Source of the DNA: a virus
Strand: one strand, 5' to 3'
Virus record (IMG/VR): IMGVR_UViG_3300025128_000026
Span: 1 to 64,000 of that record
DNA: 64,000 nt
The position numbers and the translations under genes are program-made. How positions within the stretch are numbered: position 1 is the first letter of the stretch; each line of letters opens with the position of its first letter. The notes under the pieces were generated by a model, which saw nothing but the letters and a program-made list of their open reading frames with translations, was not told where the DNA came from and did not search any database. This document shows positions 1-64,000 of this stretch, one piece after another.

Positions 1-429
1 ATAATCAAAGACACCAACCAAATCGGTCGCCCCCGCATACAAGTTTGGATAAAATAAAGTCACCTCAGATCCCCATATCTCACCCATGTCGCAAAGTCCC
101 TTGTCGATTATCACTTGAGCCATGTCACCTGCCACCTGACCCTCGTCTGTTAGATCCATGTGACCCGCCCCAAGAATATGTCTCTCTAAATGCAAGTGCA
201 TATTTGTACCTCTGCTTGCTGAACTATCCTTTATTCGTTCGGCCTCAGTTTCACCGACCCTTGCTTTCCATCTGGCCAAACTTTCTTTCTTCTCGTCACT
301 CTGAGTTTCAGAAAGAATAGTAGTTACACTCGGTAATTTTTCTTCGTTCAAGGCATAGTGTCGTTGACCTTTAATTAGTTCTCTTTGACTTTTAGGATAG
401 TTAAATTTTTTATTCCATTTAAAACTCAA
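1..429 (-). CDS. PD-(D/E)XK exonuclease (Cas4/RecB-like), copy A, cut by window edge
   Basis: The first 143 codons of a nuclease whose C-terminus lies beyond base 1. It begins at a TTG (427-429) that overlaps the end of the 101-aa gene. It aligns from its first residue with the complete exonuclease at 60712-61395, roughly two thirds identical, sharing LPSVTTIL, RWKARVGE, ASRGTNMH, DLTDEGQVAGDMAQVIIDKG and YAGATDLVGV. The catalytic D-x-K part known from the complete copy would lie off the window. By family analogy it degrades or resects DNA during replication or recombination. The gene is edge-truncated, not demonstrably broken. Confidence 0.85.
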   Translation of the reverse strand, partial: MSFKWNKKFNYPKSQRELIKGQRHYALNEEKLPSVTTILSETQSDEKKESLARWKARVGETEAERIKDSSASRGTNMHLHLERHILGAGHMDLTDEGQVAGDMAQVIIDKGLCDMGEIWGSEVTLFYPNLYAGATDLVGVFDY

Positions 430-724
430 TTCCAATTACCATTCCTTTCTTTCCACCTTTCTCGATTGCAGGTGCAATAAATAATTTATCTTTTTTATAT
501 CTTAACATTGGTACAACATCAGCGTAGGTATAACCCGTAACTAATCCAAGTTCAAATCCATTATGTTCCAACCCGACATAAGCAGATATATTATCCTCAC
601 TATTGTAGTAAACACCTGATATCATAGCATCTTTTTGACAACGTGCGTGTGGGTGTATCGAGTTATAATTACCTTCTAATCCTAAATGCATCGACAAAGC
701 TAACATTAAACTAAGGCAATTCAT
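419..724 (-). CDS. Small secreted protein, copy A (101 aa)
   Basis: The N-terminus is hydrophobic (MNCLSLMLALSMHLGL) like a signal peptide. It is followed by an HPHARC segment and beta-rich stretches (SAYVGLEHNGFELGLVTGY) that could form a small barrel or periplasmic domain. 94 of 101 residues match the copy at 61385-61690. The start codon overlaps the stop of the upstream 866-aa gene (ATGA), so the two are translationally coupled, and its end overlaps the exonuclease start. The family is common in marine phages by recollection, but its function is unknown. Confidence 0.8.
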   Translation of the reverse strand: MNCLSLMLALSMHLGLEGNYNSIHPHARCQKDAMISGVYYNSEDNISAYVGLEHNGFELGLVTGYTYADVVPMLRYKKDKLFIAPAIEKGGKKGMVIGIEF

Positions 725-3321
725 TTTATATCGTCCGTTGTTTTTAATTCTATATTTAATTTTCGAGCCGCCTCAACAGATTTAAAGGTATATCTCGTAG
801 AAGTTATAATCATTTTATCAATAATACAATCCTCTAAATCTTTTTTCTCTAACTCAACGGATCCTTCTAACTCTCTAACGACATCAGCACCAATAGGATT
901 ACCAGATTCGATTGGGTGTTTGCATTGCACAAATAAACGAGAACCATCTTTTTTAACGGCTCTAATATCGATACCACCGTCATAATTATTTCTTTTGTAA
1001 ACTTCATAGCCTAATTTTTTAATATACTCACCGCAATATTCTTCAAAATCAGCAGGGCTAATATCTGCAATGTCTCGGTGTTGTTTAAATTCACTATCAG
1101 GACAATATAAAAGTCCGTTTAAGGATCTAGTTCTATATTTAATTTGCCTTTGGGTCATACCACTTCGACCCCAAACAGATTCTTTAACAAAAGTATAATT
1201 CTCAGGAATATAAACACCATTGCTTTCTGCTAAAACTAATTGTGCTTTAGAAGGTTTCATGCCCTTTGGTAATCTTCGTACGTGCGCCCGTCTTTCACCA
1301 GAAAACTTTCTACTTTCATTAAAAAAAACTTTTTCTCGTTTTCTTTGCTCTGCATCTGGATTAGTTCGGTACTTTACTCTTGGTAAATAAATAATTCTTT
1401 TAACATTAGACTTAACACCAGTTGGCACTCTACGACCTCTGTAAGCCATTGTTCTATCTCTTTCAATCAAAACCTTCCAATCCCTGATACATGACGCTAG
1501 TTTCACGTACAATCGGTCAAACATATTTTTTAAATTATCAGGATCATCAAATATTTGTTTTCGATTAACTAACCAATATCTAAACTCACTTTCTCTTTTA
1601 CAATACAATTCAGATAAATACCTGTCGTTTTCGTCATGTAAAAATATGTGTATAAAGTCCTCAGTTTCAATAAAACGAGCGTATCGAAGATTAGTGTCGT
1701 CTTGTAATTCTACACAAGCGTTGTAGGGTATTAACAATCCTGTTTCTTGGCTCATGGCCTCATTTAAAATTAAAGATACTTTTTCTTTAACGTCCGGGTC
1801 AAGCTCGTACGTTTCATTGTATCTTGTGCTTTGATGTGGCACAAAACGAAACTCTTCAAAATGTTCCCATAAATTATTTTTATTAAAAATCTCACCTTTT
1901 TCTAAAAACAATGGATAATCTTTGTCACTTAAAAAATTATGTGCAAGAGAAAAATAGTCTGCGTATTTCCAATAATACAAACAATCTATTTGTGTAGCAC
2001 CATCAACAGACACAGAGGTTCCTTTTTCTGTAAAGTTGTGCATATAGAATAAATCTAAAAATACATCAACCAAAGTATGTGAGCTAAATTCATTTTCTTG
2101 TTTCTTAGCATATGAATAGCCATATAATTTTTGTTTAATAGATCTAGATTGATTTAAAAATTTAGTATTATCTGAGTTTAGTTCTTCAAACAGAACAATA
2201 GATATATCCTCTGTATTTTTACAATTTAAAAAAGGCTCTATGAATTCTTCCATGCTATCATCAGATTCTTTTTTATTTTTTAAAAAAGTGTTCATCATAT
2301 TAATAAAACCAACTGCTTTAGCTACAAATGAAAACGTATAACTTGACTTTAATAAATCTAATTTATTTACGTTTCTTAACTTATTAAAAGAATACTCATT
2401 AAATTTATCTTCGTTTATTAAATTAGAACCCTCATTGGATTTTTTAGTTTGATCATAATTAAAATCAATATAATCAAATACTCCGTTCATCTCCGCAATG
2501 TCATCATTAAAATTTTTAGGTAAAGACCTGTAAATATTTAAAGCATACTCATCATCTCGTTTTACTGCGGCCTCTAGTATTGAGATTAAGTTATCGTTCT
2601 TTCTTAAATGTATTTTATAAACTTTATTTTTATAGGCTTTTGTAAATGCCATATAAATTGTAATACCTTCTTTATACTCAAGAAATTGTTTGGCTATTTC
2701 TTTATTTATAAAATAAGTTTTATCACCCATACGAAGTATCGGTTCAAGTATGTTATTATCTTTTAACCCTTTATCAACGTATTGATACAAACAAAAAAAG
2801 TGTGCGCCTTTTGGATTGTCGTCTCTTACGATTAGAAAACCATTTTTGTATGGTGTGACCACTTCACCATATCTACTTTTTCTAGAATTTTTTATTAAAG
2901 AGTAATCAATCTCCTCAGTAAAAGGTACACCTATGTCTTTTATAGTTGAATCAAACTTTTGATCTACGAACCCATTAAGAAGATCTAATTTAAAACCACA
3001 CAGTTGGTGCATGGTGTTAAAATTACCACCCAAATTAAAATTAACGATATTGCAATCTGGTTTTAGTTTATAATCGTAAAAAGGCTCCAACTTTTCTTTT
3101 TCAATTTTTTGTGTACGATTAACCGTATCAATAGCGGCAATCCTTGCCGCTTGATCCATGCCCCTTGAATCTTTTAAAATTTCTTTAGTAGGTAGTTTCT
3201 TGTGAAGCTCACTAACTTTTTCTTTGTAAGAACTTTCATCAATTTCATTATTATCATAACTTCTTGATAAATCATTTTTATCTCTTGAGTATTGTTTGTA
3301 AGTATAACTTTCTTGTGACAT
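721..3321 (-). CDS. 866-aa protein with C-terminal Mrr-type PD-(D/E)XK nuclease domain
   Basis: The last ~115 residues match the restriction-endonuclease-like Mrr fold: FEEYCGEYIKKLGYEV, then GGIDIRA with the catalytic Asp, and LFVQCKH with the Q-x-K pair, then a helix ending in a KMIITS strand. Before it lies a basic segment (RRAHVRRLPKGMKPS, YTFVKESVWGRSG) that could bind nucleic acid. The first ~620 residues have no recognisable domain. The gene sits exactly between the LAGLIDADG gene and the 101-aa gene, which are adjacent in copy B, so it is an insertion or was lost there. It could be an exclusion or host-directed nuclease or a selfish gene. The nuclease call is firm, the role unknown. 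Confidence 0.8.
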   Translation of the reverse strand: MSQESYTYKQYSRDKNDLSRSYDNNEIDESSYKEKVSELHKKLPTKEILKDSRGMDQAARIAAIDTVNRTQKIEKEKLEPFYDYKLKPDCNIVNFNLGGNFNTMHQLCGFKLDLLNGFVDQKFDSTIKDIGVPFTEEIDYSLIKNSRKSRYGEVVTPYKNGFLIVRDDNPKGAHFFCLYQYVDKGLKDNNILEPILRMGDKTYFINKEIAKQFLEYKEGITIYMAFTKAYKNKVYKIHLRKNDNLISILEAAVKRDDEYALNIYRSLPKNFNDDIAEMNGVFDYIDFNYDQTKKSNEGSNLINEDKFNEYSFNKLRNVNKLDLLKSSYTFSFVAKAVGFINMMNTFLKNKKESDDSMEEFIEPFLNCKNTEDISIVLFEELNSDNTKFLNQSRSIKQKLYGYSYAKKQENEFSSHTLVDVFLDLFYMHNFTEKGTSVSVDGATQIDCLYYWKYADYFSLAHNFLSDKDYPLFLEKGEIFNKNNLWEHFEEFRFVPHQSTRYNETYELDPDVKEKVSLILNEAMSQETGLLIPYNACVELQDDTNLRYARFIETEDFIHIFLHDENDRYLSELYCKRESEFRYWLVNRKQIFDDPDNLKNMFDRLYVKLASCIRDWKVLIERDRTMAYRGRRVPTGVKSNVKRIIYLPRVKYRTNPDAEQRKREKVFFNESRKFSGERRAHVRRLPKGMKPSKAQLVLAESNGVYIPENYTFVKESVWGRSGMTQRQIKYRTRSLNGLLYCPDSEFKQHRDIADISPADFEEYCGEYIKKLGYEVYKRNNYDGGIDIRAVKKDGSRLFVQCKHPIESGNPIGADVVRELEGSVELEKKDLEDCIIDKMIITSTRYTFKSVEAARKLNIELKTTDDIK

Positions 3322-3334
3322 ATATTTCTTTCTA

Positions 3335-3784
3335 TTATTCTAAGCTCATTATCTCCTTATATTTTTTAAAATCAACAACTTTATCATTCATTAGAATTTC
3401 TTTTGAATAATGTTCTATAATTTTTTGTACGCCCGGTAACTTAACGTGTGCAAAAGGCCAAATTAATTTACAAACGTAATAGGCATCTCTAAACTGACAA
3501 CGCCAACGCCACTGTTTTTTCCAACCAACAGTATATTTTGTTCGATATCTTTTCTCACCAAGTGTTCCAACACCCAATACTTCGTGTAACCAAATCAAAA
3601 CAGATTTATCTGTCATTGCTATTTCCATTCTAATAGACCAAGTTGGATATGCTTTCTTTTGTCCCTTTCGTTTACGCATGTATTGTTTGTAAGTGATACA
3701 ACCCTCGCCATCAAATAAACCTGCGATGTAGGCTATATCTAATTGATCACTCACGTTCAAATCCACCGTAGATACCCGCACCAA
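3335..3784 (-). CDS. LAGLIDADG-family homing-type endonuclease, copy A
   Basis: It carries one IAYIAGLFDGEGCI motif near the N-terminus, with the acidic metal-binding residues of single-motif LAGLIDADG enzymes, which act as dimers. Aromatic and basic residues (WKKQWRWRCQFRD) and a WPFAHVKLPGVQKIIEHY tail follow. It is paralogous to 61687-62121. It is free-standing, with no intron visible around it. The outermost in-frame start is a TTG at 3784; an internal GTG just before the SDQLDIAY segment is an alternative start, so the N-terminus is uncertain. Confidence 0.82.
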   Translation of the reverse strand: MVRVSTVDLNVSDQLDIAYIAGLFDGEGCITYKQYMRKRKGQKKAYPTWSIRMEIAMTDKSVLIWLHEVLGVGTLGEKRYRTKYTVGWKKQWRWRCQFRDAYYVCKLIWPFAHVKLPGVQKIIEHYSKEILMNDKVVDFKKYKEIMSLE

Positions 3785-3795
3785 TATTTATCATA

Positions 3796-3993
3796 TCAGT
3801 TGTGCTCAGTGCGCAGTGACTTAAGCAAAGGGTGAGAATCAAAATACTCATCAAATTCCTTATCATGTATTTCTCCTTTCGAATTACAAATAGTGCATTG
3901 CATCACCACATCATTCGCAGGGTTTTCGGACTTGTGTGTTTTAACAAATCCGTTACCTTGACAATTAGGACAGATCTTTTTTGGATCCGTCAT
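3796..3993 (-). CDS. Small double-CxxC zinc-ribbon protein, copy A (65 aa)
   Basis: Two CxxC pairs (CPNCQGNG and CTICNSKG) resemble one DnaJ-type zinc module, so the protein probably binds one Zn ion. The C-terminus is acidic and aromatic (DEYFDSHPLLKSL). Its ATG lies inside the end of the upstream 50-aa gene, a 29-bp overlap seen also in copy B (62317-62502). It belongs to the early minus-strand operon starting near 4290. Function unknown; a small nucleic-acid or protein adaptor is plausible. Confidence 0.75.
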   Translation of the reverse strand: MTDPKKICPNCQGNGFVKTHKSENPANDVVMQCTICNSKGEIHDKEFDEYFDSHPLLKSLRTEHN

Positions 3994-4117
3994 CTTTTTT
4001 TGTCTCGACTGGTTTTAATGATGCTAACATTGCTATGTGTTGTGCAACTTCACCGTACGGTCTTTGCCACATATATTGTAATAATTGTTTTCTTTGTTCT
4101 TCAGTCAACGTAAACAT
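3965..4117 (-). CDS. Conserved 50-aa early protein, copy A
   Basis: The reading frame starts at an ATG sharing bases with the stop of the ribbon-helix-helix gene (TAATG) and ends inside the zinc-ribbon gene. It begins MFTLTEEQRKQLLQYMWQRP and has a lysine-rich tail. 47 of 50 residues match the copy at 62474-62626, and both overlaps are conserved, which supports it as a real gene despite its size. I recognise no domain. Confidence 0.7.
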   Translation of the reverse strand: MFTLTEEQRKQLLQYMWQRPYGEVAQHIAMLASLKPVETKKDDGSKKDLS

Positions 4118-4290
4118 TATTTCTCCTTCATTTTTCCGTTAAGTTTCTTTTTCTTTTCGTTTGCAATACATTCAATAGTCTTAGATATGGACAGTTTTGC
4201 GTCAGGCAATAATACCTTCGACAACTCTTCTAAAACCCTGTATGTTTCTTTTGGAAGAGAAACGTTTCTATACTTTGTTATATCGGTCAT
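4117..4290 (-). CDS. Ribbon-helix-helix-like DNA-binding protein, copy A (57 aa)
   Basis: The pattern of a short strand (YRNVSLPKETY), a helix (RVLEELSKVL), then LSISKTIECIANEKKKK fits the MetJ/Arc/CopG ribbon-helix-helix fold in size and layout. Such proteins bind palindromic operators as dimers. It is the first gene after the minus-strand promoter at 4318-4345, so autoregulation of that divergent promoter is a reasonable inference. The paralogue is at 62626-62799. I infer the fold from the sequence pattern only. Confidence 0.65.
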   Translation of the reverse strand: MTDITKYRNVSLPKETYRVLEELSKVLLPDAKLSISKTIECIANEKKKKLNGKMKEK

Positions 4291-4312
4291 ACTTTCCTTT
4301 CATTTATTAATA

Positions 4313-4345
4313 TTGATAATATAGGAGATTAATATTAAAAGTCAA
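4313..4345. promoter_or_regulatory. Face-to-face divergent promoters, copy A
   Basis: Minus strand: TTGACT (4340-4345), 16 nt, TATATT (4318-4323), driving the ribbon-helix-helix operon. Plus strand: TTGATA (4313-4318), 17 nt, TAAAAG (4336-4341), driving the 72-aa gene whose ATG follows 3 nt later. The two promoters occupy the same DNA, so only one polymerase could bind at a time. The arrangement recurs at 16986-17018, 59645-59677 and 62829-62856. Confidence 0.6.
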
Positions 4346-4563
4346 TGATTAAATATGTTTTAATAATGATTATTTGTAGCGGAATACCTGGTAATGAATG
4401 TAGACCTATACCAGTGCCCATCTCTGAGTTTGATGAATACCATAAATGTATTATATATGGATATGATTATTCTAGTACAATGTTAAAATCATTAAATCCG
4501 ATGACTATTAATGAATTTGAAATGTTTACTGCTTTTGATTGTAAAGAACAAACTACAACTTAA
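4345..4563 (+). CDS. Small secreted Cys-containing protein, copy A (72 aa)
   Basis: A hydrophobic N-terminus (MIKYVLIMIICSG) is followed by PGNECRPIPVPISEFDEY and a conserved FTAFDCKEQTTT tail; the cysteines could form a disulphide after export. 65 of 72 residues match 62856-63074. It is one of very few plus-strand genes and has almost no 5' leader, with ATG placed right after the putative -10 box. It overlaps the stop of the convergent gene ending at 4560. Function unknown. Confidence 0.72.
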   Translation: MIKYVLIMIICSGIPGNECRPIPVPISEFDEYHKCIIYGYDYSSTMLKSLNPMTINEFEMFTAFDCKEQTTT

Positions 4564-4772
4564 TAATTACAAATACAACCATATAAATCACCACTGCCAT
4601 CTTTCATCACATGAGCGTTAACAGGGTAATCGTAATATGTTGTTAGATGTAATCTAAGTATATCACAAAGATCAAAACAATCCATTTCACTTAATAACTC
4701 TATTCCCTCTGTCATTTCCTTTGTCACCTTTACTAAATGATAAAGTTCGTCTGTCAACAATATCAAATCCAT
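4560..4772 (-). CDS. Early protein ending in GCIC motif, copy A (70 aa)
   Basis: The start region (MDLILLTDELYHLV) lies within the end of the upstream gene, an 86-bp overlap. The body has CFDLCDILRLHLTTYY and ends GDLYGCICNY; the paired cysteines suggest metal binding or a disulphide. The copy at 63153-63344 shares CFDFCD, TTY and GCIC. It is the last of three strongly overlapping minus-strand genes. Function unknown. Confidence 0.6.
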   Translation of the reverse strand: MDLILLTDELYHLVKVTKEMTEGIELLSEMDCFDLCDILRLHLTTYYDYPVNAHVMKDGSGDLYGCICNY

Positions 4773-4875
4773 ATGCTACCTCTTTTATCTTTCTATACCA
4801 AAGTTCTTTATACTTTGGATCTTTTGTTTTGTTCCAAAGATTCGCTATCTTGTCCAAATTGTCTTGAGTATTCAC
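4687..4875 (-). CDS. Small early protein with GTG start, copy A (62 aa)
   Basis: I chose the GTG at 4873-4875 because the copy at 63277-63453 starts at the matching place (TTQDQLDK against NTQDNLDK) and a GGGGAAAC purine run precedes it; an ATG at 4920 would give a longer form. The centre NKTKDPKYKELWYRKIKEVAYG is conserved between copies. It overlaps the upstream gene by 68 bp and the downstream gene by 86 bp in other frames. Function unknown. Confidence 0.6.
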   Translation of the reverse strand: MNTQDNLDKIANLWNKTKDPKYKELWYRKIKEVAYGFDIVDRRTLSFSKGDKGNDRGNRVIK

Positions 4876-5038
4876 CGGTTTTGTTTCCCCATTCAATAAT
4901 TTTTTTAACATTTTTACCAACTATCTTTACGTCAACACCGTACCTCTTCCACGCTTTCTTCATTAAGTTTAGCTCTAAAACAAAATTAGTCCACTGTTTT
5001 TGATTAATACCCTCTATGTCTAAGACTAACTTCTTCAT
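4808..5038 (-). CDS. Conserved early protein, copy A (76 aa)
   Basis: It begins MKKLVLDIEGINQKQW and contains the stretch LELNLMKKAWKRYGVDVKI, nearly unchanged in the copy at 63392-63616. The first ~45 residues look like a small alpha/beta domain and the tail is polar. Its start overlaps the stop of the 55-aa gene (ATGA). Its last 23 codons are read in another frame as the start of the next gene. Function unknown. Confidence 0.68.
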   Translation of the reverse strand: MKKLVLDIEGINQKQWTNFVLELNLMKKAWKRYGVDVKIVGKNVKKIIEWGNKTGEYSRQFGQDSESLEQNKRSKV

Positions 5039-5202
5039 TTTTTTAATCGTTTCATTTCTTCGTACATTTTTTGTAGTTTAAACACACTACAATTTAAAAC
5101 AAAAAAAGCTATTTCATCTCTCATCTTTTTTTGCTCTTCATGAGCTTTCGCTTTATTTTCCGTTATGGACATATCTATGCCCCATTTAGTTTGATCTGTC
5201 AT
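5035..5202 (-). CDS. Small helical early protein, copy A (55 aa)
   Basis: It reads MTDQTKWGIDMSITENKAKA, then a charged helix and a C-terminal KLQKMYEEMKRLKK amphipathic helix around one cysteine (LNCSVF). It is first in the operon behind the promoter at 5223-5250. The copy at 63613-63780 has the same length and the same NCSV(F/Y) core. It is coupled to the next gene through an ATGA overlap. A small dimeric coiled protein is likely; no function is recognised. Confidence 0.68.
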   Translation of the reverse strand: MTDQTKWGIDMSITENKAKAHEEQKKMRDEIAFFVLNCSVFKLQKMYEEMKRLKK

Positions 5203-5222
5203 AATATCCCTTTCATAATTGT

Positions 5223-5250
5223 AGGATAATCATTTCAAGATGTTTGTCAA
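5223..5250 (-). promoter_or_regulatory. Sigma-70-like promoter of early module copy A
   Basis: Minus strand: TTGACA (5245-5250), 16 nt, TATCCT (5223-5228), about 20 nt before the ATG at 5202. The -10 lies within TAGGATAAT, a motif also seen in the promoters near 56.1 and 56.5 kb. Confidence 0.55.
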
Positions 5251-5385
5251 CTATTGTTTTCTTCCTTGACGATTGTAAGGTTTATGATCTCTTTTTTCTG
5301 ATTTTGATAGTCTTTTTTTATGTCTTCTTGGTCGTTTTCTAGGTTTTGGCCTTGGTGTAAAGTTTACAAATTTTTGTCTAGCCAC
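5251..5385 (-). CDS. Highly basic 44-aa protein with GTG start
   Basis: A GTG at 5383-5385 opens a 44-codon frame that begins (V)ARQKFVNFTPRPKPRKRP and is almost entirely Arg, Lys and Pro to the end. It overlaps the end of the zinc-ribbon gene by 8 bp. Its charge suggests RNA, DNA or ribosome binding. I recall similar tiny basic proteins in marine phages; function unknown. Confidence 0.6.
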   Translation of the reverse strand: MARQKFVNFTPRPKPRKRPRRHKKRLSKSEKRDHKPYNRQGRKQ

Positions 5386-5608
5386 GATTTTCTCTTAACC
5401 ATTGTTTGTCAGATTCATTTAATTTTAAATATCTGATTGAGCCATTGACGTGTTGTTTAGTGTCTGCCCCACAATTTGTACATCTATAAAAATCAGTGAC
5501 AATTGCAACCATAATTGCCTCTTCTTCACACTCTTCACAATGCCCATGAACAGTGTCAATTTTTGAAAAATTAAATTTTATTTTAGACAAGATCTTTTGC
5601 CTTTCCAA
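5378..5608 (-). CDS. Zinc-ribbon protein (76 aa)
   Basis: Four cysteines in two CxxC pairs (HCEECEEE and YRCTNCGAD) make a typical zinc ribbon. The C-terminus is polar (LKLNESDKQWLRENRG). Its start overlaps the endolysin gene's 3' end by 26 bp. Zinc ribbons of this size in phages often act in transcription or as adaptors, but nothing more specific is visible. Confidence 0.7.
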   Translation of the reverse strand: MERQKILSKIKFNFSKIDTVHGHCEECEEEAIMVAIVTDFYRCTNCGADTKQHVNGSIRYLKLNESDKQWLRENRG

Positions 5609-6059
5609 TCACAGGCTTGTATTTTGTTTTACCCTCTGATTTGTAGGCATGTAAAAATTGTTTTCTTGGTTGGTCGGTGGTATAACTACAATGTATCCAC
5701 CCACTGTTTGGCTCTCCTGGTGTATAAAACTCTAATATCAATTGGTCATATTCTAGGTTTTGATGAATCCAGTCAGCTAACTCAGCGTTGTCTGTGCCCA
5801 TACATTCGAAGTCTGCGGCCTCAGCTTTTGCATGTTGGCTGTTGATTGAGCTACCTATTTTTAGGCACAGCTGTTCGCTACGGAACCCTGACGTTACCTT
5901 GACTCTGCCGAAGTGGTCACGTACCGGCTGTAAAATATTTTCACAAAGTAATCTTAATTTTTCTATCTGCCCTGAGTTTGGATTGTTATTGATATCCAAA
6001 CGGATAGCGGTATCTGATTTAATTAACTCTTGAAGAGTGAAGTTACGTGAAAGATTCAT
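5583..6059 (-). CDS. M15-family peptidase endolysin
   Basis: 158 aa, matching peptidase M15_3: an N-terminal NFTLQELIKSDTA segment, VKVTSGFRSEQLC, the zinc ligands in QHAKAEAADFE (His, then Asp) and in GWIHCSY (His). This family cleaves peptidoglycan cross-bridges. It has no signal peptide, so export would need a holin. The upstream gene, ending where this starts, encodes a membrane-anchored coiled-coil protein that may help in lysis. Confidence 0.9.
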   Translation of the reverse strand: MNLSRNFTLQELIKSDTAIRLDINNNPNSGQIEKLRLLCENILQPVRDHFGRVKVTSGFRSEQLCLKIGSSINSQHAKAEAADFECMGTDNAELADWIHQNLEYDQLILEFYTPGEPNSGWIHCSYTTDQPRKQFLHAYKSEGKTKYKPVIGKAKDLV

Positions 6060-6397
6060 TATTGTGCTAATGGATTATCGCTCTTTGCTTTTAGTTCGTC
6101 TATTTGATTTTGTAATATTTGTATTGTTTTTTCGTTTACTAATATTTTAGTATGCCCGTGTTCTTCGTGTTTATGTTCACCAACTTTATGAGTGTGTGAT
6201 GTATCTGCATTTTCTAAAGCATTAACTTTTTCTTCTAACACTGCAATCTGTGAAGAAAAATCTATACCACCACTAGCACCTTCTAATGCATCTAGTTTAG
6301 TTACAATCTCCCCATACTTTACAAAGCCACCACCAATTGCTGCAATGACACCAAGTAAAGCTGCTACACCGGCTAATTGATTTTTAATCTTATCCAT
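6059..6397 (-). CDS. Membrane-anchored coiled-coil protein, possible lysis accessory
   Basis: 112 aa. One N-terminal hydrophobic segment (LAGVAALLGVIAAIGGGF) is followed by heptad-like coils around a histidine-rich stretch (HTHKVGEHKHEEHGH) that may bind metal. It directly precedes the endolysin, a place often held by holin or spanin genes, but single-TM topology with a long coil is not diagnostic. Confidence 0.6.
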   Translation of the reverse strand: MDKIKNQLAGVAALLGVIAAIGGGFVKYGEIVTKLDALEGASGGIDFSSQIAVLEEKVNALENADTSHTHKVGEHKHEEHGHTKILVNEKTIQILQNQIDELKAKSDNPLAQ

Positions 6398-7793
6398 TTT
6401 GTAAAACCTGTAACTCGTTTATCAAATTTTGACGTTCTTGTAAAATGCTATTCAACTTTTGTTTTTGTATAAAAATAGGATCTTTTTGTTTGTATTCTAC
6501 TAAATCAATATCATAAATAATACGATTGTCCTTTATATCTATTTGATCTTCGTATATAATACGCGGTTCATAAAAAGGTATATTATATGCTTCCAGAAGA
6601 TTACCTGATGACATTACTTTTAATTTTACTAAGTTTTTTAGTTCTAAGTTTTTATCTATTTGCTTAACTTGTTTGTCAATCTTTTCTAAGATTGTTTCAA
6701 GTCCTGCTGTTTTTGTTTCTTTCTGTTGTACTTCTTCTTGCTCGCTACCATCCTCTTCCGTAGCATTGGCAGTCTCAGTAGTTTCGCTATTGGATTCTTC
6801 TTGTTCATTTTCTTTTTGCTCTTCTTCAAAACCTTCTTGTAACATTTCTGATACAGTCTTTTCTTCTTCTTTTTCTTCCTCTGTAAATGTTTCAATTATT
6901 TCCATGACAGGTTCCTCTTCTTCTTTTTCCTCTTCTTGTAACATAACAAACTCTTCAATGATAGGTTCCTCTTCAAACTTCTCCTCTTCTTCCATGACTA
7001 TCATGACAGGTGGTTCCATCTCAAACTCCTCTTCCATTTTTATTTCTTCTTCAAAAAAGAATTCTTCTACAATCTGTTCTATCTCTTCAAACTCTTCACC
7101 CAAGTCATCAAATATTTCAACTATTTCTTCTTTGATTGCAGGAGGTAATGGTGAATATAATATATTTAATAGTGTTGCTTTTAGTTCTGCACCCAATAAG
7201 TTTGGTCCAACAGCACTAGTGCTATTAGGATTATTACCATCTATACCTTGCCACTGCCAACTCCATTTTCTTGAACCCTCTCCAGTATGTGTGACTGTGT
7301 CTGTATATGTATATGTATTGTTATTGTAACCTGAATCTGTATTTCTGTTTTGTGTGACTGTTGCAAGCTCTTCATTATTCTCATCTAGTATTGTAACTGT
7401 TGTAGAATAACTATCTTGACCTGATGTTGCTTGACCACATTGATGTGCGGACCCAACCCACTCGCAGTTTTGTACCTCTGTCTTTGATGTAAGTGTAACA
7501 CCACCATCCAAACTATCTTCTGTAGTTGTATGATCACCTGCAGATATATTTAATAGCGTACCTGATGCAGATACTGTGCCGGTGCCGTTTGCTTCTAGTT
7601 CATTAAAGTTAGATGAATAATCAGTGACATTGTTAAGAGTGAAACCAGTAGAGCTATTGATACCATCTATTGTACTATTCGAGTGTTGTGGACTTGTTTG
7701 TCCTGTTCCTGCATTGGGTAATAAATTACCTGTTGTTGCTGTATCTGCAAGTACACCAGTTGATAGTAATAGTAAAGGTATTAACCATTTCAT
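6390..7793 (-). CDS. Secreted protein with Glu-rich centre (467 aa)
   Basis: A signal peptide (MKWLIPLLLLSTGVLAD) is followed by an Asn/Ser/Thr-rich domain (about 20-200; NLLPNAGTGQ), then a very long glutamate-rich low-complexity region (about 230-340) and a C-terminal helical domain with KIDKQVKQIDKNLELKNL. The Glu tracts could bind cations or form a long helix. It belongs with the other exported products here. Surface or envelope-modifying roles are possible; function unknown. Confidence 0.7.
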   Translation of the reverse strand: MKWLIPLLLLSTGVLADTATTGNLLPNAGTGQTSPQHSNSTIDGINSSTGFTLNNVTDYSSNFNELEANGTGTVSASGTLLNISAGDHTTTEDSLDGGVTLTSKTEVQNCEWVGSAHQCGQATSGQDSYSTTVTILDENNEELATVTQNRNTDSGYNNNTYTYTDTVTHTGEGSRKWSWQWQGIDGNNPNSTSAVGPNLLGAELKATLLNILYSPLPPAIKEEIVEIFDDLGEEFEEIEQIVEEFFFEEEIKMEEEFEMEPPVMIVMEEEEKFEEEPIIEEFVMLQEEEKEEEEPVMEIIETFTEEEKEEEKTVSEMLQEGFEEEQKENEQEESNSETTETANATEEDGSEQEEVQQKETKTAGLETILEKIDKQVKQIDKNLELKNLVKLKVMSSGNLLEAYNIPFYEPRIIYEDQIDIKDNRIIYDIDLVEYKQKDPIFIQKQKLNSILQERQNLINELQVLQNG

Positions 7794-8026
7794 TCTAATA
7801 TTAATTTTTTAATAGACTTTGATCCGTCTATGTTCAACTCGAGTTCAGCCATCGACTTAATGCACTGGTGCTGTATGCTATCATTTTTTTCACCTCTAGA
7901 TGCATGTCTCTTACCTTTTAAACACATTGCCATGGAATATTTACCTGTTTTAGGATCAACTTGAATTCTGTGTTCCTTGATCTCTCCGTTGACAATCATA
8001 AGAAGGGCTACTACCAACTCTGTCAT
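7790..8026 (-). CDS. Conserved small protein (78 aa)
   Basis: It starts MTELVVALLMIVNGEIKEHR, with a hydrophobic beginning, then RIQVDPKTGKYSMAMCLKGKR. It ends by overlapping the start of the secreted 467-aa gene (ATGA type) and begins by overlapping the gene before, so it is tightly coupled. Two cysteines (AMCLKG, QCIKSM) may pair after export. Function unknown. Confidence 0.65.
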   Translation of the reverse strand: MTELVVALLMIVNGEIKEHRIQVDPKTGKYSMAMCLKGKRHASRGEKNDSIQHQCIKSMAELELNIDGSKSIKKLILE

Positions 8027-8400
8027 TGATGGCTCCCATTTGCTCTAACTTTATCTTTTAGCACTTCTATATCAGACAATGCTTGATCTAATTGTTCTCT
8101 TAAAAACTCGATATTGACTTTGTTGGTCATATTCATCTCTTGAGTTTCTTCCATTTTCTCTACAGACTTATACAAATCCTCGATTAAAAAATGTTGCTCC
8201 TGATCGATAGGGACTTGTTCACTTCGTTTTAATAAATCATTTTCGAACAACTCACGTGATGTCTCCAGAGATACCAACCTTGCTGTCAGCTCCGTGTATG
8301 CGAACACTCCCATTGCCACCAACACTATCAACGATACTACCGTCTTCATCGGCATCTGCACTCGTGCCTCTTCTCCGATGTTGAGTGGTTTATTGCTCAT
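8023..8400 (-). CDS. Single-TM coiled-coil protein (125 aa)
   Basis: A membrane segment lies near residues 20-38 (VVSLIVLVAMGVFAYTEL), followed by a long coiled coil. The topology resembles an inner-membrane spanin or another membrane-tethered coil. The position between secreted proteins and upstream of the lysis genes makes a lysis role possible. No lipobox partner was identified, so this remains a guess. Confidence 0.62.
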   Translation of the reverse strand: MSNKPLNIGEEARVQMPMKTVVSLIVLVAMGVFAYTELTARLVSLETSRELFENDLLKRSEQVPIDQEQHFLIEDLYKSVEKMEETQEMNMTNKVNIEFLREQLDQALSDIEVLKDKVRANGSHQ

Positions 8401-8534
8401 CTTTTTCTTTTTCTTTTTAACAGTTTAACTCTAGTATGCCAACACCATTCTACCATTCTAACAATACCAGTTTCTACAAAAGATATTGAATTATCTAAAA
8501 AACCACAGAATCTGTATATTAATCTGTCTATCAT
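8397..8534 (-). CDS. Tiny aromatic/basic protein (45 aa)
   Basis: An ATG at 8532-8534 opens a frame beginning MIDRLIYRFCGFLDNSISFV and ending KLLKRKRKR. Start and stop overlap the neighbours by a few bases, as throughout this operon. The amphipathic body and cationic tail suggest membrane association. Support is from operon fit only. Confidence 0.5.
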   Translation of the reverse strand: MIDRLIYRFCGFLDNSISFVETGIVRMVEWCWHTRVKLLKRKRKR

Positions 8535-9229
8535 TTAGGTTCTTTCCAATCTATTTTTTGTTTTGTCTGAACATCTTCTTTTTGTTTATCTTCGTCTAAT
8601 TTAGTCATCTCTTCTGTAATCTTTGCTTGTTCCTCTTCATTTTTCTTTTCAATAATTTTTAAATTTTGTACATAAGTTTCATAATCAGGTCTTAGTTTAT
8701 CATATTTTTTCCATGCTGCTTTTGCTTGTTTACCAATCTTACCTTCAAAAGGACATGGTGTGCCTGCTTGTTCCATAGCAAAGAATACTCTTTCATCTTG
8801 ACATAGTATTGCTACAGCTGCAACTTTCATACCTAAACTATTTAGTTCTCTTGATAATTTTATTCTTTCACAATTTTTATCTCTAAAAGATTTACCACCT
8901 GATACACCAATACCAAAAGTTTGTACTCCTGCTGATGCTCCTGCAAGACAAACATCAGATCCTGCGTTAGTCACACTTGGTGCTGACGCTGTTGGTGGTG
9001 CAGATCTCATGTTAGATGTAGAGTTATTTGTAGTTGTGGTATTATTTGAGCTACCACTTTGATATGTATTGTTGGCTGTGCTCGTATATCCACCTGTGAT
9101 TGATGTGTTAGATCCGGATGTATTGTTTTGAGTTGTGTTAGGGTAAGCTGGTGTAACACAAAATGCTAGTGAACATAATAATATAATTAGTGCTCCTGTA
9201 AAATAATAGTTCACCCTACGACTCTCCAT
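8531..9229 (-). CDS. Secreted or membrane-anchored Ser/Thr/Asn-rich protein (232 aa)
   Basis: An N-terminal hydrophobic segment after a few basic residues (VNYYFTGALIILLCSLAF) acts as signal peptide or anchor. Then follow Asn/Thr/Ser-rich low complexity (about 30-85), a cysteine-containing domain (DVCLAGASAGVQTFG, LCQDERVFFAMEQAGTPCPF) and a charged coil at the C-terminus. Likely exported into the host envelope. Function unknown. Confidence 0.68.
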   Translation of the reverse strand: MESRRVNYYFTGALIILLCSLAFCVTPAYPNTTQNNTSGSNTSITGGYTSTANNTYQSGSSNNTTTTNNSTSNMRSAPPTASAPSVTNAGSDVCLAGASAGVQTFGIGVSGGKSFRDKNCERIKLSRELNSLGMKVAAVAILCQDERVFFAMEQAGTPCPFEGKIGKQAKAAWKKYDKLRPDYETYVQNLKIIEKKNEEEQAKITEEMTKLDEDKQKEDVQTKQKIDWKEPK

Positions 9230-9233
9230 TATG

Positions 9234-9326
9234 TTATTTCCAAAATCTACTTTTTAATTTTAAGATAGGTCCTACAATCCATCTTCTGTAAAGATTTCCT
9301 ATTCTGTTTATTACTCTTTTAATCAT
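9234..9326 (-). CDS. Tiny cationic peptide (30 aa)
   Basis: The frame reads MIKRVINRIGNLYRRW then IVGPILKLKSRFWK. Its ATG overlaps the stop of the upstream gene and its stop sits just before the secreted protein gene. A short cationic amphipathic helix is predicted. The evidence is position and overlap only; it may be a membrane-active peptide or may not be translated. Confidence 0.4.
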   Translation of the reverse strand: MIKRVINRIGNLYRRWIVGPILKLKSRFWK

Positions 9327-9969
9327 TTTTCTTTTCCTCCATTTCGTAAAAGAACTTGTCGGTGTCTTCTGTTTTCCATTGGCCAGAATCTTCTACGTTC
9401 CATTCTGATGTTTGCACTTTCCAGTCAGGAATATTGTCTTTCACAGTGAAAGAAGGTAGATCCCATATACATCTATTGTTAGGTTGTGCTGCATAATTAC
9501 CGTCATCTAAGGCAATTATGTGTGCGCACTTATGTTCGTGCGGTATCTCAGAATGTTCGACGTCAAGTATATTAGACTCTGGATGTGCAAAGTCAACAGT
9601 AAATAAATATTTACCGTGATGCCATTTTTTATCTTTGCCTATGTACTTGCCTGATGTGCCGCCTAGAATATCCCAAATATGAACAGCAGGATAATAACTA
9701 AAACAATTCCAAAGCTGAAGTTCATCAAGTCTACGTTTAGGAACATCTTCCGGTCTAAAGCCTCTCTGAATGAAGGCAGATATCGGGAGACGATAAAAGA
9801 CAGCGCCATTCTCCATAATCGCATGAAATAAAATAGCGTGACCTGCAATAGAGCTAAGACCAAAGATAATACAGTCTTCAACTTCTCCGTGATGTTTTTT
9901 AAGATCATATAAATACTCCCTTCGTATTTGTGCATACTCCACTGGTATGTTTGCATTTAAATAAGACAT
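9319..9969 (-). CDS. Conserved phage protein of unknown function (216 aa)
   Basis: A globular sequence with many aromatics (CFSYYPAVHIWDILGG) and histidines (HEHKCAHIIALDDGNYAAQPNNRCIWD) and no membrane segment. It lies just downstream of the DNA polymerase in the same operon. I do not recognise the fold; an accessory in replication or takeover is inferred from place only. Confidence 0.7.
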   Translation of the reverse strand: MSYLNANIPVEYAQIRREYLYDLKKHHGEVEDCIIFGLSSIAGHAILFHAIMENGAVFYRLPISAFIQRGFRPEDVPKRRLDELQLWNCFSYYPAVHIWDILGGTSGKYIGKDKKWHHGKYLFTVDFAHPESNILDVEHSEIPHEHKCAHIIALDDGNYAAQPNNRCIWDLPSFTVKDNIPDWKVQTSEWNVEDSGQWKTEDTDKFFYEMEEKKND

Positions 9970-9975
9970 AAATCC

Positions 9976-11841
9976 TCACTTTATTTCTCCCCAGTTTTTA
10001 CCAGACTCATAATCTACCTTGTTTGGTATTTCTAAGTCAACTGCGTTTTCCATAATATCTTTTATTTTTGCAGCTTCCAAGGGATTTATTACTGATATAT
10101 CAAGTTCATCATGCACCTGTATATGTGGTGTGATGCCTTCTTTGTGTAACTCTAACATAGCTTTTTTAGTCATGTCTGCAGCGGATCCTTGAATTAATTT
10201 ATTCAAAGCTTTGTATGTATAAGCACGCTTGATACCTGGTCCATGTTCCTGGACAGCTTGATCAAATGGTAAAGCTTTGTGCATGCCAAAACTATTTGGT
10301 TCCCACAAATGAAACCTACATAACCTACCAAGTAAAGTTCTAATCTGTCCACGTTGTTGTGCTCTGTTAGCTACTGAGTTCATTAATTTTTTAACAAATG
10401 GAACTCTCTCATGATAAATTGTAAATAGTTCTTCTGCTTTATCTTTTGATACACCTAACTCTGCTTGTAGTTTAGCTTTACCCATACCATAAAATAATCC
10501 AAGATTAATTGTCTTAGCAGCACTTCGTGGTATGTCAGCCATCTTAGCAACAATTGTATGAAAGTCTGCGTCACCATCTTCGTAGGAATCTTTAACATTA
10601 AAGACGCTTGAGTCTTGATCAAGGGATGCATAGTGCACTACTAGTCTTGGTTCTTGTTGACTGTAGTCAAAGCATCCCCACTCGCAACCGGATTCAGGTA
10701 TGAAGAGGGATCTAATCATCGGCCCTAAGTCTTTGTTACGAGCAGGAATTTGTTGTAGGTTTGGATTGCTGTATGAAAATCTACCTGTTACTGTACCACC
10801 AGTGTCAGATCTAATTTGATTTATATCAGCGTGTATCCTACCATTATGTTCGTGTTTAATTATTGTATCTATAAAGGTTGTATGTGCCTTGTTTATCTCT
10901 CTTGCTTTTGATATACATTGCACCAAAGGATGTTCATGAGTAGACAAAAAGTTTTTAGTAAATGAAGGCGCTTGTGTTTTTACTGTCCGTTCGTATTCCA
11001 GGTTTAATTTATCAAAGACTTTGGCTATCGACCGCGCTGCCCATATTTGAGTATCTATTCCTGTTTCTGTTTTTACTTTTTGCAGGAGCTCTTTTTCTTG
11101 TGATGCTAATTGCTGCTTCAGTGTATGAGCTTTTTGAACGTCCACTCTCACGCCAAGAAATCGCATATCGACCAGACAAGGAAACAGATCAGTCTCTAAA
11201 TTAAAAATAGATTCTAAATCTTGATCTACCATTTCTTTTTGCATAACTTTCCAAAGTGCAAACGTTAGTTCTGCATCGCGTTCAGCATAGTTACCAACAT
11301 ACATTGCAGGTAATTTCCACATGTCAGCTTTAGGATCAACACCCCATTCTTTTGCAGCGTTGTTTAATTCTGTTTCATTCTTACCTTGACCACAATAATC
11401 CCAACCCAGTGATCCAAGATCATATCTAAATCTGTTTTCGTTCACTAGTGATGCTGCAATCATAGTGTCAACAATCTGTCCATTGATTTGTATACCCATC
11501 GATCTAATCCAACACACATCATACATAGCGTTGTGAAAAATTTTTGTAGACTCAGACTTGCAAATATCTGTAAACCATTGAATTACTTTACTTTTTTCAA
11601 GGTTACCACCACCCTCATGATCGAAAGGAAAGTAACCTGCGTAGCCCTCTGTTGCAACTGCAATGCCTACAACTTTACCTTTACCTACTACGGATCCTGA
11701 TCCCATAGTTTTTAATTCTGGATCGTGTGTTTCTAAGTCAATCGCAATCTCATCACAAAATCTTAGATCCGGAAACTCTGTGGGTTTTACCCACTCTGTT
11801 TGTGCTTTGAACACCGTTTTATTTTTTAGACTCATATACAT
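9976..11841 (-). CDS. Family A DNA polymerase with 3'-5' exonuclease
   Basis: 621 aa. The exonuclease domain (1-200) has AIDLETHDP (Exo I), HNAMYDVCW (Exo II) and YAERDAE (Exo III). The polymerase domain has CFDYSQQEPR (motif A, near 395), the O-helix SAAKTINLGLFYGMG (motif B, near 440) and QVHDELD (motif C, near 575). No 5' nuclease domain is present. The residue matching E. coli Phe762 is Leu. It replicates the phage genome with the helicase and primase encoded just upstream. A second ATG two codons in is equally usable. Confidence 0.96.
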   Translation of the reverse strand: MYMSLKNKTVFKAQTEWVKPTEFPDLRFCDEIAIDLETHDPELKTMGSGSVVGKGKVVGIAVATEGYAGYFPFDHEGGGNLEKSKVIQWFTDICKSESTKIFHNAMYDVCWIRSMGIQINGQIVDTMIAASLVNENRFRYDLGSLGWDYCGQGKNETELNNAAKEWGVDPKADMWKLPAMYVGNYAERDAELTFALWKVMQKEMVDQDLESIFNLETDLFPCLVDMRFLGVRVDVQKAHTLKQQLASQEKELLQKVKTETGIDTQIWAARSIAKVFDKLNLEYERTVKTQAPSFTKNFLSTHEHPLVQCISKAREINKAHTTFIDTIIKHEHNGRIHADINQIRSDTGGTVTGRFSYSNPNLQQIPARNKDLGPMIRSLFIPESGCEWGCFDYSQQEPRLVVHYASLDQDSSVFNVKDSYEDGDADFHTIVAKMADIPRSAAKTINLGLFYGMGKAKLQAELGVSKDKAEELFTIYHERVPFVKKLMNSVANRAQQRGQIRTLLGRLCRFHLWEPNSFGMHKALPFDQAVQEHGPGIKRAYTYKALNKLIQGSAADMTKKAMLELHKEGITPHIQVHDELDISVINPLEAAKIKDIMENAVDLEIPNKVDYESGKNWGEIK

Positions 11842-12007
11842 ATTTTTCTTTTATAATTTTATTTAATTTATCTTTGTTGCTAAACGCATACAAAGCAGCA
11901 TTATAATCGTGTGGAAATATTTCCCAATCAACTAAAGAAGGATAGATTTCTATTCTAAACTTGTGTTTATTTATCTTAACTTCTTTTGTTATTGGTTTAC
12001 TTCGCAT
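11819..12007 (-). CDS. Small conserved protein in replication operon (62 aa)
   Basis: MRSKPITKEVKINKHKFRIE, then a compact mixed sequence (YPSLVDWEIFPHDYNAALYAF) and a lysine-rich end. It overlaps the DUF3310-like gene by 11 bp and the polymerase by 23 bp. No known domain is recognised. Confidence 0.6.
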   Translation of the reverse strand: MRSKPITKEVKINKHKFRIEIYPSLVDWEIFPHDYNAALYAFSNKDKLNKIIKEKYVYESKK

Positions 12008-12245
12008 TTTTTGTGTCTCTCATTTTTTTTAATTCTAATTGGCAATAGTGTATTATTTTTTTAATATCTTCTGCGCCTCCTTTTCTCTGATATCTACAAA
12101 CATATTTCACAACGTTTCCTTGAAAGAATGATAAATCATTTTTAGAAATAAACTCATAAGGCTGTATGGGAAACTTAGTGTAGTGATTCCCGCCTACCTG
12201 GGTATACTGTGGAAACGCTTCGTCTAGTATATTCTTGTCTGTCAT
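11997..12245 (-). CDS. DUF3310-like protein (82 aa)
   Basis: The sequence GNHYTKFPIQPYEFISKNDLS and the later VVKYVCRYQRKGGAEDIKKI match the DUF3310 signature (a nucleotide kinase-like small phage family). These proteins are common near phage replication or nucleotide genes. It sits between the helicase and the polymerase, overlapping the helicase stop (ATGA). Exact function is unproven. Confidence 0.82.
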   Translation of the reverse strand: MTDKNILDEAFPQYTQVGGNHYTKFPIQPYEFISKNDLSFFQGNVVKYVCRYQRKGGAEDIKKIIHYCQLELKKMRDTKNAK

Positions 12246-13678
12246 ATTTTAAACTCCTTAGATTTATTTGGGCATCTTATTAAATATAAATTTTTCATAG
12301 TTCTTGTTATACCTACATACCAAACACGATATTCTTCATCACGTTTTTGTATAGATTTTTTTGCTCCTTTAATTGTATTTGCGGTTTCATTTAAAAGTAA
12401 AACAACATTAGTTGCTTCACCACCTTTAGCTCCGTGTATTGTTGACACTTTTATTCTTGCGTCTTTCGTTGGATCCTCATTGTTAAGTAATAATAACTTC
12501 ATGTAAGTTATCTGACTTTGAGATACATTATCAAATGCATCATACCATTTCAATGAAAGATTCATTGGTCCTTTTATTCTTTCTTTAATTCTTTGTAATT
12601 GTATATCAGGTAGTGTTATTTTTTTCTGTAATTGCGACCAGTATTGTATATCTTCGTACAAAGATTTACCAATACTATTTCCCTGTGCAGATTCAAAAAA
12701 TAAACCTTTCTTTTTTAAATAAGTTGGTATTGGTTTTAATAATGATTTAGTTCTAGTTAATATTAACCAATCACCAGTAGACATATCTATGTCTGATAAT
12801 TTATAAATTTGAAAAATATTTCCAGGTTCGTCTTTTGGAAAATATTCTTTGTCAAGTCTATTATCTTGCACTCTGTTGATGACATCTAATGCAATTTTCT
12901 GTATACTACTTGGCACTCTTTTTGAATATTTTAATGGTATCTCTTCTGCCTCCCAGTTAATAAAAGAATCTACATCAGCACCAGCCCAACCAAATATAGC
13001 TTGGTCATCATCGCCTGCAATCCACACATCACACTTGGTATCTTCTTCAATCTTTTTAATCATAGACCATTGTATTAATGATAGGTCTTGTGCTTCATCT
13101 ACAAATATAACATCAAATTCAGGAGTCTTACCTTTGTCTAAAAATTTTTGTATCATGTCATTAAAATCAATGAGTCCATATATGTCTTTGTAACTAGTTA
13201 TTTCTTTATCAATAGCATCTAACTTATCTCTTTCTATTTTTGATAGATGTTCGTTTAAATCTAGTTGATCCATGACACTTATTTGTTTTACTCTAGCTAA
13301 ATTAATTAAGCTTAGATACTCACTGTCTGATGAAAAGATGCCATTCCAATTGTTAGTCTCGTAAGATGCATATTTTATTTGAATACCACATGTCTCACCT
13401 ATTAATTTGTAGTTCTCATCTTGCATAACGTTTTCTTCTTTTAGCCCCAACTGATTAAATGCTAATGAGTGAAGTGTTTGAAAGTATTGTATGTCTTTTT
13501 TAGTTAGGTCTTTGTTTTTATCTAGATACCTGTCCCTTGCTTCTCCTGCAGCTTTTCTAGTAAAAGCAAAATAACCTATACGATCTAGAGGCACACCTTT
13601 GTTTACATACTTTTGTACCTCGTTTAATAAACGTCTAGTCTTACCCGTGCCTGGTGGTCCTACAACTTTGTATCTCAT
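12242..13678 (-). CDS. Superfamily 1 (UvrD/PcrA-like) DNA helicase
   Basis: 478 aa, short for a UvrD-type enzyme. Walker A is GPPGTGKTRRLL at the N-terminus, then YFAFTRKAAGEAR (motif Ia), DVIFVDEAQDLS (Walker B), WIAGDDDQAIFGWAGA (motif III) and near the end VSTIHGAKGGEATNVVLL and EEYRVWYVGITR (motifs V and VI). It should unwind DNA 3'-5' during replication or recombination. It overlaps the primase stop by one base, so the two are co-translated. Confidence 0.94.
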   Translation of the reverse strand: MRYKVVGPPGTGKTRRLLNEVQKYVNKGVPLDRIGYFAFTRKAAGEARDRYLDKNKDLTKKDIQYFQTLHSLAFNQLGLKEENVMQDENYKLIGETCGIQIKYASYETNNWNGIFSSDSEYLSLINLARVKQISVMDQLDLNEHLSKIERDKLDAIDKEITSYKDIYGLIDFNDMIQKFLDKGKTPEFDVIFVDEAQDLSLIQWSMIKKIEEDTKCDVWIAGDDDQAIFGWAGADVDSFINWEAEEIPLKYSKRVPSSIQKIALDVINRVQDNRLDKEYFPKDEPGNIFQIYKLSDIDMSTGDWLILTRTKSLLKPIPTYLKKKGLFFESAQGNSIGKSLYEDIQYWSQLQKKITLPDIQLQRIKERIKGPMNLSLKWYDAFDNVSQSQITYMKLLLLNNEDPTKDARIKVSTIHGAKGGEATNVVLLLNETANTIKGAKKSIQKRDEEYRVWYVGITRTMKNLYLIRCPNKSKEFKI

Positions 13679-15246
13679 TAGTAGTTACTTTCTTTTCTCT
13701 CTACAGGTTTGTATTCTATTTTATCTATGTGCATTTGTTTTAGTCTGCATACCTTTAGTGTTTTGCCATCTACGTTTAGTGAGTGATTAAACTCTACACC
13801 ACATTTGTCTTTCATTTTTTGTGCTATTCTTTCTTCTGGTATTTTCCAACTAGATCCTAGATGGTCTATGAAAGAATTAAATCTAAAGTAGTGATGACCT
13901 TCTTCCGTCAAACATGATCCACTATTTATCTGCACTCTCTTTTGAGCTCTTGGTCCATTAACACAGTATTGATACAACTCTTCTTTTAATCTATCTCCTA
14001 TCTGTGTGCCTGCAGGCGGTTCTATCTTTGTAGAATTTTTTCTAAGTTCTGTAAGCTTTGCTCTAAAATCTTTTGGTTTCAATGGTTCGTGATAGATACC
14101 TGTTTGCTCCCATATCAAATCCAAAAGTTCCGTTTGTTTAGTAATTAATCTTCTATGACTCGCAACCACACCTGCCTTGTTACCATCAGGTAGTTCTACA
14201 TTAAAATGATACTCAGGTTCTGCATACATAATTATTTGAAAGTCTGATATCTCAGGAAACATTGTAATGCTATCTGACTTAACACCAAAAGGTCTACTAT
14301 AACAAAGTGTACGCATACACTTACTGTGTATTGGATCTTCATAACAAGTGTGACCTGCAGTATCTTTCTTCCATGCAGCTATCTTAGAATCTAATTTTGA
14401 TTTATCCCAAGGAGACTCTAGATAATTATAGTTTGCATTTGAAACAAAGTCAGGCCATTTATCTTTGTATTTCTTTTTAGCAAAGACCATATAATTGTAC
14501 ATAAATCGATCTCTGCCATCATCTAATTTTTTCTTAGAACACAAAGCCAGACATGGTGGACCATCATCAAACTCAGGATTAGTTCCAAGTAATACGTTCT
14601 TGTATGTTTCTTCTACAAGTCTATCTAAATCTGATTTATTAATTTTATTTTCGTTAGCAAATTTTACAAATTGTTCTAGGTCTAATGGATTATTATTTTT
14701 ATCTACTGCATATCTTTTTGTGCTGCCATTGTTGTAGTAAGGTAAGTTTATAAAGTTACCTGGTTTTATGTCCCCTTTGTCATCTTCCTTTAATTCTTTC
14801 TGCTTTGGAAAAATTTCTGTCTGTGGATCTAATCCCAGAGGCATTAAAAAAGATTTCAATGCTGAGATTAAATCTACAGCTGGTATTGGTTCCTCTGAGA
14901 ACAAATAACAATGCAGACCTCCACTTTTTGAGAGTATGGGTATTAATGGTAACTTGTATTGTTGAAACAAAGCAAGATAATGTTCAACATTAAAATTAGA
15001 ATAATCTTTTGCGTCAATATCTATACAACCAAACTGAACTGTTTTGTCTAGTCTACATGGTTGTATACCAATAGATATCTTACCTTCTATGTGATCTTTA
15101 TAATCACCTTGTGTTATGGGTCTTCCTGCCCATTCATAATTAGGTTTGAGCTTGTTTTTCTCTGCATCCATCTCAGCAGAGGACATATCAGCAATACCAA
15201 AATCACCTTGGTATCCAGTAAATAATTTTATAAATTCATCAAACAT
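13678..15246 (-). CDS. Archaeo-eukaryotic-type primase
   Basis: 522 aa. The AEP catalytic core shows FGCIDIDAKD (metal-binding Asp pair) and SKSGGLHCYLF (the S-G-x-H motif), typical of TOTE-conflict or phage AEP primases. A cysteine cluster (GHTCYEDPIHSKCMRTLCYS) near residue 300 may bind Zn or Fe-S. It would make primers for the family A polymerase. A GC-rich hairpin lies in its leader. The C-terminal ~150 residues are unassigned. Confidence 0.85.
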   Translation of the reverse strand: MFDEFIKLFTGYQGDFGIADMSSAEMDAEKNKLKPNYEWAGRPITQGDYKDHIEGKISIGIQPCRLDKTVQFGCIDIDAKDYSNFNVEHYLALFQQYKLPLIPILSKSGGLHCYLFSEEPIPAVDLISALKSFLMPLGLDPQTEIFPKQKELKEDDKGDIKPGNFINLPYYNNGSTKRYAVDKNNNPLDLEQFVKFANENKINKSDLDRLVEETYKNVLLGTNPEFDDGPPCLALCSKKKLDDGRDRFMYNYMVFAKKKYKDKWPDFVSNANYNYLESPWDKSKLDSKIAAWKKDTAGHTCYEDPIHSKCMRTLCYSRPFGVKSDSITMFPEISDFQIIMYAEPEYHFNVELPDGNKAGVVASHRRLITKQTELLDLIWEQTGIYHEPLKPKDFRAKLTELRKNSTKIEPPAGTQIGDRLKEELYQYCVNGPRAQKRVQINSGSCLTEEGHHYFRFNSFIDHLGSSWKIPEERIAQKMKDKCGVEFNHSLNVDGKTLKVCRLKQMHIDKIEYKPVERKESNY

Positions 15247-15260
15247 ACAGATCCCGGGTC

Positions 15261-15290
15261 GGAGCGGCTCCAGTCTCCCTTTACCGCTCC
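15261..15290 (-). promoter_or_regulatory. GC-rich leader hairpin before the primase
   Basis: GGAGCGG (15261-15267) and CCGCTCC (15284-15290) form a 7-bp stem with a 16-nt loop, lying 15-44 nt upstream of the primase start at 15246. On the minus strand no U-run follows, so it is more likely an attenuating, protecting or processing hairpin than a terminator. Confidence 0.45.
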
Positions 15291-15309
15291 TATCTTTCTC
15301 ACGAAAGAA

Positions 15310-16068
15310 TTAGTAGTTAGATTCCTCTTGACCAGTAGCAGCTTGTTGCTGACTACCTTTTATAGAGTTATGAAAATCCCTAGCCATTTGGTAAAGCGAT
15401 GCGTTATCTACTTTTCTAAGTAGGTTCACATTAAAAGTATGCCAAGTAAAACTACCGCTCTGCTCAACAGAGTTTAGTTTGTAAACTCTAGAAAACATTG
15501 GAGCTGGCACAGCTTTGCCTGTCTTTGGATCATTCTCAAACTGATCTTCCATCAAAGAGTTCCATTGTCTACTAGTCTTAAGACCAGTTGACTTCATAGT
15601 TAACAAAGCCTTTTCAGGTTTGTCCCCATTGATGATAACAAAGTAGTTTGCTGTTTTGATAATCTGATTACCATTAGCTAACATATCTTTGTTCTGTTCG
15701 TTTTGAGTTACTTGACCCATGATGTCAGGTCCTCTGTCATTGTGCACAGGTCTGCCTTCTCTTTTTTCAAAGGGAGCCCACTCAGGATATGTCATCTTGT
15801 AGAATACAGGAATAACATCTATTCCTTTTTCTCCATTGTACAGTTTTTTAGTAACTGTATTATAAAACATACCTGCTTCTGCACCTTCAACATACTTTGC
15901 ATGTTTCTTTTTAGTTTCATCTGATCCTGATTGTAACAGTTTCAGAAAGGGTAATGCAAGATCAGTCTTTTCAATTGTCTCAAGACCCATCCCTGAATCT
16001 GATACAAAATCAATTGTTGCTAATGCACCACCTTGTTTGTTTGCTACGTCTCTTGTTTCTTCATTCAT
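15310..16068 (-). CDS. Probable ssDNA-binding or recombination helper protein
   Basis: 252 aa. It contains TDLALPFLKLLQSGSDETKK, YNTVTKKLYNGEKGIDVIPV and LLTMKSTGLKTSRQWNSLM, a pattern common in phage proteins beside primase and helicase genes. These are often annotated as unknown but behave like ssDNA-binding proteins by context. The C-terminus is polar and ends QEESNY, compatible with an acidic-tail SSB, though weakly. The function is inferred from context. Confidence 0.6.
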   Translation of the reverse strand: MNEETRDVANKQGGALATIDFVSDSGMGLETIEKTDLALPFLKLLQSGSDETKKKHAKYVEGAEAGMFYNTVTKKLYNGEKGIDVIPVFYKMTYPEWAPFEKREGRPVHNDRGPDIMGQVTQNEQNKDMLANGNQIIKTANYFVIINGDKPEKALLTMKSTGLKTSRQWNSLMEDQFENDPKTGKAVPAPMFSRVYKLNSVEQSGSFTWHTFNVNLLRKVDNASLYQMARDFHNSIKGSQQQAATGQEESNY

Positions 16069-16069
16069 G

Positions 16070-16633
16070 TTATTTACTCCTTGTTATTTTTGTTTTGTTT
16101 CCTTTAAACAGATTAAAATGTTCAGATGGCAAGTCTTGTTTCCCTTCGACTCGTTCTCTGTACAATGCTTTGAGAGTCATGGGTTCTACCTTCAATTTTT
16201 GTTGGGGCTGATACCCATTACTCTCGGCAAGGTTAGCGTATTCACGCGCCTTGTTATCTTCGTTTCGACCAAAGGAAACAGTGATTTCATTTTTAATCAA
16301 ATCACCCAGGTCGTTATTTCGAAGCCAGTTAAATGCGCCCTCTCTTTTATCTACAGGTATTGTGGCGCTGTAAATTTCTTTTACTTCAATTGCTGAACCA
16401 TCGTGTAACTTCATGGTTTTAAGTTTCATAGATTCCATTATCTCTGGAATAACTTGTTCAGATATTTTATCTGCAGCTTCTTTCTTTTGTTTTAATTTTT
16501 CTTCATCTGCTTTTATTTCGTCTTCTAATTTTTGCAGTTGAATAACATAACTAGATAATGACTCTACATTATTTAGTTCATTAACTTGTTGAGGTGCATC
16601 CTCAACAAACATTTGTTGTAAGTCTTCACTCAT
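16070..16633 (-). CDS. Coiled-coil replication-operon protein (187 aa)
   Basis: An N-terminal coiled coil (about 30-75; LEDEIKADEEKLKQKKEAAD) is followed by a conserved domain with MKLKTMKLHDGSAIEVKEIY, FNWLRNNDLGDLIKN and VEPMTLKALYRERVEGK. This arrangement recurs in phage replication clusters by recollection, with no known biochemistry. It overlaps the upstream gene by 8 bp. Confidence 0.68.
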   Translation of the reverse strand: MSEDLQQMFVEDAPQQVNELNNVESLSSYVIQLQKLEDEIKADEEKLKQKKEAADKISEQVIPEIMESMKLKTMKLHDGSAIEVKEIYSATIPVDKREGAFNWLRNNDLGDLIKNEITVSFGRNEDNKAREYANLAESNGYQPQQKLKVEPMTLKALYRERVEGKQDLPSEHFNLFKGNKTKITRSK

Positions 16634-16982
16634 CTATCTTTCCTCTTTCATATAAGTTTATTTCTATTGGGTAGTATTGTCTTTCTTGTTTGTCCCATTT
16701 TAACAAATTGTATTTACCATTAGTCATATCAGAAACAATAGAACAGGCAACACCTATTATTGCAGGATCTCCAGTTAATAATAAATAATCATCTGTTGTA
16801 AAATCTTTTAACAGTTTTCTTAATTTAAATATTAGAGGTCCTGGTGAAAAAATAATTTGCGATAACTCAGGTAATAAAAATTTAAGCTCACCGTATTTTG
16901 ATGCGCCCATAATATTTATTTTAGGGTTACCGGTTTGGGTACCAGGTATTTCCTGGATTACATAAACAGTATTATCTTTCAT
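16626..16982 (-). CDS. Conserved protein at head of replication operon (118 aa)
   Basis: I chose the start MKDNTVYVIQEIPGTQTG at 16982, because a TTGACA-17-TATATG promoter ends only a few bases before it; an in-frame ATG at 17018 lies within the -35 box. The sequence has YLLLTGDPAIIGVACSIVSD and QERQYYPIEINLYERGK. It is the first gene of the minus-strand replication operon. Family recurrent in marine phages by recollection; no function is known. Confidence 0.68.
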   Translation of the reverse strand: MKDNTVYVIQEIPGTQTGNPKINIMGASKYGELKFLLPELSQIIFSPGPLIFKLRKLLKDFTTDDYLLLTGDPAIIGVACSIVSDMTNGKYNLLKWDKQERQYYPIEINLYERGKIDE

Positions 16983-16985
16983 GGC

Positions 16986-17018
16986 TTGACATATAGTTTG
17001 TTTTTGATAAAGTGTCAA
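16986..17018. promoter_or_regulatory. Face-to-face divergent promoters for the replication genes
   Basis: Plus: TTGACA (16986-16991), 16 nt, TAAAGT (17008-17013), towards the SNF2 helicase. Minus: TTGACA (17013-17018), 17 nt, TATATG (16990-16995), towards the 118-aa gene. The -35 of each overlaps or touches the -10 of the other. The minus leader is only about 7 nt. Confidence 0.65.
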
Positions 17019-17036
17019 CTAGAAAGAAGAAAAACT

Positions 17037-18467
17037 ATGAACTATAAATTTAAGACTAAGCCATACGCGCATCAACTCAAAGCATTAGAAATGTCTTGGG
17101 ATAAAAAAGCATTTGCATATTTTATGGAAATGGGAACAGGTAAATCTAAAGTATTAATTGATAACATATCAATGCTTTACGACAAAGGTAAGATCAACGG
17201 TGCCTTAATTGTTGCACCAAAAGGTGTATATAAAAACTGGTATAGTGCAGAGATACCCACACATATGCCTGACCATATTGAAAAGAAGGCTGTATTGTGG
17301 CAAGCAATGATTAACAAAAAACAACAACAAATTCTTGATACTTTATTTAAACCAGAAACAGATCTACATATTTTAATTATGAATGTAGAGGCACTGTCTA
17401 CTAAAAAAGGTGTAGACTTTGCAGCTAAATTTTTAAACTCACATGATTGTTTGATGGCTATTGATGAGTCTACAACAATCAAAAACCCAGATGCTAAACG
17501 TACAAAAAATATTGTAGGTCTGGGTGAGAAAGTTAAATTTAAAAGAATACTTACAGGTTCACCAGTTACAAAGTCACCACTAGACTTATATAAACAATGT
17601 GAGTTCCTTGACACTTGGCTCTTGGACCATGCTTCTTATTACACGTTTAGAACTAGATACGCAGTGATGAAGACAGCACACTTTGGTGGTAGATCTGTGC
17701 AGATAGTAGCTGGATACAAAAATCTTGCAGAGTTGTCTGACAAACTAAAACCATTTTCTTATCGTGTATTAAAAGATGATTGTCTAGATCTACCAAAGAA
17801 AACATTTATGAAACGTATTGTAAACCTGACACCAGATCAGTTTAAAGTATACGAGCAGATGAAAAAACAGGCACTTGCAATATTAAATGGCAAGATGATT
17901 ACTACTGCAAATGCATTGACACAGTTGATGCGATTACAACAGATTACATGTGGTCACTTCAAAGCAGACGATGGCACAACACAAGAATTAAAAAGTAATA
18001 GACTCGATGAACTAATCAATGTGTTAGGTGAGATAGAAGGTAAGGTTGTTATCTGGGCCCACTGGCAGAGTGATGTTAGACAGATTATAAAAGCAATCGT
18101 TGAAGAGTTTGGTCCAGATTCTTTTGTAGACTACTATGGTTTAACACCACAAGAAGATAGACAAAAAAATATTAAACGTTTTCAAGACGATGATAAGTGT
18201 AGATTCTTCATAGGCACACCACAAACAGGTGGTTATGGTATTACATTGACTGCAGCTAGTAATATGATTTACTATTCTAACGGTTATGATTTAGAGAAAC
18301 GTCAACAATCAGAAGCTAGAATAGATCGTATCGGTCAAGAAAAACCCATGACATATATTGATATTATCTGTGAAGATACAGTTGATGAAAGAATTGTAAA
18401 AGCTTTACGTAAGAAAGTTAATATTGCAAGTAAGGTTATGGGCGAAGAACTAAAAGCTTGGATCTAG
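17037..18467 (+). CDS. SNF2/DEAD-type superfamily 2 helicase
   Basis: 476 aa from MNYKFKTKPYAHQLKAL, preceded by an AGAAAGAAGA ribosome-binding run. Motifs: YFMEMGTGKSKV (Walker A), ALIVAPKGVYKNW (Ia), MAIDESTTIKN (DExx variant), RILTGSPVTKSP (III), then C-terminal KVVIWAHWQSDVRQI, GYGITLTAASNMIYYSNGYD and QSEARIDRIGQEKPM (V-VI). This is the compact SNF2-like phage helicase class that remodels or translocates on DNA. It is divergent from the other replication genes and controlled by the shared promoter region. Confidence 0.93.
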   Translation: MNYKFKTKPYAHQLKALEMSWDKKAFAYFMEMGTGKSKVLIDNISMLYDKGKINGALIVAPKGVYKNWYSAEIPTHMPDHIEKKAVLWQAMINKKQQQILDTLFKPETDLHILIMNVEALSTKKGVDFAAKFLNSHDCLMAIDESTTIKNPDAKRTKNIVGLGEKVKFKRILTGSPVTKSPLDLYKQCEFLDTWLLDHASYYTFRTRYAVMKTAHFGGRSVQIVAGYKNLAELSDKLKPFSYRVLKDDCLDLPKKTFMKRIVNLTPDQFKVYEQMKKQALAILNGKMITTANALTQLMRLQQITCGHFKADDGTTQELKSNRLDELINVLGEIEGKVVIWAHWQSDVRQIIKAIVEEFGPDSFVDYYGLTPQEDRQKNIKRFQDDDKCRFFIGTPQTGGYGITLTAASNMIYYSNGYDLEKRQQSEARIDRIGQEKPMTYIDIICEDTVDERIVKALRKKVNIASKVMGEELKAWI

Positions 18468-18640
18468 AGAACTTTATCTAACAAACTAATTATTACAAAA
18501 GCTGCTGTACCAATCAGTAGTCTTTCTATTCTAACAATTTGTAATTTTAATTCTTTAATTTGTTCAAAAGTTTGCCTTTGCATTATTCTGCAAAGTTTTT
18601 CATGATCTTCTATTTTTTGTAATGCTGATTTTCTAGCCAT
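18464..18640 (-). CDS. XhlA-like small tail-anchored membrane protein (58 aa)
   Basis: Start MARKSALQKIEDHEKLCRIM overlaps the stop of the gene at 18640 (TAATG). A charged helix leads to RIERLLIGTAAFVIISLLDKVL, one C-terminal TM segment. This matches the layout of haemolysin XhlA-type lysis accessory proteins. It converges on the helicase with 4 bp overlap. A second holin-type function is plausible but unproven. Confidence 0.6.
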   Translation of the reverse strand: MARKSALQKIEDHEKLCRIMQRQTFEQIKELKLQIVRIERLLIGTAAFVIISLLDKVL

Positions 18641-20076
18641 TATAGTAGATCTACGATCCCTCCGTCGCCGTAAGGTTTTCTTTGAACTAAACCACCATCT
18701 TTCCAACCCCAACCAGACATACCACCTCCACCGCCAGGTCTTGCTCCTCCAGATCTTGCTTGTCGTGATCCACCTCCGGCTTTTGCTGCAGAAGATCCAC
18801 CACCGCCATAACTAGCACCGCCACCCTGACTCGGTGGTCCTCCACCGCCTCCACCCTGACTTGGTGGTCCACCTGTTGATACATTACTGTAATCAGGTTT
18901 TGAAGTAGTTACTGCTCCTGTATCACCTCTACCAGAAGATGGTGTGTAAGTTGCAGCATCATCATAGTCTTGAATGGATTTGTCCATACCTTCACTTAAT
19001 CCGACAGCTCCTGAAGCGCCAAATCCTGCAGCTGCTAAATCTTTTTGTATTTTTTCTCTTTTCTTCTCTCTTTTGTCATAATCCAACATTGTTTTTTCTT
19101 TTTCTTTTTCATCAACTTCTTTTTGAGTATCCTCTAAAAGTTTAGTAAATATATTTTTTTCAAAACCATCTATTGCTGTTATCAATTCATCATAACGTTT
19201 TTTACTAAGTTTTCCGTCGTCAAGATTTTTCTTTAAGTTAGCTTTTCTATCATCAATTGTTTTTTGAGACATATTCTGTAAATTATAACCTTGGAATATA
19301 TTAATTCCTGATGGATCAGAGTAATCTAATGCACCAAATTTACCGGTATCTGATCTAGTGCCAAAATTTTGAAATGCTATTCTACCTATATCATCCACAG
19401 CAAGACCTTGATCTAAAGCTCTTCGTTCTAAAATCGATCTTCTATTTACAGGCATAGCTTCTTTAAGAAAATCTATACCAGTTTTAGCCATTGCTGACAC
19501 AGGATTATAAACTGCTGCTGCAACTTTAAATAAAGGATTTTCTAATATATTTTGTCTGACACTTGCTAAAAAACCTATGTCTTCTTCATCGTCTCCAACT
19601 CCTGTTATAAAAGCTCTATCATCATAACTTTTTCCTGTCTCATCATATACAAACTCTCTTCCAGGTCCACTTTGAACTATACCTCCTGGCGCTCCTCCTA
19701 TGTAATTAGGATTGGGGTTTTCTTTAGTGCCATAAAAGAATTCACCAGCGTCAGCTCTGTTTTGTAAATATCTTTGATCTGCTTCTGACATAAATCTTAT
19801 GTCCGTTGTAGGTAACTCAGAAAATTTTGTGCCTTCCATCGTAGTTCCTCCTACTGGATCAAATGGATTAAATACTGATCCTGTTGGTTGTTTAATTCTG
19901 CTTAAATCAACCCCCATGGCATTAATCGCTTCATTGCCACGACCACTACCTCCAGCTCCTGGAAATGGATCTGTTGTTACTGGACCATCATCGCTTTGAT
20001 CACCGCCACCTAAATAGTATTGGTACAGATCAAACAGTCCGCCTCTTTGTCCTAATCTAACTCCTGGGTATTCCAT
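18640..20076 (-). CDS. Virion-associated protein with Gly-rich tail (478 aa)
   Basis: N-terminus MEYPGVRLGQRGGLFDLYQ, a central globular and helical part (about 130-350), then a glycine/serine-rich C-terminus (about 390-460) ending WKDGGLVQRKPYGDGGIVDLL. The GGL/GGI ending resembles the GGR(V/I) motif of other structural proteins here. It lies in the late cluster behind the 1291-aa protein. Probably an internal virion or tail component. Confidence 0.65.
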   Translation of the reverse strand: MEYPGVRLGQRGGLFDLYQYYLGGGDQSDDGPVTTDPFPGAGGSGRGNEAINAMGVDLSRIKQPTGSVFNPFDPVGGTTMEGTKFSELPTTDIRFMSEADQRYLQNRADAGEFFYGTKENPNPNYIGGAPGGIVQSGPGREFVYDETGKSYDDRAFITGVGDDEEDIGFLASVRQNILENPLFKVAAAVYNPVSAMAKTGIDFLKEAMPVNRRSILERRALDQGLAVDDIGRIAFQNFGTRSDTGKFGALDYSDPSGINIFQGYNLQNMSQKTIDDRKANLKKNLDDGKLSKKRYDELITAIDGFEKNIFTKLLEDTQKEVDEKEKEKTMLDYDKREKKREKIQKDLAAAGFGASGAVGLSEGMDKSIQDYDDAATYTPSSGRGDTGAVTTSKPDYSNVSTGGPPSQGGGGGGPPSQGGGASYGGGGSSAAKAGGGSRQARSGGARPGGGGGMSGWGWKDGGLVQRKPYGDGGIVDLL

Positions 20077-20078
20077 AA

Positions 20079-23000
20079 TTATATTCCTCTCATTAGTTTA
20101 TCATACTCAGCTCGCTGTGCAAGATTCATTTGAGAGTATGGAATTGCAGTATTAACAGAAGTTACAGGCGGTTGTAATAACTGAGGATTAACTTGCGCTA
20201 ATCCAGATATATTAGATGTTACCGGTTGTTCTTCTGTTGGTGTGCTAAATGGGTTTTCAAACTCAGGAAACTCTCCTAAAGATAATGGTGCAATCGATAG
20301 CATATCATAGATAGCACTTATAACAGGAGCTGCTGAGTCCATTGGATTTGCTACACCTAATCTAACGGAATTTTCTCTTATTGCTTTATTTACTTCTCTT
20401 GAAATATCATAAGGTCTAAAGATACCTTCTTCTAGAGCACGTTTTTCTTTTTTAGATGTAGCTCTATCTAATGATTCATTTAAATTTTCTTCATTAATTG
20501 CTAACGTTCTTGCTGCATCTATATCTAATTTATAGTTTTTCTTAACACCAAACAACGCTCTGTTTGCATTTATGTATGCATCAACAATTTGTTCTGGTGT
20601 AACTACACCTGCTCTTAGTGCTTCTTTAGTAAATAATCTTTTAGAATCTCTAGCACCTCTAACAAAGTCAGCTGTCTTGTATTTAAAAGTTCTTTCAGGA
20701 TCTACTTTTACATTTCTTGCACCAACAAAACCCCACAGTTCATCGCCAAACTCAAACTGTCTACCTTGTGGATCAAAACTATCTGGGTCATCTTTATTTT
20801 TCAAAGATATCTTTAATCTTTTTAATGTTGGATAAGATAATGGCGCTTGTGATTTAACCAAGTGGGCCATAATTTTATATGCTTTATTACCATCAGAATC
20901 TTGTTCGTTAAATACCTCAAAACCTTCTCTTGTTTTACCACCTCTAAGAAATATATCAGCTGTAGCTTCTGTCCAAATAGATTCTGAAATAAATGGTGAT
21001 GCAACTTCTTTACCTGCAATAAACATACCTCTAAGAAAATCATCCATCATACCGTCTTCATCTTCTCTACCTGAAGCAACTTCATTAACAATAGTTTGAA
21101 AAGGTCTAATTAAAATATCGTATGGGTTAGCATGACTGAAGTCTACATATTTATCTAACTTACCTGTCTCTTCATCTCTAATAGGAAGTAGTGTAGAGTT
21201 CTTAGACCAATCAGCTACATATCTTCTTAATGCTTCCATCTCATCGTTAGTGACATTGTGTATTGTTTTAAACGCTGCAACTGTTGCTGCTGGAATTGCT
21301 GCTGTAGTTGCAGCCATACCTATTAATCTTTGGTATCCTATTCTTGCTAATGGTTTTACTGTATCACCTGCATCATTAACAGTTGTGTAATTAATTTCTT
21401 TTAGTCCACGTCTTGCAATGTTTGTACCTGTTCTCATAATTTCTGCAGGGAAAGATACAAAATTTCCAAGCGGTAATTTTCTTAAACCTTTTACAAACTC
21501 AGACACATAATCATAGTTTGGTATATTATTTCTTACAATATCTGCTGCCTCTTCTTCTATTTCGTCTATTGTTCTTTTAACTCCAGCTCTTTCGTATGCT
21601 GTAGCTAATCTTCTAGACTCTACAGAAAACGTAGCCATCTTCCAAAAATCATCTTCAGCTGTATATAAATCTTCCCCAACTCCTCTTGCTTTAGATGCAA
21701 ATCTTGCTAACCATCTAGGTGCAATAGTGCTTGCATTTTCTACAAGATTAGTATCACCAATTAAACTTCTTAGATCTCCTAATCTTACGTTAGAGTTTGT
21801 TACACCTAATTGTAACATTTTTCTGTATCTATCATTTTGTTTTCTCATACCAGGTAAGGGTGCTTGCAGTGCTTGATATGCAAACTTGATAGCTGTTGGA
21901 TCTGGTATAACACCATTCGCAGTTGCGAAGGCACCAGCGCTCACAAAGTTACGAATGTGTGTAATTGGTGACAAAATTGTTTTTGCCATTTGTGATGTTG
22001 CTTTAGGATATAAAACAAAACCTGCGTATATCTGACTTGTTAAACCTTCACCTAATAAATTTTTATTTGTTTCTTCTAATGCATCTGCAATTTCATCAAT
22101 TGCATACATACCATTAAGTGGATTAGTAGATCCTACTTCTAGTTTTTTTGCAGGATCTAAATTAATTTGTCTAAATCTAGCTGTATTTAATTCTCTTGCA
22201 GCTGTACCATCGGCTACTTCATCTGCAGTATAAAACATTTTTCTACCCGTAGAACTAGCTGCACCTAATCTATCTGATTGTTGTAATAGTTCGTTAAAAA
22301 ATTGATTACGTCTTGTAATTAAAGATAGTCTTGTTGTACCACTTAATATAGTCTGCATTGGGTTTTTAGTTTTACCTAATACTGCTTCTATATTTTTTCT
22401 CGCTTCTTTATTTATTAACTTACTATTATCTAAGTTTACTAAATCTTCTTGAATAGTGCCTTTTCTGAAAATTGGCATCTTAAATAATGGAGAGGCTTCT
22501 TTATCTAATCTTAAACCTTTTGGTAGACCTTGTTTTTGTGCAGACTTAACAAGTCTTTCAACATAAAGTTCTGCTTCACCATCAGTTAATCTAACACCAT
22601 TTCTTCTAGCTTGTTCAATAAACATTTTTTTAGTAGCTTCAACTGCCTCTGTTGCAGGTTTCCAATTGAAAAAAGGTATTAAAGATCTATTTTGATACAC
22701 ATCATAAGTTTGTCCTAACCAATCTTTAAATTTATTACCAAACAAACCTTTAAACTCATCTAATTGTTTACCTGTAATTCTTGTGCTAAGAGCACTAAAC
22801 ATTTCACCCCAACCAGTTCTAATCGCTGTAATATTATCAAAGATGTCATCTATGTTTTTTAATTTGTCTGCATCATCTCCTATAATATCTCTTAATTTTT
22901 TTATAAGTTTTGCTTTTTTAGTTGCATCTACATCACCAAATTTAACATTACCTGCTTTATTAACCGTAGGTTTACCTGAAAGTAGGACATCATTCATTTG

Positions 23001-23954
23001 TTCTAACACATCTTTTCTATCTTTATATAATGGACTTTTATCAGATATAGTTTTCCATGCAGGAAATATTGCATCTATTCTTTTATCTAATTCTCTTGAT
23101 GTTTGTTTTGCAAGTTGTATATCTTGAGCTCTTAAACCAATTTGTCTTCTTTCAAGATCAAAAAATTCTTGTGTCTTACCACCTCTTGCTCTTGCAAACG
23201 ATGCAATTTTATCTAGTGTTTGATCTATTTTACTATTTGAAAATCTATTCTTAGCACCTCTTGTTGCTAGATTCTTAATTGTTTTACCAACACCACCCAG
23301 TATACCACTAAATAAAGCACCCTCAGTACCAAACTTAACTCTGTTAATTAGTTCTCTTGTTGGATCGTAATCATCATCTCTTTCAAGTTCTGTTGGTCCA
23401 CCTAATAAATCACCAAACGTTCCAACTTCATTTACGTCGCCAATAAACACACCTTCAGCTACACCAGATGCAGCGGACCCAACAATAAATTGTGCAGTCT
23501 TACCTCTAGCATTTAGTTTAGTTGCTTGTTTAGCACCTTTAACTAAATTAGGTTCTGTTAGTTTAAAATATTTACCAGCTCTACCAGCTTGAAATGCTTT
23601 GGCTGCAAGGTTTGCACCTGCAGAATATGCACCTACAGCAGGAAAACCTATGTTAACTAATGTTTCTGTAATTTTACCAGCAGTTGTTGCTTCTGCTTGT
23701 TCATCTAATGTAGTAAGGTCATCAAAAAATTTTTCTACTTCTGCTGCCTTGTTAGTATCAGCTCCTAGATCCATGAGACTAGCACCTAGTGACGCAAAAC
23801 CTTTTGGTATAGCAAGTAAACCAGAACCTACACCTGCAAGCATAGACTGTAATACACTTATATCGCTGTAGTCTTCAGCTTCATTTAATTTAAAGCCTGT
23901 GCTTACGCTTTCTTTTTCATTTTGTTCAAGAAGCTTCTCTAGTTCCGAGGCCAT
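20079..23954 (-). CDS. Large internal virion/tail protein (1291 aa)
   Basis: The longest gene of the window. It has an N-terminal hydrophobic glycine-rich helical region (SMLAGVGSGLLAIPKGFASL, TLVNIGFPAVGAYSAGANLA), long charged helices (about 230-500), and a segment YVDFSHANPYDILIRPF near 970. In podophages such giants are ejected into the host envelope to form a channel. The amphipathic regions fit that, but no lysozyme or peptidase motif was found. The role is inferred from size, position and composition. Confidence 0.7.
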   Translation of the reverse strand: MASELEKLLEQNEKESVSTGFKLNEAEDYSDISVLQSMLAGVGSGLLAIPKGFASLGASLMDLGADTNKAAEVEKFFDDLTTLDEQAEATTAGKITETLVNIGFPAVGAYSAGANLAAKAFQAGRAGKYFKLTEPNLVKGAKQATKLNARGKTAQFIVGSAASGVAEGVFIGDVNEVGTFGDLLGGPTELERDDDYDPTRELINRVKFGTEGALFSGILGGVGKTIKNLATRGAKNRFSNSKIDQTLDKIASFARARGGKTQEFFDLERRQIGLRAQDIQLAKQTSRELDKRIDAIFPAWKTISDKSPLYKDRKDVLEQMNDVLLSGKPTVNKAGNVKFGDVDATKKAKLIKKLRDIIGDDADKLKNIDDIFDNITAIRTGWGEMFSALSTRITGKQLDEFKGLFGNKFKDWLGQTYDVYQNRSLIPFFNWKPATEAVEATKKMFIEQARRNGVRLTDGEAELYVERLVKSAQKQGLPKGLRLDKEASPLFKMPIFRKGTIQEDLVNLDNSKLINKEARKNIEAVLGKTKNPMQTILSGTTRLSLITRRNQFFNELLQQSDRLGAASSTGRKMFYTADEVADGTAARELNTARFRQINLDPAKKLEVGSTNPLNGMYAIDEIADALEETNKNLLGEGLTSQIYAGFVLYPKATSQMAKTILSPITHIRNFVSAGAFATANGVIPDPTAIKFAYQALQAPLPGMRKQNDRYRKMLQLGVTNSNVRLGDLRSLIGDTNLVENASTIAPRWLARFASKARGVGEDLYTAEDDFWKMATFSVESRRLATAYERAGVKRTIDEIEEEAADIVRNNIPNYDYVSEFVKGLRKLPLGNFVSFPAEIMRTGTNIARRGLKEINYTTVNDAGDTVKPLARIGYQRLIGMAATTAAIPAATVAAFKTIHNVTNDEMEALRRYVADWSKNSTLLPIRDEETGKLDKYVDFSHANPYDILIRPFQTIVNEVASGREDEDGMMDDFLRGMFIAGKEVASPFISESIWTEATADIFLRGGKTREGFEVFNEQDSDGNKAYKIMAHLVKSQAPLSYPTLKRLKISLKNKDDPDSFDPQGRQFEFGDELWGFVGARNVKVDPERTFKYKTADFVRGARDSKRLFTKEALRAGVVTPEQIVDAYINANRALFGVKKNYKLDIDAARTLAINEENLNESLDRATSKKEKRALEEGIFRPYDISREVNKAIRENSVRLGVANPMDSAAPVISAIYDMLSIAPLSLGEFPEFENPFSTPTEEQPVTSNISGLAQVNPQLLQPPVTSVNTAIPYSQMNLAQRAEYDKLMRGI

Positions 23955-23962
23955 TTAGTCTC

Positions 23963-25087
23963 CTAACCTTTTTCTTTTCCAAGAAATTCAAGAGCTAACT
24001 CTCCCTTTGCATTTACTATTACTTTATATAATCCGTTGTCAGGAGCGTGATAAACTACTTTACCTACTGAATCTTCAGAAAATGTTTTTACATCTTTTTT
24101 ATTATTGATAACTCCTGCAAAATTTTCATCGTCTCTGTATTTATCTTGAACAGCTCTAGATTTACCTAAATCTGCTTCTATTCTTAAAAATCTATCTTCT
24201 GGATCTTCTATATCTGCTTTAGCTGTAAGAGATTTAAATAATATTTCTTCATCAGGAGTTCTTCCTTCTTTTCCTTTTAAAGCAAGTTCTTGAACAACTT
24301 CATAGTTACCCTTTGCCCTATCTTTTCTACTTGCTTGTGCAATACTCTTTTTAATATCTTCTTCTATTGCAAGTCTAGCTGCAGCTTGTTTAGTTTCATC
24401 TATTTTACCTGTTGCACCAGCTGCTGCAGTAATAGCGTTTGCTATATCTTGCATAGTGTTACCAGTAGACTTACCAAACTGTGCACTAGCTGCTGCAAGA
24501 GCATTATTAATAACTCTTTTTCTAGCACCAGGATTTAATAATTCTTCAAATTCTCTTGCTCTAGCTTTAAGAATTGCATTTTTTTCAGCTTGAGTCACAA
24601 CATTAGAACCAGTATCTTTTGTTGTAATTGTTGGTTCAGTGTCTTCATCTGGCACTTCAACTTTAGGTGTAGTTTGTTTTAAAACGTCTTCTAAATTTCC
24701 AGAAAAATATTTTTGATATGGTCTTAATTGTTCTTGTGTTGATAAAGCTGTTTCTGCAGCTTTTTTCTTTTGAACAATTGGAGCTGATTCTACAACTTGT
24801 GATATAATATCTTTTTTAGGATCAGCAGGTCTTAAACTAAATATATTAGCAAACCTACCTGCCATATCTTTTTCAGCTCTAAATGGATTACCCATTCCTA
24901 TTGATTGAAATGCTCTTAATTGGTCCATGTCAGGAGTTTGATAAAAAGGATCAAATGTTGCATTTACATTTTGTAAAGGTGTACCATCTTGTAGTTCTTC
25001 TCTATCAACCAAACCACTCATAATACCATCGTTACCTACTTCGGCTTTGCCTCCTATTCTAAACATTGGTCTTCTTAAAGTTCTCAT
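23963..25087 (-). CDS. Structural protein of late cluster (374 aa)
   Basis: It begins MRTLRRPMFRIGGKAEVGND, with a GG motif like its neighbours. It then has helical, Ala-rich stretches (NNALAAASAQFGKSTGNTMQ, NAITAAAGATG) typical of internal virion proteins, and a small C-terminal beta part (GKVVYHAPDNGLYKVIVNAK). It stands 8 bp after the 392-aa gene's partner region in one late operon. Function unknown. Confidence 0.65.
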   Translation of the reverse strand: MRTLRRPMFRIGGKAEVGNDGIMSGLVDREELQDGTPLQNVNATFDPFYQTPDMDQLRAFQSIGMGNPFRAEKDMAGRFANIFSLRPADPKKDIISQVVESAPIVQKKKAAETALSTQEQLRPYQKYFSGNLEDVLKQTTPKVEVPDEDTEPTITTKDTGSNVVTQAEKNAILKARAREFEELLNPGARKRVINNALAAASAQFGKSTGNTMQDIANAITAAAGATGKIDETKQAAARLAIEEDIKKSIAQASRKDRAKGNYEVVQELALKGKEGRTPDEEILFKSLTAKADIEDPEDRFLRIEADLGKSRAVQDKYRDDENFAGVINNKKDVKTFSEDSVGKVVYHAPDNGLYKVIVNAKGELALEFLGKEKG

Positions 25088-25095
25088 AATTTTTC

Positions 25096-26274
25096 CTATC
25101 TAAAAACGTTTCCGTAAATACTTGCTAGTCCAGTTCCTATTTGTAACGCACTCGATAACGGACTTGCTTGTGGTGCGTCTGGAGCAAAAGTAACTTGACC
25201 TGGATATCCACCCATCAATCCTGTCACTGCTGTTCCAAATTGTTGTGATCTTTGTAATGGTTCATATGCTGCCATCTGTGCAGTTTGTCTAGCTGCATCT
25301 GCTTCTGCTTGTGCTTGAGCTTGTCTTACACTACCTAATGCACCAAGACCTGCAATCTCTTGTTGAGCCGCCTGTTGTGCAAAACTACCAAGCCCTTGTT
25401 GAAATGCACCTTGTGCTAATTGTGATTGTGCTAATCCTTGTTGTGCAGTTCCTAGACCTAATTGTCCAGAAGCTAATGCTGCTTGCTGTGATGCAAGGCC
25501 AGATAAATTTTGTAAGTCTTGTTGTCTTGCAGCTTGTGCCTGACCATAACCAGCTTGTAATAGTTGTGCTTGTGTTGCTGCTCGATTCCTGTCGCTTGCT
25601 GCTTGGAACTCGGCTAGTTGTACACCCTCACGGCCACCACCAAATGCACCCGCTCGTAAAGCAGATTGTGCAATTGCTTGTTCTTGTATTTGTCTTTGTC
25701 TATCAAACTCTGCAAGAGTTGTGTCAATAACTTGTTGTTGATATGGTGACATGTAAGATGCAATGGTTCCTGCACCTGTACCTGCACCAGTTCCTGTAAG
25801 AGCTTGTGCTTGTCCCAATGTAGTTCCAGCTGCACCTAGTCCTGTTCTTGCTGCACCAATATCACCAGCTACTCCCCCTAAAGTTGTACCAGCTTGACCT
25901 GCAGCCGTTGCTGCATCTGTTAAATACTGTTGATAAGCTCCAAGTCCCGTGGCACCTGTGGCTTTAGTAATGGCATCTTTTTGTAATTGATCCATGCCTG
26001 CAACAGTAGGCGCAAGATCTGCCATTTGTGCTTTTCTAATATCGAATTCTCTAGCTGTTTGTTTTGCACCTGCTTGTCTTGCAGCAAACTCTGCATCTGT
26101 TTCAGGTTTTAACCCCTGTGCAATTCTATCAGCATCTAATTCACCTTTTACAAGTTGACCCGATACATCTGTTGTTGTAATTGGAGTACCAACTGTTTTT
26201 GTAAGTGTGTCAGCATACGTTTTACCTAATGCTTCTATAAACTCTGCGGGTAATGTTCTTGTTTCTGTAACCAT
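25096..26274 (-). CDS. Ala/Gln/Gly-rich internal virion protein (392 aa)
   Basis: Composition is strongly Ala, Gln and Gly (ASQQAALASGQLGLGTAQQG and similar), giving a near-repetitive helical or disordered middle. The N-terminus (ETRTLPAEFIEALGKTYADT) is more ordered. Similar proteins lie beside large internal proteins in marine podophages. Its ATG overlaps the stop of the 439-aa gene. Probably part of the tail or internal core. Confidence 0.68.
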   Translation of the reverse strand: MVTETRTLPAEFIEALGKTYADTLTKTVGTPITTTDVSGQLVKGELDADRIAQGLKPETDAEFAARQAGAKQTAREFDIRKAQMADLAPTVAGMDQLQKDAITKATGATGLGAYQQYLTDAATAAGQAGTTLGGVAGDIGAARTGLGAAGTTLGQAQALTGTGAGTGAGTIASYMSPYQQQVIDTTLAEFDRQRQIQEQAIAQSALRAGAFGGGREGVQLAEFQAASDRNRAATQAQLLQAGYGQAQAARQQDLQNLSGLASQQAALASGQLGLGTAQQGLAQSQLAQGAFQQGLGSFAQQAAQQEIAGLGALGSVRQAQAQAEADAARQTAQMAAYEPLQRSQQFGTAVTGLMGGYPGQVTFAPDAPQASPLSSALQIGTGLASIYGNVFR

Positions 26275-27593
26275 TATCCTACTTTTCTCTCTAATGATTT
26301 CATAGTGTCATACATTCTTTGTGCACCTTTTTCTATACTACCACCGCCTGCGCCTCTTACAGCGTCAGCAGTCATAACAAATTCATTTTTAGATAACATT
26401 GCTGGAACGTCATCTGCTTTTTCTTTGATGCCAACTGGTACAAAACCACCTTTGTCTCTGTAGTCTCTTTCAATAACACCACCTTCGTTCATTCTCATTT
26501 TACCTGTAGGTATTTCCATCATACCTCCACCCATAGCTTTTTTTCTACTTGCAGCCATGGCCTGCATGACACCTGCTCTGTAAGAATCTTCTTCGTCTTC
26601 GTCTGCAGGCATTGCGCCTTTCATTAATCCTATTCTACCACCGTCTGCTTCTTCTACTCTTCCTTTTTTCATATCAAATGCTGATCTTAACTGATCTAAT
26701 TCATCTCTGGTTAAAAGTCTTAAATCATCTTTGTCAAACATTTCTTTAGCCATTTGTCTTAGCTCATCTGTTCCCAATGCAAACCCTATTCTACCACCGT
26801 TAGCGGCCATCTGCATCGGTGCTTCTTGCATAATACCTTCTGGTGCTCTAGCACTATCACCTAAATATATTTCTAAAAATGATTTAAAGTCTCCTTGGAA
26901 ACCTTGACGTTTTGCTTCTTCAAATGCTTGTGTTAATTCCATTAACATGTCCATTTCAAATTCTTCAGGACCTGTTTCAGACGCCATTTTCATGTTACCT
27001 GTATATCTTACGTCTGGTGCGCCAGCTTCTAAACTTTTAATTCCTTCTTTGTCCATAGTATCTCCTCCAAGTCTATAGCCGACTCTACCACCCATAGCTC
27101 TATATTCTTGTGTGTTATCTAATATAAATTTTCTTACTTCTTCTGCAGAAGCATTTGGGTTTACGTTACTATAGTACCTATTCATTAAAGGTTCAAGTCT
27201 TTTGAGACGCTCTGCATAAGCATCCTCGTCCTCTCCTTCTTCTTTAGGAAACATATTAGCTAGTGTAAAAGCGGCACCTCCTCCTGCAAGTATTTTACCT
27301 GCTGTGCTTAAATTAGCAAAACCAGTTTTAGCCTTACCTAATAAACCTAATAGTCCAGAACCACTTGTTGCTTGTGGACCTAGTTGACTTGGAAGAGCAC
27401 CTATTAACTTTCCAAAAGCTCCTTTACCAAACACACCACCAAATGATGTTCCAGGTATACCAAAACCAACTGCACCTAATATTGCAGCTTTACCTATAGG
27501 ACTTTTAATAACATTTTTTACACCTTTAACAGCTTTCTTAACTAGACTTCCCAGCCCATACATCTGCCTTGGTTGCATCGATCTATTTATCAT
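26274..27593 (-). CDS. Structural protein with repeated GGR(V/I)G motif (439 aa)
   Basis: N-terminal Gly/Ala hydrophobic region (AAILGAVGFGIPGTSFGGVF), then three motif copies: GGRVGYRLGG, GGRIGFALG and GGRIGLMKG. The C-terminal domain reads KADDVPAMLSKNEFVMTADA, a recurrent ending of marine phage virion proteins that may interact with partners. First gene of its late block, after an AT-rich gap (27594-27678) that holds no clear promoter. Confidence 0.7.
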   Translation of the reverse strand: MINRSMQPRQMYGLGSLVKKAVKGVKNVIKSPIGKAAILGAVGFGIPGTSFGGVFGKGAFGKLIGALPSQLGPQATSGSGLLGLLGKAKTGFANLSTAGKILAGGGAAFTLANMFPKEEGEDEDAYAERLKRLEPLMNRYYSNVNPNASAEEVRKFILDNTQEYRAMGGRVGYRLGGDTMDKEGIKSLEAGAPDVRYTGNMKMASETGPEEFEMDMLMELTQAFEEAKRQGFQGDFKSFLEIYLGDSARAPEGIMQEAPMQMAANGGRIGFALGTDELRQMAKEMFDKDDLRLLTRDELDQLRSAFDMKKGRVEEADGGRIGLMKGAMPADEDEEDSYRAGVMQAMAASRKKAMGGGMMEIPTGKMRMNEGGVIERDYRDKGGFVPVGIKEKADDVPAMLSKNEFVMTADAVRGAGGGSIEKGAQRMYDTMKSLERKVG

Positions 27594-27678
27594 AATTATG
27601 TTTTAGTTAATATATTATATAGGCAGGAATTACACCTGGAATTTACTAATTTACTAGTTTTTTACTAATAAATCAAGA

Positions 27679-28020
27679 CTATGTTGTAACCTCTCTAGGC
27701 TTAGTTTCTAAGGCAGAAAGGACTACGTGTAGTCTATTAGCTGTTGCTGCAGTCACTTTTAATATCTCACTTTCCTGTAATACCAAAGGTGCTGATAGTA
27801 ATTCTGTTGTACCATTTGCAGATATAGATTTAGTTTTAAATAAACTAAATACAGCATTTGATGTATCTGTAATAGTCACTGTAATAGTATCTGCATTACC
27901 TGAGTCTTCAGATACCAATATAGATTTTATAATAGCAGTTGTTGCTGATGGCACTGTATATAGTGTTGTAGCTGATGTAGAAGTTAAATCTACTTTTTTA
28001 TTTACGAATGTATTAGCCAA
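27679..28020 (-). CDS. Small beta-rich tail protein (113 aa), TTG start
   Basis: The start is a TTG (28018-28020) inside the 3' end of the 54-aa gene, with GGAGG nine bases upstream. Thr/Ser-rich beta pattern (SATTLYTVPSATTAIIKSIL, SGNADTITVTITDTSN) resembles the 119-aa protein at 35853-36212, so the two are probably paralogous virion decorations or fibre-base proteins. Confidence 0.68.
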   Translation of the reverse strand: MANTFVNKKVDLTSTSATTLYTVPSATTAIIKSILVSEDSGNADTITVTITDTSNAVFSLFKTKSISANGTTELLSAPLVLQESEILKVTAATANRLHVVLSALETKPREVTT

Positions 28021-28177
28021 GGAAGTATGCCTCCGCTTCTGCTTCTTCTTTTAAATCTTGTTGAAATGTTGTATTTAATTTTTGTACTATACTGTCTACA
28101 TCTCTAACAAATGATTGTTGCACTTGTTGATCGTAGTCTTCTAAAGGTTGTGTTAGTGATTGTACAATTCTTGCCAT
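28013..28177 (-). CDS. Small acidic helical protein (54 aa)
   Basis: The frame begins MARIVQSLTQPLEDYDQQVQ and ends EEAEAEAYFLG. Its ATG overlaps the stop of the 718-aa gene (TAATG) and its stop lies inside the next gene. Conserved overlaps and a clean helical pattern support translation. Probably a minor virion or chaperone-like component. Confidence 0.6.
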   Translation of the reverse strand: MARIVQSLTQPLEDYDQQVQQSFVRDVDSIVQKLNTTFQQDLKEEAEAEAYFLG

Positions 28178-30333
28178 TATCTTCTACCGTCTGGTTGATA
28201 GTCAATTCTAAAAGTTCCAACTTTCCAAAACTGACTAGTGCTTGTGTTGTCTATTTTTAAAGATATAGATCTTGCTCTTGCACGTGTATCTATTTTTTGT
28301 GTGCTAGATGTTATAGTAAATGGTCCAAGTGATGAGCTAACTTCCGTATCATTTGGAAAGTCTCTTAAATTTAATGTAATTCTTGTATCACCTGTTTGTG
28401 CTAAAAAGTCTGGCAACACTCTTCTTATCTTCATTATAAATTCACCATCGCCATCTAAACCTTGTCGACCTATATCAAAGTCTCCAGATTCAATACTAGC
28501 AGTAATAGATGAAGTTGAACCTTCTCGTATTTGATCTAATCCTTTTTCGTGTTCATAATAATAACTAACACCATCTACGTTACCTTGTACAAATGTAGAA
28601 GAGCCAGATGTACCATTAGAACTTGTATCATATTCTGATGCGTGAGGTTTACCAAATACAGCAGAATCTTGCCAAGCAGTTCTAGCTAATGTACCTGTAG
28701 TCCAAACTGGCCGATCGGGTGTTGAGTCAAGATAATTGTAACACACCATTCTATTAACTGTGCTAGATGAAGAACTAGGATAAAACCACATAACTTCACC
28801 AAACAAATTATTAAGACCTGCATTAATATGTTGTTTAGGAATTGTATTAATATCGTCATAAACAAAATCTTCAACTAAACACGGTAGTGATTCTAATTTA
28901 CCAGTATATCTAAAGAAACCATTTTCTGACATCCAATATGCAGAACCATCAACTTCCACAGCTGCGTTCTTACCTATCAGTCCACAGTTTGTACCAACTT
29001 GTTGAAAAGAGAAAGTAAAAGGCGCACCTACAAATCTCATAATAAATAATGCAGTATCGGTCCAAACATAAATTGCATCACGACCTCTGATCGCTCCTAC
29101 AATTTTAGATCCATCTGCAAGTCTTTGTGTACCAGCAGTATTAGTTGCACTAGGTGAATAAGCATCACTGCCATCAATATTTTCTTGATCAGAAAATCTT
29201 ATAAACATTTCATCTCTTGTACCTGATGAGCCTACTGTTGTTTCTGTTCCAAAAAATATTAAGTGTCTATCCGGTGCTGATACCAAACTAAATGAAGATG
29301 CGGTTGGTGCATTTGCAAGTATAGTTGCTCTAGTTGATGTTGCACCCGTAGGATCAGAATCCCATTCAAATGTTTCTCCACCAAATATGGTTGCAATAAG
29401 TTTATTACCAAAATTATCTAACGACCATAAACCTGGTGCTGTTACAATATCTCCAGATGCTGCAGCGTTCCATGCAAAAAAGTTTGATGCATCTGTTACC
29501 ACCGCTCCTGATGAGTGTGTTGCAGCTGTTGTACCATTAGCACCCCTAGTTAAACCTGATAAAGTTCCACCACTATTTCCTGTGTATGTAATTAATTCTG
29601 TTCCTATAATAACTGTTCCTGAAGATGGAAAAGATGTTGAACTTGCCATTGTTAATGATGTTACGCTTGCATTAATTCCTGATGACAATGTTGATGTAAA
29701 CTGTCCTTGTTGTTGACCACCCCATGATCCAAGACCCCAACCTGTTGTAGCAGTTTCAACAGCTGGTCCTACTGGATAATAATGTTGCACCCTAATTCCA
29801 CCAGACGTAGACGCACCTGATCCAGATTCATTAGAACCCATAGTAATAGTTAATGTGGTATCAGTTGGTATTGAAGCTATCATAAATTTTGTATCATCAA
29901 AATCACTAGATGAAAAATTAGAATTAGTTATAGATGAAAAATTATCCAATAAAATAATATCACCTTTATTCATGTTGTGTGCTGATGCAAAAGTTATGGT
30001 TACAGTCGCAGATCCATTAGTTGTAGAAAATGCACTTGTTAAAGTTGTAGTAGATTTAATCGGATGTATGTCATAAAAAATACCACCAGAATATGCATAT
30101 AAAATACTACTAGTTCCTAGTGCTGCATACTTGATACCTGAAGCGTTGACAAAATGATGAATAGCTGTGTTACGACCAGTTAATTCTACAGAACCTAGTT
30201 GAGCCCAACCACCTATTTTTTCAGGCGTGCCATATCTAAATCTAACATTATCACCTGCAACCCATTGGTTTTCACCTCCAGTATCGGTAACTTGTTTATT
30301 AAATCCTGGTGCAAATTTTACTTTTTGTAACAT
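28177..30333 (-). CDS. Tail protein / stabilisation-type structural protein (718 aa)
   Basis: It begins MLQKVKFAPGFNKQVTDTGG then WVAGDNVRFRYGTPEKIGGW, the hallmark of the podophage tail-needle/stabilisation family that closes the connector. The rest is beta-rich with Thr/Ser runs (TTTLTSAFSTTNGSATVTIT, LGGLTRGANG-like GGTLSGLTRGANGTTAATH) and a C-terminal RARARSISLKIDNTSTS. It is preceded by a strong stem-loop at 30345-30392. Likely part of the tail tube. Confidence 0.82.
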   Translation of the reverse strand: MLQKVKFAPGFNKQVTDTGGENQWVAGDNVRFRYGTPEKIGGWAQLGSVELTGRNTAIHHFVNASGIKYAALGTSSILYAYSGGIFYDIHPIKSTTTLTSAFSTTNGSATVTITFASAHNMNKGDIILLDNFSSITNSNFSSSDFDDTKFMIASIPTDTTLTITMGSNESGSGASTSGGIRVQHYYPVGPAVETATTGWGLGSWGGQQQGQFTSTLSSGINASVTSLTMASSTSFPSSGTVIIGTELITYTGNSGGTLSGLTRGANGTTAATHSSGAVVTDASNFFAWNAAASGDIVTAPGLWSLDNFGNKLIATIFGGETFEWDSDPTGATSTRATILANAPTASSFSLVSAPDRHLIFFGTETTVGSSGTRDEMFIRFSDQENIDGSDAYSPSATNTAGTQRLADGSKIVGAIRGRDAIYVWTDTALFIMRFVGAPFTFSFQQVGTNCGLIGKNAAVEVDGSAYWMSENGFFRYTGKLESLPCLVEDFVYDDINTIPKQHINAGLNNLFGEVMWFYPSSSSSTVNRMVCYNYLDSTPDRPVWTTGTLARTAWQDSAVFGKPHASEYDTSSNGTSGSSTFVQGNVDGVSYYYEHEKGLDQIREGSTSSITASIESGDFDIGRQGLDGDGEFIMKIRRVLPDFLAQTGDTRITLNLRDFPNDTEVSSSLGPFTITSSTQKIDTRARARSISLKIDNTSTSQFWKVGTFRIDYQPDGRR

Positions 30334-30344
30334 ACAAAATCCTT

Positions 30345-30392
30345 AATAATTAGGCAGGAGATGGTGTGGTGGAGATCTCCCGCCAAATTATT
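30345..30392 (-). terminator. Strong stem-loop between 2OG oxygenase and tail gene
   Basis: Bases 30345-30362 pair with 30375-30392 in an 18-bp stem with one mismatch and one position that is a G-U pair only in minus-strand RNA. The GC core is flanked by A/T arms on both sides. It may be a terminator for the oxygenase operon or a processing/attenuating hairpin in the leader of the 718-aa gene; no long U-run follows. Confidence 0.6.
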
Positions 30393-30402
30393 ATATACAA
30401 TA

Positions 30403-31050
30403 TTATTTAGGTAATTTAAAGCCTTTATACCATCCAGGCAACCCTAAAAAAGGTCTTGTATCATATTGATTTTGTTTAGCTGTTTTTGAGTTTGCTTTGT
30501 TGTAATGTAAAAAAACTTGTCCACAATCTTCGCCAGTAAACTCTTCTCGCCAATGCTCAAGATCACATCCTGAGTATATTAACATATCACCTGGTTTTAA
30601 ATCTACTTTAATACCAGCTTGACTTGTTTTACCTGTTGGATCTAAATATATTGGCCAAGAGTCACCTCCAAGATTTAAAGTTGTAGATATTTCACAAGAA
30701 TATCTATCTTTATGTCTAGCTAGTATATCTCCTTTTTTATAAATTCTAGCATAAGAATATGTTTCTGATAATTTTAATCCTGTATGTTTTTCCATAACAG
30801 GCTTTACTTTTTGTAATAAAGTTTCCATAACAATATCTCCATAATGTGAATATGTATTAGGAACTTGTTCATCGTTCCATACACCCCAATATTCTGTAAA
30901 AGGTGATATGTATTTTTGATCAAATAAAAATCTTGCAACTTTTCTTTTGTTTAAAAAATATGCAAAACAAAAATCTGCCATTTCTCTTGATATAGCAGAC
31001 TTTAAAATACTATATTTATTTTTTTGGAACGCCGATTTTTTTAATGACAT
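30403..31050 (-). CDS. 2OG-Fe(II) oxygenase (215 aa)
   Basis: The Fe ligands are visible as H113-x-D115 in ARHKDRYSCEISTTLNL and H166 in CDLEHWREEF, inside a double-stranded beta-helix pattern (LKPGDMLIYSG, GQVFLHY). This prolyl-hydroxylase-like superfamily oxidises protein or nucleic acid side chains with O2 and 2-oxoglutarate. Third of a row of three such genes beside glycine-rich tail proteins, which are candidate substrates. Confidence 0.87.
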   Translation of the reverse strand: MSLKKSAFQKNKYSILKSAISREMADFCFAYFLNKRKVARFLFDQKYISPFTEYWGVWNDEQVPNTYSHYGDIVMETLLQKVKPVMEKHTGLKLSETYSYARIYKKGDILARHKDRYSCEISTTLNLGGDSWPIYLDPTGKTSQAGIKVDLKPGDMLIYSGCDLEHWREEFTGEDCGQVFLHYNKANSKTAKQNQYDTRPFLGLPGWYKGFKLPK

Positions 31051-31171
31051 TTTTTCCTTTCAGTTGCATTTTAGATTTTATAAAATTATCTATAAAGTTT
31101 GGTTTATTTTTTACAGAACTACTTTCTAATATGGTTTTTATTACAGCTTTTTTCATATCTTTATTTTGCAT
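31016..31171 (-). CDS. Small basic protein between oxygenases (51 aa)
   Basis: MQNKDMKKAVIKTILESSSV opens a Lys-rich frame ending NVIKKIGVPKK. It overlaps the oxygenase before it by 11 bp and the one after by 35 bp. It fills the gap between the two oxygenases and fits the operon's overlapping style. No domain recognised. Confidence 0.5.
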   Translation of the reverse strand: MQNKDMKKAVIKTILESSSVKNKPNFIDNFIKSKMQLKGKNVIKKIGVPKK

Positions 31172-31835
31172 TTAGAACACTATTAGGTATTGCTTGACAG
31201 TTCCAATGTATAAACCTAAATGGCTCATATCCTATGTCAACAGAATATTGATGAGGCATGTACGATGGAAAAAACATCATTCTTCCTGGTTTTACTTGAT
31301 AATTAATTTGTGAAGATGCGTATGTTATTTTAGATCTATCTTTTTCTGGTAAAAGATTCATAACATTACCAGGTCTTGGATCTTCAAATAATGGCATAGA
31401 GGTAGCCTCACTTGCTTTTAAAAAATAAAATCCAGATATGTGTCCATTCCAGTGTGTATGTAATGTATGGTGTCCTCCACCTTTCTTAGCAAATTCTTGC
31501 ACCCACATTTCTGTTACAAATAAAGAATAATTTGTTAAATCAAAACCCATTTCACCTAATAAATTATATGAGGTAGCCCCTATATAATTTTGTAGATCTT
31601 TAAATTTTGGATCACCTATTAATGTTGTTGAATGAAATACATGACCCATATCTTCTTTATTTCCAAATTTTTTATTTCTACTATCTATTGCTTTTTTTAA
31701 ATTTTTCTTCGATGCTTCAATATAAGAATCTGATGCTTTATTTAATTTATTTACAAACTTAGGTTGGTCTGCCCACCATATAGGACATTTAAAATATTCC
31801 TCTAAATTTAATTTTTTTGGAAAAGTCATGCTCAT
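31161..31835 (-). CDS. 2OG-Fe(II) oxygenase, PF13759-like (224 aa)
   Basis: HTLHTHWNGHISGFYFLK carries the HxHxN...SG motif of this family, KPGRMMFFPSYMPHQYSV the distal His, and EPFRFIHWN the Arg that holds 2-oxoglutarate. It is the middle oxygenase of three and overlaps the preceding one (ATGA). This type is frequent in cyanophages and marine phages. Substrate unknown. Confidence 0.88.
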   Translation of the reverse strand: MSMTFPKKLNLEEYFKCPIWWADQPKFVNKLNKASDSYIEASKKNLKKAIDSRNKKFGNKEDMGHVFHSTTLIGDPKFKDLQNYIGATSYNLLGEMGFDLTNYSLFVTEMWVQEFAKKGGGHHTLHTHWNGHISGFYFLKASEATSMPLFEDPRPGNVMNLLPEKDRSKITYASSQINYQVKPGRMMFFPSYMPHQYSVDIGYEPFRFIHWNCQAIPNSVLNAK

Positions 31836-32461
31836 TTATATGGCCATCCCAGATTCCAAATTACTAAACTATGCCTTGAACCTTTTTTAACAGGACATAC
31901 TCTGTGCCAAACAAAACCAGGAAACACAACTAAAGATCCTTTTGGTAATATTTCTTTACACTTGTGTATATTTGATTTTTTATCTGGATCATTATTTCTA
32001 AGGTCAAATTCTAATTCACCACCTGTATATTCTTTTGGATCTGATAATGTAACTGTTACAGATAACTTTCTAATTTTACCGTGATCTGCAGCATTAGGGT
32101 TTTCTCTTATATATGGTTTATCCCAACTATCACAATGCCAATCATAAAATTGTCCTTTTTCATATTTTGTAAATTGACATGCCTCAGACCAACTCCATTC
32201 AAAATTCCAACCTGCATTTACATTTGCTAAATTAATATATGGCTGTATTTCTTTATAAATCCATCTGTCATCCATCCAAACAACATTAGAATCTCTTTTC
32301 TTTTTTAAGTCTTTAACTTCTGTTTGATTTAATTTTTTATCACCGTATCCTCCAGTAACTGCCATTTGATCTTGTAATGATTTTCCATATCGTACAATGT
32401 CATCACAAATACGTTCAGGTATTGCACTTTGAAAATACCAGTAATAATTTGTTAAATTCAT
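31832..32461 (-). CDS. Prolyl-4-hydroxylase-like 2OG-Fe(II) oxygenase (209 aa)
   Basis: The triad H109-x-D111 (FYDWHCDSWD) and H186 (FPGFVWHRVCP) plus R196 (GSRHSLVIW) fit the PKHD/P4H group. YTGGELEF and LPKGSLVVF are the typical strands. It is the first of the oxygenase run and lies directly after the 621-aa glycine-rich tail protein gene, suggesting that proteins of the fibre are hydroxylated; this is inference. Confidence 0.9.
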   Translation of the reverse strand: MNLTNYYWYFQSAIPERICDDIVRYGKSLQDQMAVTGGYGDKKLNQTEVKDLKKKRDSNVVWMDDRWIYKEIQPYINLANVNAGWNFEWSWSEACQFTKYEKGQFYDWHCDSWDKPYIRENPNAADHGKIRKLSVTVTLSDPKEYTGGELEFDLRNNDPDKKSNIHKCKEILPKGSLVVFPGFVWHRVCPVKKGSRHSLVIWNLGWPYK

Positions 32462-32500
32462 ATTCTTTCTTTTACCACCATAAAAACAATATATCTATTT

Positions 32501-34366
32501 TTATGAAACTGTCAATGTCCCAGAAACTGTAAATGTTGCAACTTTACATCCACCTGGAGTAGTTGAAGTTTGATTAGTTCCAGGTGAAACACTAAATGTA
32601 GCGGCACTAGGGCCTCTAACTATTACTATACCAGATCCACCAGCTCCACCAGATCCTGCTACGCCTGTGTTTGGTCCACCAACTCCACCGCCACCACCGC
32701 CAGTGTTAGCTGTTCCTGATGTTGCATTAGCATCAATGGCTCCTGCACCACCTCCACCTGCTCCACCACATCCTCCAGCAGCAGCACAACTTCCTGGTGT
32801 AGTATATTTTCCACCGCCACCGCCACCAGCATATGTTGTAGCTGATCCATTAATATCATTAGGAGCACCTGCACCTCCTGGTCCTGAAGCACTAGGAGCA
32901 CCATTAACTCCAGCAGCTGTAGCTCCACCACCACCGCCACCTCTGTTATTATTTCTAGTTCCACCATTATTACCTTGAGGTGGACTTACAGGAGGGGTAT
33001 TACCAGATCCCGCTGCAGGGCCTCCACCACCACCAGATCCTCCGTTTCCTCCAGCAGCAGATGCAGGAACTCCACCAGATCCTCCACCTTGACCGCCTCC
33101 TGTTGAGGTAATAGTACTAAATACTGAATTGCTTCCTTGAGCACCTTGTCTTGTTGGACTACCAGATGGCCCAGGAGTATTAGGGCCACCAGCCCCACCA
33201 GCTCCAACTGTAATTGGAAAATCTTGTGAGCCAAAAGAACTAAAAGGTATTGCTGATCCTCTTAATGGAGATGGGCCATAACCAGAAGCTCTATAGCCTC
33301 CAGCTCCACCTCCTCCTCCTCCACCAACATCTTCTGTGCCTTTACCACCACCGCCACCACCTCCAGCAACTACTAAATAATCTATATTATAAGCAGTTAA
33401 AGGTTTAGGCCATGTTCCAGATTTTTTTGCTGCGAATTGACTTTTTAAATTCCATACACCACTTGCTTTGTTTAATTCTTTTAATATAACTATACCTGAA
33501 CCTCCAGCTTTACCTGCAAAAGTTCCTGCAAAACAACTAGAAGATGTACCTGAACCACCACCTCCACCGCCAGTGTTAGCTGTACCTGCCACTCCATTTG
33601 GAGAGGAACCTCCTTCATTATCTCCTCCGTTGCCACCTTTTCCACCACCACCTGTTCCACCAGCGGCTCCAGCAACACCTGGATTATTATATCCTGCAGT
33701 TCCACCACCGCCTCCAGCGTAAACACCAGAATTAGGTGCACCTGGAAAATCAGAACTAACATCTAAACCTGCACCTCCAACACCTGGGCCTGTTGGGCCA
33801 CCAGCACCACCAGCAGCAGAAGCTCCACCGCCTCCACCACCAAATTTTACTCCACCAGGAGAACCTGGCATATTACCGCCATCATTACCTTGTGGTGGAT
33901 CTACAGGAGGTGTATTACCTGATCCTTTAGTTCTTGCTGCTCCTGGACTTGCTCCAGCTCCGCCCCCTGAACCACCTGATCCAGCAGTAGAAGAGTTTGC
34001 ATCACAAGCTCCACCGCCTCCACCACCAGCAGATGAAAGAGTTGTTACTCCAGCAAAACTAGATGTTGATCCTTGTGTTCCAAGATTTGCACCTGGTACA
34101 GTTCCTCCTGCACCACCTCCACCAATAGTTGCAGTATAAGCTGTATTTCCTAAAACTGGTACTTCTTCATTTCTTAAACCACCAGCACCACCACCGCCAC
34201 CAGCTCTTGAACCACCTCCACCACCACCAGCTACAACTAGAGATTTAATAAGTCTAGTTCCTGGTTGTGTTGTAAGACTACCTGTTGATGTTTTGACAGT
34301 TTGAGTACACTTCCCAAAAGAAGTTCTATTTACTCTACCAATAATTCCGCCATTAGTTCTAGGCAT
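32501..34366 (-). CDS. Glycine-rich tail fibre/adhesin (621 aa)
   Basis: Two tandem Gly-rich domains, each starting with a (Y/S)LVVAGGGGGG strand and containing a GNTPPV(D/S)PPQGN motif, followed by GGxGIVI strands. The junction reads SGVWNLKSQFAAKKSGTW. The C-terminus is a small beta part (GGCKVATFTVSGTLTVS). Such proteins form polyglycine-helix tips that recognise the host. Related to 34911-35837. It is close to three oxygenases that might modify its prolines. Confidence 0.82.
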   Translation of the reverse strand: MPRTNGGIIGRVNRTSFGKCTQTVKTSTGSLTTQPGTRLIKSLVVAGGGGGGSRAGGGGGAGGLRNEEVPVLGNTAYTATIGGGGAGGTVPGANLGTQGSTSSFAGVTTLSSAGGGGGGACDANSSTAGSGGSGGGAGASPGAARTKGSGNTPPVDPPQGNDGGNMPGSPGGVKFGGGGGGASAAGGAGGPTGPGVGGAGLDVSSDFPGAPNSGVYAGGGGGTAGYNNPGVAGAAGGTGGGGKGGNGGDNEGGSSPNGVAGTANTGGGGGGSGTSSSCFAGTFAGKAGGSGIVILKELNKASGVWNLKSQFAAKKSGTWPKPLTAYNIDYLVVAGGGGGGGKGTEDVGGGGGGGAGGYRASGYGPSPLRGSAIPFSSFGSQDFPITVGAGGAGGPNTPGPSGSPTRQGAQGSNSVFSTITSTGGGQGGGSGGVPASAAGGNGGSGGGGGPAAGSGNTPPVSPPQGNNGGTRNNNRGGGGGGATAAGVNGAPSASGPGGAGAPNDINGSATTYAGGGGGGKYTTPGSCAAAGGCGGAGGGGAGAIDANATSGTANTGGGGGGVGGPNTGVAGSGGAGGSGIVIVRGPSAATFSVSPGTNQTSTTPGGCKVATFTVSGTLTVS

Positions 34367-34378
34367 TAGTTAAGTCTC

Positions 34379-34858
34379 CTATGCGGACACCCAAGCTGTG
34401 CCGTTCCAATCGTATACTGTTGGTGTTTCCGCAGTGTCGTTTGATTTAGTTGCTTCCCAACCTCTTGTGTTGTTAGCGTTATATTTTGTTTCGTTCCATG
34501 AAATTATGTATGTAAAACCTGATCCATCAGTTACTGATGGAGATGTTACTGGTGCTTGCCAGTCATCACTGCTATCTAAGGACCAAGATGCAAAAGGTTG
34601 TGGTATAATAAATTTATTTTTAGATGCATCATATCTATAACCAATACCTGCATATTGTTTTCTAAAATTATGATTGTAGGATGTTTGTTTCCATGTTCCA
34701 CCACCAAAAAAATTTACACACCATGTTTCACCATCAACATGTTCATCAGAAGGTACGTGTGCATTGTCTACTACAACGACTCTTTTTACAATTTGATGAG
34801 TATCAGATGTAAATCCTGTTGGGTCTGTTTTTGATTCTAGTTCTGCAAAGTGCGCCAT
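34379..34858 (-). CDS. Cyanophage-type tail/virion protein (159 aa)
   Basis: It opens MAHFAELESKTDPTGF and has VKRVVVVDNAHV, the FFGGGTWKQTSYNHNFRKQY and AGIGYRYDASKNKFIIPQPF segments, and a tryptophan repeat (SWSLDSSDDWQAP, YDWNGTAWVS). This is a recurrent virion family in marine cyanophages by recollection. It is placed between two glycine-rich fibre genes, probably a fibre-associated protein. Confidence 0.78.
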   Translation of the reverse strand: MAHFAELESKTDPTGFTSDTHQIVKRVVVVDNAHVPSDEHVDGETWCVNFFGGGTWKQTSYNHNFRKQYAGIGYRYDASKNKFIIPQPFASWSLDSSDDWQAPVTSPSVTDGSGFTYIISWNETKYNANNTRGWEATKSNDTAETPTVYDWNGTAWVSA

Positions 34859-34910
34859 AATTTTCCTTCTTTTATATATTAAATTATTTAATTTAAATAG
34901 TCAATTTTTA

Positions 34911-35837
34911 TCAAAAACTCCATTCTCCACTTTTACGAAGATCATATACTTCGTTTAATGTCCAAAGTCCTGGAGCCGTAGCTGGATTAGTAACTTCAGG
35001 TTCTTTAATAATTACTACTCCTGAACCTCCAGTTCCGCCTTGTTTATTTCCTTGTCCTGGTTTTCTTCCAGCACCACCACCTCCACCACCTCTATTAGTA
35101 GTACCATTTGATCCATCAGCACCTTTACCACCATTTCCACCGCCACCTGCTCCACCTGAACCTGCGGGACCAACAGGGCCAAAACATCTTGCCCCACCTC
35201 CGCCGCCACCTGCGTATGAAACATCAGATCCTGAAATTGTATTTGGTACACCTGCTCCACCTGTTATTGTAGAACCAGCTGCATTAGCTCCACCTCCTCC
35301 ACCTCCACGTTCATCTGGTGTAGATGTTCCGCCTGTATTACCTTGAGGTGGACTCACAGGAGGAGTATTTCCTGCTCCACCTGGTCTGACTGGACTTGGG
35401 CCACCACCGCCACCTCCACCAGAACCACCCGCTACTCCAGTAGCGCCGCCACCGCCGCCACCACCAGCTGATGTAAGACAAAAAGCAGAAGAATTATTTC
35501 CACTAGTTCCATCTCCTGTTGTTTCTGGATTACCACAATAACCAGCTCCACCGCCACCTACTACTATTGGATAAGTTGAACATGCAGTGACTGGCACAGC
35601 GCTTCCTCTAAGTGGACTTGGTCCAAAACCTGTTGCACGATAACCACCAGCACCCCCAGCACCAGCACCATTACTATTAGCACCACCTCCACCGCCACCA
35701 GCGACAATTAAATAATCAACATTCGCTGTTACTTGTGCAGTAAAAGTTCCTGATGAAGTAAATGTAGATACTCTTGCAGATACAGTAGATCCTTCTTGTA
35801 CTGTTTGAACTGGTCCTATAATTCCGCCATTTGCCAT
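34911..35837 (-). CDS. Glycine-rich tail fibre protein (308 aa)
   Basis: A single Gly-rich domain after a beta N-terminus: VDYLIVAGGGGGGA, GYRATGFGPSPLRGSA, GNTPPVSPPQGN, GGSGVVIIKEPEV and a C-terminal LWTLNEVYDLRKSGEWSF. It matches the second half of the 621-aa protein. It likely works as a short version or tip in the same fibre. Confidence 0.8.
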   Translation of the reverse strand: MANGGIIGPVQTVQEGSTVSARVSTFTSSGTFTAQVTANVDYLIVAGGGGGGANSNGAGAGGAGGYRATGFGPSPLRGSAVPVTACSTYPIVVGGGGAGYCGNPETTGDGTSGNNSSAFCLTSAGGGGGGGATGVAGGSGGGGGGGPSPVRPGGAGNTPPVSPPQGNTGGTSTPDERGGGGGGANAAGSTITGGAGVPNTISGSDVSYAGGGGGGARCFGPVGPAGSGGAGGGGNGGKGADGSNGTTNRGGGGGGAGRKPGQGNKQGGTGGSGVVIIKEPEVTNPATAPGLWTLNEVYDLRKSGEWSF

Positions 35838-35852
35838 AGCTTATAAAACCTC

Positions 35853-36212
35853 CTATGCGTCGTCTAATTCTTCATAAGAAACAAAATAAGTTAGATCACT
35901 ATTAGCGCTTGCTGTGACTGCTAGTATATCTGTTTCATCTAAATAGATTGGGTTTTCTAAAAAACTTAATGTTGCATCTGCTGGTACAGAAATAGTATTT
36001 GCTATTTTTACATAGTTAGAACCATTGTCGACACTAACTTCAATTGTAATATCTGCTGCATTTGATCCATCAATGTTAGCAATAAGTATTGTGTTTATTT
36101 TTGCTACTTTATTATCAGGTACATCAACAGCTGTTGCTCTTGAAGTAGTTACTGCTCCTGTAGCGTTTTTAGCATTAATTGTTGCTACGTTTACTATATT
36201 TGGTGTTGCCAT
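35853..36212 (-). CDS. Small beta-rich tail protein (119 aa)
   Basis: Alternating Ala/Val/Thr strands (TINAKNATGAVTTSRATAVD, NTILIANIDGSNAADITIEV, YLDETDILAVTASANSDLTY) with no helix-rich part. Similar pattern and length to 27679-28020, so a paralogue. It lies directly after the repeat fibre, probably a fibre-attachment or decoration protein. Confidence 0.7.
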   Translation of the reverse strand: MATPNIVNVATINAKNATGAVTTSRATAVDVPDNKVAKINTILIANIDGSNAADITIEVSVDNGSNYVKIANTISVPADATLSFLENPIYLDETDILAVTASANSDLTYFVSYEELDDA

Positions 36213-36224
36213 ATTATTCTCCTT

Positions 36225-39191
36225 TTATCCGAATACGATTGCCATTGCAATAGCTTTTCCTACTGATGCAGCACTAGAGTTTGCATCAATATACGTTACT
36301 AATCTTGAAGCAGCAACTTTTCTATTAGTGCCACCTGCTCCATTATCTACTATAAATAAGTCAGCATCTACAATAGCTTCTCCTATATCTGTAGCACCAT
36401 CAATATCTAAACCGGCTATATCAAAACCACCTGCTGCTGTTGCAAGAGTTCCTGCAAATGTAGCATTTGCACCAGAAAAAGTTAAAGCTGTAGTTGTTCC
36501 TGATTTAATTATTAAATTTCCACTTGTATTTGTAGCACTACCAAATGTAGTACCATCATCTTTAAAAAATACATCACCACCGTCTGCATCTAAAATAATA
36601 TCTCCAGCAACATCTAAAGTTAAATCACCTGAACTTAAATCTATTTCTGTGCCATCGATTGTTATGTTATCTATTGTAACGCCTGAATCTATGTCAACAG
36701 GAACAGCAAAAGAAGCTGTGTCATTACCTGCATCTATTTTAAATGCATTTGCTTGATTATTTGATTCAACTCTAAAGTCTGTATCAAAACTTCCATCATT
36801 AAATGCTACTTCTGTTGGAGTTAATTTTAAAATATCATTTCCAGATCCAGCGTGTCTAATTTGAAATCTTAATTGTGTATCTATAGAACCATCACTTACA
36901 TCCAATGCTTGTGCTTCAATCTTTGCATATTCAAGTTTAGCACTTGCATCATCTTCACCCATGAAACGAATATCTCCAAGTATATCATTATCTGCTGGAC
37001 TAGCAGAGTTTCTATACAAAGAAAGTCTTGGGCCAACATTTGCGTCTGCATCTGTTGAGATAAGTTCAAGAGCAGCAGTATTATCCGATACTGTAATTGT
37101 TGCTCCTGAAGAAGATGTAATCGCACCATCCACTTGTAATGTAGAAGCCATATCAACAGCACCATCAATATCTACTACATCTAAATTTGTTGTGCCATCA
37201 ACATCAATGTCGCCTGAAATATCTAATTCTGTTGCTACAATTTTATTATTAAATGTAGCCGCACCTGCTTCACTACCATCAATAGTTAAGAATGTAGTAT
37301 CAGCTCCACCATCAGTTCCTTTAAATATAATATCTGTATCACTACCTTGTGCATCAATTGTAACATCACCAGCAGATGTAGCAATAGTAACTGCTGCGTC
37401 CCCTGTTGCAATATCATCTGCTGCTACAGAAGCACCACTTTGAAAATATGTTTTAAAAGTTTGAACAGTGGTCACTCTCATGGTTCCATTATCATTATGG
37501 ATGATACCATCACCATCAGCAATAGCAGTTGTACCTACAGTTGCACCACCATCAATTAAATTTAATTCAGCCGCTGTAGCTGTGACTGTTGTACTATCTA
37601 TGGATAATGCATCTGTTTCTAATGTGCCATCAATATCTGCGTTTCCACTAATATCTAAAGAAGTTGCTGCAACTTCACCAAAAGCTACATCACCTGCGCT
37701 TCCGCTAAATACTTCAGAAGAATTAGATGCGTCTGCTATAAAAGTAAATTTACTAGCACTATCATCAAAACCAAAGAAACCAACTTTTGCTGCAGAACCA
37801 TTATGATATCTAAATTCTATACCTCTGTCTTTATTATCATCTGAACCCGGAGCAGTATCTCCACCTAATGTAAAGATAGGATCATCAATTGTAACTGTTG
37901 TACTATTAACTGTGGTTGTAGTTCCGTTAACAGTTAAGTCTCCTGTAACAGTTAAGTTATCAGCTACTGTAACTTCAGAAGTGCTATGACCTAATGTTAT
38001 TGCTGTTCCTGATATACCTGTACCTATTGACACAGATTCACTACTATTTGCAGTATCGACTATTAGATAAGCATCTGATCCTTGTTTAATTGTAAATGCA
38101 GTTGCTGAGTTATCAGAAACCGCTACGTTAATATCTGTTCCATCTGCACTAATAGAGTCAAGTGCTATGTCGCCTACGTTAGTTATTGCATTGTCGTTAA
38201 AAGATGTAGCACCTAGAGATATAGTCCCTGTTGCAGTTAAGTTACTAGAACCTATGTCTATGTTACCAAAACCACTAGAGATAGAACCACTATTTAGTGC
38301 ACCTGTAGTTACTAAATTAGGCATTGCAGTGATTTCATCATCAAAGTATGCTGATAAATCTGTAACTGCAACTTGTTTCATTGTACCACCATCGTTTAGT
38401 ACAACTCTATCTGCATCTGCAACTGTAGTAGATGTAGCTGATGTATCGCCGTCTAGTATATTTAATTCTGTTGCTGTTGATGTTACGCCATCTAAAATAT
38501 TTAACTCAGCAGTTGTTGATGTTACACCATCTAAAATGTTTAATTCTGCTGCAGTTGATGTAACAGCAGTGCTACCTAAAGTAAGGCCACCGTCTGGTAT
38601 AACAACACTACTTCCAGATAAGGCTGTAAATGTATTTGCTGTAAATCTAAAATCATCTGCACCAGCAATTGCAATGTCTATTTGATCATCTGTGTCTGCT
38701 GTAATTGTAGTATCTTGGTCTTCATCTAATATTAATGAATCACCATTAAGATCATAACTTCCAACACCACCTGTTGCGGTATCTACAATATTTGTTCCAT
38801 CAGAAAATAATAATCTTGTTCCTTTATCAGAGGCACCAAAAGTTATACCAGTTCCTGATGCAGTTTTAAATTGAACTGTGTAAGCTCCTGAAGTTCCATT
38901 TACTACAATATAAACTTTTTCAATTGAATCTGGAACAGTTACAATGGAGTTACCTGTAATGGTTCCCGTTAATTTTATAACTGCATGTCTTGCAACTGAT
39001 GTTGATTCTGTTGTGTCACCATCTGTAATTGTTAATGCTGTTGTACCACCACTAGTTACTGCTTGTTCTACATAACCAGCAATTGCTTTTTCTACGATTT
39101 GTAAATTGGTATTAGTTTTTGTTCCCCATGTACCGGCATTTTCACCGGTTGCCATTAGTTCTATACCTAGATCTGAAAATGTTGATGCCAT
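36225..39191 (-). CDS. Long repeat-containing tail fibre (988 aa)
   Basis: N-terminus MASTFSDLGIELMATGENAG then WGTKTNTNLQIVEKAIAGYV, the common virion-binding start of marine phage fibres. Four near-tandem T(A/T)(A/T)ELN(I/L)(L/I)DG repeats (three close together near 210-245 and one later) and many beta-strand repeats of DGTxxDxD type fill the rest. The C-terminus ends NSSAASVGKAIAMAIVFG. Likely the host-range determining fibre. Confidence 0.85.
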   Translation of the reverse strand: MASTFSDLGIELMATGENAGTWGTKTNTNLQIVEKAIAGYVEQAVTSGGTTALTITDGDTTESTSVARHAVIKLTGTITGNSIVTVPDSIEKVYIVVNGTSGAYTVQFKTASGTGITFGASDKGTRLLFSDGTNIVDTATGGVGSYDLNGDSLILDEDQDTTITADTDDQIDIAIAGADDFRFTANTFTALSGSSVVIPDGGLTLGSTAVTSTAAELNILDGVTSTTAELNILDGVTSTATELNILDGDTSATSTTVADADRVVLNDGGTMKQVAVTDLSAYFDDEITAMPNLVTTGALNSGSISSGFGNIDIGSSNLTATGTISLGATSFNDNAITNVGDIALDSISADGTDINVAVSDNSATAFTIKQGSDAYLIVDTANSSESVSIGTGISGTAITLGHSTSEVTVADNLTVTGDLTVNGTTTTVNSTTVTIDDPIFTLGGDTAPGSDDNKDRGIEFRYHNGSAAKVGFFGFDDSASKFTFIADASNSSEVFSGSAGDVAFGEVAATSLDISGNADIDGTLETDALSIDSTTVTATAAELNLIDGGATVGTTAIADGDGIIHNDNGTMRVTTVQTFKTYFQSGASVAADDIATGDAAVTIATSAGDVTIDAQGSDTDIIFKGTDGGADTTFLTIDGSEAGAATFNNKIVATELDISGDIDVDGTTNLDVVDIDGAVDMASTLQVDGAITSSSGATITVSDNTAALELISTDADANVGPRLSLYRNSASPADNDILGDIRFMGEDDASAKLEYAKIEAQALDVSDGSIDTQLRFQIRHAGSGNDILKLTPTEVAFNDGSFDTDFRVESNNQANAFKIDAGNDTASFAVPVDIDSGVTIDNITIDGTEIDLSSGDLTLDVAGDIILDADGGDVFFKDDGTTFGSATNTSGNLIIKSGTTTALTFSGANATFAGTLATAAGGFDIAGLDIDGATDIGEAIVDADLFIVDNGAGGTNRKVAASRLVTYIDANSSAASVGKAIAMAIVFG

Positions 39192-39201
39192 AATTTAATC
39201 C

Positions 39202-39906
39202 TTAAGGTGTTGGTGAGTTGACTGGGATTCTGACTGTTCCATCTGTGTAGTCATCTCTTCGTCTTCTACCTAGTTGTTCTCCTCCAAATCTTTCTGCCTC
39301 TTGTTTATATTTTTGTTCATAAAGTTGTAACATATCTATTGGTCCTTTTAAGAAAGCGTAAGTTTCTGCCAAGCAACAATATAGCAGACCATTTGGAAAA
39401 TTCATACTAATATAATTAGTGTCATCATTTTCTAATAATGCTGGTGCTGCATTGTAGTGTATTTTATACGCAAATGTTGCACTCGGTGTTGGTGATACAA
39501 TAATAGATCCAGAGTTTGATGAGCTCTCTCCAGTTGCTCCTGTATCTAGCATTGCATAATATTTTGGTGTTCCAGTGGATGTAGTTGCTGAAATATATTC
39601 TTCTAAAAATGTTAAATCTCTTTTTTCTAAATAAGTATTAGCACCAGTATAAGTAGATCCAGTTGCAGTATAAACCTGCACTGCTCTAATAAATACAGCT
39701 CCCGCTGGCACAGTTACAGTTCCTGTTCCAGATGTAAAATTACCTGTAGCTGTTTTTCTATCAGCATCAATTGGAACATCTCTAAAAATTCTGTATTGCG
39801 CATTTAAAATAATATTTTCTAATACACTGTCTGATAAAACTGTTGAGCTAACTTCTGTGTAGCTTCTTATTTGTGTTTTTAATCCTGATGCACTTAATCC
39901 TGCCAT
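39202..39906 (-). CDS. Tail connector/adaptor-like protein (234 aa)
   Basis: It begins with a helical segment (LKTQIRSYTEVSSTVLSDSV, IILNAQYRIFRDVPIDADRK), then a beta sandwich, then YCCLAETYAFLKGPIDMLQL and a helical end. This layout fits the tail tubular A / gp4-like head-to-tail adaptors. Paralogous in layout to 40477-41241. It is placed next to the fibre gene. Confidence 0.7.
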   Translation of the reverse strand: MAGLSASGLKTQIRSYTEVSSTVLSDSVLENIILNAQYRIFRDVPIDADRKTATGNFTSGTGTVTVPAGAVFIRAVQVYTATGSTYTGANTYLEKRDLTFLEEYISATTSTGTPKYYAMLDTGATGESSSNSGSIIVSPTPSATFAYKIHYNAAPALLENDDTNYISMNFPNGLLYCCLAETYAFLKGPIDMLQLYEQKYKQEAERFGGEQLGRRRRDDYTDGTVRIPVNSPTP

Positions 39907-39907
39907 A

Positions 39908-40477
39908 CTACGCTGTCAATGTTGCTGGACCAGCCGAACAACTATTGCCTCCTCCTGATATACCACCACTTGTAGCAGTGTTTGTGTCTACAGTAAAGTG
40001 ATAGAAATCTGTTGTATTAGTTATATTACCACTAGAATCTCGTTTGCCAACAGTGATAGAATACCCTGCAGCTTTTGCTAAATTAGCTCCTGTAATACCA
40101 TCAAACCCTTTTGGATTTTGAAAAGCATCTGGGTCAGAAGTTGTATAAATAGGACCTCTAAATCTTACAGTATCACTAGTTGATCTACCATGAGATTTTT
40201 CAAATACATTTATAATACCAGAAGATGCTGCAATCGTTTCAAAAGGATCAGGGCCCAAGGGTCTTGCTACTTCACTTTCTTCTCTGTCAGGTCTTGCATC
40301 TCTTAAACCTTGAGAATCACCTGACCTTGAATTTAATTCTAACTGTGGATGTTTCTCTTCGTATTCTGAAATATGCACAAAATGACCATTCCATTCTTTA
40401 ACCATTTCTCTATATGGAAACTCCATTCCTGATCTGTCTGATATTGCTTTTGCGTATTTTCCTCTTGCTTGTGCCAT
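39908..40477 (-). CDS. Virion protein of unknown type (189 aa)
   Basis: It contains MVKEWNGHFVHISEYEEKHP, a polar section (SRSGDSQGLRDARPDREESE), then FETIAASSGIINVFEKSHGR and a beta-rich end. It lies between two connector-like genes, overlapping the next by one base. Probably a minor tail component; no family recognised. Confidence 0.65.
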   Translation of the reverse strand: MAQARGKYAKAISDRSGMEFPYREMVKEWNGHFVHISEYEEKHPQLELNSRSGDSQGLRDARPDREESEVARPLGPDPFETIAASSGIINVFEKSHGRSTSDTVRFRGPIYTTSDPDAFQNPKGFDGITGANLAKAAGYSITVGKRDSSGNITNTTDFYHFTVDTNTATSGGISGGGNSCSAGPATLTA

Positions 40478-41241
40478 TATGCTCCTGGATAATAAGTTTT
40501 AGGTGTTATGATTGTACTAGAAGGAGATCCATCTTCTGCTAGTGCTCTTGCTAATTCATCTTCGTACAATAGTTTCATTTGTTGAACTAACTGTGGATTA
40601 AATTTTTGTGCTAGATAAAAAGCTAATCCCGAAACCATACAAGGTACAAATCTAAAAGGTACATCTGTTGCATCTGTATAAGTTGAGTCTGCATCCTGTA
40701 TTCTTTTTACAAAGAAGATGTGCATATCTTTTGATGCAGCTGTTGAATCTGGTGTTGGATATATAGTAACAGTTGTTTTATCTACGAATCGTTGAACAAA
40801 ATATTGAGAGGGAGTTCCTTTAGATAATTTTGCAGACAAACTAGAATAAGTTGATCTATCAATTTTTGTCATCGCTGCATCTGATTGAGTAGTTTGTGTT
40901 CTGTTTTGTCTAAACGTTGCTTCTAATACATCTGCAAGACCATATGTACTTGATCCACTTGTACCACCAACAGTTACCGAAGATGTTCCATCACCACTGG
41001 ATCTATAAAAAGTATACTCTGCTTGACCTTCAATAAGATCAATATTTGTATCTCCTACTTCCCAATAGTGTAAACCTCTATTACCCCATTCTTGAAAAAG
41101 AATATTAAGAGATCTTCTTGCTGATTTTAATTGATATCCAGAACTTACTTGTGAACCAATACGCTCGTATGCCTCTGCAATAATATCATCAACTGCAAAA
41201 GTTTTGTCAAAAGTAACTGTGCCGGAAGTTGTGTTGGCCAT
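40477..41241 (-). CDS. Tail adaptor-like protein, gp4/tail-tubular-A type (254 aa)
   Basis: FDKTFAVDDIIAEAYERIGS, SARRSLNILFQEWGNRGLHY, DLIEGQAEYTF and FVPCMVSGLAFYLAQKFNPQ are the characteristic helices and strands of head-to-tail connecting proteins in podophages. It binds below the portal to join head and tail. The gene lies upstream of the capsid-distal small proteins in the late operon. Confidence 0.8.
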   Translation of the reverse strand: MANTTSGTVTFDKTFAVDDIIAEAYERIGSQVSSGYQLKSARRSLNILFQEWGNRGLHYWEVGDTNIDLIEGQAEYTFYRSSGDGTSSVTVGGTSGSSTYGLADVLEATFRQNRTQTTQSDAAMTKIDRSTYSSLSAKLSKGTPSQYFVQRFVDKTTVTIYPTPDSTAASKDMHIFFVKRIQDADSTYTDATDVPFRFVPCMVSGLAFYLAQKFNPQLVQQMKLLYEDELARALAEDGSPSSTIITPKTYYPGA

Positions 41242-41250
41242 TCGTTACTC

Positions 41251-41670
41251 CTAATAAATTTTTTGAAATTCTGCTATAACCGTATACATGTTACCAGAAT
41301 CAGCTGCACCTGGTACAACAAAGTTAACATCACTTTGATTACTATTACTAGATTTATCTGCTGGTATTCCACCAAATTCTCTAAAGTCCCAATATCCTGC
41401 GCCTGTTAATCCGATAATAGGAATATCTCCATCTGAGTCTTCTTCATCTAGTCTTGCAAAAGAGTCTCCTCCGTCGCCACCTTGACATGAATACCAAACT
41501 CTAAGTAATGCTAAGTGAGCTACTGCAGTTCCATCTTCTCTAGCGTCTAACGCAGAGACATCTCCAAAAACTGTAGTGCTACCTGTTCCGTCTGATTCGT
41601 TTACTATTTTAATAACTACTCTGTTATCATTTTGTTGTAGGATAGTTGGTCCTGTTACTGTGTCTGCCAT
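41251..41670 (-). CDS. Small beta-rich structural protein (139 aa)
   Basis: DNRVVIKIVNESDGTGSTTV, AHLALLRVWYSCQGGDGGD and a Trp-rich beta end (AGYWDFREFGG, GNMYTVIAEFQKIY). No membrane segment. It lies in the late operon beside the connector proteins and after a UUCG-hairpin. Probably a head or tail decoration; family not recognised. Confidence 0.65.
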   Translation of the reverse strand: MADTVTGPTILQQNDNRVVIKIVNESDGTGSTTVFGDVSALDAREDGTAVAHLALLRVWYSCQGGDGGDSFARLDEEDSDGDIPIIGLTGAGYWDFREFGGIPADKSSNSNQSDVNFVVPGAADSGNMYTVIAEFQKIY

Positions 41671-41693
41671 GTTTCCCTCCTTAATTAAGAAAC

Positions 41694-41715
41694 TGTGAGG
41701 GCCGAAGCCCTCACA
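41694..41715 (-). terminator. Hairpin with UUCG tetraloop after 41726 gene
   Basis: A perfect 9-bp stem, 41694-41702 with 41707-41715, closing the loop CGAA (UUCG in minus-strand RNA with C-G closure, an extra-stable tetraloop). The downstream minus sequence is GTTTCTTAATT. It probably terminates, attenuates or protects the late mRNA between 42232 and 41670. Confidence 0.68.
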
Positions 41716-41725
41716 TTAAGTATTA

Positions 41726-42232
41726 TTATTGATCTGCAAATGCAGGTACGTCAGCACCTTCTTGGTAACCCCAAATGTAATAGTTTGTACTATCTTTAGC
41801 TAAAATATTAATCTCAAATAAACCAAAGTCTGTAAGAGTTAGCTGTGAGTTAGAGTTTCCATCAGAATAAACTGATACGTTATCAGCGTTTGAATCTAAA
41901 TGAACAATACCACCAATAAAGAAATTAGTATTTCCTGGTGTTACGATAATTAGATTTTCTGCTTCTTCTGCAGCGCCACCATAAATTAATTTAAAGTGTG
42001 CACCAGCAACCGGCGCTGGTAATGTGATTGTTCTATTAGCTGCAAGCGCAGGAACTACAAGAGTTCTTCCGCTATGTGTTGCGTTATCAAGAGTTTTATT
42101 CTCATCTCCTAATGCAACTGGTCCATCACCCATAGTGATGATTTCAGTAATTGCTCCTGTAGTGGCATTTTTACTGACAGTTTTTAATGTACTTTCAGAT
42201 CGTACCGGACCTGAAAAAGTTGTAGTTGCCAT
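41726..42232 (-). CDS. Structural/decoration protein (168 aa)
   Basis: Begins MATTTFSGPVRSESTLKTVS and has SGRTLVVPALAANRTITLPA, KLIYGGAAEEAENLIIVTPG and LTLTDFGLFEINILAKDSTN, a beta-sandwich pattern found in head fibres and decoration proteins. Placed between MCP-side genes and tail genes and set off by hairpins on both sides, which fits high expression. No catalytic motif. Confidence 0.68.
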   Translation of the reverse strand: MATTTFSGPVRSESTLKTVSKNATTGAITEIITMGDGPVALGDENKTLDNATHSGRTLVVPALAANRTITLPAPVAGAHFKLIYGGAAEEAENLIIVTPGNTNFFIGGIVHLDSNADNVSVYSDGNSNSQLTLTDFGLFEINILAKDSTNYYIWGYQEGADVPAFADQ

Positions 42233-42391
42233 AATTGTATCCTCCTAGTTTCCGAATACTGTCTCTAGGCCGTCGACTATACTCGTCAGTATTCTAATAA
42301 ATTGTATAGTGTGTTTTTTATACAACAGTTTTTAGTAGAGCGCAAGAGAGTGTGTAGTGCGGATGATGTTTTCCAACGATGTAGCTTTTTA
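42233..42391. other. Intergenic gap in late cluster with weak hairpin
   Basis: About 160 bases without a gene. TTGTATA (42302-42308) pairs with TATACAA (42319-42325), a 7-bp stem with a 10-nt loop. There is no clear promoter; a late promoter for the 168-aa gene would be expected here. Confidence 0.4.
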
Positions 42392-42616
42392 TTAAGTAGC
42401 TACAGAAACTTGCGGAGCAGCACCTTCAATTCTATTCTGCTTGTGGGCAATAACTGCTTCTTCCAGTTTGATCTTTGTAATGACTTCTTTAACTTTGTCA
42501 TCAATTCTGACCATCTCAAGAGTGTATCTACCATTAGATAGATGCTCCTGTTCCCACTTCAACTCCAAGGACCTTTTTTGTTTGTATAGGTCTTGTATCA
42601 TCGATAACCTCCTCAT
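42392..42616 (-). CDS. Small coiled-coil protein (74 aa)
   Basis: Charged helical sequence (YKQKRSLELKWEQEHLSNGR, VKEVITKIKLEEAVIAHKQN) with a short GAAPQVSVAT tail. It overlaps the preceding gene by 83 bp. Most likely a small dimeric structural or assembly protein. Confidence 0.6.
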   Translation of the reverse strand: MRRLSMIQDLYKQKRSLELKWEQEHLSNGRYTLEMVRIDDKVKEVITKIKLEEAVIAHKQNRIEGAAPQVSVAT

Positions 42617-42791
42617 AGGTTATTCTGTTGACCTTGTTATCATAAGATATTCCAAGGTTTTCCCAATTTATACTTTTTTCTCCCAACTTGTCAAGGATTG
42701 ATTTTTCAAGAGAATCGGCATTATCTTCAGACAAAACCTCAAATTTTGCGTGATGATTATAAGCCCATATATTTATTAGGAATTTTTTCAT
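42534..42791 (-). CDS. Small conserved protein (85 aa)
   Basis: MKKFLINIWAYNHHAKFEVL, DSLEKSILDKLGEKSINWEN and NKVNRITYEEVIDDT. A mixed alpha/beta small domain with no membrane segment. First gene after the capsid hairpin at 42813-42837, and it overlaps the next frame by 83 bp. Function unknown. Confidence 0.6.
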   Translation of the reverse strand: MKKFLINIWAYNHHAKFEVLSEDNADSLEKSILDKLGEKSINWENLGISYDNKVNRITYEEVIDDTRPIQTKKVLGVEVGTGASI

Positions 42792-42812
42792 AATTCTACT
42801 TTCTTAGTACAA

Positions 42813-42837
42813 TGTGGCGGAACGATGTTCCGCCACA
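42813..42837. terminator. Perfect hairpin after the major capsid gene
   Basis: An 11-bp perfect stem, TGTGGCGGAAC (42813-42823) with GTTCCGCCACA (42827-42837), loop GAT. It lies 12 bases past the capsid stop on the minus strand. Weak U-runs flank it. It probably reduces read-through from the capsid gene or protects its mRNA 3' end. Confidence 0.7.
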
Positions 42838-42849
42838 AAATTATTTAGA

Positions 42850-43755
42850 TTACGCTCCTGGTGATCCAAAGATACCTCTAGGGTCTGAGAATCCAAAAGA
42901 ATATCTCTCTCTAGCTTTGTATCTAACGTTACCAGTTTCGAAGTCACCTTCCATTGCAGTTTTAACCGGTGCTCTAACGAACATTTTTAATCCGTTAGGA
43001 ACATCAGTTTTAATGAAAAACGCATCAGTATCAGTTAAGTAGTGGTTCACAGTATAACCCTGTGGAATCATACCCATGTTACCAACTGCGTTGATGTCAT
43101 TATCTGCAGTTCCAGTTCTGCCTGTAGACTTCATAAGTCTTTCAGCAGTAAATTGTAGAGCAGAAGGAATAATTAACTTAGTCCCTTGCGCCGCAATTTT
43201 TAGACCTCTTTCGTCAGTCATTGCTGCGATGTCGATAAGAGCTTGCTCTAACGAAGTTTCGTTTAAGTCAGCTGCTGTAGACAACTCATTTTTGAACGTT
43301 CCAGCGATGATTGGGTGGTCAGTAGCACAAAGCTCCTTACCATCACCACCTGTAAAGCTTGAATCAAACGCATTGTTTAATACGTTTGCAGCTTTAACTT
43401 GCTTAGCATTTGCCATAGATCTAGCTAATGCTTTTGTATATCTAGACGCAAGTCTGTCATACAAGTTATCTTCAATCGCTTCTTCAGTGATTGAAAACGC
43501 TAAAGCAAGCGTTTCGTGAGTGTATCTAGCAGTGAAAGATTCCTGCGCTGTATCGTAGTTTACGCCTTGACCTTCAGGTTTAACCTGTGCGTTAGCGAAA
43601 CCAGATAACATCACTTCTTCTTCAAAAGCTCTGTCAGAATTTTCAATATCGAAAATTTCTGTGTGCTCATCTGCATAGTTTTTATATTCCAGGCCGAATA
43701 GTGCATTCAATCCTGGCTCTAGTTCTTTAACTAGTTGTGATCGTGATATTGCCAT
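42850..43755 (-). CDS. Major capsid protein (301 aa)
   Basis: It begins MAISRSQLVKELEPGLNALF and contains FTARYTHETLALAFSITEEA, LYDRLASRYTKALARSMANA, LCATDHPIIAGTFKNE and RAPVKTAMEGDFETGNVRYK, the pattern of HK97-fold major capsid proteins of the Mu-like/gp5-related type in marine phages. Position between scaffold/decoration genes and a strong hairpin agrees. No N-terminal protease-cleaved region is obvious, in line with a separate scaffold. Confidence 0.9.
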   Translation of the reverse strand: MAISRSQLVKELEPGLNALFGLEYKNYADEHTEIFDIENSDRAFEEEVMLSGFANAQVKPEGQGVNYDTAQESFTARYTHETLALAFSITEEAIEDNLYDRLASRYTKALARSMANAKQVKAANVLNNAFDSSFTGGDGKELCATDHPIIAGTFKNELSTAADLNETSLEQALIDIAAMTDERGLKIAAQGTKLIIPSALQFTAERLMKSTGRTGTADNDINAVGNMGMIPQGYTVNHYLTDTDAFFIKTDVPNGLKMFVRAPVKTAMEGDFETGNVRYKARERYSFGFSDPRGIFGSPGA

Positions 43756-43777
43756 AATTTATATACTCCTATTATAA

Positions 43778-44344
43778 TTATACGCCTGTTGTTAATTTAA
43801 ATACATGTTCACCAGTATTGAATACAACATATGCATTCGCATTTGCTGAACTTGTATCACTATTGTCAGGATCTGTTGATATACCAATTTGTTTGAAACC
43901 ACCAGATGTTCCAGAAGTCGACGTGTCAATTTCTGAAGATGATTGTCCAGTAGTAGTGCTTCCGCCTACTCCGACAAAATCAAATCCAGAATTGTTCATA
44001 GCCGCTGTTCCAGTGCCATCATGTTGTGCTTCATAAATGATATAAGGATCCGCATGCACTGAAGCCTTCAAATCAGAAGCATTTGTACTTGCTTTGTAGA
44101 AAGGCTTAAATGTTGGTTTGCTTGTGTCTGGGTCAGTATAGAATACACCAGCGAACACACCTAATTGTTGAGTGTCTCCAGCTGCTGCCGCTTCAATACC
44201 GCCACCCGCTACTGCTTCAACTACTTGACCAGTGTAAATTGCTGATCCGTAGTTTGCTGCTATAGCGTATTCTTCCGTTCTGATTAATCCACCTGTAAGA
44301 TGTCTTGTAGGTTTGAAACCGAACGCTGCGTCTTTGTTAGCCAT
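43778..44344 (-). CDS. Head decoration-like protein (188 aa)
   Basis: MANKDAAFGFKPTRHLTGGL, SAIYTGQVVEAVAGGGIEAA, GVFAGVFYTDPDTSKPTFKP and NAYVVFNTGEHVF. Beta-rich and adjacent to the capsid gene, it matches head-decoration families in context. Strong ribosome-binding purine runs precede it. Probably a capsid cement protein. Confidence 0.72.
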   Translation of the reverse strand: MANKDAAFGFKPTRHLTGGLIRTEEYAIAANYGSAIYTGQVVEAVAGGGIEAAAAGDTQQLGVFAGVFYTDPDTSKPTFKPFYKASTNASDLKASVHADPYIIYEAQHDGTGTAAMNNSGFDFVGVGGSTTTGQSSSEIDTSTSGTSGGFKQIGISTDPDNSDTSSANANAYVVFNTGEHVFKLTTGV

Positions 44345-44360
44345 ATTTTTATCTCCTTAT

Positions 44361-44386
44361 GTACCTGCCCCGAAGGGCCTCCAGTA
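44361..44386 (-). terminator. UUCG-loop hairpin upstream of decoration gene
   Basis: GCCC (44367-44370) and GGGC (44375-44378) close the loop CGAA, read as GCCC-UUCG-GGGC on the minus strand, with GTAC boxes flanking (44361-44364 and 44383-44386). The stem is short and the outer part imperfect. It lies between the 151-aa gene and the decoration gene. Confidence 0.5.
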
Positions 44387-44423
44387 CCATTTAATTTATC
44401 CGTTGGTAAGAATAGTTAAAAAA

Positions 44424-44879
44424 TTAACTTTTCTTTGTACCACCGAAGGTTACACGAGTCTGTCGATCACTATTGATCGGCATACTTGGATGCTGTTCCT
44501 TCATTAAATCATTTTCGATCGCGTCGTTTCTATCTTGAGTTTGTTGTCTAAAATACTCTTCGCGCGACTTGACAATTTCTTCCGGTATCCTTGCCAGCAA
44601 AAGGCCGCCAACTCCGATCACCCCCTTGTATTTTCCGTCATTGATAGTTGGATAATCAACATCTGAATATTCATCAGCTCTCACTAATTCAAATCCAGAT
44701 CTTAACTTGGCTGACATATTTGATGAATCATCAAAACCCATCGATTCAGCTCTTATCCACCTATGTTTAAATCCATCCGGTGCAGGTGGTGCATCTAAAG
44801 ATGATGGTGGAGTCCAAACTTTTTTCTTTTCTTCTACTTTTGTTTGGCTCGCACGGGAGTCTATTTTTTTATCTGTCAT
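44424..44879 (-). CDS. Conserved head-operon protein (151 aa)
   Basis: KVWTPPSSLDAPPAPDGFKH then RWIRAESMGFDDSSNMSAKL, YKGVIGVGGLLLARIPEEIV and REEYFRQQTQDRNDAI. It is a recurrent protein between scaffold and capsid genes in marine podophages, by recollection; role unknown, possibly scaffold-related. The ATG lies 5 bp after the upstream gene. Confidence 0.68.
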   Translation of the reverse strand: MTDKKIDSRASQTKVEEKKKVWTPPSSLDAPPAPDGFKHRWIRAESMGFDDSSNMSAKLRSGFELVRADEYSDVDYPTINDGKYKGVIGVGGLLLARIPEEIVKSREEYFRQQTQDRNDAIENDLMKEQHPSMPINSDRQTRVTFGGTKKS

Positions 44880-44883
44880 ATGC

Positions 44884-45873
44884 TTATCTCTCCTTCGTGA
44901 TATTCAATTGTTTCGCATAAAGTTCTAGTGGCACACCTAATTTTTTAGCTATTGTTACTTGAGACGGCGTGAGCCTCACTGTTTTATTACCGCGACTGTT
45001 ATTTACTTTTCGCGTAGCAGAAGCTACAGTTTGAGTAGGTTTAGTCGATTCCCTAGTTTCAGTTTTAGCAAATTTATGCGGAAAGTCAAGCCTCATCCTT
45101 TTATCTACCTCTGCGTAATACTCATCAGATTTAGGATCAAAGCCTTCTTCCTCGGTTAGTTTTTTATGTAAATCAAATGCAGAATAGGTCATAGCCGAGT
45201 CTGTACCAAACCATGGATTATTCTCAGCCCATTCCTCTGCTTTTGGATCAGGTTTATTTTTAGGAGGAGCTATTGCTTCTTCTAAAGTTCTAGCAGGCAT
45301 TACTGGTTGATCTTTAGTTGCTTCAGCTTGTGCTTTCATTCCAGCAATTCTTGCCTCTTCAACACCTAATCTAGCTATTTCTTTTTGTGCTTCAACCTCA
45401 CCAGCTATGTCGTTGTTTTCTCTAGCAGCAACTAATTTTGCTTTTGCAGCTTCTAAACCAGAAATTATTCTGCCAGACATTGCATCTACATAGTTTGGTT
45501 CTAATTGATTTACTTTTGTTTTAATTTTAGCGTTTTCGTTTTGCACACCTCTAGCAAATTCAAGAGCAGCTTCTCTTTGTCTTTCAGCTTCTCTCCATTT
45601 TTTAGTTAGTTTTGCAATTCTTTTTTTAACGCCCTCGCTATAATCTTCTAATTCTTCTTTTTTCTCTTCTTCTTTTTCTTCTGTTTTTGTTTCTTGTTTT
45701 TCTTCAACGACTTGAACATCCAACTGCTCATCAGATTTCTCAGATGTGTTATCGGACTTAGTATTGTTTTCAACATTTGTTTCCTCTTTCTCGTCTAAAT
45801 TAATCTCAACTTCTGGACCAGACGTATCGATGTCGACCATGGGTTCAGTTTTTTTATTTTCTTCTTCAGGCAT
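44884..45873 (-). CDS. Scaffolding protein (329 aa)
   Basis: Very acidic, low-complexity N-terminus (KSDEQLDVQVVEEKQETKTE), then a long charged helix (about 85-180, with KLTKKWREAERQREAALEFA) and a basic C-terminus (KVNNSRGNKTVRLTPSQVTI). Charge pattern, coiled-coil content and place immediately before the capsid genes fit an assembly scaffold that binds capsid protein through its basic tail. Confidence 0.75.
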   Translation of the reverse strand: MPEEENKKTEPMVDIDTSGPEVEINLDEKEETNVENNTKSDNTSEKSDEQLDVQVVEEKQETKTEEKEEEKKEELEDYSEGVKKRIAKLTKKWREAERQREAALEFARGVQNENAKIKTKVNQLEPNYVDAMSGRIISGLEAAKAKLVAARENNDIAGEVEAQKEIARLGVEEARIAGMKAQAEATKDQPVMPARTLEEAIAPPKNKPDPKAEEWAENNPWFGTDSAMTYSAFDLHKKLTEEEGFDPKSDEYYAEVDKRMRLDFPHKFAKTETRESTKPTQTVASATRKVNNSRGNKTVRLTPSQVTIAKKLGVPLELYAKQLNITKER

Positions 45874-45892
45874 AGTTTGCTCCTTCTATGTT

Positions 45893-46336
45893 TTAATATT
45901 GATGAAATATATCTTCAGGGTTTTCGATGGTTGCTAATACTTCATCATCATTTAGCAATCTTACTTCCCCACCATCGATCTGTATTCTTGATCCAGCGTA
46001 TCTTGCAAAAATAATCCAATCACCTTTTTTACACCAAGGTCCTTCTGGATATCTTTCTTTATCATAACAGTGTGCACCCATTTTTAAGACCATGCCACAA
46101 TTAGATCCAACTTGTTGTCGTTCTAATGTTTCTTGTCCTAAATAAAGTCCACCTTTAGTTTTCTCTTTCATTTTAAAAGGTAAAACTAAAAGTCTCCATC
46201 CAGTTGGTTCTGGTAATTTAGATGATTCTTTTTTTGATAAATCTACTTCTGGTTTTTTCTCAGCTTCTATTTTATCTAATAAAGCTGGTTTAAGTTTTGG
46301 GACCTCTTTTGAGGTCGATAACGGTTCCTTTTTCAT
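45893..46336 (-). CDS. GroES-like co-chaperonin (147 aa)
   Basis: After a variable N-terminus (about 1-45), the GroES fold is visible as GWRLLVLPFKMKEKTKGGLY, GQETLERQQVGSNCGMVLKM (mobile loop region), CKKGDWIIFARYAGSRIQ and GEVRLLNDDEVLATIENPED. It probably works with the host GroEL to fold the capsid protein, as gp31 does in T4. Its location in the head operon agrees. It overlaps the 79-aa gene by 47 bp. Confidence 0.88.
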   Translation of the reverse strand: MKKEPLSTSKEVPKLKPALLDKIEAEKKPEVDLSKKESSKLPEPTGWRLLVLPFKMKEKTKGGLYLGQETLERQQVGSNCGMVLKMGAHCYDKERYPEGPWCKKGDWIIFARYAGSRIQIDGGEVRLLNDDEVLATIENPEDIFHQY

Positions 46337-46529
46337 CTTTTTGCTCCTTATTATCTAGCAGGTTAGAGAGTTCCTGTAACAGTATTTGATACGTGTTAGC
46401 TTGTCCCAACATATACTTGTATTTTTCCATGTTGTCAACACCACCACTAATTAAAACATCGCCTACCTTTTGTAAATTTTCTCTCATTAGTTTTTGTAGT
46501 TTTGAAATTATTACAAACCCATCTTCCAT
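46290..46529 (-). CDS. Small helical protein (79 aa)
   Basis: MEDGFVIISKLQKLMRENLQ and YKYMLGQANTYQILLQELSN give two helices, then a charged tail. It overlaps the co-chaperonin start by 47 bp and its own start touches the 71-aa gene. A helical assembly accessory is likely; no family recognised. Confidence 0.6.
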   Translation of the reverse strand: MEDGFVIISKLQKLMRENLQKVGDVLISGGVDNMEKYKYMLGQANTYQILLQELSNLLDNKEQKDEKGTVIDLKRGPKT

Positions 46530-46744
46530 TATAGCACCGCCTTCTCTGGTTCAAATTCATCTAATACATCCAGTTTTTCTTTTGCAGCAGCTATTCTTTC
46601 AATTTGTTTGTTTACCTCATCTATATGTTGAGGATGTTCACCGATACCCACTGAGTTATCTAAATAAATATTTGCAGTTGCGTCTGCTTCTGCAATCTCA
46701 GCTTCGTATCTAGCTCTAAGTGCTTCTAGTATCGCTCTTCGCAT
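46529..46744 (-). CDS. Small helical protein (71 aa)
   Basis: MRRAILEALRARYEAEIAEA and EVNKQIERIAAAKEKLDVLD form long charged helices, likely a coiled coil. Overlaps the 96-aa gene by 29 bp. Operon place suggests a virion-assembly accessory. Confidence 0.6.
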   Translation of the reverse strand: MRRAILEALRARYEAEIAEADATANIYLDNSVGIGEHPQHIDEVNKQIERIAAAKEKLDVLDEFEPEKAVL

Positions 46745-47006
46745 TTCTTATAGACTCCTTTCCTTTCTTAGCAATTTGAACAACTTTATCTTTACCCATA
46801 ACTTTGGCTCGTTGTTCCATTACTGTTAGTATCTGTATTTTTCTTGCAAACGGTTTTTTAACACGTTTGACTTTTGCAACAGTTGCTCTTGCATCTGCAG
46901 GTGTTGCAAATTTTATCTTAACTGTATCTCTAGGATTCTCATCCGTATACAATCTTCTTCCTGAACCTTTTGGTTTCTTACCCGTTCCTTTTTTTGGATC
47001 CGCCAT
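46716..47006 (-). CDS. Basic protein of marine phage type (96 aa)
   Basis: N-terminus KKGTGKKPKGSGRRLYTDEN, a DTVKIKFAT segment and a Lys-rich helix end. The motif GKKPKGSGRRLYTDENP recurs in many marine phages by recollection. Its ATG lies within the end of the 43-aa gene. Likely a DNA/RNA-binding or virion protein. Confidence 0.68.
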   Translation of the reverse strand: MADPKKGTGKKPKGSGRRLYTDENPRDTVKIKFATPADARATVAKVKRVKKPFARKIQILTVMEQRAKVMGKDKVVQIAKKGKESIRNAKSDTRST

Positions 47007-47109
47007 TAATAACTCCTTTTAATACTTTTGCCTGACCTGCGTGTGCTTTAGACGCTTTTTTTAAAGCTTTAACAACTTTTTTAATTTTTTTCTTTTTGTT
47101 GTTTAACAT
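46978..47109 (-). CDS. Tiny lysine-rich protein (43 aa)
   Basis: A strong AAGGAGATGGAA site precedes an ATG at 47107-47109. The frame is almost all Lys (NNKKKKIKKVVKALKKASKA) and ends in GGSKKRNG, overlapping the next start. It belongs to the run of basic small proteins here. Confidence 0.6.
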   Translation of the reverse strand: MLNNKKKKIKKVVKALKKASKAHAGQAKVLKGVINGGSKKRNG

Positions 47110-47396
47110 TTCCATCTCCTTCTAGCCTGACGTATTCGTGAGTTCGGATCATTACGAGTTTTTGCTGATGCTCTTTTGAGTTGCCCTAGTGAACGTGCGC
47201 AGTAAGACTTTCTACGTTTGGCAGCTTTTGATCCTGGCTTCACTTTTCCAGTCACGGCTGTTTTTAACTTAGAACCTGGGTTAAGTCTTCTATAAGCTTT
47301 GACTCCAGCTTCTGTCATTCCAGCCCCTTTTTTAGTGGGTCTAAAATTTTTTTTATTTCTTGCAGGCATTGTACCTTTTGAATAAAACTGTCTCAT
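47103..47396 (-). CDS. Basic DUF6321-like protein (97 aa)
   Basis: FRPTKKGAGMTEAGVKAYRR followed by NPGSKLKTAVTGKVKPGSKA, then RRKSYCARSLGQLKRASAK and a DPNSRIRQARRRWKC end. This pattern matches a small family found in cyanophages and marine phages (DUF6321 by recollection). DNA-binding or virion packaging role is possible but unproven. First base pairs overlap the preceding gene. Confidence 0.72.
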   Translation of the reverse strand: MRQFYSKGTMPARNKKNFRPTKKGAGMTEAGVKAYRRLNPGSKLKTAVTGKVKPGSKAAKRRKSYCARSLGQLKRASAKTRNDPNSRIRQARRRWKC

Positions 47397-47752
47397 TAGA
47401 TCATGCCTTTATAATATTTTTCATAAGATGGATTACTTAATCTGACTCCACCATAATCTGTGTTGATTGCTGATCCCATATATCCACCCATGGCAGATTT
47501 TTTTCTTTTTGCAAATGTTGCTGCTCTAGATGGTGTAGGGCCTGTATTCGCTTTTGCTTGTTTTCTTCTTACGGCACCCGCACGCTGCCCTTTGGTCATC
47601 GCTCTTGCTTTTGCAATGGGCACGCATTTTGGATATTTTTTTCTTTTTTCGCCACCACTTCGTCCACATTTCGGGTATGAACCATCTGGCCGCTTGTTTG
47701 CAATATCGACCCAGTTTTCCTTCACCCATGCTCGTAGACCTTTTTTGGCCAT
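47396..47752 (-). CDS. Basic DUF5872-like protein (118 aa)
   Basis: GLRAWVKENWVDIANKRPDG, YPKCGRSGGEKRKKYPKCVP (two cysteines) and KARAMTKGQRAGAVRRKQAK. By recollection this matches DUF5872-type proteins. Strongly cationic. Linked by one-base overlaps (ATGA style) to the genes on either side. Confidence 0.68.
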   Translation of the reverse strand: MAKKGLRAWVKENWVDIANKRPDGSYPKCGRSGGEKRKKYPKCVPIAKARAMTKGQRAGAVRRKQAKANTGPTPSRAATFAKRKKSAMGGYMGSAINTDYGGVRLSNPSYEKYYKGMI

Positions 47753-48003
47753 TAGACCATCCTTGTCAATTTCTTTTTATCAGACATGATAGCACCACAA
47801 CCTCTTGCAACACTACCAGAACCATAAAATTTTCTATCGCTCATCATGCCACCACCGGCAGCTTTCTTACGATTTTTCTTTTTGCCACCAGGTGTAACTT
47901 TACCTGAACATACAGCTGATGCGTACATGTTCGCGTATGCAGACGGGTAAACTTTAAATTTACGCTTCGCTGCTGCTTTACCTCTTGGACAAAGTTTAGC
48001 CAT
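47752..48003 (-). CDS. Basic protein with CPRGKAAAKRKF motif (83 aa)
   Basis: MAKLCPRGKAAAKRKFKVYP then AYANMYASAVCSGKVTPGGK and a Gly-rich, Lys-rich tail. CPRGK...AYANxYAS is a recurrent signature of marine phage small proteins. Probably binds nucleic acid or sits in the virion. Confidence 0.7.
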   Translation of the reverse strand: MAKLCPRGKAAAKRKFKVYPSAYANMYASAVCSGKVTPGGKKKNRKKAAGGGMMSDRKFYGSGSVARGCGAIMSDKKKLTRMV

Positions 48004-48197
48004 TAAACTTTACCACCTTTTCTTTTCATAGCTCGTCCACCGCCTTTGTAAGCGATACCACCACCCATGAAAGGTGATCTTTTATCTTTTGCCATACCAC
48101 CTTCTTTCAAGAAGCCCATGTTGTTTCTAACTTCTTTAGGTAGTTTTGGTAAACCTTTATTATCTGCTGGTATTGGTTTTAAATTTTTTCCAGGCAT
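48003..48197 (-). CDS. Small Gly/Lys-rich protein (64 aa)
   Basis: MPGKNLKPIPADNKGLPKLP, then NNMGFLKEGGMAKDKRSPFM and GGGIAYKGGGRAMKRKGGKV. Linked to neighbours by base-sharing starts and stops. It continues the basic-protein run and carries GG-rich motifs like the structural proteins. Function unknown. Confidence 0.62.
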   Translation of the reverse strand: MPGKNLKPIPADNKGLPKLPKEVRNNMGFLKEGGMAKDKRSPFMGGGIAYKGGGRAMKRKGGKV

Positions 48198-48583
48198 TAT
48201 TTTTTCCCTCCGTTTTTAAATATTTGTGTTCCCTTTATACCATATATGCTCGCGACCACAAGGATCCACAAATTTGTGAACCATGACGGGAGCTGCTGGA
48301 ACTGCTCAAAGAATTCTTTTATCTTTGCAGCCGCACCCGGATCATCCGAGAAGACCCCGTACGCAATCACTAATATCGGGAGCGTTAACACGACCAACAC
48401 GAACTCGTCTTTCCAGTCCGACTGTCTTGCTTCCAATAATTTGCCCTGGTACTCGCTCTCCCCACGGGCCATCTTATCTGCGTGCATCAATTGTGCATCA
48501 GCCATTTTCATTTTAGTCTCTTGTTTCTTTTTATAGATGTGCGTTGCCGCGTTTAATCCTAATTTAAGTGCTGAAAACCACAT
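48197..48583 (-). CDS. 3-TM holin-like protein (128 aa)
   Basis: N-terminal charged helix (KKQETKMKMADAQLMHADKM, RGESEYQGKLLEARQSDWKD) then hydrophobic EFVLVVLTLPILVIAYGVFS and SWFTNLWILVVASIYGIKG. This matches the 3-TM holin class (PF11351-like) used for cell lysis or gene-transfer-agent release. It is next to the portal, away from the M15 endolysin at 5.6 kb. Confidence 0.76.
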   Translation of the reverse strand: MWFSALKLGLNAATHIYKKKQETKMKMADAQLMHADKMARGESEYQGKLLEARQSDWKDEFVLVVLTLPILVIAYGVFSDDPGAAAKIKEFFEQFQQLPSWFTNLWILVVASIYGIKGTQIFKNGGKK

Positions 48584-48584
48584 A

Positions 48585-51086
48585 TTAATTTCCCTTTCTT
48601 ATAATAGATATTGAATCTGGAGTTTTGTCGTCTTTTAAAGCGCTTTGAAGCAAAGTTTTTTCTATAGAAGTCTCTGCACGAAGATTTGCAAGCTGTTCAT
48701 TCTGTTCTAGCTTCTCATCTTGGTTTTGATCGTTCATCATTGCTCTCATTTTATCAAGATCCAATCTTTGTTGACCTTCACGCTCTTTTCTAGCGTTTTC
48801 TTGTGCTTGTAAATCCAATTCTCTTGCTCTTAATGCAGCAATTGGATCATTTCCATAGTCACCGTTGATTTTTTTCTCTTCATTCATAAAATCTTCAGTC
48901 ATTTCTGCAATTAAAATTGCTTTTCTTGACTCAATCTTCTGTTGTAGCATCTGAATATCGTTTTGAAGGTTAGGATTTTGCATCATCGCCTGTGGATTTT
49001 GCATCATTTGCAACATTTGTTGTAATTTTCCTAGTTCTTCTCTAAATTCTAGCTCAATTTGCTCTTGTGCCATCAAAGAAATGTGTTCTAAACAGTTTTT
49101 ATGAAGTGCTGCACCTATCATTGGTGCATTTTTTACCATTGTTGTGCCCATAAAGTTTAAATGAGCTGTCATATGTGCTCTATGATCCTGTCCTGGAAAC
49201 GCTTGGAAAGGTTTTCCGGCTAATGCATCGATGTGTTCCAGTGCAGGATCTTTTGGTGTGGGTGGTTGAGGTTTTTTTAAGAGTAAATCTACATCTTTTA
49301 CACCCAAAGCTTCATACATATTTCTAAATACTTCGTATTGATTATGTAATTGTGGGTTAGCTGCTGCTAATTGCATTTGAGTTTGTGCTAAAGATATTCT
49401 TTGTGCTTGAGAAAATATGTTTGGATCTGCAACAGGTAGAATATCTATTCTATCATCAAAGTCAGTTTGTTTAATTTGTCTTTGTCCACCGATAACATCG
49501 TAAGGATATACAGGTGGTAGATATAATTTACATACTCTAGCCATTAAAGTAAATTCTTGTTTCATTGAAGCATACAATCTTTTGTGAACTGCAGACATCA
49601 CACGAGATCCTCTCTCTAACATAGCAACAGTTGTACCCACCGCTGCTTGTTGATTACCATCTCCTATTTGTAAATCTGCAATTGCTGCAAATCTTTGACC
49701 TGCTTGCACCACACTTCCTAATAAATTAAATAATGTAGCTGATGGTTCTTTAAATGGTAAAGGCATAAATGCATCTCTGATACTTCCACCAGGTGCATCT
49801 ACATCTTTGAACTCTCCAGGTTGAATGGGTTGTGCTTCATCTTTAACTCTAATACCACGCATCTTAAATCCTGCTGGCATGTTTGATAAAGTTCCTGCAT
49901 CTAACAATGATCTTAGTGCCATTGTTGCAGTTCTAGATAATCCACCGATCATGTGAATCAAACCAAAACCATAAAAACCAAGACCTGGTAAAAATTTAAA
50001 GTGAACAAAATACTGTATTTTCTTTTTCATTTTATCACCAACTTCGTAGTTTCTTCTAATCGATAAAACTTCTTTTGATGATTCTTCTATTGTTACAATG
50101 TATGGTAATTTAATTCCTGTGGGCTCAGATTCAGGACTCATGTCTTCAAAACCCATCAAGTCTAAATCAACATGACACTCTAACAATGTAAATATTTTTT
50201 GATCTTTACTTTTTGTTCGACCTTCTAACTCACGTTCTTTTCGATCTGTTTCACTTTCTTGATCTTGACCTGGAGTTAGTTCAATGTCTCTGTAAAAACC
50301 TGCAACTTGTTGTTTACGTAAATCGTTCTCTGACATTTTAACCACATGAATAATTGATTCCGCATCTTCTAATGAGGTAGCAGTATACGGAACAATTAAA
50401 TCATCGGCAGGGACAAACTTTGAAACTGTTCTTTGATGTATATCATCATAGTAAACTTTTTTAAAAGCTGAACCTGATAGTGGCAAATAAAATAACATCT
50501 GATCGAATTCAGCTTCATACTCTTTCATCTCAGACATTATTAAATAGTTTAAATAATCTTTAACACGTAGTGCTTGTTGTTCTTTGTCAGGTGTTGGTAA
50601 CCCAACCATTTGAGTTCTAACAGGACCACCTGCTGGTAATAATTCTTTATAAGCTTGTGCTTGAAACTGAGTGACTGCTTCAGCTAACACTGGGTGAGTT
50701 GCACCTGATGCACCTTTGAATGGTTCTGAAGTTTGTTCGTATTTAAATCCTAAAAGATCTAAACCTTCTCTGTATGCTGACTCCCAATCTTTTCTTGAAC
50801 TTTTGTAATCGCTATAGTTTTCAAATAACTCATGGCCTAATGGACTTAGGATAGAGTCATCTAATAAATCTGCTAAGTTTGCAAAATGGCTTTCGTCTTC
50901 ACCCGGGTTTACTAGACCTGGTTGAAAGTTTACGTCCACTGATCCGTCTGGATTTTCTTGAACGTCAACGGGATTGACAGGTTGCTTCTCTGCCTGCTCT
51001 TCTGCTATCTCTACTTCAACTTCCTCTGGACTAGGTACTTTGATAGTTTGCTCTACGTTGGGTAGAGACTTGTCTATTTCTGCCAT
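48585..51086 (-). CDS. Portal protein, head-to-tail connector (833 aa)
   Basis: SPLGHELFENYSDYKSSRKD, EPFKGASGATHPVLAEAVTQ, AQAYKELLPAGGPVRTQMVG and FVPADDLIVPYTATSLEDAE are typical of phage head-to-tail connecting proteins; GFGLIHMIGGLSRTATMALR is the tunnel/helix part. The C-terminus is helical and Gln-rich (about 680-830). It forms the dodecameric ring through which DNA is packaged by the terminase. A GGAG site precedes its ATG inside the 52-aa gene. Confidence 0.92.
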   Translation of the reverse strand: MAEIDKSLPNVEQTIKVPSPEEVEVEIAEEQAEKQPVNPVDVQENPDGSVDVNFQPGLVNPGEDESHFANLADLLDDSILSPLGHELFENYSDYKSSRKDWESAYREGLDLLGFKYEQTSEPFKGASGATHPVLAEAVTQFQAQAYKELLPAGGPVRTQMVGLPTPDKEQQALRVKDYLNYLIMSEMKEYEAEFDQMLFYLPLSGSAFKKVYYDDIHQRTVSKFVPADDLIVPYTATSLEDAESIIHVVKMSENDLRKQQVAGFYRDIELTPGQDQESETDRKERELEGRTKSKDQKIFTLLECHVDLDLMGFEDMSPESEPTGIKLPYIVTIEESSKEVLSIRRNYEVGDKMKKKIQYFVHFKFLPGLGFYGFGLIHMIGGLSRTATMALRSLLDAGTLSNMPAGFKMRGIRVKDEAQPIQPGEFKDVDAPGGSIRDAFMPLPFKEPSATLFNLLGSVVQAGQRFAAIADLQIGDGNQQAAVGTTVAMLERGSRVMSAVHKRLYASMKQEFTLMARVCKLYLPPVYPYDVIGGQRQIKQTDFDDRIDILPVADPNIFSQAQRISLAQTQMQLAAANPQLHNQYEVFRNMYEALGVKDVDLLLKKPQPPTPKDPALEHIDALAGKPFQAFPGQDHRAHMTAHLNFMGTTMVKNAPMIGAALHKNCLEHISLMAQEQIELEFREELGKLQQMLQMMQNPQAMMQNPNLQNDIQMLQQKIESRKAILIAEMTEDFMNEEKKINGDYGNDPIAALRARELDLQAQENARKEREGQQRLDLDKMRAMMNDQNQDEKLEQNEQLANLRAETSIEKTLLQSALKDDKTPDSISIIRKGN

Positions 51087-51189
51087 TTATTTTCTCCTGT
51101 TTTACTGTCTTAACAGTATTGTATTTAATATTCAACCCTTGTGGTGTCGGTCCTCTTCTTGGTGGTGGACCTGATTTTTTACCTATCAT
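51031..51189 (-). CDS. Small basic protein overlapping portal start (52 aa)
   Basis: MIGKKSGPPPRRGPTPQGLN opens the frame; the ATG overlaps the stop of the 949-aa gene. It continues 56 bp into the portal gene in another frame. The MIGKKSGPPP start recurs in marine podophages by recollection, which supports it. Confidence 0.6.
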   Translation of the reverse strand: MIGKKSGPPPRRGPTPQGLNIKYNTVKTVKQEKINGRNRQVSTQRRANYQST

Positions 51190-54038
51190 TACGGTACAAA
51201 CTTCTCTGTTTCATCTTTGACACCTTTGTTTTGTGCCATAATTTCTTTAAACCTCGTTGGAATATTTTCTAACATAGATTCAATTCCTTCTCTTCTTTCA
51301 GTTGCTTTTTGCAACATTTCTTTTTCATCTCCATAACTTGTCATTTCTCTTAAAGCTAAAGGTATATTAACTGCTCTACCAAAATATGGATCTTTAGCTA
51401 AATAAGAAGCACCACTAGCTAACGCATCTGCTACTGGAGCTCCAGCAGAAAGCATCATAGCTACATCATATGGTGCTAATACTGCAGCTGATCCTGGAAT
51501 ATTAGAAGAAAATTTTTGTATTATAGGTTTAGAAGATCTATACTTTTCATTAAATCTACTAAACATATTTCTCTCTGTAGTTTTTTTTGGTTCAGGTAGA
51601 TCAGCAGCTACATCAACACCTGGAATATTTGGTTTTGGATTTATTTTAAGTAATAACGTATCTGGTATGTCCATGTTTTTTAAAGTTCTATAAATGTGAG
51701 GAAACTTACCTGTCTTAGAATCATAAGCTACACCCATGTCAGCTCCTATTCTTCCAACATTTTCAATGTCTACACGAACACCTATGTCTTTTAAATAACT
51801 ACTTATCTTATTTAATTTTTCAGTGTCTCCATGAAACTTCCCACCTTTTTTAAAAAGTTTATTTACCTGTCCTTCTATAAAAGCACTATTAAACTGACCA
51901 GGAGTAATATTTAAATTAGTTGCAAACTTAGTGCTACGCTGTCCTTTTGATATTTTATTGATATCAAAGATATCAAATATTGATCCTTTTTCTGCTAAAT
52001 TTCTATAATACTCATCGTTTAAAGGATTTCCTTTTGAATCTGTTTTTCTTCGTATTATATTTCCATCTTTATCAAGTCTAGTTTCCATTAATGCTTTTAT
52101 TTTTTCACCAAACTTTGTATTATTAATTGCATCTGGATTGTTTTTAAAAAATTTGTTTAAAGTTTTTTTCTGATCATTAACTGTATTAAATCTTAACATA
52201 TCTTCTGAGCTAGCATATTTTTTTCCAACTGCTTCTTTCTCAGCTCTTTTTCTTGCATACAACCTACCTCGTTCTACTAACTCTTCGTCAGTAAGTCTTC
52301 TTTCATTGCCTCCAAACTCTAATGCTCTTTCAGATCTTATTTTTGGATCTACTTTACCTCCAGGTCTTTTGGAATCTAATTCTAACAATTCTTGTTCGGT
52401 TCTACCTGTTACTTTTATCAACTCTTTAAACAAATCAGAACCTGGTCCTGCTTCCATAGCCTTATTAAATTTACCTAAATATTGTTGAGGGACTTTTCCA
52501 CCAAGATCAATTCTTGTTTTACCTTTTCTTTCTGCTGCTGCAACAGTGCTAGGTTGTAATTTTATTTTAAAATTTTCAAAATCTCCTTTTGCAAACGTAT
52601 CATCAATCAAAGCTTTTAGGGTTTCTTCACCTTGTTGTTTTGCAGGGTTTACTTTTGTTTTTACACTCTCTGCTGTAAATTCTTTTCTATCTGAAATTAA
52701 TTTATCTATTTCATCTTCAGTTCCAAACTGTGTCCCAACAAAATTATCTGGATAACCTGGGGCATTACTTTTACCAGGGAACTTAACTTTATACATACCT
52801 TTTTGAGGACCGTCAGTGACTAACTCTCCTTTATAAAAACCAACCCTGCCGCCTGCTGCGTTAGGCTTTCTAAACATAACATCGAAATCTTCTAAAGTTT
52901 CTGCAGGTAGTTCTTTACCTTCTATAATATCATAACGTCTTGGTCTTAAAAAACTATCCGGTGCTTGATCTAATTCTGTTGTTGCATCAGCCATCAAAGT
53001 TTCTTGTCGCCTGTCGCTTGGATCAAGGTTCTGGGGACTGGGATCACCTGCAATTGTTTCACCTGTGTATTGTTCTTCAATATCTTTTAGTGCTTGATAT
53101 AAATCAAATGCTATTCTTTTTTCTTCGTTGCTAACATTTAAAGGTTCTGGTGAACCTAATGCATAATTAACACGGCCACCTTCTTTTAAACCATACGCTC
53201 TTACTCTTCCGCCAGGTCCAACTCTGCTTGCAGTCCTTGCAACATTTTGAGATCTTGTTGGCGCAGGATCATCTCTACCTATCGGGCCTCTCATTTGTTG
53301 TAAATCTTTTCGTCTAGTTTCAGCAGCTTTTTTTCTATCATCGGTCGTCGCAGTAGGAGTGTCGACAGGAATTTCTATTCTAATATCTTTACCCTCTCCT
53401 TCAGATTCTCTTGGTCCTAAATAATTTCCTATTAATTCTAAAGCCGAAGCTGTATCTAATTCTTTATTTTTAATTTGATTTTTTACAAATTCAAATAACA
53501 TTTTTGCATCAACATCTGACCCTTCAACATCACCAAAACCTTCACCTATATATCCTGTAAAGTTTTGTTTTGGAACTGTCCCATACATAGGATTCCAATC
53601 GTATTTATCAGTAACCACAATTGCTGCATTATCAAAAGCAGGAGCTGTTGGCATTTTATACTCATATTGATATGTTCCTAATGTATTAAAAGGTGAGCTA
53701 TATCCAGTAGGTGAAGATCCTCTTTCACCTTCATAATATTTAGGATCTGTAGTTCCTGCTGGGTTTGCAGCTGTTCTATAATCTCCTGGAAGTATATTCC
53801 CTTTTCTAACAGTTCCACTAGGAAACATAAAACGCATCGACTCATCATAAACAGGAGGGCTATCAAAACTCATACCCATCTCCATTTTACTTAAAACTTG
53901 ATCTTTAAGTTGGTCTTTAAAATCTTGAGAAAAATAACCTTCATCAATAGTTCCAGTTTTTTGTCCTGGAAACATTGTTTGTAGATAGAGTCTGTACTCT
54001 GGTGGAATTTGTGTAATTAAATCTTTTATGCCTGCCAT
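51189..54038 (-). CDS. Large structural protein with GGR(V)G motifs (949 aa)
   Basis: N-terminus MAGIKDLITQIPPEYRLYLQ then MFPGQKTG. Motifs KEGGRVNYALG and AAGGRVGFYKG sit near 280 and 380. A long helical, charged region (about 450-830) and an Ala-rich end (PYDVAMMLSAGAPVADALAS) follow. It lies between the terminase and the portal, so an internal virion or ejection protein is likely. No catalytic motif found. Confidence 0.65.
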   Translation of the reverse strand: MAGIKDLITQIPPEYRLYLQTMFPGQKTGTIDEGYFSQDFKDQLKDQVLSKMEMGMSFDSPPVYDESMRFMFPSGTVRKGNILPGDYRTAANPAGTTDPKYYEGERGSSPTGYSSPFNTLGTYQYEYKMPTAPAFDNAAIVVTDKYDWNPMYGTVPKQNFTGYIGEGFGDVEGSDVDAKMLFEFVKNQIKNKELDTASALELIGNYLGPRESEGEGKDIRIEIPVDTPTATTDDRKKAAETRRKDLQQMRGPIGRDDPAPTRSQNVARTASRVGPGGRVRAYGLKEGGRVNYALGSPEPLNVSNEEKRIAFDLYQALKDIEEQYTGETIAGDPSPQNLDPSDRRQETLMADATTELDQAPDSFLRPRRYDIIEGKELPAETLEDFDVMFRKPNAAGGRVGFYKGELVTDGPQKGMYKVKFPGKSNAPGYPDNFVGTQFGTEDEIDKLISDRKEFTAESVKTKVNPAKQQGEETLKALIDDTFAKGDFENFKIKLQPSTVAAAERKGKTRIDLGGKVPQQYLGKFNKAMEAGPGSDLFKELIKVTGRTEQELLELDSKRPGGKVDPKIRSERALEFGGNERRLTDEELVERGRLYARKRAEKEAVGKKYASSEDMLRFNTVNDQKKTLNKFFKNNPDAINNTKFGEKIKALMETRLDKDGNIIRRKTDSKGNPLNDEYYRNLAEKGSIFDIFDINKISKGQRSTKFATNLNITPGQFNSAFIEGQVNKLFKKGGKFHGDTEKLNKISSYLKDIGVRVDIENVGRIGADMGVAYDSKTGKFPHIYRTLKNMDIPDTLLLKINPKPNIPGVDVAADLPEPKKTTERNMFSRFNEKYRSSKPIIQKFSSNIPGSAAVLAPYDVAMMLSAGAPVADALASGASYLAKDPYFGRAVNIPLALREMTSYGDEKEMLQKATERREGIESMLENIPTRFKEIMAQNKGVKDETEKFVP

Positions 54039-54044
54039 AAATTG

Positions 54045-55526
54045 TTACCAATAATATTTATATTTTCTTGGAGGACTAACTTCATCCTCGTAGTCTTCAG
54101 GGTGCATTAATAAACCACCCTGTCTAAAACGCATTACGGCCTGGGTGGTGCTATCCACCAAGTCATCATGATCTCCATAAGGAAACGCTGCACATTCTTC
54201 TATAACTTCCTGTGCAAACTGTTTACTCAAAGGAGCCCATATATTACCAGATTCAAAGAGAGGTGCAACAGAATTAACTCTAGTATGTTTATCGTTTCCA
54301 CGAGAGGGAGTATAGTTAATTACAGGGATACCCATATTTCTTAACTCGTATGTTAATGGTAGTCCAGATGCTTTTGCTTCAACGAGTACAGTCTCAGGCT
54401 GCCAGTAATCATATTGCTCTTTTGCAACACGACGAAGTTCAGGAAACTCAAATCTATCTTTAACAGCATCTAATAATAAAAGTTGTGCAGGGCTATCTTC
54501 ATTCTCACGAAAGATACCCCAAGTAGTAATCGCACTGTAGTCTGCAGTTTCTTTTTTCATGAATGCAGTATCATAACTTTGAATGACATGTTCTAATCTT
54601 GGAATATAATCTTTATCCCAGTCCTTCCACCATTCACGTTTTAATATTGCACCTTCTTCTGAAGTTGGATTTTGCATCCATTGTGCGTTCCACTTGCCGA
54701 GTGATAAGGATGCTTTAACTGATTCCAGTTCATCTAGCTTCCAGTATTCCGGCCATACAGGTTTACCACTCGGCATAATTGCCGGAAACTCTACTATGTC
54801 CCATTGATCTGATTTAGGTTCAGATTGATTCTTTAATAAAATTCCAGTCAGATCTTTTGTGTTCCATCTTGTCATAACACAAACAATCTTTCCTCCTGGT
54901 TGTAAACGTTGTCGTGGTCCAGATGTGTACCATTCATAAGCTCTCTCTAAAGCTGTCATGTTCATCGCGTCTTGTTCAGAATGCGGATCGTCAATGATTA
55001 ACAAATCTGCACCCCGTCCTGTGATAGCTCCTCCTACACCCGCTGCAAAATACTCTCCTCCCTGTGCTGTTTCCCAGCGACCAGCGGCTTGGCTATCTTC
55101 TCTTAGTCTTGTTTGAAAAATTTCTTGATACTCAGGTGAATCAATTAGTGTCTTAGCCTTACGACCAAAACGTACTGCAAGTTCTCCTGTGTGAGTTGTT
55201 TGAATGATTTTTAATTTAGGTTCCCTGCCAATCATCCAAGCAGGTAATAATGTAGATGCAAACTCAGACTTCGTATGTCTTGGTGGCATATTCACTATCA
55301 ATCTTTTTATTTCTCCTGTTGCTAGTTTATTAAATTTATCTGCAATAATTTTATGATGCTCACCTTCAATAAAGTCAGGCCATATGTGTTTGGTAAAATC
55401 TAAAAAATTATTTTTTGCTTTTTCTTTTTTCTCTTCTTCAGATATTCCACTTAGTAGTTGTTTGGCTCTATCCCTAATCTTAGGAGGCAGCTGATCTAGG
55501 TCTTCTAGTTTAAATTGTTTTTGCAT
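54045..55526 (-). CDS. terL: Terminase large subunit
   Basis: 493 aa. ATPase: PPRHTKSEFA (Walker A, 82-91), LLIIDDPHSE (Walker B, 175-184), ITGRGADL and VMTRWNTKDL. Nuclease: VIQSYDTAFMKK, VLVEAKASGLPLTYEL and FPYGDHDDLVDSTTQAVMRF with the metal-binding acids. It powers DNA packaging and cuts the concatemer. The small subunit is on the other strand about 4 kb away, which is unusual. Confidence 0.96.
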   Translation of the reverse strand: MQKQFKLEDLDQLPPKIRDRAKQLLSGISEEEKKEKAKNNFLDFTKHIWPDFIEGEHHKIIADKFNKLATGEIKRLIVNMPPRHTKSEFASTLLPAWMIGREPKLKIIQTTHTGELAVRFGRKAKTLIDSPEYQEIFQTRLREDSQAAGRWETAQGGEYFAAGVGGAITGRGADLLIIDDPHSEQDAMNMTALERAYEWYTSGPRQRLQPGGKIVCVMTRWNTKDLTGILLKNQSEPKSDQWDIVEFPAIMPSGKPVWPEYWKLDELESVKASLSLGKWNAQWMQNPTSEEGAILKREWWKDWDKDYIPRLEHVIQSYDTAFMKKETADYSAITTWGIFRENEDSPAQLLLLDAVKDRFEFPELRRVAKEQYDYWQPETVLVEAKASGLPLTYELRNMGIPVINYTPSRGNDKHTRVNSVAPLFESGNIWAPLSKQFAQEVIEECAAFPYGDHDDLVDSTTQAVMRFRQGGLLMHPEDYEDEVSPPRKYKYYW

Positions 55527-55703
55527 TTGAAAAAATTTTTGTAAAATTTTTTTATATGTTTAATTTGCCTTTATAATGATTTTGAGGGATTTGACTATAC
55601 AAAACTGACTATATAGGGTAGCCATATAGGATCCCTATCGTTTACCGGGGATCGCTTATAAATAAACTTCCAAATTTGCAAATCGTTGTGGTACCTCTAT
55701 CTG

Positions 55704-55721
55704 GGGAGGGTGGGCCCGCGA
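55704..55721. repeat. 18-bp GC-rich repeat, copy 1
   Basis: GGGAGGGTGGGCCCGCGA occurs here and exactly again at 57985-58002, both in gene-free segments of an otherwise AT-rich genome. The spacing flanks the small-gene and structured-RNA region. Confidence 0.75.
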
Positions 55722-55785
55722 GCCGCCAAGCAGACGCGCACAACCTGTGGTGGTATGCAGTTATTGCATAGGATAATGCTGGATA

Positions 55786-55808
55786 GGGTATGCACGAAGT
55801 GCATACCC
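55786..55808. terminator. Perfect hairpin near the end of the 100-aa gene
   Basis: GGGTATGCAC (55786-55795) pairs with GTGCATACCC (55799-55808) around GAA. On the plus strand it is followed by GTGTTTTATTATT, on the minus strand it lies just downstream of the gene ending at 55820. It may end transcription of the small-gene operon. Confidence 0.6.
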
Positions 55809-55819
55809 GTGTTTTATTA

Positions 55820-56122
55820 TTAATCTAACAATGTATAATATTCATCAGTAAAATTCTTTTGAAACCAAGTTAATCCTTTCTGCATAGTTGTATAATCTTC
55901 AGTCTGCTCTGCGCCTATGATTGTGTCATAGATAGCAACCGCAAACGCTGGTAGCTTTGCAGATTGTGTATAGTTCTCATCACTAAATCGATTATGAATA
56001 GTCATCTCTTTAGTTGGTTCACTACCAAAGAAACATTGATCGAATGGCGCTGGTATTCGATATACTTTATTTTTATATTCAATAAACTTTCTGTTTTTAT
56101 TGTCTGTATATACTTCGTTCAT
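55820..56122 (-). CDS. Hypothetical small protein (100 aa)
   Basis: MNEVYTDNKNRKFIEYKNKV, CFFGSEPTKEMTIHNRFS and GLTWFQKNFTDEYYTLLD. A soluble mixed alpha/beta sequence with no recognised domain. It has its own promoter with a palindromic operator at 56144-56177 and a purine-rich ribosome site AGAAAGAGG. Early, operator-controlled expression is likely. Confidence 0.68.
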   Translation of the reverse strand: MNEVYTDNKNRKFIEYKNKVYRIPAPFDQCFFGSEPTKEMTIHNRFSDENYTQSAKLPAFAVAIYDTIIGAEQTEDYTTMQKGLTWFQKNFTDEYYTLLD

Positions 56123-56143
56123 ATTATCCTCTTTCTGTTGATA

Positions 56144-56177
56144 GGACTATCCTATATTATAGGATAATCCTTGTCAA
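56144..56177 (-). promoter_or_regulatory. Promoter with palindromic operator
   Basis: Minus strand: TTGACA (56172-56177), 17 nt, TAGGAT (56149-56154). Between and over the -10 lies a near-perfect palindrome (56144-56170) centred on base 56157, with half-sites TATAGGATA. A dimeric repressor binding there would block the polymerase. Confidence 0.68.
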
Positions 56178-56185
56178 GTGTTATT

Positions 56186-56272
56186 TTACAAATCTTCCAT
56201 AATGTGCCAGATTATTATTCCTAACAATCCAACAAAACCAAAGGTTGCAATTGCTACTGGTATCCAGATCAT
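56186..56272 (-). CDS. Single-TM micropeptide (28 aa)
   Basis: MIWIPVAIATFGFVGLLGII then IWHIMEDL: one membrane helix. I chose the ATG at 56272, which overlaps the upstream stop (ATGA) and has GGAAGG before it, rather than the ATG 15 bases upstream. Small phage membrane peptides of this type often have envelope roles; function unknown. Confidence 0.5.
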   Translation of the reverse strand: MIWIPVAIATFGFVGLLGIIIWHIMEDL

Positions 56273-56451
56273 TGATACACCTTCCATGTTGTAGTTGCCG
56301 TTCTATATCCTAACTGATCCAAGTCATAATATACATAGTAAGGAACGCCTTTTTTGGAAGTACCAAATCTTGACTTCTCATCATGTGTACCTTTTCTTAT
56401 AATATGTTTTTTATCCTTGTTAGAATAATATATTATTTTAAATGTTTTCAT
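56269..56451 (-). CDS. Hypothetical small basic protein (60 aa)
   Basis: MKTFKIIYYSNKDKKHIIRK, FGTSKKGVPYYVYYDLDQLG and RTATTTWKVYQ. Beta-rich with a compact domain. Its start has GCGAGGAAAGA, the same ribosome-site style as the GP88 gene. A promoter with a perfect palindrome (56470-56503) lies upstream. Confidence 0.65.
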   Translation of the reverse strand: MKTFKIIYYSNKDKKHIIRKGTHDEKSRFGTSKKGVPYYVYYDLDQLGYRTATTTWKVYQ

Positions 56452-56469
56452 TCTTTCCTCGCTTTCTAT

Positions 56470-56503
56470 AGGGTATCCTATATCAAATAGGATACCCTGT
56501 CAA
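56470..56503 (-). promoter_or_regulatory. Promoter with perfect palindromic operator
   Basis: Minus strand: TTGACA (56498-56503), 17 nt, TAGGAT (56475-56480). AGGGTATCCTAT (56470-56481) is repeated inverted at 56487-56498 with a 5-nt spacer. The same design as at 56144-56177, with half-site TAGGATAC. Confidence 0.7.
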
Positions 56504-56506
56504 GTG

Positions 56507-57061
56507 TTATTGTTTAAAGTTTGGAAGTGCTTGGAGGTCTTGGTTCCAACGTAATCCAATCTTTTTAGATACATTGTCGAGAGCAATTGCCAATGTATCA
56601 GGCGTTCCACTTTCCATAACAACGTCAAGTGCTTTTGTTTTAAGGTCTTTAAGTTGTTTTAGTTTTTGCCCTTCAGGTCGTCTTTCAATCTCTCTTTCTG
56701 CAAGTGTAGACGCCCACTCTCTCAATTGATCTTCACAATCTGCAAGGGACAATTTATCATCATTATATCTATAACTATCTCTCTTAAAGTTATAGTTTAA
56801 CTCTTGGTCTTTTGGTTTTTTCTTCTCAAAAAATGTCAGCGCTGTTGCTCTCGCGTCTTCTAACATTTTTTCTGCTTGTCTAAATTTATTGATAATCTTA
56901 TCTGCACCAATTTTTTTAGATAGCTTATCAACCGCTTTGTCTGTCGCTTCTGTTTTAAATTGTTTAACCAATAACTCTTGCTCTTCAATCATTGGGTTAA
57001 ACTGTCTTTTCACTTTATCTCTAAAGTGATCTAACTGATACTTGGTCATTGTCTTACTCAT
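56507..57061 (-). CDS. Hypothetical helical protein (184 aa)
   Basis: Long charged helices (TKYQLDHFRDKVKRQFNPMI, EEQELLVKQFKTEATDKAVD, GQKLKQLKDLKTKALDVVME) indicate a coiled-coil or four-helix protein. It ends next to the palindromic promoter. Overlaps the upstream 80-aa gene by 4 bp. Function unknown. Confidence 0.68.
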   Translation of the reverse strand: MSKTMTKYQLDHFRDKVKRQFNPMIEEQELLVKQFKTEATDKAVDKLSKKIGADKIINKFRQAEKMLEDARATALTFFEKKKPKDQELNYNFKRDSYRYNDDKLSLADCEDQLREWASTLAEREIERRPEGQKLKQLKDLKTKALDVVMESGTPDTLAIALDNVSKKIGLRWNQDLQALPNFKQ

Positions 57062-57300
57062 TGTTGCACCTCATCAGTTAATACTAAAGGTTCGTGAGTA
57101 TTATCACTCATTAACAAATCAACTAATTGTAAATGATACTTTGTCGTATCGCTGTCATTTAGTTGCTCGTAAGCAATCAACATTTTAGTTGCCTCCGATA
57201 ATGAGTACGCTTTGTCTTTCATTATGTAATACTTTGAATGTTGATTAGGGTATGAATAAACCCTCTCTTCAATTACAAAGTATTTTTTGTCATTTGTCAT
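57058..57300 (-). CDS. Hypothetical small protein (80 aa)
   Basis: I chose the start MTNDKKYFVIEERVYSYPNQ at 57300 because the promoter at 57329-57356 and the AGAAAGAGGATAAT ribosome site lie immediately upstream; an in-frame start further upstream would pass through the promoter. SLSEATKMLIAYEQLND forms a helix. Function unknown. Confidence 0.66.
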   Translation of the reverse strand: MTNDKKYFVIEERVYSYPNQHSKYYIMKDKAYSLSEATKMLIAYEQLNDSDTTKYHLQLVDLLMSDNTHEPLVLTDEVQQ

Positions 57301-57328
57301 ATTATCCTCTTTCTGTTGTTTATACCCT

Positions 57329-57356
57329 CTTATAACATACTGAAATATGGTGTCAA
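57329..57356 (-). promoter_or_regulatory. Sigma-70-like promoter
   Basis: Minus strand: TTGACA (57351-57356), 16 nt, TATAAG (57329-57334), followed 28 bases later by the ATG at 57300. It has no palindrome like its neighbours, so it may be constitutive. Confidence 0.6.
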
Positions 57357-57558
57357 GTATAATAATGGATAATAATTTATTTATTTTAGGTGCGACACTT
57401 TTGACCATTTACTATTATAGGATAATCCATTATGTTGGATTTAAGATTGAATTAAATCTTACCTACGCCCTTTTACTAGCTTACGGCGTTATAAACTCAA
57501 ACTAGTAGTGCTCGATTGTGGGTTGTACTGCACTTAAAATTGGGAAACCCTCAGGACA

Positions 57559-57614
57559 GACCCAGGATCACACCGCAACTTGTTGCCGTCTTTCCTGGGT
57601 GCTGATCCCTGGTC
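57559..57614 (+). repeat. Chain unit 0 (57559-57570 with 57603-57614)
   Basis: GACCCAGGATCA pairs imperfectly with TGATCCCTGGTC, extended by CACC (57571-57574) with GGTG (57598-57601). Alternatively ACCCAGGA (57560-57567) pairs perfectly with TCCTGGGT (57593-57600). Confidence 0.55.
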
Positions 57615-57689
57615 TATTGTACGTTTTGCAAAGCGTTTGCGCTGGACGGTGCTAGCTGAGTTCAGACATTAAACGATAGACCTGGGATC
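57604..57689 (+). repeat. Chain unit a (14-bp inverted repeat)
   Basis: GATCCCTGGTCTAT (57604-57617) and ATAGACCTGGGATC (57676-57689) pair at 13 of 14 positions. Inside lies GCAAA-GCG-TTTGC, a small hairpin. Confidence 0.7.
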
Positions 57690-57776
57690 AGTTGTGTTGG
57701 AAATGGCGTTGGCTGAGCCAGCCATCGTTTGAGCTGTAAAGCGAGATGCTTGCCATAAGACAACTGATCCCTGGTC
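57679..57776 (+). repeat. Chain unit b (inverted repeat)
   Basis: GGGATCAGTTGT (57684-57695) pairs perfectly with ACAACTGATCCC (57760-57771); after one T-T mismatch GACC and GGTC add four more pairs. Inside, TGGCTG-AGC-CAGCCA is a perfect hairpin. Confidence 0.7.
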
Positions 57777-57879
57777 ACATTAGAGATTTGACTAATCTTA
57801 AATGATGTCCAAAACGGAGAAGAGACTGGGTTGTTTGCCTCTCGTAACTTTTTTGGTTTTAGTGTGACCTGGGATCAGT
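57763..57879 (+). repeat. Chain unit c (19-bp inverted repeat)
   Basis: The stretch 57763-57781 pairs with 57861-57879 over 19 positions, with one G-U pair (valid only for plus-strand RNA) and one T-T mismatch. Inside, ATTAG and CTAAT make a small hairpin. Confidence 0.7.
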
Positions 57880-57984
57880 CAACGCGCCGCCGCTAGAACA
57901 CAGAGACTCTGGCGTTGGCTGGTCGTAGTCCCGTCATTTTTCTTAAAAAAAAATAATCAACAAGCAACAAGCAACAAGCGGCCC

Positions 57985-58002
57985 GGGAGGGTGGGCCCGC
58001 GA
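57985..58002. repeat. 18-bp GC-rich repeat, copy 2
   Basis: Identical to 55704-55721. Just before it lies CAACAAGCAACAAGCAACAAGC, a polar repeat related to the array at 58984-59121; GGCCC and GGGCC arms allow a small hairpin. Confidence 0.75.
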
Positions 58003-58099
58003 ATCTTCAAGCATATGACCCCGGCCGCCCGCCCCTAGTATATCCTATAAAATCCCTTAAGTCAAATGACAATATTGTCGCAGCTTGTAAATAAATATA

Positions 58100-58127
58100 T
58101 TGACTTTTAATTATCCATCATTATATT
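58100..58127 (+). promoter_or_regulatory. Promoter of GP88 operon
   Basis: TTGACT (58100-58105), 16 nt, TATATT (58122-58127), 21 bases before the ATG at 58149, with a GAAAGCGAGGA ribosome-binding site. Confidence 0.65.
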
Positions 58128-58148
58128 GGATGAAGAAAGCGAGGAATC

Positions 58149-58754
58149 ATGAAAGTAAAAGAAGCAAAACAAATTACCGGGTCACTGACTCGAACGTCTA
58201 AGATGCCGGGCCTGAGTTACAGCTTGCCAGCCTGGGAATGCAAAACCGGGAGCAAGTTAAGAAAAATTAAAGGCAGCGTCTGCGCCAGCTGTTACGCTCT
58301 GAAGGGTAACTATACAAGATACAAAGCAATTAAGGCTGCACAGTACCAGCGACTAGAAGCACTGAAGCGTCCGGGCTGGGTTGCTGCAATGGTTACACAA
58401 ATTAAAAGACAGAAATTTTTTAGATGGCACGATGCCGGAGATATTCAAGATCTTGATCATTTAAATAAAATTTTTGAAGTATGCAGGTTGACACCTGGCA
58501 CGCGTCACTGGATGCCAACACGAGAAGCAAAAATTCTCAACCAAATTCAACCTGAGGTTGTACCAAAAAATTTAATCATTCGTATGTCCTCGCATATGAT
58601 AGACCAGGGCCCAGTTAAATTTTGGCCTTGGACTTCGACGGTGACTAGTAAGGGCGGCGCGAGCTGCCCAGCACCGAAGCAGGGCAACAGCTGCCAAGAT
58701 TGCCGGGCTTGCTGGAATAGAGAGGTAGGAAATATAAGTTATGGAAAACACTAA
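58149..58754 (+). CDS. GP88-family protein (201 aa)
   Basis: MPGLSYSLPAWECKTGSKLR, GSVCASCYALKGNYTRY, FRWHDAGDIQDLDHLNKIFE, LTPGTRHWMPTRE and four C-terminal cysteines (CPAPKQGNSCQDCRACWNRE) match the GP88 phage family. The cysteine layout suggests metal or Fe-S binding. It is expressed from its own plus-strand promoter with two small downstream genes. Biochemical function is not known to me. Confidence 0.87.
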   Translation: MKVKEAKQITGSLTRTSKMPGLSYSLPAWECKTGSKLRKIKGSVCASCYALKGNYTRYKAIKAAQYQRLEALKRPGWVAAMVTQIKRQKFFRWHDAGDIQDLDHLNKIFEVCRLTPGTRHWMPTREAKILNQIQPEVVPKNLIIRMSSHMIDQGPVKFWPWTSTVTSKGGASCPAPKQGNSCQDCRACWNREVGNISYGKH

Positions 58755-58920
58755 AAAGAAAAAATACACAATTGAACAAACGTATGTTAAAACAGATGTT
58801 TGGTTTGGTGTTGAGGCTTCAAGCGAAGAAGAAGCTTATAAAAAAATTATGGGCAAGACCCCGGATGATGAGCGCTATGGCATTGACACTGAGACTGAAT
58901 ATACTGAAGAACAAGATTAA
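58741..58920 (+). CDS. Small protein following GP88 (59 aa)
   Basis: The frame starts MENTKKKKYTIEQTYVKTDV and includes FGVEASSEEEAYKKIMGKTP, ending in an acidic tail. The ATG lies 14 bp before the GP88 stop. Tight coupling and coding-like composition support it. It has a beta-then-helix look; function unknown. Confidence 0.65.
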   Translation: MENTKKKKYTIEQTYVKTDVWFGVEASSEEEAYKKIMGKTPDDERYGIDTETEYTEEQD

Positions 58921-58922
58921 AA

Positions 58923-59096
58923 ATGATCTGGAAACATCCGAAATATTACAAGGAGCTTGAGAAAAAAAGAAAAGAATGGGAGAAGCAACAAGCTTCAAGC
59001 GCGAACCATCAAGCTAAATCTTCAAGCAACAAGCGACAAGCATCAAGCCCTGTCGCAGAGGCATCAAGCAACAAGCCTGAAACAACAAGCTCCTGA
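58923..59096 (+). CDS. Small protein with repeat-encoded tail (57 aa)
   Basis: MIWKHPKYYKELEKKRKEWE starts 2 bp after the previous stop. The second half is encoded by the CAAGC array and is a Gln/Ala/Ser/Lys low-complexity tail (KQQASSANHQAKSSSNKRQ). The gene ends inside the convergent nuclease gene. The N-terminal 20 residues are the part under likely selection. Confidence 0.6.
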   Translation: MIWKHPKYYKELEKKRKEWEKQQASSANHQAKSSSNKRQASSPVAEASSNKPETTSS

Positions 59097-59121
59097 ATCT
59101 GGTCCCCTGTATAAAGTTTCA
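58984..59121 (+). repeat. Polar CAAGC repeat array
   Basis: About eleven copies of CAAGC, mostly as AACAAGC, ATCAAGC or TTCAAGC, all in the same orientation with irregular spacing. A shorter cluster lies at 57959-58012. It encodes protein tails on both strands (57-aa gene on plus, nuclease C-terminus on minus). Confidence 0.7.
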
Positions 59122-59374
59122 AGCAGCCGGAAGCGAGGGACTTTACGAGGATAAAACTATGCCTCGGATGTTTCACGTGAAACGCAATTTGGTGTGGTGA
59201 AATGCTTAATTTGTTACGTTTTGTTACTTTGAATTCAATGGTAAAAAATGTACCTTTTTTGTTGTATGCCAACACATCTGGCGTACCTAAACTGCTAGTA
59301 TTTTCAAGCCTTGTGTACGAAATGTTTGGTGTATTTTTTTTCCAATATTGATAAAATTTTGCCTCTGGTCCCAT
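59009..59374 (-). CDS. VRR-NUC/Holliday-resolvase-like nuclease (121 aa)
   Basis: GPEAKFYQYWKKNTPNISYT, SLGTPDVLAYNKKGTFFTIE then FKVTKRNKLSISPHQIAFH show the PD...ExK core (PDVLA, IEFK) of small phage nucleases, with HQxAFH after it. The last ~25 residues come from the CAAGC array and look unselected (LVVSGLLLDASATGLDACRL). It lies between two small genes and the small terminase region. Junction resolution or mRNA/DNA processing is plausible. Confidence 0.75.
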   Translation of the reverse strand: MGPEAKFYQYWKKNTPNISYTRLENTSSLGTPDVLAYNKKGTFFTIEFKVTKRNKLSISPHQIAFHVKHPRHSFILVKSLASGCLKLYTGDQIQELVVSGLLLDASATGLDACRLLLEDLA

Positions 59375-59397
59375 CGATTTTTCGACGTAACAATTGT

Positions 59398-59640
59398 TTA
59401 CGCTTTTTTCTTAACTGAACCCATTCTCCAACTCTCAGAAGCAATATCAATCACCAATCTATGTGATTCTCTTGCACCAATTATATTATTTTCAAATAGA
59501 GTAATTGAATGAATATCAAAGTGACCATCCGGAGAATGAAACTCTCCCCTTGGTAGTCTAACCTGTACCCTAGCATTTTGACATGTGGGTGACTTTAAAA
59601 AATTGTCCAGCTGTTTAGCTAGTTCTTTCGCATTTATCAT
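59398..59640 (-). CDS. Conserved small protein (80 aa)
   Basis: MINAKELAKQLDNFLKSPTC, VQVRLPRGEFHSPDGHFDIH and GARESHRLVIDIASESWRMG. A small alpha/beta domain known as a hypothetical in many phages. It starts 8 bp after the minus -10 of the divergent promoter. Confidence 0.7.
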   Translation of the reverse strand: MINAKELAKQLDNFLKSPTCQNARVQVRLPRGEFHSPDGHFDIHSITLFENNIIGARESHRLVIDIASESWRMGSVKKKA

Positions 59641-59644
59641 GTGG

Positions 59645-59677
59645 TTGACTATTACGTTATGTTACGTTAAAAGTCAA
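59645..59677. promoter_or_regulatory. Face-to-face divergent promoters before terS
   Basis: Plus: TTGACT (59645-59650), 17 nt, TAAAAG (59668-59673). Minus: TTGACT (59672-59677), 17 nt, TAATAG (59649-59654). The same geometry as at 16986-17018. The starts follow within 8 bases on both sides, so leaders are very short. Confidence 0.65.
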
Positions 59678-59680
59678 GCT

Positions 59681-60232
59681 ATGGGAGTGCCTAAAAGATT
59701 GACCGAAATGCAGCTAAAGTTTGCCAACTTGTTGGTGACTAATGAAGGACGTATGCATGCGTATGAGTGTGCTATCGAAGCTGGCTATGAAAAAGACAGA
59801 GCTAGAATCACAGCATCAGAATTACAAAACCCTCAGAAGTTTCCATTAGTTGTAAAGTATATAGGTGAGCTTAGAGAAGAGAACCAACAGAAGTATAAGA
59901 TCGATATAGAAAGCCATCTTACTGAGCTTGGTAGACTACGAGATGAAGCAAGAAAGTCTAAGGCCTGGTCTGCAGCTACAAATGCAGAAGTGGCACGTGG
60001 TAAAGCTGGAGCTCTGTACGTAGAACAAAAAATGATATTAACTGGTGACATCAAGAAAGCCAGCATAGAAGATATGCGTAAAGAGTTTGCAACTATCATG
60101 AAAGAGTATTCACCTTTGATAGACAGCGAGACTCAAGAGAATATAGATGAAAAAATTATTCCTAGAGTTAAGAAAGTTTCGTCATCTTCTTTACCCATTG
60201 ACGAGGAATCATCGTCCGATCTCCAAAAGTAA
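59681..60232 (+). CDS. terS: Terminase small subunit
   Basis: 183 aa. MGVPKRLTEMQLKFANLLVT, HAYECAIEAGYEKDRARITA (the helix-turn-helix), then a helical oligomerisation part (LTELGRLRDEARKSKAWSAA, LYVEQKMILTGD) fit small terminases, which mark the packaging site. I chose this ATG because the promoter ends a few bases before it; an upstream in-frame ATG would be antisense to the 80-aa gene. It is on the opposite strand to terL, 4 kb away. Confidence 0.82.
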   Translation: MGVPKRLTEMQLKFANLLVTNEGRMHAYECAIEAGYEKDRARITASELQNPQKFPLVVKYIGELREENQQKYKIDIESHLTELGRLRDEARKSKAWSAATNAEVARGKAGALYVEQKMILTGDIKKASIEDMRKEFATIMKEYSPLIDSETQENIDEKIIPRVKKVSSSSLPIDEESSSDLQK

Positions 60233-60458
60233 TTCCGTCTTCATCCTTATCATACGAAGCAAATATTTTGATATGGTTTTTTGTTTTTTCATATAGCCAA
60301 CCTTCATTTACAGGGTTAGCTAATTTCATTTTATCAAACTCCTTATCATTAGCCCAGGCAGAATCAGATACACAATCAACCCACTCTACTCTGTATTTGT
60401 GATATGGAATATCATTATTGATTTTATCAATTGTATTTAGTTTTCTCTTCTTGGGCAT
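60168..60458 (-). CDS. Hypothetical protein (96 aa)
   Basis: KYRVEWVDCVSDSAWANDKE, GWLYEKTKNHIKIFASYDKD and TFGDRTMIPRQWVKKM. A compact beta-rich fold. It overlaps the 3' end of the small terminase by 65 bp on the opposite strand. Function unknown. Confidence 0.66.
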   Translation of the reverse strand: MPKKRKLNTIDKINNDIPYHKYRVEWVDCVSDSAWANDKEFDKMKLANPVNEGWLYEKTKNHIKIFASYDKDEDGITFGDRTMIPRQWVKKMTKLS

Positions 60459-60478
60459 AGCTCTCTATAACATCAGGC

Positions 60479-60715
60479 CTATAGGTTTTCCAGAATTTTA
60501 AATGCAAAAATGGAATCCAAAGTACTCGCGCGGCCCCTGTCTTCAAAAAACGTTGGTATTCCTTGCTGATCACCAAAGTGCCAGATCACCTCTCTTTTTC
60601 TAAAGGGTTTTGTCAAATTTAATAATTTCAAAAAACCTATAGGTGGTGATGAACCGCATAAAACCTCACTTTTTAATTGTGGCAATGCTGCCTTATTTAT
60701 ATAGTTTAGAATCAT
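60479..60715 (-). CDS. Hypothetical protein (78 aa)
   Basis: MILNYINKAALPQLKSEVLC, GFLKLLNLTKPFRKREVIWH then FGDQQGIPTFFEDRG. Its ATG overlaps the exonuclease stop. Basic N-terminal half. Function unknown; coding status rests on operon fit. Confidence 0.55.
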   Translation of the reverse strand: MILNYINKAALPQLKSEVLCGSSPPIGFLKLLNLTKPFRKREVIWHFGDQQGIPTFFEDRGRASTLDSIFAFKILENL

Positions 60716-61395
60716 TCTAAATTAGAATAGTATTTATCAACTCGCTCTAGGAATTTATGTTGATATTTGATAAACTCTTTGCCTTTTATTTGAAATTTTT
60801 GGAAATAATTGTCTGGTGTACACATCAATACCACACCCTGAGTGATCTCAGTATTGTAGACCTGGTTATGGGCCATAGCATATGCCCCTAGCTGCATGAA
60901 ATAATCTTCTATCCACTCCTTACGTTTAGGCTTGTTCGATTGCTTAAAGTCAATAATCGAATCTTCGTAGTCGTAGACACCCACTAGATCCGTGGCACCT
61001 GCATACAGTCCCGGGTAATATAGGGTAACTTCACTGCCCCATATCTCTGACAAATCAACTAAGCCTTTGTCAATTATCACTTGAGCCATGTCGCCTGCCA
61101 CCTGACCCTCGTCGGTTAGATCCTTGTGTCCTTCTCCCAGGATATACTTCTCCAGGTGATAGTGCATGTTGGTACCCCTGCTTGCCGCTTGATCCTTGAC
61201 TCTTGTTGCCTGGTCCTCGCCTACCCGCGCCTTCCATCTATTAATCGAGTCTATCGCCTCCTGAGATTTAGTCGCTGACAGAATAGTTGTTACACTAGGT
61301 AACTTCTTACCAGTTATCTCGTAATGTCTTTTACCCTCTATCGACGTTCGCATCGACGCTGGGTATTCGTATAATTTATTCCACTTAAAACTCAA
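60712..61395 (-). CDS. PD-(D/E)XK exonuclease (Cas4/RecB-like), copy B
   Basis: 227 aa starting at TTG (61393-61395). LPSVTTILSATKSQEA, SRGTNMHYHLEKYI, GATDLVGVYDYEDSIIDFKQ (the D...DxK catalytic core) and EDYFMQLGAYAMAHNQVY (Q-x3-Y motif IV) define the PD-(D/E)XK exonuclease family. Probably used in recombination and end processing. Counterpart of the truncated gene at 1-429. Confidence 0.9.
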   Translation of the reverse strand: MSFKWNKLYEYPASMRTSIEGKRHYEITGKKLPSVTTILSATKSQEAIDSINRWKARVGEDQATRVKDQAASRGTNMHYHLEKYILGEGHKDLTDEGQVAGDMAQVIIDKGLVDLSEIWGSEVTLYYPGLYAGATDLVGVYDYEDSIIDFKQSNKPKRKEWIEDYFMQLGAYAMAHNQVYNTEITQGVVLMCTPDNYFQKFQIKGKEFIKYQHKFLERVDKYYSNLE

Positions 61396-61690
61396 TTCCT
61401 ATTACCAATCCTTTCTTCCCACCTTTTTCAATTGCAGGTGCAATAAATAATTTATCTTTTTTATATCGTAACATCGGTACAACATTCGCGTATCCATAAC
61501 CTGTAACCAGTCCTAATTCAAATCCATTATGTTCTAGTCCAACATAAGCAGATATATTATCTTCACTATTATAATAAATACCTGATATCACAGCATCTTT
61601 TTGGCACCGTGCGTGTGGATGTATCGAGTTATAATTACCCTCTAACCCTACATGCATAGACAAAGCTAACATTAAACTAAGACAACTCAT
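61385..61690 (-). CDS. Small secreted protein, copy B (101 aa)
   Basis: MSCLSLMLALSMHVGLEGNY, HPHARCQKDAVISG and GLVTGYGYANVVPMLRYK. 94 of 101 residues match 419-724. A signal peptide and beta-rich body suggest an exported product. Its ATG overlaps the stop of the LAGLIDADG gene directly, the arrangement before (or after loss of) the 866-aa insertion in copy A. Confidence 0.8.
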   Translation of the reverse strand: MSCLSLMLALSMHVGLEGNYNSIHPHARCQKDAVISGIYYNSEDNISAYVGLEHNGFELGLVTGYGYANVVPMLRYKKDKLFIAPAIEKGGKKGLVIGIEF

Positions 61691-62121
61691 TCTAAACTCA
61701 TCGCTTGTTTGTATTCATCTAAACTTACAACATTACCATTCATAATTTTTTCTTTAGAATAATGTTCAATAACCTGTTGTATCTTATCTAATTTTACATG
61801 AGCAAATGGCCACAAGATAAGACATACTTGGTAGCAATCTCTAAACGTACATCGCCACTTATATTGTTTTAGATACGGCGTACCATCTTTACGTTTACCT
61901 TTTACTCTTTTAGGCCTGAGTGTACCTACACCCAAGACTTCATGGACCCAAACTAATACAGAATAATCTGTCATGGTTATCTCCATGCTAATACGCATAG
62001 AATTAGAGGTCCGGTATCCATCTCCCTTGTGTTTCTTTTTCTTCTCGATACCACGTTTAAAGTGTATGGACCCCTCACCATCAAAGAGTCCTGCGATATA
62101 TGCTGCGTCTACTTCGTTCAT
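61687..62121 (-). CDS. LAGLIDADG-family homing-type endonuclease, copy B
   Basis: 144 aa from MNEVDAAYIAGLFDGEGSIH; this ATG overlaps the upstream stop (ATGA), so I prefer it to an in-frame ATG 27 bases upstream. VLVWVHEVLGVGTLRPK and WPFAHVKLDKIQQVIEHYS correspond to copy A. A single-motif enzyme expected to dimerise. No host intron or intein is visible. Confidence 0.85.
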   Translation of the reverse strand: MNEVDAAYIAGLFDGEGSIHFKRGIEKKKKHKGDGYRTSNSMRISMEITMTDYSVLVWVHEVLGVGTLRPKRVKGKRKDGTPYLKQYKWRCTFRDCYQVCLILWPFAHVKLDKIQQVIEHYSKEKIMNGNVVSLDEYKQAMSLE

Positions 62122-62324
62122 TTCTTGCCTTTCTGTTGTGCAATCCATATCAACTCTTCTAGTTTTGTTTTGAATCGCGGCACTCGTTTGTTATCTTTCT
62201 GTATCACTTTCTTACCATCTGTGTGTGCAAACTCTTGGTTGTCCCTTGACGCTCGATCCTCGTCTCTTATCTCTACATCAACAGAGTCTTGGTCAATATC
62301 TAGCCAGTGTCTGCTTTTACGCAT
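62118..62324 (-). CDS. Small charged protein, copy B only (68 aa)
   Basis: MRKSRHWLDIDQDSVDVEIR, DKDNKRVPRFKTKLEELI-like basic part (KDNKRVPRFKTKLEEL) and a lysine end. It stands between the zinc-ribbon and endonuclease genes; copy A has nothing here. Function unknown. Confidence 0.6.
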   Translation of the reverse strand: MRKSRHWLDIDQDSVDVEIRDEDRASRDNQEFAHTDGKKVIQKDNKRVPRFKTKLEELIWIAQQKGKK

Positions 62325-62502
62325 CGGATGGTTTCAGTATTTTATATCTTTCAAAATACTCGTCATACTCTTTGTCACGTACTTCGCCTTGTGAATTACA
62401 GACTACGCATTGTATAACGTCATCGATTCGGTTAATGGATTCTTTAACTCTAACGAACCCATTACCAAAACAATTAGGACAGATCTTTTTTTGGTCCGTC
62501 AT
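62317..62502 (-). CDS. Small double-CxxC zinc-ribbon protein, copy B (61 aa)
   Basis: CPNCFGNGF and CVVCNSQGE give two CxxC pairs. Same overlap with the upstream 50-aa gene (29 bp) as in copy A. The tail DEYFERYKILKPSDA differs from copy A. Confidence 0.75.
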   Translation of the reverse strand: MTDQKKICPNCFGNGFVRVKESINRIDDVIQCVVCNSQGEVRDKEYDEYFERYKILKPSDA

Positions 62503-62626
62503 CTTTTTTATTTTCTGCAGGTTTTAGTGATGCTAACATTGCTATGTGTTGTGCAACTTCACCGTATGGTCTTTGCCACATGTATTGTAATAATTGTTTT
62601 CTTTGTTCTTCAGTTAATGTAAACAT
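62474..62626 (-). CDS. Conserved 50-aa early protein, copy B
   Basis: Begins MFTLTEEQRKQLLQYMWQRP and differs from copy A at only three positions near the C-terminus. Start and stop overlaps with neighbours are conserved. No domain recognised. Confidence 0.7.
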   Translation of the reverse strand: MFTLTEEQRKQLLQYMWQRPYGEVAQHIAMLASLKPAENKKDDGPKKDLS

Positions 62627-62799
62627 TATTTCTCCTTTAATTTACCATTAAGTTTTTTAGCTTTTTCGTTTGCTATAGATTCTACTGTCTTTGATATGGA
62701 TAACTTTGCGTCAGGCAATAATACCTTCGACAACTTCTCCAAAGTAGAGTATGTTTCCTTTGTGAGTGAAACGTTTCTGTATTTGGTTATATCAGTCAT
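62626..62799 (-). CDS. Ribbon-helix-helix-like protein, copy B (57 aa)
   Basis: YRNVSLTKETYSTLEKLSKV then LSISKTVESIANEKAKKL keep the strand-helix-helix layout of copy A, with changes mostly at surface positions. First gene behind the minus promoter at 62829-62856, so a likely autorepressor. Confidence 0.65.
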   Translation of the reverse strand: MTDITKYRNVSLTKETYSTLEKLSKVLLPDAKLSISKTVESIANEKAKKLNGKLKEK

Positions 62800-62828
62800 C
62801 TGATTTCCTTTCGTTTATTAATGATGAT

Positions 62829-62856
62829 AATATAGGAGAATAATATTAAAAGTCAA
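62829..62856. promoter_or_regulatory. Face-to-face divergent promoters, copy B
   Basis: Minus: TTGACT (62851-62856), 16 nt, TATATT (62829-62834). On the plus strand an ATGATA...TAAAAG pair keeps the copy A geometry with a weaker -35. The ATG of the plus gene shares its A with the minus -35. Confidence 0.55.
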
Positions 62857-63074
62857 TGACAAAATATATATTAATGATGATAATATGCAGCGGAATACCT
62901 GGTAATGAATGTAAACCTATACCGGTGCCTATGTCTGAATTTGATGAGTACTATAAATGTATTATCTACGGGTATGATTATTCTAGTACAATGTTAAAGT
63001 CATTGAATCCAATGACCATCAATGAATATGAAATGTTTACTGCTTTCGATTGCAAAGAACAGACTACAACTTAA
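62856..63074 (+). CDS. Small secreted Cys-containing protein, copy B (72 aa)
   Basis: MTKYILMMIICSGIPGNECK then PIPVPMSEFDEYYKCIIYGY; 65 of 72 residues equal copy A, most differences being conservative. It is followed by the structured segment at 63076-63150, which copy A lacks. Function unknown. Confidence 0.72.
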   Translation: MTKYILMMIICSGIPGNECKPIPVPMSEFDEYYKCIIYGYDYSSTMLKSLNPMTINEYEMFTAFDCKEQTTT

Positions 63075-63075
63075 T

Positions 63076-63150
63076 GTGGCTCCCGGTAGGTCTCACCCGG
63101 GATTATTCCTAACACATGCCGTGCATCGCATCCAAGACCAATGGGCCACA
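63076..63150 (+). other. GC-rich folded segment after copy B gene
   Basis: GTGGCTC (63076-63082) pairs with GGGCCAC (63143-63149) in a 7-bp outer stem of tRNA-like length, and GGTCT (63089-63093) with AGACC (63135-63139) inside it. No T-arm is present. It may be a terminator between convergent genes or a small RNA. Confidence 0.45.
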
Positions 63151-63152
63151 AC

Positions 63153-63344
63153 TTAACGACAGATACATCCAAACCACTGACCACCACCCCAGGGACCACT
63201 TTTAATTATGTGTTGGTTTCTATCTTCAAGATAAGTAGTTACTCGTTCTCGAACCATGTCACAAAAATCAAAACAATCAGTCGTTAGATTCTCTGCGATT
63301 AGGATCGAATGGTAGAGTCCGTCCTTTAGAATTATAATATCCAT
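63153..63344 (-). CDS. Early protein ending in GCIC motif, copy B (63 aa)
   Basis: Start MDIIILKDGLYHSILIAENL aligned with copy A; a start 12 bases upstream is possible. CFDFCDMVRERVTTYLEDRN and a C-terminal WFGCICR. Overlaps the upstream gene by 68 bp. Function unknown. Confidence 0.58.
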   Translation of the reverse strand: MDIIILKDGLYHSILIAENLTTDCFDFCDMVRERVTTYLEDRNQHIIKSGPWGGGQWFGCICR

Positions 63345-63453
63345 CTCCATAAGCAAGTTCTTTTATTAGTTTATACCAAACTTCTCTGTATTTAGGATCT
63401 TTTGTTTTGTTGTACTCGTTTGCGAGTTTGTCTAGTTGATCTTGTGTAGTCAT
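63277..63453 (-). CDS. Small early protein, copy B (58 aa)
   Basis: MTTQDQLDKLANEYNKTKDP then KYREVWYKLIKELAYG, with AGAAAGGAAC before the ATG. Overlaps the upstream gene by 62 bp and the downstream gene by 68 bp. Its alignment to copy A sets the GTG start there. Confidence 0.62.
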   Translation of the reverse strand: MTTQDQLDKLANEYNKTKDPKYREVWYKLIKELAYGDGYYNSKGRTLPFDPNRRESND

Positions 63454-63616
63454 TTACAGTTGTTCCTTTCTCAATTATTTTATTAATTGAATGTGCTTTT
63501 AACTTAACATCAACACCGTATGGCCTCCATGCTTTCTTCATTAAGTTTAACTCTAATAAAAATGTAGACCACTGTCCTTGTGATATACCTTCAACGTTTA
63601 GTGTAACCGTTTTCAT
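63392..63616 (-). CDS. Conserved early protein, copy B (74 aa)
   Basis: MKTVTLNVEGISQGQWSTFL then LELNLMKKAWRPYGVDVKL, the conserved core shared with copy A. Its C-terminus is coded by DNA that also encodes the next protein's start. Function unknown. Confidence 0.68.
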   Translation of the reverse strand: MKTVTLNVEGISQGQWSTFLLELNLMKKAWRPYGVDVKLKAHSINKIIEKGTTVNDYTRSTRQTRKRVQQNKRS

Positions 63617-63780
63617 TTTTTTAACTCCTTCATTCTTTCTGTCATTTTTTGTAATTGATATACACTACAATTTTTTATAAACTCTTCAACTTCTTTTCGC
63701 ATAAGCTTTTGATCTTCATAAGCTTTTGCTTTGTTTTCTTGTTGCACCATGTCGATGCCCCATCTTGTTTGATCTACCAT
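63613..63780 (-). CDS. Small helical early protein, copy B (55 aa)
   Basis: MVDQTRWGIDMVQQENKAKA and NCSVYQLQKMTERMKELKK. Same length as copy A, overlapping the next gene by ATGA. GGAGAAAGTT precedes the start. Confidence 0.66.
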   Translation of the reverse strand: MVDQTRWGIDMVQQENKAKAYEDQKLMRKEVEEFIKNCSVYQLQKMTERMKELKK

Positions 63781-63964
63781 AACTTTCTCCTTTTACTAAC
63801 TCACTCGGTGGGCCTTCCTGGTAGTCACCCACAACCTTTCCCGAAGCGTCCCATCTAATTTGTTTAGATAAGTCGGTACTCAGAACCAATTCCCGTGTCT
63901 TCAGCCACTCGGCCGTAACCCTCGGGTCTTGTGCGTTACATCCGCTTAAACGTTGTTCCGCCAC
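63781..63964 (-). other. GC-rich leader segment of copy B, RNA or atypical gene
   Basis: Richer in G and C than all surroundings and absent from copy A. An open frame from 63964 reads MAEQRLSGCNAQDPRVTAEW but uses codons unlike the rest of the genome and runs into the next gene. On the minus strand ATCTAA-ACAAA-TTAGAT is a perfect hairpin that extends through G-U pairs. I cannot decide between an untranslated structured leader and a small transferred gene. Confidence 0.35.
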
Positions 63965-63969
63965 AAAGC

Positions 63970-63993
63970 TTTACAAAGTTGCAACTTTATAAA
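63970..63993. promoter_or_regulatory. 24-bp near-perfect palindrome
   Basis: TTTACAAAGTTG (63970-63981) is followed immediately by its inverted copy (63982-63993) with one mismatch, a typical operator shape. It lies at the upstream end of copy B's leader. Confidence 0.5.
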
Positions 63994-64000
63994 TTGAGTA

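Follow-up and report, generated by a model that had tools for sequence, protein, structure and literature searches.

The window analysed here, a 64,000-nt stretch of viral DNA (positions 1 to 64,000 of the 65-kb IMG/VR record IMGVR_UViG_3300025128_000026), carries an array of alternating inverted 13-nt arms between a small divergent gene and a gene of the GP88 family. The features of this region are as follows:

57058..57408, minus strand: small divergent gene upstream of the array (open reading frame)
57401..57426, plus strand: candidate promoter of the RNA, TTGACC ... TATTATAGGATAAT (read from the sequence)
57430..57559, plus strand: 5' leader of the predicted RNA, with a local hairpin GATTTAAGATTGAATTAAATC (predicted fold)
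57560..57600, plus strand: 5' domain hairpin with the conserved internal loop UCACACC/GUCUU (covariation; 21 loci match)
57602..57691, plus strand: O1 hairpin cassette with arms A1 (57602-57614) and B1 (57679-57691) (homologues)
57651..57656, plus strand: palindromic site GCUAGC of O1, a candidate symmetric kissing loop (palindromes in homologues)
57692..57763, plus strand: E1 spacer cassette with the private basal stem TTGT/ACAA (homologues)
57764..57878, plus strand: O2 hairpin cassette with arms A2 (57764-57776) and B2 (57866-57878) (near-identical copies)
57873..57924, plus strand: 3' E-type module with the closer CUGGUC (57919-57924) and a 13-pair helix with two G-U pairs (homologues)
57957..57979, plus strand: CAAGC heptad repeats in the interval from the array to the next promoter (read from the sequence)
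58100-58127, plus strand: candidate promoter of GP88 (promoter match at chance level)
58149..58754, plus strand: GP88-family protein gene (PF17338, E 3e-30)

Arm A is the exact 13-mer CTGATCCCTGGTC, found at 57602 and 57764, and arm B the exact 13-mer GACCTGGGATCAG, found at 57679 and 57866; no further copies of their 10-nt cores were detected across the 64-kb window. The initial annotation had described a chain of five alternating GATCCCTGG-type elements in a gene-free, GC-rich segment. The absence of genes on both strands and the higher GC content (0.50 in the array vs. 0.36 in the window) are correct, and the chain is real, but it consists of four shared-arm elements. Three of the private extensions listed there (TCTAT/ATAGA, GTTGT/ACAAC and TCACATT/AGTGTGA) are present in the sequence, as is the helix joining 57873-57885 with 57912-57924, with its 13 pairs, two of them G-U. 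In contrast, the fifth element proposed near 57565 had to be given up together with the pairing CACC/GGTG, as these bases belong to the separate hairpin at 57560-57600. Its 22 homologues change all 12 hairpin pairs on both sides and often lack GGATC, so that the likeness to an array element is a coincidence of the window sequence.

The leader at 57430..57559 is partially conserved in two other loci (L231 and L197). A consensus promoter scan made no call at 57401..57426; across the collected loci, a TTGAC-N15-19-(-10-like) pattern lies upstream of 133 of 226 arrays, compared to 24 of 217 random stretches. On the 3' side, hexamers containing CAAGC are among the commonest in the flanks of the arrays. 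The heptads (AAGCNNC) occur in the 3' flanks of most loci, in many pelagiphage loci immediately 5' of the next TTGACA promoter, and a regulator of the phage may bind to them. Between the array and GP88, positions 57980-58030 of the window form a strongly GC-rich stretch GGCCCGGGAGGGTGGGCCCGCG, and similar stretches (GGGTGGGCCC) are present in several other loci.

The terminase of the window phage shares 74% identity with its counterpart in Pelagibacter phage HTVC027P and 72% with the one in phage 023Pt_psg01, and this likeness makes it very probable that the phage is a pelagiphage with a SAR11 host. In both of these phages, located via their terminase, an array of the same elements lies near the terminase and a GP88-family gene, whereas a blastn search of cultured phages with the window array gave no match because the modules differ. 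The HTVC027P array spans about 17.66-18.22 kb of record MN698241, with its sense strand on the minus strand of the record. Three pattern scans of IMG/VR returned 43, at least 120 and at least 119 loci, together more than 240 viral loci with a common plan. A 5' domain comes first, O hairpins (with CTGATCCCTGGTC...GACCTGGGATCAG arms) then alternate with E modules, and a hexamer closes the array at its 3' end. In most of these loci, the elements form an A-B-A-B chain on a single strand. A pattern of this kind gave only 11 isolated matches, in unrelated taxa and in about the number expected by chance, among 84,980 bacterial and archaeal species (one genome each). In three loci (L017:4414-4480, L103 and L127), a second array or a single hairpin, oppositely oriented, lies at a distance of some hundred bases or more.

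The gene neighbourhood is partly conserved: GP88 lies downstream of 180 arrays, some arrays precede other genes, and a divergent minus-strand gene of one protein cluster lies upstream of 120 arrays of relatives. Among 55 loci picked by GP88 with the motif ignored, an O hairpin was found upstream in 31, compared to 0/55 in shuffled and 0/45 in downstream controls; the same test found no O hairpin in the other 24. Phage HTVC033P has the GP88 gene, and no array was found in it, while neither was found in the parts of HTVC023P that were read. Taken together, these cases mean that the RNA does not occur in all such phages. The window GP88 is 65% identical to its homologue gp33 of HTVC027P, has invariant cysteines and an FRWHD motif, and gives a confident AlphaFold model (pLDDT 91.5). 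A role as RNA-binding partner was considered and dropped: despite the good model, comparison with the PDB by sequence and by fold gave no significant match and hence no functional hint.

None of 100 dinucleotide shuffles folds as stably as the plus strand of the array (z -5.3). Since the minus strand folds about equally well (z -5.0), folding energy alone does not identify the strand. The pairing pattern does: at arm-extension positions flanked by Watson-Crick pairs, G·U combinations outnumber A·C by 188 to 5, and in 321 of 351 O stems a U faces another U at the arm centre. A scan for a perfectly paired arm centre recovered 20 loci, compared to at least 120 for the U·U version. Beyond the arms, private extensions of the O stems average 7.4 bp vs. 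2.7 with shuffled partners, and the E spacers (B..A) have private stems as well. Two-sided changes at arm positions 11-13 are paired with the odd partner in 98/65/51 cases and unpaired in 2/5/4, while with the even partner the counts are 8/0/0 paired and 4/3/1 unpaired (both strands are included, and the true numbers are roughly half).

Both ends of the array are structured as well. In many relatives, the 5' end forms a pseudoknot in which the 5-nt loop of an ACAAC-loop-GTTGT hairpin pairs with the 5 nt preceding A1; pairing was found in 65 of 68 cases (best of 1000 permutations, 51), with nine pair types vs. 3.3. In the window, the UCACACC/GUCUU hairpin stands in its place. The 22 homologues of this hairpin show two-sided changes at 12 of 12 pairs, with 97.3% paired vs. 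65% when shuffled and a covariation score of 1.01 against 0.34 (shuffled) and 0.12-0.14 (slid). At the 3' end, 156 of 208 flanks contain the closer CTG[AG]TC, compared to 9 after shuffling, and private pairing adjoins it. A more general 5' 'opener' pairing with A1 was discarded, as it occurs in 15 of 162 arrays vs. 4 expected. In one locus (L183:6978-7039), variant arms CTGATCTCAGATC/GATCTGAGATCAG with a Watson-Crick centre are nested inside an E module, which suggests further arm alphabets.

The initial annotation had proposed a new structured RNA of the plus strand, to be checked against Rfam and for covariation in homologues. Rfam covariance models gave nothing at gathering level for the window and 19 array loci (permissive thresholds produced scores far below the cut-offs), and ARAGORN found no tRNA or tmRNA. 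The O arms, the 5' pseudoknot and the 5' internal-loop hairpin covary strongly. Together with the G-U strand bias, these results strongly support the proposal. Comparison among the loci establishes, at the level of sequence, that the plus strand encodes a conserved structured RNA, that its architecture is modular and subject to exchange, and that it has sites at which palindromy is preserved. Searches of the open-licence literature found no description of such an RNA, and this large class is apparently unreported.

An important question raised by the shared arms is whether alternative pairing acts as a switch, as the initial annotation had suggested. Two competing folds of the window differ little in energy (-145.3 vs. 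-143.4 kcal/mol). In the last B, the GATCAG half is the partner of the 3' closer and is also a part of the O stem. Between loci L018 and L203, A, B and the closer change together and all stay complementary, so the GATCAG half-arm has two supported partners, and a switch is possible. The half-arms need not compete, as O may hold the CCTGGTC half and E the CTGATC half. At the first eight arm positions, changes on both sides preserve pairing with the odd partner in 12 of 13 cases and with all even partners in 5 of 13. On this count, a fold splitting all arms between O and E stems was rejected as the conserved fold; it is a possible, energetically close alternative. Arm covariation tracks the odd A..B hairpins, and a switch is a possibility that the data neither need nor contradict.

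A cis-acting leader, in which the shared arms would control the downstream GP88 as a riboswitch or attenuator, could draw on these near-equal folds, on the complementarity kept in L018 and L203 and on the frequent position of GP88 downstream. We nevertheless regard it as improbable, given that the covariation follows the odd hairpins, that some arrays precede other genes and that a separate candidate promoter and the CAAGC repeats lie between the array and GP88. The arrays also differ from riboswitches and leaders in having no common ligand core or other conserved core, because their modules are freely exchanged.

This exchange is evident from the distribution of the modules. Clustering of the 577 modules gave 277 groups, and a single E module is joined to many different O modules. 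Among 546 array pairs sharing a module, both flanks are unrelated in 298, and the module is at least 95% identical in 107 pairs of this kind. In 29 pairs, module identity is at least 97% with unrelated flanks, while GP88 is less than 75% identical (down to 50%), and some modules (58-94 nt including arms) are 100% identical although the GP88 proteins share only 50-66%. The modules of the window are scattered separately: O1 has homologues of 80-86% identity in five loci (L213, L080, L201, L223 and L029), E1 in five (L033, L150, L002, L042 and L039), and O2 has copies of 93-98% identity in three (L012, L183 and L108), each time beside other neighbours. The 3' module, likewise with other neighbours, recurs in about two dozen to 28 loci, close relatives included. 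The breakpoints lie at the 13-nt arms. As judged by this comparison, cassettes have been exchanged between phages at the joints, most simply, it would seem, by phage homologous recombination. This exchange and the palindromic self-matching sites described below are the main properties of the array, and both were invisible in the single sequence available to the initial annotation.

Breakpoints at the arms, and alternating inverted arms that resemble paired recombinase sites, might also be expected of an element acting on DNA alone (integron-like, REP/BIME-like or cruciform), with the arms as recombination or replication sites and no RNA function. Such an element is very improbable here, as it does not account for T opposite T on one strand in nearly all O stems, for the excess of G-U over A-C, or for the covariation of the pseudoknot and the internal-loop hairpin. 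Integron attC arrays share with the phage arrays interchangeable cassettes and short, conserved, folding joints; they differ in that the phage cassettes are gene-free RNA hairpins whose arms act as RNA stems, and no integrase was found among the eight neighbouring window genes scanned. REP/BIME elements are also short repeats of alternating orientation outside genes. However, they occur in many copies per genome, whereas the window has one array (two A and two B), with private compensating extensions and a strand-specific U-U opposition (57610/57683 in O1). CRISPR arrays are similar in having repeats split by variable inserts; in the phage arrays the repeats alternate in orientation, and the inserts are structured and common to several phages.

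The O modules are enriched in palindromic 6-mers (1.7-fold) and 8-mers (2.9-fold; z >10), while E modules and coding DNA show no clear enrichment. Homologous O modules with two differences at such a site are still palindromic in 22 cases and not in 6; with four differences the counts are 15 and 0, and with six, 1 and 0. Under false complement rules, the two-difference counts were 0 vs. 21 and 1 vs. 13. Replacement of a palindrome by another at the same position was found in 38 cases (1 under false pairing rules) and in 16 of 58 families, alongside 30 single differences, which necessarily break the palindrome. One site varies among GTGCAC, TTCGAA, TCCGGA, CCTAGG and GCTAGC, and another among GCCCGGGC, ACCGCGGT, GCCATGGC, GCTCGAGC, GCCTAGGC and GTCCGGAC. 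In the columns of the O1 site GCTAGC, homologues have ACTAGT or CTCGAG; O2 of the window has no palindromic 6-mer. Of 261 arrays, 217 have a palindromic 6-mer in one or more O modules, a count to which chance palindromes contribute.

Single departures from palindromy are G-U in 10 cases and A-C in 7, and the palindromes by themselves are thus no proof of the RNA strand. Many palindromes lie outside the hairpin loops of predicted minimum-energy folds. Since adjacent bases cannot pair within one chain, the pairing would be between two identical sites, and the replacement of palindrome by palindrome points to symmetric kissing between identical RNAs. The same argument was made for OLE and GOLLD, in which loops L9.3 and L21a, respectively, switch between palindromes (PMC12286853). 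GOLLD, ROOL and OLE are long structured RNAs that form RNA-only homo-oligomers, and two of them are phage- or prophage-borne (PMC12286853). Palindrome switching in the O hairpins is a likeness to these RNAs, and assembly of the array RNA is a prediction from it. Unlike these RNAs, each of which has one architecture per class and an Rfam model, the array RNA consists of exchangeable cassettes with common arms and matches no Rfam model in the loci searched.

The palindromes also weigh against the array being a processing precursor, with stems cut (e.g., by RNase III) and each cassette released as a small RNA that acts on its own, as a sponge or decoy, on RNA or proteins of the host. Long regular stems, hundreds of module families and modules that swap freely, as though working independently, would all suit a precursor. 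It leaves unexplained the palindrome-to-palindrome replacement in O modules, the O-E alternation and the conserved 5' and 3' ends, and we consider it unlikely.

The best reading overall, which we hold to be quite probable, is a shuffled, multivalent plus-strand RNA that self-assembles with its own copies during infection. A noncoding RNA of about 370-500 nt would be transcribed from its own promoter on the plus strand. It would begin with the 5' domain, formed by the UCACACC/GUCUU hairpin in the window and by the loop-tail pseudoknot in many relatives. O cassettes would follow, each closed by the near-invariant 13-nt arm pair with its conserved U-U opposition, with E cassettes on private basal stems between them and a final 3' E module closed by CUGRUC. 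As every joint carries the same 13 nt, recombination at the joints would swap cassettes between phages, giving each lineage its own combination at one fixed locus. Many O hairpins would then present a self-complementary site of 6-8 nt that is free in sequence and kept in palindromy, through which identical copies may bind by symmetric kissing loops into multivalent homo-oligomers. The kept palindromy makes binding to identical copies, and homo-oligomerisation through kissing loops, the most likely behaviour of this RNA. Its production as a separate RNA, its self-assembly and any benefit to infection are what we infer from the comparison.

As to purpose, our guess is an RNA assembly that protects or sequesters and is made early to midway through infection. 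More tentatively, and rather doubtfully, the palindromes might be self-recognition addresses, by which the RNA of a lineage would join copies of itself but not the RNA of a co-infecting relative, as an identity code or as a scaffold gathering genomes or transcripts; lineage-specific assembly is proposed since a palindrome pairs best with itself and the cassettes are shuffled. No structured RNA class that we know of, and none matched in Rfam, combines evolution through swapping of hairpin cassettes at a shared joint with the retention of self-matching sites. If the reading holds, the arrays would be a natural modular system of RNA self-assembly in viruses of one of Earth's most abundant organisms.

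This can be tested at present, since HTVC027P is in culture with an array, its host is HTCC1062, and RNA-seq of the infection has been published (PMC12753301). The text of that study treats annotated genes only and does not mention noncoding or intergenic RNA (PMC12753301). The same-strand genes next downstream of the HTVC027P array are gp33 and gp34, which form a temporal cluster of their own with high expression at 6-9 h (PMC12753301), and this early-to-middle expression cluster beside the array merits a second look.
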